Shown here piece after piece: positions 1 to 33,083 of a stretch of DNA of 33,083 bases. The translations under genes were made by a program, and so were the position numbers. Where the stretch lies: the IMG/VR virus record IMGVR_UViG_3300042350_000115, positions 1-33,083 of that record, one strand, 5' to 3'. How positions within the stretch are numbered: the stretch's first letter is position 1; every line of letters starts with the position of its first letter. The notes beneath the pieces are model-generated. The model was not told the DNA's origin. It made no database searches and worked only from the letters and a program-made list of their open reading frames with translations. This stretch comes from a virus.

Positions 1-127
1 GCCTTCAAAGACTACATCAGCACCCAAAGCCTCTAAGACTTCAGTTGTTGTTGTATCCCATGATGGGCCACCATTGGCTTTTGTGTATGCACGAAACTCC
101 GCTTCGTACATTACCTGTCCAGTTTCT
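1..127. repeat. terminal direct repeat, copy 1 (assembly overlap)
   Basis: These 127 bases are identical to 32957-33083. The repeat lies inside a coding region and the gene reads in frame across the join, so the window is a circular molecule opened arbitrarily. A length of exactly 127 matches the largest k-mer of common short-read assemblers. I infer an assembly overlap rather than a biological terminal repeat. Confidence 0.93.
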
Positions 128-144
128 CTGATTCGTACTTGCAT
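1..144 (-). CDS. tail assembly chaperone, N-terminal part (continues at 33083)
   Basis: This is the first 48 codons of a gene broken by the window ends; the rest is at 32600-33083, with 127 bases present in both. The start at 142-144 begins MQVRIRETGQV and is preceded by TAAGGA about 7 bases upstream. It is preferred to the internal ATG at 109-111, which has no good ribosome site. The joined protein is 166 residues. The family call rests on the C-terminal half and is given there. It sits 9 bases downstream of the large fibre gene (154-2079) in the late operon, the usual place for a fibre or tail assembly chaperone. Confidence 0.85.
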   Translation of the reverse strand, partial: MQVRIRETGQVMYEAEFRAYTKANGGPSWDTTTTEVLEALGADVVFEG

Positions 145-153
145 GATTTTTCC

Positions 154-2079
154 TTATGCGATTGCCAAGAAGATGTAGTTTCCACCAGAAGCATTGATGC
201 CAGCCGCTGTACTGACAATTTCAAATCCTCCAGTTGTTGTATAGACGCTGTTAGTATTGGTTTCGCCAACATTGCTGTTCATTAGCAAATATCTATCATT
301 TCCAGAAACCATGCCACGGGCGGTGTCCCAATAAAACCAATCACCTGTGCTGTCGGTGCGTTTAATCATTACAAACCTTGCGCCACCAGTAAAGCCACAA
401 GCTATTGTTTGCGTTGCGCCTGTACCTGTGTATGAGCCTACTTTGGAAACACCTGCGCAAGTTGCAAATAGGTAAGCAACGTAAGTATCGCTAGTTGTGT
501 TGTACCCAGATGCAACGGTAAATTGTGTAGATGTTGGCGTTGTGTCATTCCAACCACCAGAACCGCTTACACCAATTGGATCATTCAAATACAACACATT
601 ATTGTTGCCAAGGCTTGCCACGTATACACGCCAATCCCATGTTGCATTACGCTTCTTTAAAATTAACAACTCAGGTGCAACCCTTAAATTATGGTTGTAT
701 GCGGCAGTAACACCCGTCCCTGTATAGCAAACCTCATCAAAGAAGCTAGGGGCACGTCTTAAAGAATATATAACGCTGTTTAAACCATTGAGCGCATTAC
801 CAATAACATAACCAGTATTGTTCCAGTTGTAACTCCATGCTGTAGATGATGCTTCAGCGGATGTTTCATTTGAATACAGTTCTGGATTTGTGCCTCCAGT
901 TGCATTTGCAAAACCACGCAATCTGTCAACCCATCGAGGATTATCTGTTCCGCTACGATATTTCCCAATTAGTAAATCAGGAGTCAATCCTGCATTTACA
1001 ACCGTCCCTGAGGATAGAGTTGCTGTGTATGGGCTGAACACCGTTGTTCCAACAGTAGGCACTTTCATCGGGCCTCTGCGAATGGCTATGTAGATGTAGG
1101 TTTTAGATGGATAAAATATTCCAGTACCAGTAAAGCCAGTAGCAGTTAAGTTTGCATTAAACGTAACATTTTGTTCTGCGTTAGATAAATTAGGGCGTAA
1201 TACCGCAGTAGTTCCGTCTACAGTCCAGCCCCTCATATTGTCTATAATTTCCCAATTATCTACTGCATTTGCTTGCCTATAAAGCAACCATTGAGGCTCA
1301 TATCCAAGATTTACAGTTGCACTACCTGCACCATCAGTATTAAACGACCCACACGAAATCACATTGTCTGTACCTGTTAGGCCAAAGCCTCCTGCGTTGT
1401 GGGCGAATAGGTAGGCTACGTATGTGCCACCAGAGGCATTAACTGCGGACACATCTGATACTGAAAATACTGTACTGGTTGGCGCAGTATTGTTCCAAAC
1501 AGTAGTTGCCGCACTTGCATCAGTTTGGTCAAGGTCAACTCTTGCTGAAGCGCCTAATGAGCGATGATATGTAGGCCAATTGGTTGTTCCATTTGTGCGT
1601 TTAACAACATAAAACCCCGGCACTGAACCAAGGTTATGCGGAATAGTTCTACCAGCAACACCATCACCCGTATAAGTCACAACATCAAAGAACTTTGGTT
1701 GCTCTCGGAATGTCCATGAGACGTAAGTAGCCGCTGAAGTATTTAATTTTGCTAAAGCACCAATTGAAAATCCAGTAGAGCCAAATGAAGTTAAACCAGT
1801 AGCTTGTGTAGTTTGTGCCGATGGACTGTTTGATACCAAATCAAAAGTTGCGCCTCGTACTGTGTCATATAGCGCATGGTCAGTTGCACCAGACCGACCT
1901 TTCATCCAAACCAATCCACCCTTGCCAGACAAGTCGATGCCATTGGTAATAGTCTGTGCCGCACCTGTGCCTGTATAAAGCCACGTTTGAAACACATCTT
2001 CAATGTAATTAGGAACAACAGGAACACCACCACCAAAGGCATCGTAACTAGCCGCACCAGAAGTTGCTTGTAATGGCAT
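154..2079 (-). CDS. large fibre-like protein built of six tandem DUF7483-type modules
   Basis: The 641-residue protein is almost wholly repetitive. After about 27 residues come six modules of roughly 100 residues. Two module types can be seen. One ends its core with D-x-x-RG (DTVRG, DNMRG, DRLRG, DTARG); the other has an HNL motif followed by a Y-x-x-SLG motif. The order is A-B-A-A-B-A. Each module closes on an aromatic strand such as YVAYLF. From memory this resembles DUF7483, a beta-rich domain of phage virion proteins; that name is recall, not a search. No enzyme motif is seen. The gene is the last of three fibre-like genes and is preceded by AAGG upstream of the ATG at 2079. I infer a host-contact or decoration protein on the virion surface. 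Confidence 0.75.
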   Translation of the reverse strand: MPLQATSGAASYDAFGGGVPVVPNYIEDVFQTWLYTGTGAAQTITNGIDLSGKGGLVWMKGRSGATDHALYDTVRGATFDLVSNSPSAQTTQATGLTSFGSTGFSIGALAKLNTSAATYVSWTFREQPKFFDVVTYTGDGVAGRTIPHNLGSVPGFYVVKRTNGTTNWPTYHRSLGASARVDLDQTDASAATTVWNNTAPTSTVFSVSDVSAVNASGGTYVAYLFAHNAGGFGLTGTDNVISCGSFNTDGAGSATVNLGYEPQWLLYRQANAVDNWEIIDNMRGWTVDGTTAVLRPNLSNAEQNVTFNANLTATGFTGTGIFYPSKTYIYIAIRRGPMKVPTVGTTVFSPYTATLSSGTVVNAGLTPDLLIGKYRSGTDNPRWVDRLRGFANATGGTNPELYSNETSAEASSTAWSYNWNNTGYVIGNALNGLNSVIYSLRRAPSFFDEVCYTGTGVTAAYNHNLRVAPELLILKKRNATWDWRVYVASLGNNNVLYLNDPIGVSGSGGWNDTTPTSTQFTVASGYNTTSDTYVAYLFATCAGVSKVGSYTGTGATQTIACGFTGGARFVMIKRTDSTGDWFYWDTARGMVSGNDRYLLMNSNVGETNTNSVYTTTGGFEIVSTAAGINASGGNYIFLAIA

Positions 2080-2082
2080 AAT

Positions 2083-2793
2083 TTAAGCCTTAAATTGTGT
2101 GTTGCTTGCCAAGACTGTGAAAGTCGCACTACCTGTTTTAATAATCAAATAACGATAAGAATCAATGCCACTTGCATTTCCAGCAGTAGGCGCACCACCT
2201 AACCAACGTGTCGTAACGCCTGATGTAGTGCCATCCACTTGAACCGCAGAGTTGTAGTAAGCAGTAGAGCCTTGAGTTACCAAGAAAGCCACAGTCATTG
2301 ACTGACCTGTACTCATCAAAGTATCTAGTGAAGTACCGCTAGAGCCTCTGAAGTTAACAGTCCAGTTAGCACTTGCGTTGCTTGTGTAATACAAAACAGA
2401 TTGAGTGGTAATGTCGTAGTTAATTGTGCCTGTGGCCGCAGTAGCTGAAACAGTTGCCACTTCAGCCGCATCGTTTAAAACAATGGCTGTTGCTGATGTT
2501 GAACCTGAAAAAGTCTGTGTGCCAGTGAAAGTGTTGGCAACATTGACAACAGGAATATTAGCCCCTGCTAAAGTAGATGCACCCGTACCACCATTTCCAA
2601 TCGGTAGTGTTCCACTTACTCCAGTTGTCAGCGACACACCAGCAAAACTAAGCGTTCCACTACCATTTGTCTGCAAAGATTGACCGCTTGCGCCATCAGC
2701 CGCTGGTAACGTGAAAGTGGTTGTAGAAGCCGTGTTTGGCCCCGCCAAGTTGACCGCACCGCCTAGTGTTGCTTGAAAAGTTAACTGTCCCAT
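2083..2793 (-). CDS. fibre-like structural protein
   Basis: This is a 236-residue, Gly/Ser/Thr/Ala-rich protein. It carries the fibre signature LPIGNGGTGAST at about residues 64-75, then an N-T-F-T-G-x-Q-T-F-x-G strand repeat, both common in phage fibre shafts. The C-terminal ~130 residues (from about residue 105) look like a compact beta domain and contain the only aromatic-rich stretch. The start is supported by AAGGA 6 bases before the ATG at 2793. It lies 9 bases after the 613-residue fibre gene and 3 bases before the six-module gene, so the three are probably made together. Its exact place in the virion cannot be told from sequence. Confidence 0.7.
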   Translation of the reverse strand: MGQLTFQATLGGAVNLAGPNTASTTTFTLPAADGASGQSLQTNGSGTLSFAGVSLTTGVSGTLPIGNGGTGASTLAGANIPVVNVANTFTGTQTFSGSTSATAIVLNDAAEVATVSATAATGTINYDITTQSVLYYTSNASANWTVNFRGSSGTSLDTLMSTGQSMTVAFLVTQGSTAYYNSAVQVDGTTSGVTTRWLGGAPTAGNASGIDSYRYLIIKTGSATFTVLASNTQFKA

Positions 2794-2802
2794 GATTTTC
2801 CT

Positions 2803-4644
2803 TTACGGTGCAATGATTAGCTGATTGGCGGTAAAAGCGCCTGTGCTTGGGTTAAATTGTAGTTTTGTAGAACTAACATTCTGTGTGGTTACTGTGCCTG
2901 TTGTGGCACTTGTAAACACCAAATAACGTGTGGCATTTGTGCTTGTGTCATCAGCAATCGTAATGCCATTTGCAGGGGTTGCCCATACAGCGGGTGAACC
3001 CGCACCAGCAGACTGTAGCACTTGACCATTTGAGCCAACAGAACCGTTAGCAGAAAATGTTGATGTGATTGACAAAGTGGTAAACGCACCAGCGGCAGGG
3101 GTTGTCCCACCAATTGCCATGTTGTTCATCGTTCCCGCAGTTGCAGGGTTGACCGTCAAAGTGCCTGTGCCTGTTGGTGAAATTTGAATGGTTGCATTGG
3201 CGGGATTCATGTTAAATGCGCCATCAAGCGTCAAGTTAACACCACCGCCACCGCCCCATTGCAAGCAATTTGCACCGCTAGAAGTTCTTAAAGCACCACC
3301 GCCAGAGCCAGCCGCATCAAAATTAGTACCGACAAACTTTGTGCTTGCCGTGATTGTTGTGCCTGTGATCGTGTTTGCAGTAGTTCCACCGATGGCGGGA
3401 GGCGCTGACAGATCAAGCGTTCCACCCAAGGTCAGATTGCCTGTGCTTGTCACAGTACCCGACAAACTAATGCCAGATACCGTACCCGTTCCACCAACAG
3501 AAGTCACAGTTCCCGTTGTGGGTGTTGCCCAAGATGGGATGCCAGCCGCCAAGGTTAAAACTTGACCGTTAGCGCCAGCATTTAGGAAAGTTGTGGTAGA
3601 TGATGCGCTTTGGTAAGGAACAGAACCAGTTGCACCACCAGCAAGGTTTGTGGCCGCTGTAGCGCTTGTTGCTGTAGCGGCATTACCACCAATGGATAAA
3701 CTCGTTGCAGTGCCTGTAAGACCCGTTCCAGCGCCTGTGAATGTGGTTGCATTGACAGCCGCGGCAGTTGTTGCACCGATTGTCGTGCCGTTGATTGATC
3801 CACCCGTGATGGCCACGCTAGATGCAGATTGCGTTGACATTGTTCCCAAGCCTGAGACTTGAGTGTTTGCAATGGCAATGTCAGTTGCGGCCAACACAGT
3901 TAACTGTCCTTGTGCGTTGACAGTTGCGGTCAGAGTCTTAGACGCAGAACCATAAGCCGCGGCAGTTACGCCTGTGTTTGTGATACTGAAAACGTAATCA
4001 GTAAGGGTCAATCCTGTGCCAGCGGTATAGGTTGCGGCAACAGAAAAGTTTGACCAAGTAACTGCGGTAGTGCCTAAAGTACCACCGGGCTGAATTGTGC
4101 AATACCACGCAGACCCTGCCAACGTGCTTCCTGATTCCACAAAACAGATTGCAGAAATTAGTTCATCCCAAGTATCCGCATCAGGCGCTCTTGACCATGC
4201 CGTAGCAGAAGCCAAGTAAATGCCGTTTTGTGATGTAGTTGTTTGGTTTTTAACCAATACACGGCTACCAGCAACAACGGTTACGCCATCAATAGTTTGC
4301 AGTCCTGACAACGTGATGTTTGCGGTAGTCCCGCAATCAACGGGCTGTTTCCAAGAAATGCCAGCGGCAAAGAATTCAAGATAGGTTTTGTTGACAACAT
4401 CATTACCACTTACAGGGGCTGTTGAGACTGTTGCAGTCGTAAAAGCCGCTGATGATGGGGTTGTCGCGCCAATAGTCGTGCTATTGATAACGCTGTTTGT
4501 GATGTTTAACCCAGACTGATTAGGGTTTGGGATTGCATAAAATGGCTGACCCTGACCAATAAACGTGTTAAAAGTTTTATCAACATTAAACAACGCCTGA
4601 ACAGGCAGAATGTTTTGTTCTATGGATTGTGCAGGGTCAGACAT
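2803..4644 (-). CDS. large fibre or tail-appendage protein with repetitive shaft
   Basis: The protein has 613 residues and is rich in Thr, Gly, Ala and Ser. The N-terminal ~215 residues hold a less repetitive domain, including a stretch with VLVKNQTTTSQNGIYLAS. This type of segment is frequent near the N-terminus of phage fibre proteins. From about residue 260 onward short beta repeats dominate, with several NGTTIGATT and GGTTPAAGAFTT-like motifs typical of fibre shafts. There is no recognisable peptidase or chaperone domain at the C-terminus. It is the first of three adjoining fibre-like genes placed between the coat and neck genes, whereas P22 places its spike at the end of the operon. A receptor-binding role is inferred from composition and context only. 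Confidence 0.72.
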   Translation of the reverse strand: MSDPAQSIEQNILPVQALFNVDKTFNTFIGQGQPFYAIPNPNQSGLNITNSVINSTTIGATTPSSAAFTTATVSTAPVSGNDVVNKTYLEFFAAGISWKQPVDCGTTANITLSGLQTIDGVTVVAGSRVLVKNQTTTSQNGIYLASATAWSRAPDADTWDELISAICFVESGSTLAGSAWYCTIQPGGTLGTTAVTWSNFSVAATYTAGTGLTLTDYVFSITNTGVTAAAYGSASKTLTATVNAQGQLTVLAATDIAIANTQVSGLGTMSTQSASSVAITGGSINGTTIGATTAAAVNATTFTGAGTGLTGTATSLSIGGNAATATSATAATNLAGGATGSVPYQSASSTTTFLNAGANGQVLTLAAGIPSWATPTTGTVTSVGGTGTVSGISLSGTVTSTGNLTLGGTLDLSAPPAIGGTTANTITGTTITASTKFVGTNFDAAGSGGGALRTSSGANCLQWGGGGGVNLTLDGAFNMNPANATIQISPTGTGTLTVNPATAGTMNNMAIGGTTPAAGAFTTLSITSTFSANGSVGSNGQVLQSAGAGSPAVWATPANGITIADDTSTNATRYLVFTSATTGTVTTQNVSSTKLQFNPSTGAFTANQLIIAP

Positions 4645-4652
4645 AGCGCCTC

Positions 4653-5000
4653 TTAGGTTTGATCGCCCACGGGGGTGACATAAACAATTGATGGGCCAGC
4701 GCCCGAACCAATCATGCGGACGTAGTAAGGGCTTGCGGGTACTGCCAAGACAATCGGAACTGTCATTGAGGCGGGTAACACAAAGTTCCCTGTAGTTGAA
4801 CCGCTGACAGGCAAGACAGCCGCGGCCACGTTAGCATCGCCAAGGCTCACAGCAACATAGGTAGCACCCGTGTTGATGAAAGAAGCGTAGTTAACTTGGT
4901 CATTGGTGCTTGCAGTAATCAGCGTTGCGGCAGTAGAAGTTGCACCCACCGAAATGGCGGTTGTAACTCCTACGGGGCGTAAGACCGTTGTATTAGACAT
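4653..5000 (-). CDS. small putative virion surface protein
   Basis: This 115-residue protein is Ala/Val/Thr/Ser-rich, with no Cys and few charged residues, as in small beta-sandwich capsid or fibre-base proteins. No family is recognised. The start at 5000 has no clear Shine-Dalgarno sequence but lies two bases after the stop codon of the 108-residue gene, which suggests coupled translation. It is the last of three small structural-type genes between coat and fibres and downstream of the terminator at 5371-5408. A head-decoration or fibre-attachment role is possible but unproven. Confidence 0.6.
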   Translation of the reverse strand: MSNTTVLRPVGVTTAISVGATSTAATLITASTNDQVNYASFINTGATYVAVSLGDANVAAAVLPVSGSTTGNFVLPASMTVPIVLAVPASPYYVRMIGSGAGPSIVYVTPVGDQT

Positions 5001-5002
5001 GA

Positions 5003-5329
5003 TTAAACAGCGTTTGAATCAAGGGGCAAATACTCAGGACGATTCACAACAACGGTGTAAGTACCAGCCGCGGCAGAAGCGCTTGAGCCTGTTGCATTGA
5101 TAAACTGAACAATCAAAGTGTCAGCCGCGGAAACATAAGCATTTGCAACAGCAACGCCAGTAGTTTGAGCCGCGGGTAGAGTCACTTGAATTGCATCACC
5201 AACCATAAGGCCAGCAACGGTAACAGTCTTAGATGCGCCAGAAGTGGCAACGGTTGTAGCACTAAACGCCACGCCCATAACGAATGCGTTGGAGATGTTT
5301 CCACGCAAAATTGTCGTTTGCAAAGCCAT
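5003..5329 (-). CDS. small putative head decoration protein, paralog of 5423-5800
   Basis: The 108-residue protein shares a ~60-residue core with its 125-residue neighbour. The common pattern is VGD-x-(I/V)-x-V, AQT-x-GV-x-V, then AYVSAAD-x-L, F-x-N-x-T, and a final (A/S)GTY-x-V-x-V-x-RP. The core reads as a beta-sandwich. The start has AAGGA 7 bases upstream. It is the first gene after the terminator at 5371-5408, so its level may differ from that of its paralog. The family is unknown to me. Position next to the coat gene and lack of catalytic residues favour a capsid surface protein. Confidence 0.65.
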   Translation of the reverse strand: MALQTTILRGNISNAFVMGVAFSATTVATSGASKTVTVAGLMVGDAIQVTLPAAQTTGVAVANAYVSAADTLIVQFINATGSSASAAAGTYTVVVNRPEYLPLDSNAV

Positions 5330-5370
5330 GATAATTCCTTTTCAAGAATGGTTAAATTGTAACGCTAAAT

Positions 5371-5408
5371 AAAGAAAAAGCCACCCCTTTTGAGAGTGGC
5401 CTTTTTTT
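5371..5408 (-). terminator. rho-independent terminator inside the late operon
   Basis: Read on the minus strand, GCCACUCU pairs with GGGGUGGC (8 pairs, two of them G-U) around a CAAAA loop, followed by UUUUUCUUU. The plus strand also ends in a T run, so the element could work both ways. It sits between the 125- and 108-residue structural genes, after coat. Partial termination here would make coat and the first small protein more abundant than the fibres. Confidence 0.78.
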
Positions 5409-5422
5409 AAACTGAACTCAAA

Positions 5423-5800
5423 TTACCAAGAAAGTAATGGAGAAGTTTGGCCATAACCTGTAGAGGTACTTGGGCGCTGAACAGACACTAGGTAAGTACC
5501 TGATGCTGGTGTAACGCTTGCGGCAGTTGGGTTAACAAAACGAATTGTCAATTGGTCAGCGGCTGAAACATAAGCGTCAAGAACGCCTACGCCAGCAGTC
5601 TGTGCGCCATTAAATGCTACTGAAACAAAATCACCAACGACCAAGCCAATGCCAGTGCTGGCAAAGTTTTGGGCGGCAGTTGTAATTGTTGCAACAGCGG
5701 AGGGGGTAAGAGTCAAAGAAAACACACCACCTTTGACCACGTTGGTCATTGGGGCAAATGATTCTTGGGTGACTGTCGTTGCTGGGCCGGGATTCGCCAT
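5423..5800 (-). CDS. small putative head decoration protein, paralog of 5003-5329
   Basis: This 125-residue protein lies directly after the coat gene. It carries the same C-terminal core as its 108-residue neighbour (VGD-x-V-x-V, AQTAGVGV, AYVSAADQL, SGTY-x-V-x-VQRP) plus a longer N-terminus. The start is supported by AAGGA 7 bases before the ATG at 5800. A hairpin (5829-5847) precedes it and a terminator follows it. The duplicated pair flanking a terminator suggests two related surface proteins made in different amounts. No family name can be given with confidence. Confidence 0.66.
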   Translation of the reverse strand: MANPGPATTVTQESFAPMTNVVKGGVFSLTLTPSAVATITTAAQNFASTGIGLVVGDFVSVAFNGAQTAGVGVLDAYVSAADQLTIRFVNPTAASVTPASGTYLVSVQRPSTSTGYGQTSPLLSW

Positions 5801-5828
5801 GATAATTTCCTTAAATTGAGTTTAGAAC

Positions 5829-5847
5829 GGGGGGTTTTTAGCCCCCC
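5829..5847. other. GC-only hairpin between coat gene and next gene
   Basis: Six G residues at 5829-5834 face six C residues at 5842-5847 around a 7-base loop. The minus-strand transcript has no U run after the stem, so this is not a standard terminator. It lies in the 54-base gap between the coat stop and the next start. A role in mRNA 3' protection or processing of the abundant coat message is possible. Confidence 0.6.
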
Positions 5848-5854
5848 TTGAACA

Positions 5855-7093
5855 TTAAGCGGCTACGCGGCAAGCCAACTCAGGGTAGAGTGGGGCCCAG
5901 CCATATAGAACATCCAAACGTGTGGGAATGGAGTCATTGTTTATGGTGTACTGACGCACAACACGCATTGACAAACCAATTTCCTTATCGCTTGCACGAC
6001 CAGCAAAATGCACACCTTCTGGCAATTCCAGATCGGCTACTGCCAATGTGAAAGCATTGCGGTGCATGATGATGTTTTGTGGGGAAACAGTACCTGACTT
6101 GTTAAAGAACGTAATGGCGGCTGTTGAGGAAGTTGTTGGGATTGACACGTTCTGGAATTGACCAGCGGTAATCACAGCAGGGCTAACCACGACAGACATA
6201 GTGCCATCAGTAGCGGAAACGGCTTGCTTAACCACGAAATTACGCAGTTTGTTTGTGCCGTAGGCTTGACGATTCTGGGGGTTAACAGCAAACACACCAG
6301 CAATTTGGAATACATCGCCAGCGTTAAGTGAAACCGTACCAGTAGCAGTCAAAGTGATGGTGCTTGTTGATGCCCAACCAGAAGTCAAGAAACCTGTGCC
6401 TGTGGTTGTGTTCTCGACAGCAGTACCAGCGAATGAGCCAAATGTTTGGCTTACCACGTTCTGATCCATCTTCCAGTTCATACCAGCAGAGTCACGACCC
6501 ATCAAACCTTTTTCGTATTGGTTGCCAATACGGTCAGAGGGAACGAACAAACCCTTCAAGCTATCAACAATCGTTGCTGATGTAAAAGGCTCAACGATAC
6601 ATGATCTGCGGCCATCACGGGGTGCGCCTTCAGAGTCAAGGTAAGCGCCAGCAGTCAGATATGTGATCAAGCCTGTGGGCGGTGTTCCAGCAGTACCAAC
6701 GATGTTGGCAGTTTGCAGGGTAGCCATAGACATACCGTCACGGTCAATCTTGTTGGCAATAGCGGCAATAGCTGGCTTCAACACGCGGTCACTGAACATA
6801 TCCAAGGACAAAGCCAAGTCTTGTGTTGTGAACTGTGTATCAACGTGAAACTGTGTAGACAAAGTAACGGGAACTGAAGTCTCGTTAAAATCTTCCACGT
6901 TCAGCGCAGGGCCAGTAGTACCAATGAAACGACCGGGCTTGCGGACATTGACTGTGTTACCAATCTTTGCACCGACAACAGCGAACTGGTCATCATAGTT
7001 GCGGTCAACTTCACTTGTGAAAGTCAACTCATTTTCCAAGACCATCAACGCTTCGTTGGTGATCTTGCTGATCGTCAATAAATTATTAGCCAT
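5855..7093 (-). CDS. major capsid protein, P22 coat family
   Basis: The 412-residue protein is close to the 430 of P22 gp5. The N-terminal region matches the P22-type coat pattern: TNEAL-x-x-LEN, then a N-x-V-x-V-RKPGRF segment and a DxQFTTQDLALS stretch around residues 105-120. The C-terminal part has GWAPLYPELACRVAA, like the end of that family. Such coats have an HK97 fold with an inserted domain; the insert here would fall near residues 220-310, which is Thr/Gly-rich. The start has GGAGA 7 bases upstream of the ATG at 7093. It follows a scaffold and portal as in P22. P22 coat folding depends on GroEL/ES, and this phage carries its own GroES-like gene (13606-13887). Confidence 0.92.
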   Translation of the reverse strand: MANNLLTISKITNEALMVLENELTFTSEVDRNYDDQFAVVGAKIGNTVNVRKPGRFIGTTGPALNVEDFNETSVPVTLSTQFHVDTQFTTQDLALSLDMFSDRVLKPAIAAIANKIDRDGMSMATLQTANIVGTAGTPPTGLITYLTAGAYLDSEGAPRDGRRSCIVEPFTSATIVDSLKGLFVPSDRIGNQYEKGLMGRDSAGMNWKMDQNVVSQTFGSFAGTAVENTTTGTGFLTSGWASTSTITLTATGTVSLNAGDVFQIAGVFAVNPQNRQAYGTNKLRNFVVKQAVSATDGTMSVVVSPAVITAGQFQNVSIPTTSSTAAITFFNKSGTVSPQNIIMHRNAFTLAVADLELPEGVHFAGRASDKEIGLSMRVVRQYTINNDSIPTRLDVLYGWAPLYPELACRVAA

Positions 7094-7117
7094 TTAAATT
7101 CTCCAAAAAGATTAGGT

Positions 7118-8017
7118 TTACCGAATTTTCCCCGCTTTACGGGCGGCTTTCCAAGCCTGATATGAACCATGAAATTCGCCATCAGCGGAAATCGGTACAT
7201 CAGCCTTGCCTTGCCCACCGCGAATCGGTTGAATCGGTGTTGGTGCTTTACTTCTCACAACAGGGGCTGTCTGCGTAGTTTCAGGCTTTGCCTCAAACTT
7301 TGCTTCCAATTTACCTATCTCTCTAAGCGCGGCATTTGGACTCAAGCTGGCGATCTTTTTGGCTAGGTCATTGTTTTCAGCTAGGTGATACAGGATTTTT
7401 GGGCCTACATCACTCTCCAGAATTGCATCCCTGACTGCGTTGTTTACAACTACATCACTGGATGCGACCAAATCATCAAAATCGGGCAATTCGGCTTTCG
7501 CTTCCTGAACTTTTTGCGCCCAAGATTGAATAATCTTTTGTTGCGCTTCTTGCTCTCTTTGCTGTGCCACTTGCCTATCACGTTCAGCTAACGCTTTTTC
7601 TGTTGAAAACTCAGCTAGAGCCTTCGCATACTCAAACGCATCGTTGAACTGGCTTGGTTGTGGTTCTGAATCAACGTAAGACTGCTGTTGAGGCTGTCTT
7701 TGTTGTTCCATTGCCGCCAAACGCTGTTCTAGTTCTAACCTAGCTTGACGCTCGTTCTGCGCTTCTTTTCGCGCTTCCTCACGTTGCTTGGTTATCTCTG
7801 AAAACCGCTTTTCAAGTTTAGGATTTTGCTTTCGCTCACCCTCTTGGTTTGCTTCCTTTTCTGCCTCTTTCGGCTCACTCTGATCATCTTCGGCTACTGG
7901 CTCGGTTTCTTCAACCGCCTCAGTTTCCGCTGGAGATTCAGCTAAACCTAATCTGTTTGCATAAAATTCTGCCGCATTCTCGCTTGTCAATACTTGACTT
8001 GCTTCTTTTTCGGACAT
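7118..8017 (-). CDS. capsid scaffolding protein
   Basis: The 299-residue protein matches the length of P22 scaffold (303) and sits between portal and coat. Residues ~25-60 are very acidic; residues ~60-140 are a long charged coiled coil rich in Glu, Arg and Gln. The C-terminus is basic, ending in A-R-K-A-G-K-I-R after a tryptophan. In P22 the C-terminal helix-turn-helix of scaffold binds coat, and the basic tip here fits that role. The function comes mainly from position, composition and length, since scaffolds diverge strongly. The gene starts at 8017 behind GGGAAACGT. The 75 bases before it contain a small hairpin (GTGGT-AAAA-ACCAC on the minus strand, 8064-8077) but no T run. Confidence 0.82.
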   Translation of the reverse strand: MSEKEASQVLTSENAAEFYANRLGLAESPAETEAVEETEPVAEDDQSEPKEAEKEANQEGERKQNPKLEKRFSEITKQREEARKEAQNERQARLELEQRLAAMEQQRQPQQQSYVDSEPQPSQFNDAFEYAKALAEFSTEKALAERDRQVAQQREQEAQQKIIQSWAQKVQEAKAELPDFDDLVASSDVVVNNAVRDAILESDVGPKILYHLAENNDLAKKIASLSPNAALREIGKLEAKFEAKPETTQTAPVVRSKAPTPIQPIRGGQGKADVPISADGEFHGSYQAWKAARKAGKIR

Positions 8018-8063
8018 ACGTTTCCCAACGATTTAACCCCATGTGCCTCACGGGTAAGGTTTA

Positions 8064-8077
8064 GTGGTTTTTACCAC
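8064..8077. other. short hairpin between portal and scaffold genes
   Basis: GTGGT and ACCAC form a perfect 5-bp stem with a 4-base loop in the 75-base portal-scaffold gap. No T run follows on the minus strand. It could be an mRNA processing or stability element; it is too small to name further. Confidence 0.4.
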
Positions 8078-8092
8078 ATATTCTTTACAAAA

Positions 8093-10174
8093 TCAAATAG
8101 CCCGTTCTGTTGTCTCTGCACTTGCATTACCTAGTGTCTCTTTGTGCATTGTGGCCAACAAAATAGCAATCTGTTGTTTCATTCTTTCAATCTCTAGCTT
8201 TGTCTGCGTATTAATGACCGTATCGTTTGCTTGGCCATCTACACGCATTTGCATTTCAGCGCGGTCACTTTGTTCACGCAATTCAGCCTCATTAGCCCTG
8301 CCTGTCTCTTTCATCAGGGTGCGCTTAGTCTCTGAATCTTGACGCAATTGCTCAACATCCATACGGTTTTTAAGCATCAAGTCTCTAGCCTGAATTGCCT
8401 GTGTAAGTTCCTGAATCTGTTTCTGCGACATGGCCAGTTGCATCTGAACTTGTGGCGGTACTTTAGACTTATCGTCAATCTGAGCCATTGGGTTAGAGGC
8501 GGCAAGGCGGTCAGCAATGATGTCAGCCCCCGGCCAATCCATGTTTCTAAACACCAAGTCACCAGCCACTTGCATAAGTTCTGGTGCGGCTGACAACAAG
8601 GGAAGCATATTGTCCACGGCTTCCTGACGTTTGCTGTTGTAGCCCGGCCCTGTCTCCATGACCACATCATATTGGCCAACGCTTATGTCGTTTAAGACGC
8701 GGCCAACAGAGTCACGCTGGTTAATAGTCAACAGTTCTGGCTTGCCATCATCACCAATGATTCGCATGACACGCTCTGTGTCGTAAATCTTAGGAATCAA
8801 ATCTAAGCAAATCTTGCCAACGTGACTGATTGAACGTGTTAGGTTGTCGTAATAGTCAAAGTTTGTCAGGTCAACTTGTTGTTGCTGGCCATTCAATGCT
8901 TTGCCTGAAATGTTGCCTTGCCCAAGCTGTGCAGGGTCAAACACGCCCATGATGTTCTTAATATCATTGTCCACACCCATAGCCGCGGCCATGATTCCCG
9001 CTTGTGGCGGCTCTGGCTGTAAGCGTGAGGGAACTGGCGCAGGGCGACCGTCAATATCAGTTTGTTTGTAACGTAAAACAGGGAATGACTTGATGTTGGC
9101 ATTTGCCCAATCTTGTTCATGTCCTTCGTCTTGACCTTCAGCAATCAACCACTTTGCCTTGGGTGCTAATGCAACACCCTCAGTAATGGCGGTTTGCCAA
9201 AAGTTATACATACGCTGTGGGTCTTTGGCATAGCGAATCATGCCAAACTTTTTACGCTTGTCACCAATGACAATGTGGCGGCCATACACGGGAACAATAG
9301 GGATGTATTTGCCAGCCCAATCACGTTCCTCAAGAATCTCAACCGCAGTCATTTTGCAATACTTGATGGTTTTCTTAAACGAATCACGTTTGTCCACCAC
9401 CGTTATGCCAAAAGCATCTAAACGCTTAAAGAAGTCTTTGTCATCAGCAAATGTAGATGAACCATCGCTCAAAAGGTACAAAGTAGCCTTTTCCCTGACT
9501 GTGTAGTAATACTCAGCAAGGCGAATGTCCTCTTTAGTAATCCACTCAGATTGCGAGTCACCCGTTCCACGCTGTGTGAAACTTGTGCCACCGTCATCAG
9601 CGTCTGGGTACAGCTTGCGGAATTCCTCTTTGAGCATCATTGTTGTAATTAAACAACGGTCAGCGTCAGAGCCATCAGGCGCTACTGAATTGGGGTCAAA
9701 GTACACCGTGAATGGATTATCCACAGGGTCAATGTAGATTTCTTGGTCAAACGAATCCTCTGAAATGTAGTCAGTTCTGACTCGTACATAGCCCCATCCC
9801 ATGCGAACAGCGTATTCAAACGCATTGTCATAAGCATGGTCAGCGTTGGAATTGACCTCAATGTGGCGAATAATGCCACTGATAGTCTGTGCGTCAACCA
9901 TGTCCTCATGCGTGTTTGTGGCATGAACTTTGATGCGGGGACGTTGCTGGCGTTGCTGATTAGAGACTTGGCGGCAATAGTTATCCACCTTGTTAACCGT
10001 TATGCAAGGCCGTGACTCAAGATTGCGTGAGTTTTGCAGGGTAACAGGCCATTGATCACCAGCGCCAAACTTTAAATCCTCAAGCGCTTCCTGACGGTTC
10101 ATTGTGTCTGCATCGTTAGCAAACTTTAGAAACTCTATTGCTTCCTGAATTCGTTTGTCGTAATCATCAGCCAT
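8093..10174 (-). CDS. portal protein, P22 gp1 family
   Basis: This 693-residue protein (P22 gp1 is 725) has the family's N-terminal pattern. An acidic helix is followed by a DLKFGAGDQWP segment, then RPC-x-TVNKV and a (S)NQQRQQRP run near residues 57-80. The wing and stem portions follow, and the last ~140 residues are a long Gln/Arg/Glu-rich helix, like the helical barrel extension at the P22 portal C-terminus. It forms the dodecameric ring through which DNA is packaged, and binds terminase and gp4. It lies between terL and scaffold in the standard order. The ATG at 10174 is preceded by TTAGGGCAACATC. Confidence 0.93.
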   Translation of the reverse strand: MADDYDKRIQEAIEFLKFANDADTMNRQEALEDLKFGAGDQWPVTLQNSRNLESRPCITVNKVDNYCRQVSNQQRQQRPRIKVHATNTHEDMVDAQTISGIIRHIEVNSNADHAYDNAFEYAVRMGWGYVRVRTDYISEDSFDQEIYIDPVDNPFTVYFDPNSVAPDGSDADRCLITTMMLKEEFRKLYPDADDGGTSFTQRGTGDSQSEWITKEDIRLAEYYYTVREKATLYLLSDGSSTFADDKDFFKRLDAFGITVVDKRDSFKKTIKYCKMTAVEILEERDWAGKYIPIVPVYGRHIVIGDKRKKFGMIRYAKDPQRMYNFWQTAITEGVALAPKAKWLIAEGQDEGHEQDWANANIKSFPVLRYKQTDIDGRPAPVPSRLQPEPPQAGIMAAAMGVDNDIKNIMGVFDPAQLGQGNISGKALNGQQQQVDLTNFDYYDNLTRSISHVGKICLDLIPKIYDTERVMRIIGDDGKPELLTINQRDSVGRVLNDISVGQYDVVMETGPGYNSKRQEAVDNMLPLLSAAPELMQVAGDLVFRNMDWPGADIIADRLAASNPMAQIDDKSKVPPQVQMQLAMSQKQIQELTQAIQARDLMLKNRMDVEQLRQDSETKRTLMKETGRANEAELREQSDRAEMQMRVDGQANDTVINTQTKLEIERMKQQIAILLATMHKETLGNASAETTERAI

Positions 10175-10203
10175 GATGTTGCCCTAAGTGATTTGGAGAC
10201 ATT

Positions 10204-11487
10204 TTAACTCATCCATGAGTAATCGCTACCATAATTTGCGTTTGCCTTTGGCTTTCTGGCTTGTCTAGGCTCATTTACCATCAAACCAATGTACCTAAAC
10301 GCATCAGCGCCATGTGAATAATTGTCGTGTAATGGCGTTTTGCTAAATTGCTTGGTGTCTGGGTCAACATCGTAACGGTAATGGCGTAGGCATTGCAAGC
10401 CCTCGTGACAGTTTTCCCTGTCAAACCACATATTTGTGAACAATGTTCTGGCCGCATTGATGGAGTCCATGATGGGCGTTCTAGGAATGATCTTGGTTTT
10501 GTAACCAGCATTCCTTACAATTTCCTCAATGCTTCTGCCATTGGCGGCCAGTGTCTTATTCTCAGCATCGTGCGGTAGCCATAGCGTGTCATACATATAG
10601 CCAAAGGTCTGCATCTTGGCCAGATAGTCACTCATGGTCTGCTGATTGCCCTCAATGTAGCGAATCAAGCGGGTTTCCATGCCCACAAACTGTAAAAACC
10701 AAATTGCTGTGGCATCAGACCAGCCAAGGTCAAAGATGGCGTGAACGGGCTTTGTGGCATCGTAGTTAACCTTTGTGATGCGGCCATCTAACTCAGCCAG
10801 TTGCATTTCTTTGGCAAAGATAGCCCCATCTACTGTCTGGCGGCATAAACCTTCCCAAACCACGTTATAGCCCTGTGGATCACGGTGTTTAAGCGCATCC
10901 TTCTCAAGTTTTAGCGTTTCGGGAAACCAAGGGTTATCTGACCAGTTGATCTTTTGGACAATACAGTTCTCAGGCGGGTTAAGCACAAACCGCTGGTAAG
11001 TTTCATCAGTCTCCAACTCTGGGTTAAACGTCACCCAAATTTCTGACTTTTCTTTACGAATGGTAGGGATTAGCACGTTCCATGACATACGGCTGGTTGT
11101 TTGCGCTTCCTCAACCCAACACACATCAACACCCTCATAAGACTTGACGTTGGCCACATTGTTCTTTAAACCCACAAAGCTAAACTCTGAGCCATTCTTG
11201 CCTTTAATGTTGGTTTGAGTTATTTCGTAAAACGAACCAAGCCCCAAAGCCTCGATCTGGTCACACAGTAGCTTGTGAACTGAGTCTTTGATAGATGTTT
11301 GGAATTCACGGGCGCAAAGCACTCTTAACGGGGCCTGAGCGCCTTTAATGAGCAAAGCCCTAGCAACACCCCATGACTTAGCGCCACCGCGTCCACCGTA
11401 CAGAACTTTATAACGTGAGGGCTGAAACAAGCACTGTAGCTTGAGTGGGAACTCAGCCTTTGCAATTGCTTGGCTAACTTCACTCAT
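10204..11487 (-). CDS. terL: terminase large subunit, PBSX/XtmB type
   Basis: The 427-residue packaging motor has both expected domains. The ATPase has a Walker A-like GGRGGAKSWG at residues 31-40 and a Walker B ending in VEE at residues 125-127. The nuclease has acidic residues in IFDLGWSD (D253), LPHDAE (D307) and SHGADAFRY (D395). The layout is that of the Terminase_3 / PBSX family rather than P22 gp2, which is larger (499). It overlaps terS by 8 bases and precedes the portal gene. It cuts concatemeric DNA and drives it into the prohead. All key motifs look intact. Confidence 0.94.
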   Translation of the reverse strand: MSEVSQAIAKAEFPLKLQCLFQPSRYKVLYGGRGGAKSWGVARALLIKGAQAPLRVLCAREFQTSIKDSVHKLLCDQIEALGLGSFYEITQTNIKGKNGSEFSFVGLKNNVANVKSYEGVDVCWVEEAQTTSRMSWNVLIPTIRKEKSEIWVTFNPELETDETYQRFVLNPPENCIVQKINWSDNPWFPETLKLEKDALKHRDPQGYNVVWEGLCRQTVDGAIFAKEMQLAELDGRITKVNYDATKPVHAIFDLGWSDATAIWFLQFVGMETRLIRYIEGNQQTMSDYLAKMQTFGYMYDTLWLPHDAENKTLAANGRSIEEIVRNAGYKTKIIPRTPIMDSINAARTLFTNMWFDRENCHEGLQCLRHYRYDVDPDTKQFSKTPLHDNYSHGADAFRYIGLMVNEPRQARKPKANANYGSDYSWMS

Positions 11488-11890
11488 TAGGCTTTACAAA
11501 GCTGACCTGAATGCCAGCCAACAACGGTGCGCCATCAGCGCCTGTAATTTCTTGCTTAACTTGCTCACGGTACTTTTTGGGGAATCGTGCCGCCATAGAC
11601 CTTGACCAGATAGAAGCGTTTATCTTGTCACTTTCTTTGTTCTCAATCATGTGAGTTTGGGCAATATCTTCCCACCATTGCAGTTCAAACTCTTTAGCCA
11701 ACTCCAAGGCGTGTAAAAATTCTGGATTTTCGTCACGCCAGTTGTATAAAGTTTTAGTTCCTACGCCTAAAATAGCACCAATTGCCTCAGTTGACTTACC
11801 GATCTTTCCCAATGCAATCACTTCCTCACAATACTCTGGTTTGTAAAGGGATGGGCGACCAACAGGGCGTTTTTCGGGTGTTTCAGTCAT
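11480..11890 (-). CDS. terS: terminase small subunit
   Basis: The protein has 136 residues. An N-terminal GRPSLYKPEYCEEV segment is followed by a helix-turn-helix around residues 26-52, containing IGAILGVGTKTLYNWRDENPEF. That is typical of phage TerS proteins that recognise packaging sites. The C-terminal half (from the WWEDIAQTH region) is the part expected to oligomerise. It overlaps the ART-like gene by four bases (ATGA) and terL by eight, so the three should be co-translated. It would choose the DNA to be packaged and stimulate TerL. Confidence 0.9.
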   Translation of the reverse strand: MTETPEKRPVGRPSLYKPEYCEEVIALGKIGKSTEAIGAILGVGTKTLYNWRDENPEFLHALELAKEFELQWWEDIAQTHMIENKESDKINASIWSRSMAARFPKKYREQVKQEITGADGAPLLAGIQVSFVKPNE

Positions 11891-12861
11891 TTAATGGCTT
11901 GGTTGTTACGTTCTAGGATAGATAACTGATCAGGATCAAAAACAACAAAGTTTCTTGTTCCCTTATTTGCTTCCCTGCTCATTTGGTCAAAATACTTGAT
12001 GCCTGTTAGACCTTGTTCTTGCATGATCTTTGAGCCAGCAGAGCCTTTGCCCACCTTGATCAATAAATCACCGCCCAGATCATCTAATGAAACGCCATAT
12101 TTTTTAGCCAATGCCTGTACTTCAGGAATTTGCTGTTTTAGTGGTGCATCAAAATCTAGCATCTTGGTAATGTGTTGATCTGGCAAATCCACCTTATAAA
12201 AATTGGGTTGCTCAATGATCCCCTTGAATTTGGTCATGTCTATGTTATTTGCAAACTTGGCAAACTCAGGGCCACCGTAATCTGGTGTTTTGTATTCATC
12301 CAACAAAGCCTGTGGATGCCTTCTGGTCATCAATTGTTCCCAAAACCCTAACTCAGCATTTATTTCATTGATTTTTTCTTGTGGCGCTTTCTGACGATAA
12401 GCCATGTCTTGTTTGCGTTGGGCTTCGTCATACCAAGTTTCAATGTTTCTGCCTTTGTATTTGGTTTTAGCAGGATCAAGCGTCATTCCAGCGGTTGAAT
12501 ACTCTCTGGCCACTTGGGGATTTTCAGCCACATACATTCCGTAACCATAGCTTTGGTTGCCTTCACCCGTACCAATTTTGGAATTATCAAACTTAGTGAA
12601 TGGGTGTCTGCTACCGTGAAAGACGGTCATCCCTAATGGGTTGTAAGAACTAGCCATTTGTTTGGCTAATGCTTGGGTCTTTGGCCCGTAATTGATACCC
12701 TCTGACGCTGTGGCATCGTATAACTGATCCCTTGCGGCATTTGCTCTGTCCATGCCGTAACCAGCTATTTGCTGTAGGCTTGCACCGGGATTGCGAATAA
12801 AATCAGACCCCTTGCGTTTAGCGGAGTCAATGGCGCTGTAAATGTCGGCTAGTGTTGGCAT
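11887..12861 (-). CDS. ADP-ribosyltransferase-like protein (ART-PolyVal type)
   Basis: This is a 324-residue protein. Around residues 1-75 is a helical lead. The rest has the three landmarks of an ART fold: an FHGS motif (residues 81-84, H82), a YGYGMYVAENP motif followed by a helix with Y121, and a C-terminal NFVVFDPDQLSIL near residues 301-313. This set is found in ART domains of polyvalent and stand-alone phage proteins; those domains transfer ADP-ribose from NAD+ to proteins. The catalytic Glu/Gln of the third motif cannot be assigned with certainty, so activity is inferred. The gene sits first in the packaging block and overlaps terS by ATGA. It could be a virion-delivered or late-made effector that changes host proteins. 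Confidence 0.68.
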   Translation of the reverse strand: MPTLADIYSAIDSAKRKGSDFIRNPGASLQQIAGYGMDRANAARDQLYDATASEGINYGPKTQALAKQMASSYNPLGMTVFHGSRHPFTKFDNSKIGTGEGNQSYGYGMYVAENPQVAREYSTAGMTLDPAKTKYKGRNIETWYDEAQRKQDMAYRQKAPQEKINEINAELGFWEQLMTRRHPQALLDEYKTPDYGGPEFAKFANNIDMTKFKGIIEQPNFYKVDLPDQHITKMLDFDAPLKQQIPEVQALAKKYGVSLDDLGGDLLIKVGKGSAGSKIMQEQGLTGIKYFDQMSREANKGTRNFVVFDPDQLSILERNNQAIK

Positions 12862-12873
12862 AGTGCCACTAAT

Positions 12874-13023
12874 TTACTCGGTTTCGGCTGGCTTTTCAAC
12901 CGTAAGTTGACGTAACCACGCTTCATTCTCGGCAATAGCGCCAGATATAGCATGAAAGTTAGCCAACATCTGTTCTTTTTGCTTCTCAAGATCAGCAATT
13001 CGGGCTTTAACTTGCTCGATCAT
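12874..13023 (-). CDS. small coiled-coil protein, 49 aa
   Basis: The protein begins [15 protein letters not shown] and is one amphipathic helix followed by a short charged tail (ending KPAETE). Leu/Ile/Ala spacing fits a coiled coil. Its ATG overlaps the stop of the preceding 47-residue gene (ATGA), which supports it as real. Similar short helical proteins are common just before terminase genes in phages. The function is unknown. Confidence 0.72.
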
Positions 13024-13163
13024 TTCTTTTTGTCCTTTTTGGCGGCTTCACGCTTTTCTGAGTAAGCAATGGCTACGGCTTGTTTTACAGGCTTACCAGC
13101 TTTAATTTCAGTTTTAATGTTCTTTTTAAACGCTTCGGGGGATTTAGATTTAATAAGTGGCAT
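13020..13163 (-). CDS. small basic protein, 47 aa
   Basis: The protein starts [17 protein letters not shown] and is about one third lysine, with a [12 protein letters not shown] core and a Lys-rich tail. I have seen this pattern (MPL-(I/V)-KSKS ... A-I-A-Y-S) often in small phage proteins, but know no function. It is joined by overlaps on both sides: TAATG with the upstream 90-residue gene and ATGA with the downstream 49-residue gene. It may bind nucleic acid, judged from charge alone. Confidence 0.75.
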
Positions 13164-13435
13164 TAGCAGTTCCAGTTCTTTAGTGATGCCTTGGCACGTT
13201 CTGCTGGGCCTTTAGCATTCTTGACCACACCTTCCATTCGGGCGCAAAAACTTGCCTTACGTCCTTCGTCCTTCTTTGTCTTAGGATTAGGCGCTGGCGG
13301 CTTTAAATTTGAATTGTTCTTGGCGTTGTACTCAGCGCGACCCTTGGCGGTCATTCCCGCACCCTTGTCTGTTGGGTTATAAGTTTTGTCCTTGCCCGTT
13401 GTCTTATGGGGGATGGGCTTATCGTGCTTTGCCAT
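13163..13435 (-). CDS. small basic protein, DUF6321-like, 90 aa
   Basis: The protein is Lys/Asn/Pro-rich. It has a [21 protein letters not shown] core and a [11 protein letters not shown] segment, then a [16 protein letters not shown] end. From memory this is the pattern of DUF6321, small proteins seen in many phages. Its two Cys residues are not arranged as a zinc site. It shares one base with the next gene (stop TAA and start ATG as TAATG). The function is unknown; the charge suggests contact with nucleic acid. Confidence 0.76.
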
Positions 13436-13437
13436 GA

Positions 13438-13602
13438 TTATTTCTTTGCGGTTTTAGCAGACTGTTTGAATGCCGCGGCTGTGGGTGCGCCCTTTGTGCC
13501 GGGCGTTCTCATACGCTCAACGGGTTTGCCCTCAGCTTTTTGTTGCTTAATACGCTCTTGTTTGGCGTGAATATTTGCATAAAGACCGGGTTTGGTAGCC
13601 AT
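13438..13602 (-). CDS. small basic protein, 54 aa
   Basis: The protein begins MATKPGLYANIHAKQERI and continues with a KPVERMRTPGTKGAPTAAAF stretch and a Lys-rich tail. The pattern GLYANIHAK(Q/R)-x-R-I and (M)R-x-PG-x-KGAP-T is common in small proteins of tailed phages, with no assigned role known to me. It starts just 3 bases after the GroES-like gene ends, behind a GAGGAGTAAATC ribosome site. Confidence 0.74.
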   Translation of the reverse strand: MATKPGLYANIHAKQERIKQQKAEGKPVERMRTPGTKGAPTAAAFKQSAKTAKK

Positions 13603-13605
13603 GAT

Positions 13606-13887
13606 TTACTCCTCTATTACAAAACAAACATCTTGCCAACTCATTTTGAGTAAGCGCTCATCATTGTGCTTGATTTCCTCAAACTTTAGGTATTCGTCTT
13701 TATAGTCTTTGTGGAATGTACCAAAAGCAATCTTGTCACCAATATTTAAACCTTCGGCATGGGCTTCTGGGCCTACTGCCATAACCGTCCCGCGGCTTTC
13801 AGCTTCTGCCGATTGGAAATAAATTGTGCTTTGGATGCGTTGTTCAGGACGCACCAGTATCTTGTCTTTAAGTGGGTGCAAGTTCAT
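13606..13887 (-). CDS. GroES-like co-chaperonin
   Basis: The 93-residue protein aligns with GroES (97). It starts with NLHPLKDKILVRP, matching the GroES N-terminal strand. A flexible stretch at residues ~15-30 corresponds to the mobile loop; its hydrophobic tip reads TIYF where E. coli GroES has GGIVL. SRGTVMAVGP and GDKIAFG match the following strands. GroES caps GroEL so that clients can fold. P22-type coat proteins are classic GroEL/ES clients, so this protein probably pairs with host GroEL to fold the phage coat, as T4 gp31 does. It overlaps the 72-residue zinc protein by ATGA. Confidence 0.87.
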   Translation of the reverse strand: MNLHPLKDKILVRPEQRIQSTIYFQSAEAESRGTVMAVGPEAHAEGLNIGDKIAFGTFHKDYKDEYLKFEEIKHNDERLLKMSWQDVCFVIEE

Positions 13888-14102
13888 TTTGCATCCTTTG
13901 CTGGTCTGCCGCGTTTTTTAGGCAAAAAAGCACCCGCCTCTGGGACGGGTGTAACATCCTCCGTTGGGACGATGGCAACTAACTCAAATTCACCGCACCA
14001 CTCAGTGTAGTGACGGTTTTGGTAAGTGGGGTAGCGTCTGCACTGCCCCATCTGACCTATGTCATTAAAGTAAACACAAGCCTTACAATTCAAACCAGAC
14101 AT
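13884..14102 (-). CDS. small Cys-rich (zinc-binding) protein, 72 aa
   Basis: Residues 1-40 hold four cysteines (C6, C9, C21, C36) in the order C-x2-C-x11-C-x14-C, with YF and RRYPTYQ between them and EWCGEF at the end. This looks like a small zinc or iron-sulfur binding fold seen in several phage proteins. The rest is a disordered, basic tail with PKKRGRPAKDAK, an AT-hook-like KRGRP. It overlaps the GroES-like gene by ATGA. A DNA-binding or regulatory role is possible; the family is not named. Confidence 0.76.
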   Translation of the reverse strand: MSGLNCKACVYFNDIGQMGQCRRYPTYQNRHYTEWCGEFELVAIVPTEDVTPVPEAGAFLPKKRGRPAKDAK

Positions 14103-14171
14103 TTCAAATCCTTATCATTTGTGATGTTTAGAAGCCCATTCAGTCGTGCATGACTGTCTGGGTTTCGCTTT

Positions 14172-14384
14172 TTAGCGGTACTCTGATTTGGTCTTAGTGT
14201 AGCAAATGCCGTTGGTGCGGCCAGTGTTGAACTGGTGATCAGCGCCCATTTTGTCCTCTTTACCCATAGCAACGCCACCACGCATTTTTTCCATGCGTTC
14301 GCCTGTACGGTCAGAAGATTCCGCACCTTTGGGGGGTGTTGCACCAGTAGTGCTTTTAGCCATTGTTGTATCTGCTTTTCCCAT
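14172..14384 (-). CDS. small protein, first gene of the late operon, 70 aa
   Basis: The protein reads MGKADTTMAKSTTG and goes on with PPKGAESSDRTGERMEKMRGG, a VAMGKED motif, and a C-terminal GRTNGICYTKTKSEYR. The start at 14384 has AAGGA 7 bases upstream, better placed than for the internal ATG eight codons on. It is the first gene after the promoter at 14417-14445. An alternative frame at 14090-14344 is judged a shadow. The pattern is recurrent in small phage proteins, but no function is known to me. Confidence 0.7.
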   Translation of the reverse strand: MGKADTTMAKSTTGATPPKGAESSDRTGERMEKMRGGVAMGKEDKMGADHQFNTGRTNGICYTKTKSEYR

Positions 14385-14416
14385 GATATTTTCCTTGCAA
14401 AGAATTTATGGTTTTG

Positions 14417-14445
14417 ACTTTATGCGCTATGTGGCACAATGTCAA
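14417..14445 (-). promoter_or_regulatory. sigma70-type promoter of the late operon
   Basis: On the minus strand TTGACA (14440-14445, perfect -35) and TAAAGT (14417-14422, 4 of 6) are 17 bases apart. The next ATG is 33 bases downstream at 14384 with a good ribosome site. This is the only strong promoter seen ahead of the ~27-kb minus-strand late block. Confidence 0.7.
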
Positions 14446-14468
14446 CCACCATTTTAACAGGATTTGTC

Positions 14469-14639
14469 ATGGCCACAAATTTTAAAATTACTTCTGCTAA
14501 ATCTAGCGCCCCTAAACAACCTATGCACTATAAAAAAGTTTCTGAGCATCGCGCTGAAATGTCCCGCATCAAAGCTGTGGAACAAGAACTAAAGCGCCAT
14601 GAGGCTCAAGGCTTAGACAAGGCTCACAAGGGTAAGTGA
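14469..14639 (+). CDS. lone plus-strand small basic protein, 56 aa
   Basis: The protein begins MATNFKITSAKSS and is Lys/Arg/His-rich with one amphipathic helix (residues ~27-46) and a GLDKAHKGK tail. The ATG at 14469 has AGGA 6 bases upstream; an earlier in-frame ATG at 14439 lacks one. The gene runs opposite to all neighbours within 2.5 kb, and its 3' end overlaps the HNH gene by 16 bases. A weak plus-strand promoter (TTGACT at 14414-14419, CACAAT at 14435-14440, spacing 15) overlaps the late promoter. It may be a regulator of the late block, but no family is recognised. Confidence 0.66.
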   Translation: MATNFKITSAKSSAPKQPMHYKKVSEHRAEMSRIKAVEQELKRHEAQGLDKAHKGK

Positions 14640-14944
14640 GGAACTGGCACTTCTGGAGGCCATCTGTCTCCTAGTGCCTTAATTGTCTCTTTGTGGGCTT
14701 TTAACCACATTTCTTTGCGTTCATCTTTGGATAGATGCGCCCCTTGGTCTATTTCGTAATGGCATTTGAGACACAAGGCGGCCACTAAGTTGTCATCAGC
14801 TTTGATGCCCTTACCCTTACCGCCACCCCAATTACTATGAGCCGCTTGGACGCCATTGTCCATGCCACAGCTTTGACAAGAGAGAGCCGCCACTAGCTTT
14901 AGAAGTTTCTGGCTTCTCACATACTGGTGTTTCAGATATTGCAT
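14624..14944 (-). CDS. HNH-like zinc nuclease (DUF1364-like)
   Basis: The 106-residue protein has two zinc knuckles, C23-x2-C26 and C58-x2-C61, with AAH (H36), D50/D51-N52 and H62 between and after them, in the order expected for an HNH fold. GGKGKGIKADDNLVAALC and CHYEIDQGAHLSK are typical of phage DUF1364-type proteins. It probably cuts DNA in recombination or packaging; activity is inferred. The ATG at 14944 has no good ribosome site. The coding region starts inside the zinc-ribbon gene in another frame, so coupling or frameshifting may feed it. Its end overlaps the plus-strand gene by 16 bases. Confidence 0.8.
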   Translation of the reverse strand: MQYLKHQYVRSQKLLKLVAALSCQSCGMDNGVQAAHSNWGGGKGKGIKADDNLVAALCLKCHYEIDQGAHLSKDERKEMWLKAHKETIKALGDRWPPEVPVPHLPL

Positions 14945-15062
14945 ATTCTTTGGTTTGATACTTGTGAAAGTTGTTGCATTCCCGCCTTCTGAGGATAAAT
15001 TCTGGGTTTGCTCTCGTGTCTAAGACTTTGTTTTTGCGTGTACCGCAAACTGGACACATCAT
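14835..15062 (-). CDS. NrdR-like zinc-ribbon protein
   Basis: Residues 1-40 read as a small zinc ribbon: C3-x2-C6 near the start, then VLDTR, FILRRREC (C29) and H33, with QTKEY closing the domain. The C-P-x-C...LDTR...RRR-x-C pattern resembles the zinc-ribbon N-terminus of NrdR and related phage regulators, though the last ligand is H rather than C. The remaining 35 residues overlap the HNH gene in another frame and look unstructured. The start overlaps the NinB stop by ATGA. A regulatory DNA-binding role is likely. Confidence 0.68.
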   Translation of the reverse strand: MMCPVCGTRKNKVLDTRANPEFILRRRECNNFHKYQTKEYAISETPVCEKPETSKASGGSLLSKLWHGQWRPSGS

Positions 15063-15460
15063 GTTTCTATTCCCTTATCTGCCATCCAGCACAAAAGCCA
15101 CTCAATAAACTCAGAGCCTTCCTCTTTGGTGAATTTGTGGCTTTGTAGTCCTAGCTGAACAACTCTTTGCCCGTCTAGGCTTGGCGCTATCTTGCCTAAC
15201 TTGCGTCCTGTCTCATTTGCCCACTGATCAATTAACAGGCGCTTCCAATCGTCTGCTGACCACTCTGAGCCAGCATCCTTCATGGCTTTTGCCACTTGGT
15301 CAATCAGGGCATGAAACATATCATTTTGGTCTGTGCTTCTGGTTGCCTTTTTGACTTCCAAGCGCAATTGCTTGCCAGCTTGCAAGGTTTCTTTAATCTT
15401 TGGCCACAAGTTTTTTAATACGATATGGGCTTGTTCGCTGTTATGTAGGTTAACAATCAT
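15059..15460 (-). CDS. ninB: NinB-like recombination protein
   Basis: The 133-residue protein matches the NinB family (lambda NinB, 146): GKQLRLEVKKATRSTDQN near residues 29-46, then HALIDQVAKAM, a W-x-x-DDWKRLLIDQW segment and a C-terminal SEFIEWLLCWMADKG. NinB binds single-stranded DNA and helps recombination by the Red-type pathway. I start it at 15460, with GAGG 9 bases upstream, rather than at 15529. The longer form would add a hydrophobic 23-residue leader that is better explained by a separate micro-gene in another frame (15457-15546). It is coupled by ATGA to the genes on both sides. Confidence 0.87.
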   Translation of the reverse strand: MIVNLHNSEQAHIVLKNLWPKIKETLQAGKQLRLEVKKATRSTDQNDMFHALIDQVAKAMKDAGSEWSADDWKRLLIDQWANETGRKLGKIAPSLDGQRVVQLGLQSHKFTKEEGSEFIEWLLCWMADKGIET

Positions 15461-15546
15461 AAAAATTGCCTCACAAAATAAACAAATACTGACCAAAACG
15501 CTACCAAGTAAAAAGAAATCAATGTGCATATTGTTTTGTTACTCAT
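15457..15546 (-). CDS. 29-residue single-span membrane peptide
   Basis: The peptide starts MSNKTICTL and has one hydrophobic helix of about 20 residues (ISFYLVAFWSVFVYFV), then RQFL. Its ATG overlaps the stop of the nuclease gene (ATGA at 15543-15546) and its stop overlaps the NinB start (ATGA at 15457-15460). Two such overlaps on a 30-codon frame are unlikely by chance. The function is unknown. Confidence 0.62.
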   Translation of the reverse strand: MSNKTICTLISFYLVAFWSVFVYFVRQFL

Positions 15547-15809
15547 TTAATGACTCCAATCATGCGTAATGCGGCTTCTGGGCTGTCAATTCGCGCCAAG
15601 GTACTACCAGACCAATTTTCAAAGAAGTCGGCTTGTAAGCCCGTTAAACGCTTTTTAGACGTAGTTTTTATTTCAACCAAGAATGTGTGACCCCTGTGGC
15701 CAACCAAAAGGTCAACAGGCAAACCAATAATCCATACATAAGCACCCGCGGCTCTCAGGGCTGAAACAATCTGTTCCTGATTTGCGTCAACTCTTGCGGC
15801 TCGTCTCAT
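15543..15809 (-). CDS. VRR-NUC-type PD-(D/E)XK nuclease
   Basis: The 88-residue protein has the minimal VRR-NUC core: E12 in the first helix, D33 in LPVDLLVG, and E46-x-K48 in FLVEIKT, followed by a L-x-x-LQADFFENW helix. This is the metal-binding set of small phage nucleases related to Holliday-junction resolvases. It probably cuts branched or nicked DNA during replication or recombination. AGGA stands 6 bases before the ATG at 15809. It overlaps the upstream 63-residue frame by 23 bases and the micro-gene by ATGA. Confidence 0.85.
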   Translation of the reverse strand: MRRAARVDANQEQIVSALRAAGAYVWIIGLPVDLLVGHRGHTFLVEIKTTSKKRLTGLQADFFENWSGSTLARIDSPEAALRMIGVIK

Positions 15810-15978
15810 TTTTAATCCTGTTCATTCTTTGGCGTAGATCATCAGCGGCTGGCTGGCCGCGTCTCTTGGCAATGTCGGCTAGGGTCTGTTGCCACCAATA
15901 TTGGGCTTCTCCGCCACCCTCCTCCAGCGCTTTCTTTTTGAAGCGCCTGATCCATTCCATTGCTTCCGTTTGCCTCAT
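15787..15978 (-). CDS. small helical protein (DUF7696-like), 63 aa
   Basis: In this frame the protein from M at 15978 reads MRQTEAMEWIRRFKKKA, then a LADIAKRRGQPAADDLRQRMN core. The core fits the R-(R/K)-G-x-x-A-A-x-x-L-R-x-x-M pattern I recall from DUF7696-type phage proteins. An open frame extends upstream to 16068, but those extra residues lie opposite the conserved N-terminus of the other overlapping gene. A GGGAG stands only 3 bases before the 15978 ATG, so the exact start is uncertain. It overlaps the 78-residue gene in another frame. The function is unknown. Confidence 0.55.
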   Translation of the reverse strand: MRQTEAMEWIRRFKKKALEEGGGEAQYWWQQTLADIAKRRGQPAADDLRQRMNRIKNETSRKS

Positions 15979-16078
15979 AGTCTCCCGTAAGTTCAAGCGC
16001 TCTTGTGATGACAAAGTGGCTAAATTGCTGGCCTTCTCTGGCTCGGTCAAGAATTCTGTTTGCTTCATGGTGTGTCAT
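15842..16078 (-). CDS. small phage protein with T-R-A-L-x-L-T-G-D motif, 78 aa
   Basis: The ATG at 16078 overlaps the stop of the replication gene (ATGA). The N-terminal 35 residues (MTHHEANRILDRAREG, then FVITRALELTGDYE) follow a pattern I recognise from many small phage and prophage proteins of unknown role. The following 43 residues overlap the 63-residue frame and lack a clear pattern. Either both frames are translated, or the two conserved parts were once one protein joined by a frameshift near 15975. Confidence 0.58.
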   Translation of the reverse strand: MTHHEANRILDRAREGQQFSHFVITRALELTGDYEANGSNGMDQALQKESAGGGWRRSPILVATDPSRHCQETRPASR

Positions 16079-16854
16079 GCCTTTTTCCTCAATTCAGCCA
16101 TTTTCGCCAAAACATCAAGCGGAATAGGTACGGCCTTTTTGTCGTCAGCTTTAATCTTTTCCAATGCGGCATCAGGCTCATTCTTTGATGGAACTGTGAG
16201 CCTCACAATATCGTAAGGATTTTGTTTAGGTGCAGTAGTGCTTCTAACCCAATTGCGCCATGTCGCAAACCAATCCAGCTTGACACCCTTTTGACCAGCT
16301 TGGGAAATCCAATAATCCTTAAACTGGTCAAAGGTTTTCACCGGGCTAAGTTCTGGTCTTGTCTGTTGGCAAAACTGTTCCCATTCTTTTGTAAAACAAA
16401 AATCAGAGGCGAGGCGTGAGCCGCGCTTGTTCTTTTTCTTTTCTGTATCTGTATCTGTATCTGTATCTGTATCTGTATCTGTATCTGTATCTATAGCGTT
16501 ACTTGGGCGTTTCTGTAACGTTTCATCAACGTTACTTTCCTGTTTCTTTTTCTCTCTATGTCTTGCAACCCGCATGGTGCTTGAGTCTGAGACAAATTGA
16601 CGTTTATCCCAATTTAATAAATTCCATTGCTTATCAATAAAATTCTTGGCAATAAACAGTTGTTTAGTTTCCTCTAATTCGGCTGTGGATAACCTAAGTT
16701 GAAACGCAATTTCTGTTTCATGTAACGTTTCAAGAATTTCGCTACATCTAAGGCACAACAGCATGACATAACGTCTTTGCATTGCCTCAGAAAGCATTTG
16801 AATTTTTGGATCGTGCGCGAACTCTGAATAGAGTCTAAACCAAGGATTAGCCAT
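16075..16854 (-). CDS. replication initiation protein with winged-helix N-terminus
   Basis: The 259-residue protein starts at the ATG 16854, with GGA 8 bases upstream; the longer form needs a TTG. Residues ~1-85 look like a winged-helix domain (MANPWFRLYSEFAHDPKIQML is a common opening in phage replication proteins). A basic linker follows, then a pure (Asp-Thr)8 run at 122-137. Residues ~150-210 hold the FTKEWEQFCQQ ... FDQFKDYWISQA ... W-x-x-WRNWVRS block, the DnaT-like or lambda-O/P-like C-terminal helper domain. I infer that it binds the origin and recruits host helicase. No ATPase or primase motif is present. It is the second gene of the left early operon. Confidence 0.8.
   Translation of the reverse strand: MANPWFRLYSEFAHDPKIQMLSEAMQRRYVMLLCLRCSEILETLHETEIAFQLRLSTAELEETKQLFIAKNFIDKQWNLLNWDKRQFVSDSSTMRVARHREKKKQESNVDETLQKRPSNAIDTDTDTDTDTDTDTDTEKKKNKRGSRLASDFCFTKEWEQFCQQTRPELSPVKTFDQFKDYWISQAGQKGVKLDWFATWRNWVRSTTAPKQNPYDIVRLTVPSKNEPDAALEKIKADDKKAVPIPLDVLAKMAELRKKA
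16443..16490. repeat. hexanucleotide microsatellite, 8 copies of CTGTAT
   Basis: Eight perfect tandem copies of CTGTAT occur inside the replication gene. On the coding strand each copy encodes Asp-Thr, giving (DT)8 as a linker. Six-base slippage would change linker length without loss of frame. Confidence 0.97.
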
Positions 16855-16960
16855 AATTTTTCCACTTAAAAACCCACTTAAAAGAAACTGCGGCAGGGGA
16901 TTAGTGGGAACCCTTTTCAGAATGGGGATCAATCCATTCCTAGCCGTGTTTCAAAAAATC

Positions 16961-17116
16961 TTACTCTACAAACCATTGTGGACGCAACAACTTTAATTGC
17001 CATATTCTTGCTTTAGGAACAAATTTCCATTGAGCAACAGAGGGCTGTTTAATCCCTAATATTCGGGCTAGTTCACTCTGTGAGCCAGCCAATGCAATAA
17101 ACTTGTGTTTGTCCAT
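16961..17116 (-). CDS. Cro-like repressor, 51 aa
   Basis: The short protein has a helix-turn-helix at residues ~13-31: QSELARILGI, KQPSVAQWK. This lies within the P22 Cro-type pattern in which an S-Q-x-x-L-A-x-x-LGI helix is followed by a Q-x-x-V-x-x-WK recognition helix. The end (ARIWQLKLLRPQWF) also resembles small Cro-like proteins. No ribosome site precedes the ATG at 17116; instead a TATAGT -10 box ends 7 bases before it, so the mRNA is probably leaderless. A palindrome matching the right-hand operator covers the -10 and the ATG, so self-repression is likely. There is no separate CI-type gene. Confidence 0.85.
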   Translation of the reverse strand: MDKHKFIALAGSQSELARILGIKQPSVAQWKFVPKARIWQLKLLRPQWFVE

Positions 17117-17130
17117 AGGCTTGACTATAC
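17113..17130. promoter_or_regulatory. putative left operator over the Cro-like gene start
   Basis: CCATAGGCTTGACTATAC matches the right-hand palindrome at 14 of 18 positions. It overlaps the minus-strand -10 box (TATAGT at 17124-17129) and the start codon of the Cro-like gene. A protein bound here would block its own promoter. Confidence 0.6.
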
Positions 17131-17150
17131 CCCCATTTGCATAAAAGCAA
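17124..17150 (-). promoter_or_regulatory. left early promoter, leaderless
   Basis: The minus-strand -10 box TATAGT (5 of 6) lies at 17124-17129, with a weak -35 TTGCTT at 17145-17150 (15-base spacer). Transcription would start within a base or two of the ATG at 17116, giving a leaderless mRNA. Confidence 0.5.
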
Positions 17151-17179
17151 CATTAGGGTAAGTCCTTACAAAATACTTG

Positions 17180-17207
17180 TTGACTTATCTATAGGCTAGG
17201 CTATAGT
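17180..17207 (+). promoter_or_regulatory. right early promoter
   Basis: TTGACT (17180-17185) and TATAGT (17202-17207) are 16 bases apart, each 5 of 6 to consensus. The promoter faces the plus-strand operon, whose first ATG is at 17252. The palindrome at 17189-17206 covers the -10 box. Confidence 0.74.
17189..17206. promoter_or_regulatory. right operator, 18-bp near-perfect palindrome
   Basis: CTATAGGCTAGGCTATAG is symmetric in 16 of 18 positions. It lies across the -10 box of the right early promoter, the place expected for a Cro-type binding site. A related copy is at 17113-17130. A further imperfect palindrome, GTAAGTCCTTAC, is at 17158-17169 between the two. Confidence 0.72.
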
Positions 17208-17251
17208 TCACCCATGCCCTGAACTTCTTGGGGTCTTTTAAGGAAATCAAA

Positions 17252-17458
17252 ATGACATACACAGAATTAACTGCAAAGTTAATTGCAATTGAAAAAGCAA
17301 CTGGTTTGTACCTTTCAGACACTTGCGTTGATCGTGAGAATGCAACAAACCCAAATTGCGATAGGTCTTTGTTTGCAGTAGCAGTAAGTGCCGCTGGCGA
17401 AAGAGCTGAGGCCGCTGGTTACGACATCAATGTTTTGGTTGGCGCTCAAATTTATTAA
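17252..17458 (+). CDS. first gene of right early operon, unknown, 68 aa
   Basis: The protein begins MTYTELTAKLIAIEKATG and has two cysteines (in DTCVD and NPNCDRS) and an Ala-rich end. The ATG at 17252 has AAGGA 7 bases upstream; an in-frame TTG at 17228 is less likely. No domain is recognised. It is the first product made after the right early promoter, a position that in phages often encodes host-takeover or regulatory peptides. Confidence 0.7.
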   Translation: MTYTELTAKLIAIEKATGLYLSDTCVDRENATNPNCDRSLFAVAVSAAGERAEAAGYDINVLVGAQIY

Positions 17459-17465
17459 GCAAACC

Positions 17466-17738
17466 ATGACTGATTACAAACTCCACTATTACTTTGATGA
17501 CGTTGTGTCTTATGACAATGGCACAACGCTTGAAAACGTCAAGGTTGGCTATGACTACTACCCCGCAGAAATCAATATGCCGCATGACCACAACTCAGCG
17601 GAAATTTACGATGTGTTTATCTTTAACCTAAAAGGTGATGACATTTCTTGTGATCTGCCTTTATCCGAATTTCAACACATTATGTCTGAAACCAAAATTC
17701 ACCACGCTCGTATGCTGAAAGAACAAAATGAAATCTAA
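17466..17738 (+). CDS. unknown acidic early protein, 90 aa
   Basis: The protein starts MTDYKLHYYFDDVVSYDNG. It is rich in Asp, Tyr and His, with a MPHDHNSAEIYDVFIFNLKG middle that predicts as beta strands, then a helix. The start at 17466 is chosen because upstream residues in this frame lie opposite the preceding gene and look random. No clear ribosome site is seen, so it may rely on coupling. No family is recognised. Acidic, Tyr-rich early proteins can act as DNA mimics, but there is no direct support for that here. Confidence 0.62.
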   Translation: MTDYKLHYYFDDVVSYDNGTTLENVKVGYDYYPAEINMPHDHNSAEIYDVFIFNLKGDDISCDLPLSEFQHIMSETKIHHARMLKEQNEI

Positions 17739-17820
17739 GATTATCCAAACACTTATTGAATGCGTGTTGGCCATCATCATCTTTGGCGGCATTGGTGTAT
17801 TACTGGCTTGGAGGGGTTAA
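17728..17820 (+). CDS. 30-residue membrane peptide
   Basis: The frame encodes MKSKIIQTLIECVLAIIIFG followed by a short hydrophobic run and WRG. A basic N-terminus and one membrane span are evident. It overlaps the upstream gene by 11 bases, and its GGAGGGG end provides the ribosome site for the next gene. This supports a real, tightly packed gene. The role is unknown. Confidence 0.6.
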   Translation: MKSKIIQTLIECVLAIIIFGGIGVLLAWRG

Positions 17821-17822
17821 CC

Positions 17823-18008
17823 ATGCTTGAACTACTCAAAGATTACTTCCGCTTGCCATCAGCTAAAGAAATAGCCGCCAAGGAACTGGAATCAGCCCAA
17901 CGCAAGCTGTTAGACGCTCTCAGCGCTCAAGAATATGCAAGGCGCATGGCTGACTACCACTCAGACCGAATCAAACGCCTCACGGTTTATTTAAAGGAAG
18001 AAGCATGA
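17823..18008 (+). CDS. small helical protein, 61 aa
   Basis: The protein begins MLELLKDYFRLPSAKEIAAK and is a single long charged helix (ELESAQRKLLDALSAQEYA and onward) likely to form a coiled coil. GGAGGGG lies 6 bases upstream of the ATG at 17823, and its stop overlaps the ERF start (ATGA). Small helical proteins of this form are common beside phage recombination genes. The function is unknown. Confidence 0.72.
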   Translation: MLELLKDYFRLPSAKEIAAKELESAQRKLLDALSAQEYARRMADYHSDRIKRLTVYLKEEA

Positions 18009-18571
18009 AAAACGTAGCAACAGCATTTGTCAAAGCACAAAAAGAATTTGGGCCAGCTTTAAAGACTGCCACTAACGCAGGGTTTAAAAGCAATGGCAAA
18101 CCTAGCCGTTACGCTGATTTAACCTCTTGCATTGAGGCGGTCATAACTGCGCTGAACAACAATGGCATTGCATTGATTCAAAAGCCGCATGAATGCAACG
18201 ATGGCGTAATTATCCAAACCATCTTTTTGCATGAGTCTGGTGAAATGATTGAGGGCGGTATGCTTCATGTACCAGCTTCCAAACACGATGCCCACGGTTA
18301 TGGCTCGGCTTTGACTTATGCCCGTAGATATTCTTTGATGGCCACTTGTGGCATTTCTCAAGAAGATGACGATGGCAACGCGGCAAGTGGCAAGGTTGTT
18401 CCAAGTGTTAATGAAAACACTTTACTGGATCACTTTGCGGCCATTGAAGCGTCATCAACACATGATGAATTAAAAGCCAACTTTAAAACAGCATTGGCGG
18501 CTTGCAAAGGCAATGCAGACTTGCAGTTAAAGATTATTGAAGCCAAAGACAAAGCAAAGGCAAAATTATGA
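18005..18571 (+). CDS. erf: ERF-family single-strand annealing protein
   Basis: The 188-residue protein has the ERF core: a FGPALKTATN helix near residues 15-25, SRYADLTSCIEAV, GIALIQKP, then HDAHGYGSALTYARRYSL. The RR-Y signature and GSALTYARRYSL are typical of the family. P22 Erf (204) anneals complementary single strands and recircularises the infecting genome. The C-terminal ~60 residues are less conserved and may hold a helper-binding region. It overlaps the coiled-coil gene upstream and YqaJ downstream by ATGA each. It would work with the 5' exonuclease-like YqaJ and the SSB-like protein. Confidence 0.93.
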   Translation: MKNVATAFVKAQKEFGPALKTATNAGFKSNGKPSRYADLTSCIEAVITALNNNGIALIQKPHECNDGVIIQTIFLHESGEMIEGGMLHVPASKHDAHGYGSALTYARRYSLMATCGISQEDDDGNAASGKVVPSVNENTLLDHFAAIEASSTHDELKANFKTALAACKGNADLQLKIIEAKDKAKAKL

Positions 18572-19194
18572 TTGAAATGATTGAACAACGCTCGGACGCA
18601 TGGTTTGCGGCTCGTATTGGTAAAGTCACAGCATCCCGTGTGGCTGATGTACTTGCTAAAACGCAATCAGGCTATGCCGCAAGCCGGGCTAACTACATGG
18701 CTCAGTTGGTGTGTGAGCGCCTAACGGGGCAACGTGAAGAATTCTTTATTTCTTCAGCAATGCAACATGGCACAGACACAGAACCTCTTGCCAGAGCCGC
18801 TTATGAGTCGTTTAAAGACGTTTTAGTGGATGAAGTGGGGTTTGTACCACATCCCACAATTGAAATGGCTGGTGCGTCCCCTGACGGGCTTGTGGGGGAT
18901 GATGGTTTGTTAGAAATTAAATGTCCTAATACTGCCACGCACATTGAGACTTTGCTTAGTCAAACTGTGCCAAACAAATACAACACGCAAATGCAATTTC
19001 AAATGGCTTGCACAGACCGTAGCTGGTGTGATTTTGTCAGTTTTGACAATCGCCTACCAGCAGAACTTCAATTGTTTGTTAAACGTATCCCAAGGGACAA
19101 TATGTATATCAAACTGATGGAAGATGAAATCGTCAAATTCTTAAATGAACTTGATATAAAAATTGCTCAACTTATGAAAGTCAAAAATGTCTAA
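18568..19194 (+). CDS. YqaJ-type viral recombinase exonuclease
   Basis: This 208-residue protein has the YqaJ/lambda-exonuclease pattern. An N-terminal SDAWFAARIGKVTASR segment is followed by HGTDTEPLARAAYE (E72), GASPDGLVG (D106) and LLEIKCP (E116-x-K118), then a MQFQMACTDRSWCDFV helix. These make up the PD-(D/E)XK site. The enzyme resects double-strand ends to single strands for ERF to anneal. All key residues are present and the length is normal. It is overlapped by ERF upstream (ATGA) and by the SSB-like gene downstream (8 bases). Confidence 0.93.
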   Translation: MIEMIEQRSDAWFAARIGKVTASRVADVLAKTQSGYAASRANYMAQLVCERLTGQREEFFISSAMQHGTDTEPLARAAYESFKDVLVDEVGFVPHPTIEMAGASPDGLVGDDGLLEIKCPNTATHIETLLSQTVPNKYNTQMQFQMACTDRSWCDFVSFDNRLPAELQLFVKRIPRDNMYIKLMEDEIVKFLNELDIKIAQLMKVKNV

Positions 19195-19414
19195 AACTCT
19201 AAAAATTGTTAAAGCCTCTGTAGGTTCTTACACAGACAAAGACGGTAAAACAAAACACCGTTACCGCACAATTGGTAGCATTATTGAAACCAAAACTGGC
19301 GAAATGTTAGTGCTTGATTTGATGCCGTTTAAAGATTGGGATGGACGGGCATTTTTGAATGACCCAGAGGAAAGCTACAAAGGTCTGCCAAAAGACGATG
19401 ACATTGATTTTTGA
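19187..19414 (+). CDS. SSB-like protein with SSB-type acidic tip, 75 aa
   Basis: The protein starts MSKTLKIVKASVGSYTDKDG and predicts as a small beta-rich fold (RYRTIGSII, then TGEMLVLDLMPF, and WDGRAFLND). The spacing of the strands fits a short OB-type fold seen in small phage proteins next to recombination genes. The last six residues, DDDIDF, are nearly the DDDIPF tip by which E. coli SSB recruits host repair and replication proteins. Together with the ERF-YqaJ neighbours, this points to a compact single-strand-binding protein. DNA binding is inferred. No canonical full-length SSB (about 150-180 residues) is present in the genome. Confidence 0.62.
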   Translation: MSKTLKIVKASVGSYTDKDGKTKHRYRTIGSIIETKTGEMLVLDLMPFKDWDGRAFLNDPEESYKGLPKDDDIDF

Positions 19415-19431
19415 TTAACGGGGGGAACGCT

Positions 19432-19497
19432 GTGCAAAGGAAATTCCTAGCTTGCAGACGAACAGTTAGTACCCCCACCTTTAAGGAAACAACATGA
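19432..19497 (+). CDS. possible GTG-started 21-residue peptide before the winged-helix gene
   Basis: A frame from GTG at 19432 ends with a TGA that overlaps the next start (ATGA at 19494-19497). A GGGGGGAACGCT ribosome-like site precedes it. The peptide is basic (MQRKFLACRRTV...). The 79-base gap also has G and C runs (19421-19426 and 19472-19476) that could pair, so an RNA element is an alternative. Evidence is weak. Confidence 0.25.
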   Translation: MQRKFLACRRTVSTPTFKETT

Positions 19498-19817
19498 CAT
19501 TTAGCAAAGTATTTGAATCCATCTTTGGCTCAGAACCAAAATTCATGGCCAGAGCATCAGACCCACTCACCAGCATGGAAGCGGCTGAATCAATTGACTC
19601 TACACGGCTAGAGCAAATGGTTTATGAAGTGGTTGCCAAATATCCAAATGGATGCACTTCTGATGAAGTAATGGCGCATTTTCCCCACCACGGTGTTCAG
19701 ACCATTTCGCCTAGATTTGCGCCATTGATACGCAAAGGATTCATTGAGGATACAGGCGAAAAGCGCAAAGCTAAATCAGGACGTTCACAGCGTGTGATGA
19801 AAATAATTAAACAATGA
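19494..19817 (+). CDS. winged-helix DNA-binding protein, 107 aa
   Basis: After an N-terminal MTFSKVFESIFG helix comes MARASDPLTSMEAAESID, then a TRLEQMVYEVVAKYPNGCTSDEVMAHF helix-turn-helix and SPRFAPLIRKGFIEDTGEKRK, a recognition helix with wing. This RASDP-x-TS-x-x-A...SPRF-x-PL-x-x-KG-x-I pattern is known from many phage and plasmid winged-helix proteins of unknown role. AAGGA lies upstream of the ATG. It probably regulates early transcription or guides a DNA-processing complex. It overlaps the next gene by ATGA. Confidence 0.8.
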   Translation: MTFSKVFESIFGSEPKFMARASDPLTSMEAAESIDSTRLEQMVYEVVAKYPNGCTSDEVMAHFPHHGVQTISPRFAPLIRKGFIEDTGEKRKAKSGRSQRVMKIIKQ

Positions 19818-20014
19818 AACTTAAAATGACACCACTAAGCCTCAACAGCAATCAGCCCGTTCATAAATTACGATCTTGTAATAATTGTGATGAAATCAAA
19901 CCACCAGAGGGCGGTATTGACATGGGGCATAAGTGGATTTGCCAAGCGTGTTGGCTTTCTAGGAAAATAGGCAGACACCAAAGGGATAAAAATGACCAAA
20001 GACGATCTAATTAG
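19814..20014 (+). CDS. small zinc-binding protein, 66 aa
   Basis: The protein has SCNNCDEIKPPEGGI, then KWICQACW, giving two C-x2-C pairs about 18 residues apart, a zinc-ribbon-like fold. The tail is basic (SRKIGRHQRDK). It overlaps the winged-helix gene by ATGA and the 64-residue gene by 23 bases. Single small zinc proteins of this pattern are common in phage early regions. The function is unknown. Confidence 0.7.
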   Translation: MKLKMTPLSLNSNQPVHKLRSCNNCDEIKPPEGGIDMGHKWICQACWLSRKIGRHQRDKNDQRRSN

Positions 20015-20186
20015 TTTGCTACGCATGACAGGCGCTCAGGAAGCCTCTATAGACGCTGTATGCGCGGCTTATGACGCTGGTTGGAACGATGCCCTTGATG
20101 ATTACGCAGAACGCTTAAAACCGCTTCCTTTTGGCAAAGTCACAATTGACAGCTTCAGTATCTTTATTAAGGAAGCTAAGAAATAA
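19992..20186 (+). CDS. unknown protein, last gene of right early operon, 64 aa
   Basis: The protein begins MTKDDLISLLRMTGAQ and has a VCAAYDAGWNDALDDYAERL helix. The D-A-G-W-(N)-x-A-x-x-x-Y-A motif is frequent in small phage proteins. It meets the lysozyme gene head to head, with an 11-base overlap of 3' ends and no terminator between them. No function is known. Confidence 0.7.
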   Translation: MTKDDLISLLRMTGAQEASIDAVCAAYDAGWNDALDDYAERLKPLPFGKVTIDSFSIFIKEAKK

Positions 20187-20619
20187 GGAGGCACTCGGCA
20201 TCCCTGCGCTTTTTAAGTCCAGATAGAACTTTGCCGCCACCTTTGTTCCATAACTTCAATTGCTCTTTTGCGCCATCCCAATCCCCTGCGTTTATTTTAC
20301 GTTTGAGGGTTGAAGTCTGAAGTCTGCCTGTGCCTAAGTTATAGCAAAAATCAACGATGGCGTTGCACTTACGTTCATCGGTTGCAAGGATGGGGCAGTT
20401 GCGGAGTACACCCGGCAAATAGGTGTGTTCCAATTCCACCATCAACAACGCCCTTGCGGTAGGCTCATCCATAGGCGCATCTTGTAGGGTCACTTTGCGC
20501 CCGTCAGAATAGTAAGTTGAGCCATAACCAATGGTTGCAATTCCCGCAGGGCATAGGTAAGGCTTAGAAAAAAATCCCTCAAAATGGCGACAAAGGGATG
20601 CGGCCAATTCTAAGTTCAT
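20176..20619 (-). CDS. endolysin, GH24 lysozyme
   Basis: The 147-residue enzyme cleaves peptidoglycan at the end of infection. The catalytic triad pattern E-x8-C-x5-T is seen at E14, C23 and T29, followed by IGYGST; Cys in place of Asp is common in the P21/P22-like branch. CNAIVDFCYNLGTG and the C-terminal GLKKRRDAE match GH24 ends. The N-terminus (MNLELAASLCRHFEGF) is hydrophobic in part but not a clear signal-arrest-release segment, so export probably depends on the holin. It overlaps the holin-like gene by ATGA and is the last late gene. Confidence 0.93.
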   Translation of the reverse strand: MNLELAASLCRHFEGFFSKPYLCPAGIATIGYGSTYYSDGRKVTLQDAPMDEPTARALLMVELEHTYLPGVLRNCPILATDERKCNAIVDFCYNLGTGRLQTSTLKRKINAGDWDGAKEQLKLWNKGGGKVLSGLKKRRDAECLLIS

Positions 20620-21110
20620 ATTCCACGCTTTGCCAAAGTACGATCAAGAAACCAATAATTGATTGTTCCTGACAACAAGGCAGAAAAGTCAGGGGTCATC
20701 ATGGTTTTAAATACTTCAATAGCTGGTGCGCCAGCAAGCCAAGCATTCCAAGCAAACCACACATGAATGAATGACCAAACAAACAAAATCCAGTAAGTGA
20801 TCATAGGACGCACAGAAGCTGACAAGCTGGCTACCCATCCACCCGCGGCTTTAACCATCTCAGATTGCTGTGTAATGGCGTTGTTGAACGCATCCATTAC
20901 ACCTACGTCAATTGCGGCTTCACGTTGTGCGCCAATTTCAGCTAATTTTTGCTGACCACGTTGGGCTTCCAAATCGCATTGGAACTTGAACATATTTAGT
21001 TCATGCTGGCGCTCATTCTTTTTATCCAGCCATTTCAGCACTTCAGGGGCCATCCTAAAAATGCCACCAAAAATAGAACCTAATAAACCACCACTTAAAA
21101 CTTCAAACAT
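20616..21110 (-). CDS. putative holin (3TM GTA-type)
   Basis: The 164-residue protein has an amphipathic N-terminus (MFEVLSGGLLGSIFGGIF), a helical linker with many Gln and Glu, then two hydrophobic stretches around residues 105-125 and 130-160. The RPMITYWILFVWSFIHVWFA segment is typical of the GTA/3TM holin pattern, as is a C-terminal tryptophan-rich loop ending NYWFLDRTLAKRG. It lies directly before the lysozyme and overlaps it by ATGA, as expected for a holin. Membrane topology is inferred. Confidence 0.74.
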   Translation of the reverse strand: MFEVLSGGLLGSIFGGIFRMAPEVLKWLDKKNERQHELNMFKFQCDLEAQRGQQKLAEIGAQREAAIDVGVMDAFNNAITQQSEMVKAAGGWVASLSASVRPMITYWILFVWSFIHVWFAWNAWLAGAPAIEVFKTMMTPDFSALLSGTINYWFLDRTLAKRGI

Positions 21111-21112
21111 AG

Positions 21113-21385
21113 TTAGTCCTTACAAGATTTTGATTTGTCGTCATTTTGCATGAGTTTGATACCAGACAGGAATCCAATCATTCCTCCGATAAGAGTAGAA
21201 AAAGCGGGTGAAATCATTTTGAAAATTTCTGCGTTGTCCACTTCTTTGGCCCACAGACCCAACATAAAGCTGACCACCATGGCCAACACGGAGATACATA
21301 GGGTTGTGCTTACCATTAGCGTGACGTACAGCGTCAGCTTGTCTCTTGTGTCTGGTGACGTTTTGGGTGTTGGTTTCTTGGTCAT
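21113..21385 (-). CDS. two-span membrane protein in lysis cassette, 90 aa
   Basis: After a basic disordered N-terminus (residues 1-17) come two membrane spans (about 19-44 and 57-77, the latter with a GGMIGFLSGIKL motif) and a charged tail. Such small proteins occur beside holins and may be a second holin or antiholin. It ends 2 bases before the holin-like gene begins and overlaps the coiled-coil gene by ATGA. Confidence 0.68.
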   Translation of the reverse strand: MTKKPTPKTSPDTRDKLTLYVTLMVSTTLCISVLAMVVSFMLGLWAKEVDNAEIFKMISPAFSTLIGGMIGFLSGIKLMQNDDKSKSCKD

Positions 21386-21621
21386 ACAAGGGCATCAATT
21401 TGTCGTTTTAGATTGGTAATGTCAATGTTTATCGTAATCTGTCGCATTCTGTATTCATAAATTTCATACTCATATTGATGAAACTTTTTAACTTGCTGAT
21501 CTATCTGAACTTGCACCGCCCGTTCAGCATCTAACCTTTCTACACGCTTGGCAAACACTTCGGATTGCATTGCCGGGTTTGGCTGGACTATTGGATACCA
21601 TTTGTCGTAACTGACTTTCAC
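21382..21621 (-). CDS. coiled-coil protein in lysis cassette, 79 aa
   Basis: The protein starts MKVSYDKWYPIVQPNPAMQ and is then one long charged helix rich in Arg, Gln and Tyr (AERAVQVQIDQQVKKFHQYE and onward). No membrane anchor is visible. It is linked to both neighbours by ATGA. Its place would suit a spanin-like or regulatory partner, but it lacks the anchor of a true Rz protein. No family is recognised. Confidence 0.65.
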   Translation of the reverse strand: MKVSYDKWYPIVQPNPAMQSEVFAKRVERLDAERAVQVQIDQQVKKFHQYEYEIYEYRMRQITINIDITNLKRQIDALV

Positions 21622-21905
21622 TTTTTTTCCCGATCAAGCGCATCCTTGTACCCGTAAATTATCTTTGATCTAAGTATTACTGTGTCCGCTGTTCCCGCCC
21701 AATCTGGCAAATTGTTCCACATCACCACATAATCTTTTGACTTGCAATGCTCTGCGTTGTGGATTAGCCATGCAAGCATCTCTTTGTGCCGTTCTGTGGG
21801 GTCATGGACGGTGTAACCAATACCATAGAACTCCCTAACGTGACAGCCGTTCTTGGCTACCGCACCTACTAGCCCAAACAGTAATAACAGAATGAGCCAA
21901 CGCAT
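21618..21905 (-). CDS. exported protein in lysis cassette, 95 aa
   Basis: The first ~17 residues (MRWLILLLLFGLVGAVA) form a signal peptide with a likely cut after AVA. The mature part has NGCHVREFYGIGYTVHDPTERH and a MLAWLIHNAEHC segment, with two cysteines that could form a disulfide in the periplasm. The REFYGIGY-x-VHDP motif recurs in lysis cassettes of related phages as I recall, without a proven role. It may help disrupt the envelope. Confidence 0.72.
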   Translation of the reverse strand: MRWLILLLLFGLVGAVAKNGCHVREFYGIGYTVHDPTERHKEMLAWLIHNAEHCKSKDYVVMWNNLPDWAGTADTVILRSKIIYGYKDALDREKK

Positions 21906-21909
21906 TCAT

Positions 21910-22113
21910 TTACTTTGACCAATAGTGTGAAATGTAACCAAAGAATGTAGAAATGCCTGACACAAAAACCATACCCATCCAAAAGCCACCACGCCCCTTG
22001 TTGGCCAATTCAATCAGCGTTTCAAGTTGGGTTTCCATTTTGTCAATCTTGGCTTCCATAGATTCAACTTTTTGCCAAAGCACCCCATACTTGACCAAAT
22101 CAATATCAGACAT
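21910..22113 (-). CDS. XhlA-like coiled-coil membrane protein, 67 aa
   Basis: A charged coiled coil (residues ~10-40, with E-A-K-I-D-K-M-E-T-Q-L heptads) is followed by one membrane span near the C-terminus. This is the layout of XhlA and other phage lysis-associated proteins, though 67 residues is short. It follows the fibre/collar gene by one base and opens the lysis cassette. A hemolysin-type or antiholin role is possible. Confidence 0.66.
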   Translation of the reverse strand: MSDIDLVKYGVLWQKVESMEAKIDKMETQLETLIELANKGRGGFWMGMVFVSGISTFFGYISHYWSK

Positions 22114-22114
22114 T

Positions 22115-22657
22115 TTAGGCTTTCTGAATGAATGCTAAAGAATAGTACAGTGGTAAGTTTGTGCCGCCAGAACTTGTGACCGATGATGTGAAGCCGCCTG
22201 TGTTACCTACAGCATAGGTGCTACCAGAACCCACCACAAAACGGTCACGCAAGTCTGGTGTGCCGTTAGAGCCGTTGCAAAGGTAATAGCCTACAGGGAT
22301 AGCACCAATAGAGCCTGACCACATAATGATGCCGCCTGATGGAATTGGGTTAACTGCCGCGGCTGTTCCCAAAATTCCATAAAGGTTGTCGTAAGTGGCA
22401 ATCTGAACATTGGCAGAATCAGTCAAAACAAACTTGTATGAAAAACCCTCAGTCAACCAAATTTCTTGTGGGGGGCGACCGCTTGTCCCTAATTGAATAG
22501 GATTGGTGTTGGCAATTGTGCCAACAGCCGTAGTAAAAGTGGCAAGCGGAGTTGTAGAGCCAGCTTGGTAGGTGTAGATATACCCACCGTTGAGGGGAAT
22601 GCCTGTGTTGGTAAAGAATTGGAAACCGTTACCGATTGGTGCAAGATTGACTGCCAT
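22115..22657 (-). CDS. tail fibre with head-binding-like N-terminus and collar domain
   Basis: The 180-residue protein has two parts. Residues 1-95 match the N-terminal head-binding type of podoviral spikes and fibres: NTGIPLNGGYIYTYQAGST, then NPIQLGTSGRPPQEIWL and YKFVLTD. Residues ~105-180 hold a phage collar domain (PSGGIIMWSGSIGAIPVGYYLCNG, then TPDLRDRFVVGSG). The missing middle means it is much shorter than usual spikes (P22 spike 666). It may anchor other fibres to the tail. It follows the ejection genes, the usual place of the spike in P22. Confidence 0.84.
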   Translation of the reverse strand: MAVNLAPIGNGFQFFTNTGIPLNGGYIYTYQAGSTTPLATFTTAVGTIANTNPIQLGTSGRPPQEIWLTEGFSYKFVLTDSANVQIATYDNLYGILGTAAAVNPIPSGGIIMWSGSIGAIPVGYYLCNGSNGTPDLRDRFVVGSGSTYAVGNTGGFTSSVTSSGGTNLPLYYSLAFIQKA

Positions 22658-22659
22658 AT

Positions 22660-24906
22660 TTAATCCTTAGTTAAGCCACCATAAGGATTTACAGCTTCTT
22701 TTGCAAATCCTTCTTTGTTTAGTTTACCCATCCATGATCTACCCAAAGACATAGCTGGAATGGATGCACCACCTGTCATAGTGGCTAATTTTGTTTCAAC
22801 GCCTGTTGCCAAACCTTGTTTAGCCAAATCACCCAACATTGAACTAAAAGAATTTGAATAGTTAAATGTGCCTGTTTTTGGCATTCCAACTTTACTAGAA
22901 AGCGCAGTCAATTCCATTAAATCTTTGAAACCTTCAGGGCCAAGAGATTCTTGCAAACGTCCTCTGTTGTCTTGAATGTAATTCGCCAATGTTTTTGGAT
23001 TTAAGTCAGGTATGTCAGTAGCCAAACCCGCTTTACGCATAACATTTCGTAACTCACCCGCTGTAATTGCTTGGATAGCTTGTGGATCGTCTGCCAATTC
23101 AGCTTTCATTCTGCGAATAGACTCTGGTGTTCCTTTGGTGACAAACTTGTCATGGAATTTTTCAGCGTTAAGACTTTCGCCTTGTGCTGTCAAATCATCT
23201 AATGTGCTTGCTTCTTTTACAGCGGATTTGTAAGCGGGATTTGACTTAATAACATCCATGCGCTGTTTGTTTAAAGAACGTGCTTTGTCAGCCAATGTTT
23301 TAAGTTGAATAGCTTGTGCGCTTCCAGTTTCTTCACCAAAAATAGGTAACTTTTCCAATTGGTCACGAACAATGTAAGCCGCTTGCCTTGCATTGCCATT
23401 AGAACTTGACCGCATTTCATTAGCTAAGTTGGTGCGTAAAGCCTCATAAGCCTCAAATGTTGGATTGCTGTAAAAGTCTGTTAAATCACTTGCAATTGAA
23501 CCTGACAAATGGTTTGTTTTAAGATTTTTGGACAGTTCAGTTTTGATGCCTTTATCAAGTGCTTGAATGTCAATAGGAAACTGACCGCCATTTGCATCTT
23601 CCAAAGCCTTGTAAGCATCAGAAATAGCTGATTTTCTAATTTGATCTTTAGCTGACAAAGCATTTATTTGAATTTGACCAATAGAACTTGGGTCAATTTC
23701 AAAAACATCAGGCGCATTACGTCTAATTGAATTTTCAAATGCAGATTTAAATTGTTTTGGTTGTTCATTAAAATGATTGCCCAAAATTTCAGTTTCGCCA
23801 CGCTTATTCCATTCTTGAGAATAAAGGCTTGTGTCGCCTGTGCGTTGACCACGGCTTAGATTGACACCATGTTTTTCTTCAAGACTTCTGGTTTCCAAAG
23901 CTGGCAAATCAACAGCCCTTGGATTCTTTGATTGAACGTAAGTTTGCAATTCAGGCGATGATTGAGCAATAGCCGCATCAATATTGCCACGCAAGACGTT
24001 TTCTGGCATAGCCGCGGCCGCACCAACGCTTTGTTTGCCCCCCTTGGCTTGAAACTGTTGTTCAAGCTGACTAGGTGCTGTAGAACGAATTTCATTGCCC
24101 CATTGACTTAAAGTCTCAGCGCCTTTAACTAAAGGTTTAGCTACGGTAGCCAAAGGTTTAGCCAATACCGCTGGTGCGGCAATTGTTGCCGTTCCCATCA
24201 TGTTTTGCACATCAGGAAGTGGTAAGCCTGTTTTCTGGGCAATCCACTCTGCGCCTTTATTGACGTTTTCACCAATAAAGTTCATCAGTCTTTGTGAAGC
24301 CTCACCCTGATAAGCGGGGCTTTGCGTAACCCCAAATGTCTTACCAAACGGTTTTTCTAATGCACCTGTAACAGCTTGACCATATTGCTGTGCTTTTTCG
24401 GGCGTAGTAAACGGGCGGGAAGCGGCTTGAACTACTTGACCAGCCATAGGCAAAATACCGCCAACAGTAGTGTCAGCTAATGACGCAACACTAGCGCCAA
24501 AGTCACGCCCCATTTGGCCATACATTTCACGCGATCTTTGCAGATTGATAATTGCTTGATCGGTCTTGTTTTTTGGCACTGGTTTATCAGTTTTAGAACC
24601 TTTAAACGCATCTTGAACTGCCGCGCCAATTGCATCTACGCTAAAGTCATCACTTGGCGTTTGTGCAGTAGTAGGCGCACCGCCTTTTAACTTCATTTCT
24701 CGCTGAAGTGCCTCTAAATTACGGGCAGAAGCGGCATTACCACCCGCGGCAAGTTTGCTTTGTTTTTCGTATTCGTCTTGCAATACTCGTAAAGCCTCTT
24801 GGTCACGGGAGGATTGAGTTCTTGCGGGGGGCGCTGATTTGCGGCCAAACGCAGAGTTAACTGCATTGTTGACCGAATCTAAATCAAAATCATCAACAAC
24901 AGCCAT
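22660..24906 (-). CDS. large ejection-type virion protein, 748 aa
   Basis: The protein begins with two copies of a DDF-(D/S)-(L/V)-D-x-(V/I)-x-x-AV-x-x-AF motif (residues ~5-21 and ~85-102) separated by a disordered, basic stretch. Around residues 130-250 are Gly/Ala-rich helices with VLAKPLATVAKPLVKG, likely membrane-active. The rest is helical and charged. It is the last of three large genes between gp10 and the fibre, the place of P22 gp16-like ejection proteins. No lytic transglycosylase or peptidase signature is seen. It is tied to the 535-residue gene by a shared base at 24906. The role in DNA delivery is inferred. Confidence 0.68.
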   Translation of the reverse strand: MAVVDDFDLDSVNNAVNSAFGRKSAPPARTQSSRDQEALRVLQDEYEKQSKLAAGGNAASARNLEALQREMKLKGGAPTTAQTPSDDFSVDAIGAAVQDAFKGSKTDKPVPKNKTDQAIINLQRSREMYGQMGRDFGASVASLADTTVGGILPMAGQVVQAASRPFTTPEKAQQYGQAVTGALEKPFGKTFGVTQSPAYQGEASQRLMNFIGENVNKGAEWIAQKTGLPLPDVQNMMGTATIAAPAVLAKPLATVAKPLVKGAETLSQWGNEIRSTAPSQLEQQFQAKGGKQSVGAAAAMPENVLRGNIDAAIAQSSPELQTYVQSKNPRAVDLPALETRSLEEKHGVNLSRGQRTGDTSLYSQEWNKRGETEILGNHFNEQPKQFKSAFENSIRRNAPDVFEIDPSSIGQIQINALSAKDQIRKSAISDAYKALEDANGGQFPIDIQALDKGIKTELSKNLKTNHLSGSIASDLTDFYSNPTFEAYEALRTNLANEMRSSSNGNARQAAYIVRDQLEKLPIFGEETGSAQAIQLKTLADKARSLNKQRMDVIKSNPAYKSAVKEASTLDDLTAQGESLNAEKFHDKFVTKGTPESIRRMKAELADDPQAIQAITAGELRNVMRKAGLATDIPDLNPKTLANYIQDNRGRLQESLGPEGFKDLMELTALSSKVGMPKTGTFNYSNSFSSMLGDLAKQGLATGVETKLATMTGGASIPAMSLGRSWMGKLNKEGFAKEAVNPYGGLTKD

Positions 24907-26513
24907 TATTGCCCCTTAACAAGCGTACTCATAAACTTGATTTTAGTCAGCAGATTTTTGTAACCCGTAGAATCAGGGCCACCAACGGCATTGACAACTT
25001 CTTTCATGCCATCTTTGTCGTTGTTTCTCATTGCATCATAAAGACGAATGGCGTTTACGTCAGCAATTTGACTCCATTTATTTTGGAAGTCTCTAGCCGC
25101 AAACGGGTCTTTAGTTTTATTAAATTCGTTTTCAACGCCTTGGTTAAACAAACTTGTTGCAGTTGACAAAGCACGATTGACACGGGCGGTTTGTTTGATA
25201 GCTGGCGCTGTCCATTCAACTGTTCCAGCAATCTGACCAGCAATTTGGTTAGCCGCATCAGTACCACTCAAACCAGAGGATTTTGACAATTCCGCTGTTT
25301 GAAGCGCCATGTAATGACCAAGCTGTTGCAAGTTGGTTGCGTTGTCACCACCAAAAGGCAAAGCGGCATAACCACCAGTAAGGTTAGCAATAGCGCCAGC
25401 ACCCTTACCAGAAATCACATCATCAGCAATTTTAATAATTTGGTTGCTGTTAAATTGCTGGTTAGGCACATTAGCGGCCGCGGCCATTGATCTTGTGCGA
25501 ATAGCTTGAGCATCGCGCAATGTGTCTGCGTTCTCACCGGGGCGCATCCTTACAGGCGCATTAGAGGGCATTGCAGGGGGTTGTGGTGCGTTTACTTGCG
25601 GTTGTGGCATACCACCACCCTGCTGTGGCATTACGTTTTGCTGTGGCGCTCTTGGTGCGCCTGAAACACCAGCGGGAATTGTGACCTCACCTAATAGTTG
25701 TCCAGTTTTGGAATATTCATAAGCCGTTGGATTATTGTTTTGGTCAGTTCTGCCAGTTGGCACAAACTGAGTGCCGGGGGCCATAGTCAAAGGCTCTGCC
25801 GCGCCCGTCATGCGAATGTTAGGCGCTTGTCCTGCAATTCCTTGAGGCGTTGTAATGGTTTCTTTTAATTCACTTCCTGTGCCTGTCAAACTAGCTTTAG
25901 GGGCAAACTCAGCACGTTGCTGTGGAATAGACAACAAAGATGCAGACTCAGCAAGCAAGTCTTTTGTAATAGCCGGGCCGGGCTGTGCTTTGTTAAGCAA
26001 GTCAATTCTTGAATTGATCATGCGTTCTAAAGACGGGTTGTCAGGATTATTTTGAATCAATCCTTGATAGGCTTTAATAATTTGCTTTGGATCGTTAACA
26101 CCCATTAAACCTAGTGAATGATCAACATTGCCAATAATGTTTCGTTCAGTTTGCGTCAATGCTTGTTTTGCACTAGCCGCTTCTGTTTGACTCTTGTGCA
26201 ATCCACTTAATGAAGTAATCACATCAGAACCTGTCAACGGGGCAATTTTTGGAATAGCCGCGTTAATCTTGTCCATGTCAATACGGCCATTGGTCTGCCA
26301 GTTTGCAGGGTTGCTAGTGAACTCTTGCAATTTTAAACGCTCATCATTTTTCTGACGCAACACTTGGTTTTCAATCTGCGCTTTTTCTAAAGCCAAAGGA
26401 TTTAATTGCTGTGTTTGCTGGAAGTTTTGAATTCCAGAAGCCATGTTGATCATGTCCCCAAGGGTTTGACCTTGAGGCTTTGCGTAATTTACATTCATTG
26501 AAAAGTCAGCCAT
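24906..26513 (-). CDS. internal virion protein, 535 aa
   Basis: The protein is Gln/Asn/Pro-rich. It opens with MADFSMNVNYAKPQGQTLGD and a helix rich in Gln (MASGIQNFQQTQQLN) that is a common opening in podoviral internal proteins. A Pro/Gln-rich disordered stretch lies at about residues 280-325. The C-terminal ~190 residues are helical, with NSNQIIKIADDVI and a WTAPAIKQTARVN region. It is the middle gene of three, matching P22 gp20 in place. It probably leaves the particle with DNA. No enzyme motif is found. Confidence 0.66.
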   Translation of the reverse strand: MADFSMNVNYAKPQGQTLGDMINMASGIQNFQQTQQLNPLALEKAQIENQVLRQKNDERLKLQEFTSNPANWQTNGRIDMDKINAAIPKIAPLTGSDVITSLSGLHKSQTEAASAKQALTQTERNIIGNVDHSLGLMGVNDPKQIIKAYQGLIQNNPDNPSLERMINSRIDLLNKAQPGPAITKDLLAESASLLSIPQQRAEFAPKASLTGTGSELKETITTPQGIAGQAPNIRMTGAAEPLTMAPGTQFVPTGRTDQNNNPTAYEYSKTGQLLGEVTIPAGVSGAPRAPQQNVMPQQGGGMPQPQVNAPQPPAMPSNAPVRMRPGENADTLRDAQAIRTRSMAAAANVPNQQFNSNQIIKIADDVISGKGAGAIANLTGGYAALPFGGDNATNLQQLGHYMALQTAELSKSSGLSGTDAANQIAGQIAGTVEWTAPAIKQTARVNRALSTATSLFNQGVENEFNKTKDPFAARDFQNKWSQIADVNAIRLYDAMRNNDKDGMKEVVNAVGGPDSTGYKNLLTKIKFMSTLVKGQ

Positions 26514-26522
26514 GATTTATCC

Positions 26523-29039
26523 TTATGTTGCTTTAAGAATAGTGCCAAGCAAAGCGGTATTGCCAAGATTACTTAAAGCCGTTGCCGTGTTAGCGCCACT
26601 TGCTGAAGCGTTACCAGCCAATGCACTTGCTAAACCAGTTGCAAGGTTAGCTGAATTTGCGCCATAAGTACCAGCCGCATTAATACCTTGACCAGCATTA
26701 GTAGTAAGATTTCCACCATAAGTATTGGAAGCGCCTGTTAAGTTGCTTCCATACTGGTTGTAAGCGCCTTGCATTGTGTTTGCATTGTTAACCACATTGC
26801 CAGCGTAATTTGTTGAACCAGTAGTTAAATTACCACCATATTGGTTGTAAGCATTTTGCATTTGGTTAGCATTACCAAGCATATTGCCAGAATAAGTATT
26901 AGAACCGCTTGTAAGGTTACTTCCATACTGATTGTATGCACCTTGCATTTGACCAAGGTTAGATGACAACACATTGTTCAAGTTATTGACAACGCCTGAT
27001 GTGTTAGTGCCGTAAGCAGTACCAGCGCCCAAAAGATTGCCTGTGTTGGTTGTAAGGTTGCCGCCAAGAGCAGATGACAAACCACCCATGTTGGAACTGT
27101 AAGCATTGCCAAGACCAGCCAATTGACCCGCAGAAGTTGAGCCAATGCCAGCCATGCCAGCTAATGTGTTGTAAATGTTATTACGTTGACCTTGAAAATT
27201 GTTAAAAGCATTTTGATATGCACCCGCGGCATAATTTTGCGTGTAATCTTGCAAGCCTCTTAAAGCATTGCCGCCCAAGCTACCACCGCCCATGTTGGCG
27301 GCACGTTGGTTTGCCATTTGACCTTGTTGCAGTTGAAATGCATAGTTAGGCGCTAATTGCTCATTTAAATCAGCCGCACCAAACTGACGGGTCAAATAAC
27401 CTTGATTGTTAATTAAACCTGTAGAACCAGCCCTGCCAACATCTTGATAAGGCTGTTGAAACCCAACTTGTTGGTTATATACATCACCCATTTTTCCAAG
27501 GGTTGCGTTGTAATTAGCATTTAAACCAGCCGCATTTGCCGCGGCTTGGTCTTTTTGACCTTGGTAAGTGCTACCCAACAAACCTAATTGTGTCTGAGCA
27601 TTTGCGTTTATGTTTTGATTAGCTAAGTTATATGCACTAGCTTGAGCATTTATGGTGTTGTTTAAATTAGTGTTTAAGTTTTGATAATTGTTGGCTAAAT
27701 TTGTACCAGTTTGGTTATAAACACCCGCTTGTGCATTTAACGTGTTATTTAAATTAGTATTTAAATTTGCATAATTGTTAGCTAAGTTTGTGCCAGTTGT
27801 GTTGTAAACGCCAGCTTGTGCATTTAACGCATTGTTTAAATTTGTGTTTAAGTTTTGGTAGTTATTACCTAAAGCTGTTGTGTTAGCTAAATTTAAGTTT
27901 TGAGCATTGTTGTAAGCGTTATTTAAAGCTGTGTTTGCAGTTGCACCGCCTTGAACAATTGCATCTCTTGCGTTGCTAATGCCTGATTGATTTGCAATAG
28001 AACCAAGACCAGTACCAAGAGCATTTAAAGCCAAACCTTGACCTAAAGTAGTTCCTAAAGCAGAAGTGGCGGCCGCGCCCGTACCCGCATTTAATAATGA
28101 ACCACCAGCACCACCTAAAGCACCCAATGCTGTACCAGTTAAGCCTGTTGCAGTACCAGCTAACGTAGAACCTAATGCCGCATTACCAAGTAAAGAATTA
28201 GTAGCGGCCATACCGCCAACGCCAGCGCCTACGCCAGTACCTAAGCCGCCAAGACCAGCCGCGCCAGTTGCACCGCCTAAACCGCCAGCGCCTGCGGCAG
28301 TCAATCCAGAACCTAAAGCGGCTTCACCACCCAAGGCACTCATTGCGCCACCGAGTCCACCCGCACCAGTTCCAGCCGCAGTTAATCCTGTGCCAGCACC
28401 CATTCCAGCAACAGCCGTTTCAGCGCCTAATGTGCCTAAAGAACCAAGAGCAGATGCACCTTCTAAAGCGGTTGCACCACCAGCGCCAACAGACCCTAAT
28501 GTTGCACCAGCGGGTGCGCCACTTAGCAAACCCTCAGTTACACCGGGGATGCCAAATGCCGCGGCCGCAAGTGCTAAACCACCTATGATGGCTTTCTTGT
28601 CGCTTGTGTCTTTACTCCATGAGGAAATAATAGGCTTGCCATCGGCATCCTTTTTAAGTTCATAAATTGTGCCACCACCGCCCGTGTAAGTAGAACCAAA
28701 ACGCCTGTTTGTAGTTGAAGCATCAGCTTGGTTTAAGTCTGTTACGCCTTCATTCAAAAGATGGCGGGACATATCCAAAATAACTTGTTCGGCCGCTGAT
28801 GGGGGATGGCCTAATAACTTTGTAGCTTCATCGTAGTTAAAACCTACGCTTTCACCCTTAGTGCTAAACACACCGCCTTTAATGGCATTTGCGTCAATTG
28901 AACCCGCCACTTGTTTTGACAAATTTAAAAGCGCATCACGGTCATAAGTCTTGCCTTGGTAATCAGTTACTTTAGTCATATCCGCATTACCAGCGTTAGC
29001 GACAAAATTGCCAACAAGTGAATTTATTAGGTTGTCCAT
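26523..29039 (-). CDS. large repetitive ejection-type protein, 838 aa
   Basis: The protein has four parts. Residues 1-150 are an ordinary folded domain (TYDRDALLNLSKQVAGS; LLGHPPSAAEQVILDMSRHLL). Residues ~150-345 are a Gly/Ala/Leu run of about 190 residues, likely membrane-inserting. Residues 388-471 are three 29-residue repeats with TNLANNY-x-NLNTNLNN. Then PYQDVGRAGSTGL and NYAFQLQQGQMANQRAANM (about residues 530-575) form a conserved segment I recognise from podophage DNA-transfer proteins. Residues 695-781 are three more 29-residue repeats with NQYG. Asn and Gly dominate. The order fits P22 gp7/gp14-type genes. The function is inferred from place and from the conserved segment. Confidence 0.7.
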   Translation of the reverse strand: MDNLINSLVGNFVANAGNADMTKVTDYQGKTYDRDALLNLSKQVAGSIDANAIKGGVFSTKGESVGFNYDEATKLLGHPPSAAEQVILDMSRHLLNEGVTDLNQADASTTNRRFGSTYTGGGGTIYELKKDADGKPIISSWSKDTSDKKAIIGGLALAAAAFGIPGVTEGLLSGAPAGATLGSVGAGGATALEGASALGSLGTLGAETAVAGMGAGTGLTAAGTGAGGLGGAMSALGGEAALGSGLTAAGAGGLGGATGAAGLGGLGTGVGAGVGGMAATNSLLGNAALGSTLAGTATGLTGTALGALGGAGGSLLNAGTGAAATSALGTTLGQGLALNALGTGLGSIANQSGISNARDAIVQGGATANTALNNAYNNAQNLNLANTTALGNNYQNLNTNLNNALNAQAGVYNTTGTNLANNYANLNTNLNNTLNAQAGVYNQTGTNLANNYQNLNTNLNNTINAQASAYNLANQNINANAQTQLGLLGSTYQGQKDQAAANAAGLNANYNATLGKMGDVYNQQVGFQQPYQDVGRAGSTGLINNQGYLTRQFGAADLNEQLAPNYAFQLQQGQMANQRAANMGGGSLGGNALRGLQDYTQNYAAGAYQNAFNNFQGQRNNIYNTLAGMAGIGSTSAGQLAGLGNAYSSNMGGLSSALGGNLTTNTGNLLGAGTAYGTNTSGVVNNLNNVLSSNLGQMQGAYNQYGSNLTSGSNTYSGNMLGNANQMQNAYNQYGGNLTTGSTNYAGNVVNNANTMQGAYNQYGSNLTGASNTYGGNLTTNAGQGINAAGTYGANSANLATGLASALAGNASASGANTATALSNLGNTALLGTILKAT
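26697..26957. repeat. three 87-bp repeats coding NQYG units
   Basis: Within the 838-residue gene, three imperfect 87-bp units encode 29-residue repeats around MQ-x-AYNQYG-x-NLT. The period equals that of the other array (27627-27878), although the sequence differs. Confidence 0.85.
27627..27878. repeat. three 87-bp repeats coding NLNTNLNN units
   Basis: Three imperfect 87-bp units (the last cut short) encode residues 388-471, with the core NNY-x-NLNTNLNN-x-x-NAQA. Asn is the main residue. Confidence 0.86.
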
Positions 29040-29052
29040 AATTTAGGCTCTC

Positions 29053-29292
29053 TCAAACATTGTAGTAAGGCACTTTGTAAGCCTGACCATTTACCGTGAC
29101 ATTGATAAACCCAACGGGGTTAGCTGGAAGCGTTGCAGACCCTGCCGTTGCAGTATCAGCAGAACTGAAATTCAACAAGTTAAGAAAAAACTGTTGCCAT
29201 GACCGTGTTGGACGATTAGTTGCCCCATCCAAAAAAACTGATTGTGGATAAGGGTTAATCTGCTGTGTGGTTGAAAGTCCAGACGTAGCCAT
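29053..29292 (-). CDS. small virion-associated protein, 79 aa
   Basis: The protein reads [18 protein letters not shown] at the start, then RPTRSWQQFFLNLLN and a Val/Tyr strand end (GFINVTVNGQAYKVPYY). The (R)P-(T)-(R)-x-WQ-x-FF-x-N-L motif is common in small podophage structural proteins located by the gp10-like gene. It shares its first base with the stop of the 666-residue neck protein. A needle or plug role (P22 gp26 place) is possible, but it is far shorter (gp26 is 233). Confidence 0.65.
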   Translation of the reverse strand: MATSGLSTTQQINPYPQSVFLDGATNRPTRSWQQFFLNLLNFSSADTATAGSATLPANPVGFINVTVNGQAYKVPYYNV

Positions 29293-31292
29293 TAGTTTTC
29301 TGCCCCTTGTACTTTAAGATTTGCCGAAATAATGACAAAATTCACAGGATCAGTTACAGAAACTTCAAAGATTCTGTCACGGGCTGTCCCTAATCTGCGC
29401 CAAATGGCACGATTTGTGTACTTACCAAGTTGACCAACGCTTGTCCAATGCTCGTTTGACCATGTAGAACCACCATCATTTGACCATCTAAGCATTGCTT
29501 GAGGGTTGTTTGTGGTTGTCGTTATTACGGGTTGCTGAGTAGCCAAAATGTAAGTTTTTTCAGGCTCAATGGTCAAAGTTGCACTGGCGGTAATTGTGTA
29601 ATTATCGCCCAAATAAGTAATATTTGTAGTGTCAATTTGTTCAGCACCAGAAATTCCAGTAGTCCCCACGCCCGGCTGGAACTGAATCTGTAATTCATCA
29701 AAATACTGACGCTGAAACTCAGTCACCAAGTGTGGCGCTCTACGCAATCTGCGGATATTTTGGCCATCGTCTGTGTAATTGGTTTTGTCCAATTCGTACA
29801 GCTTGCCGTTTTCATAGTCACCAATAATGACCAATCCTTGAAAAACAGCACAGCAATTACCACGGTGACGCTGATATTCGTTTTTTTCTGTCGTGTAAAG
29901 CCATTTGTGCCACATTGCTGTGGTTGCGTCATAAGCCCATGTCAATTGAAGTGATGGGAAAGTGACAACAAAAACCTCATGGCCTTCTAATTGGTAAGTC
30001 CAAGAAATAGCATCGCCAACGTATTTATTGACTAAAGTGTTCTCAACGGCATGGGTAGAAATGCGCTGTGGAACATACCCCTGCATTTGCATGATCTGGG
30101 ATTGGCCACGGTTGTTACGAGAAACGTAAGCAAATGAGTTACCAAGTCTTGAAATAGAAAATGGTGCGGCAATACCGTGTTGGGTAGAAGTGCCGGGGAT
30201 TCTTTGGAACGGGAACGGCACAGCGCCCACATCAGTCCACACTTCTGAGGAAATTTCACCCATCAAATAAATTTCACGGTGATCCACAATTAAAGCCACC
30301 AAATCATCTGGTGCGCCATCTTTTAATGAAAAGCTAGTATTTGGCGAAATAGGAGACAAAAGATCACTAGCGCCAAATTGCTGAGTCGTTGGGTTGTTAT
30401 AGACAAAGTAGTTGTCAATAATGTCCACCGTGTTTGCACCGCTAAACGCACCATCAGTAGAGGGTAGAACAGAGAAGTTCAAACCATACATAGTCACGCC
30501 AACAGCTACTGTGCTTGACACACTTACGGTGTATGTTCCAACACCGCCTGATCCCGTACCCAAAGCCGTAATGATTGTGCCAATGGTTACGCCAACGCCA
30601 CTGATAGTTTGACCAACGTGCAAAACGCCTGATGCAACAGCAGAAACAGTCATTACTGTTCCCGCAATAGTGGCAGTCACGACCGCACCAACAGTCGCAG
30701 AATTTAACACCGCTGTTGCAACGGTTTGGCTTCTGTTAATGGTGTATGTACCAATTCCACCAGTTCCTGTGCCAAGCGCAGTAATTACGGTTTCTGCCAA
30801 AACACCAATACCGTACAAAGATTGTCCAACAGCAATAGTGCCACTAGAAACGCTTGCAACAGTTAATGTTGTGCCGCTTGTAGAACCCGTAAACACGGCA
30901 GACGCAGGGCTAGATATATACCATGTGTAACGAAAAGCACCGTCCACAATATAAACATTGATGCCGTTATCAGTAATCCGAACTATTCCTGTACTGGAAC
31001 TAAGTTGACCAATAACCGCAGGGACAAAATTAGCCGTAAGCGCATAAACGTAAGGCCCACACACTGCAATCATTTGCTCACCGCCAGACACGGTGTGAAG
31101 CCCACGCACCTCTTGCATATTAGGCAACAGGGTTTTTAGCGTCAGACCCGGTGTTGGGTAAAGCGCAATCACCCCACGCTCACCCTGCTGTTTTACAGGG
31201 TCAACTTCTGGAAAGAAATTGATGCACTCTTGAGCATCCTGATAGATACTAGGTGCTTCGTAAGATGAGCCAACAAAACCAAAATCTGGCAT
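29292..31292 (-). CDS. tail accessory / DNA-stabilising protein, P22 gp10-like
   Basis: The 666-residue protein has the gp10-type pattern. It starts with [22 protein letters not shown], has TPGL near residue 47 and an R-G-L-H-T-V segment. The rest is a beta-propeller-like chain with [22 protein letters not shown]-(V) in the middle and NEHW[19 protein letters not shown] near the end. P22 gp10 is 472, and the excess includes an insert at residues ~129-270. Gp10 seals the neck so that DNA stays in the head. It sits after the gp4-like gene in the P22 order. Confidence 0.88.
30483..30908 (-). other. two inserted G-T-Y-T repeat domains in the gp10-like protein
   Basis: Residues ~129-270 of the neck protein hold two ~70-residue domains. 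Each has V-x-VGQ-x-(L/I)-x-G-(I/V)-GV, then ITALGTG-(T/S)-GG-(I/V)-GTYT and a final T-V-A strand. A third copy lies in the gp4-like protein (31827-32042). They look like small beta-sandwich add-on domains within an otherwise conserved neck protein. Confidence 0.82.
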
Positions 31293-31301
31293 GGTAGCCC
31301 C

Positions 31302-32282
31302 TTAAACAAAGCCGCCAGTAAGAATCCATCCCGCATCCTTCGCCCTACCCGTTTGCAAAGCATCAGGATAACGGGCTACCGCAAGTGGGGCCATGTTGGT
31401 GCGTTTGATGGTAGCTTTAGCTTGCCCTGCAAACGTCTGAATCATCGTTATTTGCGTTGGTGAGGCTTTGCCATACATAGGCATCAAACGCTCGGCCAAA
31501 CACCATCTAAGGCACATTGCATAGCCTTGTGGAAGCGTTATGTCCTCATACATTGAGTTGTAACGGCTAAACAAAGTATTGGCAAACAAGTGCAATTCAC
31601 CTTGTGAGGGGCTTGGCCACACAAATAAATTACCTGACTCAGCACCGGGGTTAAAGTAAACCGCCTTTGGCCACGGGCCACTTAGCGTCTTTAAACCAAT
31701 CATTTCGTAATCTTGCAATGCCAAAACTGACATTGGGTAATCCAAACCACCGCCCGTAATTGGCTGGCCATTAGATGTAGTGTTTACCCTAACAAACGCT
31801 GAATCAAGGTTTAAAGGCTTTTGGTAGTAAGCCGTGATGGTTGTGGATGCAACAGTCTGATTGATGTTGACTTGGTAAGTGCCTTCCTCATTGATGTTGC
31901 CACCAGCACCCGTTAAAAACTGTGTAATCTTTGTTCCCGCGGTTATGCCTGTGCCACTCAAAGTCTGACCTTGAGCCAAAGCACCAGACAAGATGCCTGT
32001 CACGGTCAAGATATTTCCTGTTATTGAGCCTGTAAAAGAAGCACCAATAAAGTTTTGCGTTGAGGGATTAGGGCCAATCGTGTACTGAGTTTGACCCGGT
32101 ATCACGGGGCAAATAATTTCTGTGACATTAAAAACCATCATGTTTTCATTTGACCATTGGTCAATCATGTCATTCATCATCTCAAACGCATCAAGTGCCG
32201 CGTCTGGATTAGGAGTTTCACCAGCTTCCAATGCACCAATGTCTTTTAGCGCTCGGCTAACAATGTCAAAAGGCACAGCCAT
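31302..32282 (-). CDS. portal-adaptor / head-completion protein, P22 gp4-like
   Basis: The N-terminal ~70 residues match gp4: [12 protein letters not shown]-(A)-G-E-T-P-(N)-P, then [16 protein letters not shown] and F-N-V-T-E. P22 gp4 has 166 residues; this has 326, of which residues ~81-152 are an inserted G-T-Y domain like those in the gp10-like gene. Gp4 binds the portal and is the base for gp10. In P22 gp4 is also a peptidoglycan hydrolase, but I cannot assign that activity here. It lies between the DUF7936-like and gp10-like genes. Confidence 0.88.
31827..32042 (-). other. inserted G-T-Y-T repeat domain in the gp4-like protein
   Basis: Residues ~81-152 hold F-T-G-S-I-T-G-N-x-L-T-V-T, then [18 protein letters not shown] and [14 protein letters not shown]. 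The layout is the same as the two copies in the next protein (30483-30908), although the G-T-G turn is replaced by [10 protein letters not shown]. Confidence 0.82.
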
Positions 32283-32291
32283 AGTGTTTCC

Positions 32292-32603
32292 TTAACTTAA
32301 TCTAAATGTTGGCGGCTTCCAAGGCAAAGCAATTTCTTGCTGTTTTTTTACCGCTTCAAGTTGCTCTATTAGCCTTGATTTTATGCTACTTACACCGTCT
32401 TGGGTAGTGCCTTGATCAATCCAATTTGCAACCATTTCCTCGGTTACTTGGGATGTTGGAACTGTCGCCTTTTTAGCATCAAAGTCCCAATATCCTTCTG
32501 TGTCAATTCTTAGATCATCTTCAATCAAAGAAAGGTGATATTTAGCCTGATAGATGGCTTTTTCATCACCCTTCAATTCTGAGATTTTCCAAACAAATTT
32601 CAT
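32292..32603 (-). CDS. DUF7936-like small protein, 103 aa
   Basis: The protein begins MKFVWKISELKGDEKAIYQ and carries T-E-E-M-V-A-N-W-I-D-Q-G with a C-terminal E-Q-L-E-A-V-K-K-Q and P-W-K-P-P-x-F. From memory this fits DUF7936, a small domain of phage proteins near tail genes. Its start overlaps the stop of the chaperone gene (ATGA at 32600-32603). The function is unknown; a tail-assembly role is possible. Confidence 0.7.
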   Translation of the reverse strand: MKFVWKISELKGDEKAIYQAKYHLSLIEDDLRIDTEGYWDFDAKKATVPTSQVTEEMVANWIDQGTTQDGVSSIKSRLIEQLEAVKKQQEIALPWKPPTFRLS

Positions 32604-33083
32604 GGGGCATCAGGCCATGTCACAGACCAAGGGAAACCGTCTTGAGTGGTAATGTCACGCAAGGCTTGGCGGTATGTTGCCCAAACTGCTTTGTCCACAG
32701 GGCTATCTGCCACTTGTGTCCAATCGCAATCTGCCAATCTGTCGCTACGGCTTTGGCGCACAGCAGAGGCTTGTTCAGCGTCTTTAATGGCTTTGTAAGC
32801 GGCTTCATGCTGAATAGCAGTTGTGACATTGCCCGTCTCATCTGTAGTGTCTAAAAAGACAGGGCCAAGCACATACTTTGTGTACCACTTGCCATCAATC
32901 TGCTCAACACCAGAGGCTTGAGAGTATTGGTAAACAGTACCACCTGTAGCTTGTGGGCCTTCAAAGACTACATCAGCACCCAAAGCCTCTAAGACTTCAG
33001 TTGTTGTTGTATCCCATGATGGGCCACCATTGGCTTTTGTGTATGCACGAAACTCCGCTTCGTACATTACCTGTCCAGTTTCT
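32600..33083 (-). CDS. tail assembly chaperone, C-terminal part (Phage_tail_APC-like)
   Basis: This is the main part of the 166-residue gene whose first codons are at 1-144. The C-terminal ~65 residues match the tail assembly chaperone pattern: R-x-x-R-(S)-D-R-L-A-D-C-D-W-T-Q-(V), then a W-A-T-Y-R-Q-A-L-R-D-I-T-(T)-Q and F-P-W-x-V-x-W-P ending. These motifs are typical of the Phage_tail_APC family, which helps fold or assemble tail or fibre proteins. It stands between the six-module fibre gene and the neck genes, so fibres are the likely clients. Confidence 0.86.
   Translation of the reverse strand, partial: ETGQVMYEAEFRAYTKANGGPSWDTTTTEVLEALGADVVFEGPQATGGTVYQYSQASGVEQIDGKWYTKYVLGPVFLDTTDETGNVTTAIQHEAAYKAIKDAEQASAVRQSRSDRLADCDWTQVADSPVDKAVWATYRQALRDITTQDGFPWSVTWPDAP
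32957..33083. repeat. terminal direct repeat, copy 2 (assembly overlap)
   Basis: Identical to 1-127. The tail-assembly chaperone gene reads across without a break when the two copies are merged. Confidence 0.93.

Follow-up and report, generated by a model that had tools for sequence, protein, structure and literature searches.

A single 51-residue Cro protein probably acts as a feedback limiter on both early operons of the phage genome analyzed here, with a leaderless cro message and without a lysogenic state. On a broader scale, we lean slightly towards the view that a widespread freshwater phage group has replaced the CI/Cro switch with one small Cro, that the left operator half-site in members with Gln at position 2 of the recognition helix (Gln-type) doubles as the -10/start region and start codon of the leaderless gene, and that specificity has diversified into at least 20 recognition-helix classes. 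Computation shows the family and fold of the protein, helix-coupled operator pairs and a conserved spacing between -10 box and ATG, and finds no member of the known families of CI and integrase.

The phage genome and its early region

The window, i.e. the whole stretch of 33,083 bases analyzed, constitutes one virus record (IMGVR_UViG_3300042350_000115) and is a phage genome of freshwater type. Since an exact repeat of 127 bp is found at both ends, it very probably represents a complete, circularly assembled genome. The gene content is P22-like, with genes for portal, terminase, scaffold, major head protein, Hc3 head closure, tail fibre and endolysin, and the window additionally encodes NinB, Erf and YqaJ. 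The features of the early region are listed in Table 1. A DNA similarity search with this region against phage records gave no match, and neither did an Rfam search of the window at gathering score; sub-threshold weak Rfam matches near 17234-17354 were taken as chance. Other observations include a run of tandem TCTGTA hexamers at about 16442-16492, within the DnaD-like replication gene, weak similarity at 13606-13887 on the minus strand to a family of phage co-chaperonins resembling GroES (phrog_3188, E=3.2e-6), and proteins of 748, 535 and 838 aa at 22660-29039 (minus strand), all without a PHROGs match at E<=0.001.

Table 1. Features of the early region, in window coordinates
Feature	Position	Strand	Basis or remark
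DnaD-like helicase loader	16075..16854	-	phrog_10469 E=5.1e-18; next leftward gene after cro
cro-like gene, 51 aa, P22-type Cro repressor	16961..17116	-	first gene of leftward early operon
Left operator (candidate), GTATAGTCAAGCCTATGG	17113..17130	-	covers leftward -10 and cro start codon; 14/18 to right operator; equivalents in relatives
Start codon (ATG) of cro, its A being the predicted transcription start	17114..17116	-	inferred from the distance to the -10 (7 nt) and from relatives, whose cro starts have no SD
Leftward -10 box TATAGT	17124..17129	-	sequence; no recognisable -35
Conserved block TAAGGACTTACCCTAATGTTGC between promoters	17147..17168	-	sequence conservation in relatives
Rightward early promoter TTGACT-16-TATAGT	17180..17207	+	sequence; equivalents in relatives
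Right operator (candidate), CTATAGGCTAGGCTATAG	17189..17206	+	covers rightward -10; palindrome 16/18; in relatives, tracks residue 2 of the Cro helix
Hairpin GCCCTGAACTTCTTGGGGT near predicted 5' end of rightward message	17216..17234	+	present in 96/106 relatives, stems changed
First rightward gene, 68 aa, no assigned function	17252..17458	+	SD = AAGGA
Erf-type single-strand annealing protein	18005..18571	+	PF04404 E=6.4e-17
YqaJ-type exonuclease	18568..19194	+	PF09588 E=2.2e-28

The regulator is a P22-type Cro protein

Family profile, sequence and fold all identify the 51-residue protein as a P22-type Cro. It matches the Pfam family P22_Cro (PF14549) with 35.8 bits (E=6.9e-9), above the gathering cut-off of 30.2, and a profile built from 49 relatives matches P22 Cro (1RZS) at E=2.7e-9 and the Cro of Xfaso 1 at 2.5e-6. 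The score with the YdaS profile (PF15943) is borderline, 30.1 against a cut-off of 30 bits, and the alignment covers its first half only. The AlphaFold model (pLDDT 91.7) has five helices in the all-helical Cro fold, and its best match in the PDB is again P22 Cro 1RZS (TM 0.78, rmsd 1.0), at a weak Foldseek E-value (0.049) of the kind expected at 51 residues. The next structural matches are other all-helical Cro proteins, including N15 Cro with operator DNA. Among cultured and deposited phages, searching with the protein turned up distant Cro relatives only.

Relatives are encoded by 375 stretches in viral contigs. The best 80 of these 375 were kept and further loci were added by searching with the YqaJ protein, for a total of 105 nonredundant cro starts (window included), which are interrelated and hence do not represent 105 independent events.

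The cro message is probably leaderless

In the window the cro ATG is preceded by TATAGT-CAAGCCT, which confirms the observation of the initial annotation that the leftward -10 box ends seven bases 5' of the start codon. A -10-like hexamer ending 5-7 bases 5' of the ATG was found in 105 out of 105 loci, compared to a mean of 27 and a maximum of 38 in shuffled sequences, and hexamers with at least 5/6 matches in 86 (8.5 in shuffles). The spacing is kept in all 24 sequences with less than 80% protein identity. At cro, anti-SD pairing is close to nil (median duplex -0.1 kcal/mol, with values below -6 in only two of the 105 loci), and at the first rightward gene it is normal (median -5.8). The claim that cro has no ribosome site thus holds for nearly all relatives, but needs qualification in the window itself, where an unshared GGGGG run at -18 to -14 from the ATG gives a duplex of -9.8 kcal/mol. 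This run is poorly placed for a ribosome site, as it lies upstream of the -10 box and too far from the ATG, and it is not conserved. Taken together, the conserved -10/ATG spacing and near-nil SD pairing make a leaderless cro mRNA, as the initial annotation had proposed, a well supported prediction.

Alternatively, transcription of cro could start at a promoter further upstream and give the message a 5' leader, with the -10-like box serving as an operator half-site only. The leftward promoter does lack a recognisable -35 box (matches were at chance level), and two more distant relatives outside the clade, PdC23 and MW202462, have apparent cro leaders with SD sites. On the other hand, the box keeps its spacing of 5-7 nt although the operators differ in sequence and position, no other conserved -10-like position was found upstream of cro in the 105 loci, and cro starts lack SD sites, so we regard a leader as unlikely. 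The apparent leaders in PdC23 and MW202462 make the leaderless form look specific to the present phage group. As its -35 box is not recognisable, the leftward promoter may need an activator. An extended -10 (TGn) is enriched at this promoter (41/105 loci) and absent in the window.

Putative operator pairs follow the recognition helix

The initial annotation described two palindromes sharing 14 of 18 bases over the -10 boxes of the divergent early promoters, the left one including the ATG. Their positions are as described, and 14/18 bases are indeed identical between GTATAGTCAAGCCTATGG (17113-17130) and CTATAGCCTAGCCTATAG (17189-17206, minus strand). The right site is palindromic at 16/18 positions, a level of at least 16 being reached in about 2.6% of shuffles of the region, but the left site reaches 10/18, i.e. 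chance level, and palindromy alone was consequently insufficient for it. The left site is supported instead by its similarity to the right one and by the relatives. In a shifted register the two agree at 15/18 positions, with 15 or more in 5 out of 1500 dinucleotide shuffles, and no comparable match was found in a search of the rest of the genome. From the window alone, the operator pair is thus suggestive and of modest significance.

The decisive argument is that putative operator pairs change in step with the Cro recognition helix across the relatives. Within a locus, the best match over 18 bases of the left with the right promoter region averages 13.62; pairs taken from different helix types average 11.73, and shuffled sequences 11.42. 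When one locus was taken per recognition-helix class (23 classes), the observed value was 13.84, while permuted pairings had a mean of 12.07 and a maximum, out of 2400, of 13.09. The right -10 box also varies with residue 2 of the helix, Arg occurring with TACAAT and Gln with TATAAT or TATAGT. Among the called promoters, C stands at the third position of this box in 38 of the 49 where the residue is Arg and in two of the 41 where it is Gln, counts that ignore descent; by helix class, C is in the majority in about seven of 13 Arg classes and in none of 10 Gln classes. In most Gln-type loci the putative left operator covers both the -10 box and the start codon; in many Arg-type loci it ends just at the -10. 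This coupling between site and recognition helix supports binding of a Cro dimer to palindromic operators, and the relatives back the proposal that each of the divergent early promoters is overlain by a Cro operator. That the two sites only share a chance promoter-like similarity, the protein acting elsewhere, would fit the modest match in the window (5/1500 shuffles reach it) and the poor left palindrome; given that left and right sites are coupled within loci over 23 helix classes, and that the right -10 is associated with Arg or Gln, we consider this very improbable.

Further sites appear in five loci (L091, L092, L093, L094 and L082), which have a second rightward promoter cassette of the same layout, 0.3-1.4 kb from the first, with a further operator-like site and hairpin. 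This suggests a third promoter under Cro control in some relatives. The hairpin in the window is without an Rfam match, and its stems differ among relatives (e.g. GCCC/GGGT and CCG/CGG). A short T-run comes after it, then the SD; it is possibly a stability hairpin or an attenuator.

In many relatives the stretch separating the two early promoters also contains a partly palindromic block of 22 bases, TAGGGACTTWCCCTAATGTTGC, or its first 15 bases. It recurs elsewhere, also in other, larger phage contigs; besides the window, the block was noted in L018, L082, L092, L093, L155, L047, L179, L183 and L185. A role as third operator was rejected, as the block does not track the Cro helix and occurs away from cro, and it was not found as a host chromosomal regulator site in the one Comamonadaceae MAG searched.

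No CI-type repressor or integration genes were found

Absence was assessed in 25 records of 30-39 kb, namely the window and 24 large related records, with completeness checked for the window only. S24, tyrosine integrase and serine recombinase (PF00717, PF00589 and PF00239) gave no match in any of them, while controls matched. HTH_3 gave sub-threshold matches only, the one in the window being Cro itself, and no second gene above cut-off. The initial annotation was thus right in reporting no CI gene, to the extent that family searches find CI-type repressors. Its further claim, that the Cro-like protein is the only repressor, agrees with these searches but rests on them, and an unrecognised repressor is possible among the many genes without a family match or known function. 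Calling the region a switch was too strong, as no CI and no integrase were found and hence no second state is evident. As to the hallmarks of a lambda-type bistable switch, the sequence and the relatives point to operators that overlap the early promoters on both sides; neither a CI gene divergent from cro nor a tyrosine integrase or serine recombinase was found.

A remnant or disguised lysis-lysogeny switch, in which an unrecognised second repressor from some unassigned gene competes with Cro, would draw on the several early genes without family match and on the conserved non-operator block between the promoters. However, none of the 25 records has a second HTH_3 above cut-off, an S24 domain, an integrase or a serine recombinase, and the block occurs away from cro too, in other phages, which leaves such a switch improbable. 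A negative-feedback limiter of early transcription is the likelier function, given that no CI and no integrase were found and no second state is evident.

Proposed circuit and its significance

The region would correspond to a stripped-down lambdoid immunity region, with PL and PR back to back and the cI segment absent. The leftward operon (cro, replication, ninB) would be PR-like, and the rightward one (Erf and YqaJ recombination) PL-like. Upon infection both divergent early promoters would fire. The mRNA of cro, the first leftward gene, most likely begins at the A of its own ATG and would therefore be translated without a Shine-Dalgarno site. Binding of Cro dimers to the two operators, each of which covers a -10 box, would then silence both promoters, so that negative feedback would limit early transcription, and a lysogenic state would be absent. 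Transcript start, binding, repression and a lytic lifestyle are what we infer here.

If this is true, one short stretch would serve repression, transcription start and translation start in Gln-type members. The genome of the window and at least 100 relatives appear to control their two early operons through one very small Cro-type repressor and to lack a lysogeny repressor. Such a minimal circuit for early control, consisting of one regulator and two sites, is apparently conserved in many environmental phages. They would also provide a natural library of Cro-operator pairs, with more than 20 recognition-helix types, for testing how DNA is read. Whether there is a Cro recognition code is an old question, which Hall, Lefevre and Cordes (2005, as cited in PMC4488713) posed for a small number of lambdoid phages. 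Such a code becomes testable at larger scale, and regulated leaderless translation in a very small system.

Comparison with known systems

New, as a variation on known systems, is the combination of a CI-less layout, a probably leaderless cro and helix-linked operator diversity, although earlier reports may have been missed, subscription journals being poorly covered. P22 Cro (PDB 1RZS; Pfam P22_Cro) has the same family and fold, with residues 1-43 aligned, but the Cro of the window is 10 residues shorter and a c2/cI-type partner gene was not found in the window. In lambda, PL and PR drive divergent early operons (recombination vs cro-replication-nin) with operators over the promoters. The divergent layout is alike in the window, except that the cI gene between the promoters is missing, and while the leaderless message of lambda is cI, the one predicted here is cro. 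Among cultured phages, Pantoea phage PdC23 (OL396571) encodes a Cro-like regulator upstream of replication genes, with an Erf operon running in the opposite direction. As in the window, CI is not annotated in the region examined, but its cro has an apparent leader with GGAGG.

A leaderless cro is not unprecedented, as the cro mRNA of PY54 starts at the AUG by RACE, and PY54 Cro has been suggested to be a member of the all-alpha group (PMC4488713). PY54 differs from the window in being temperate, with a cI, and in having a Cro that binds a single operator, apparently without self-repression (PMC4488713). Lastly, the paaR2/ydaS region of CP-933P also combines divergent small regulators with a leaderless regulator message (PMC8630535), but there the leaderless gene is the CI-side regulator, whereas the one predicted for the window is on the Cro side.
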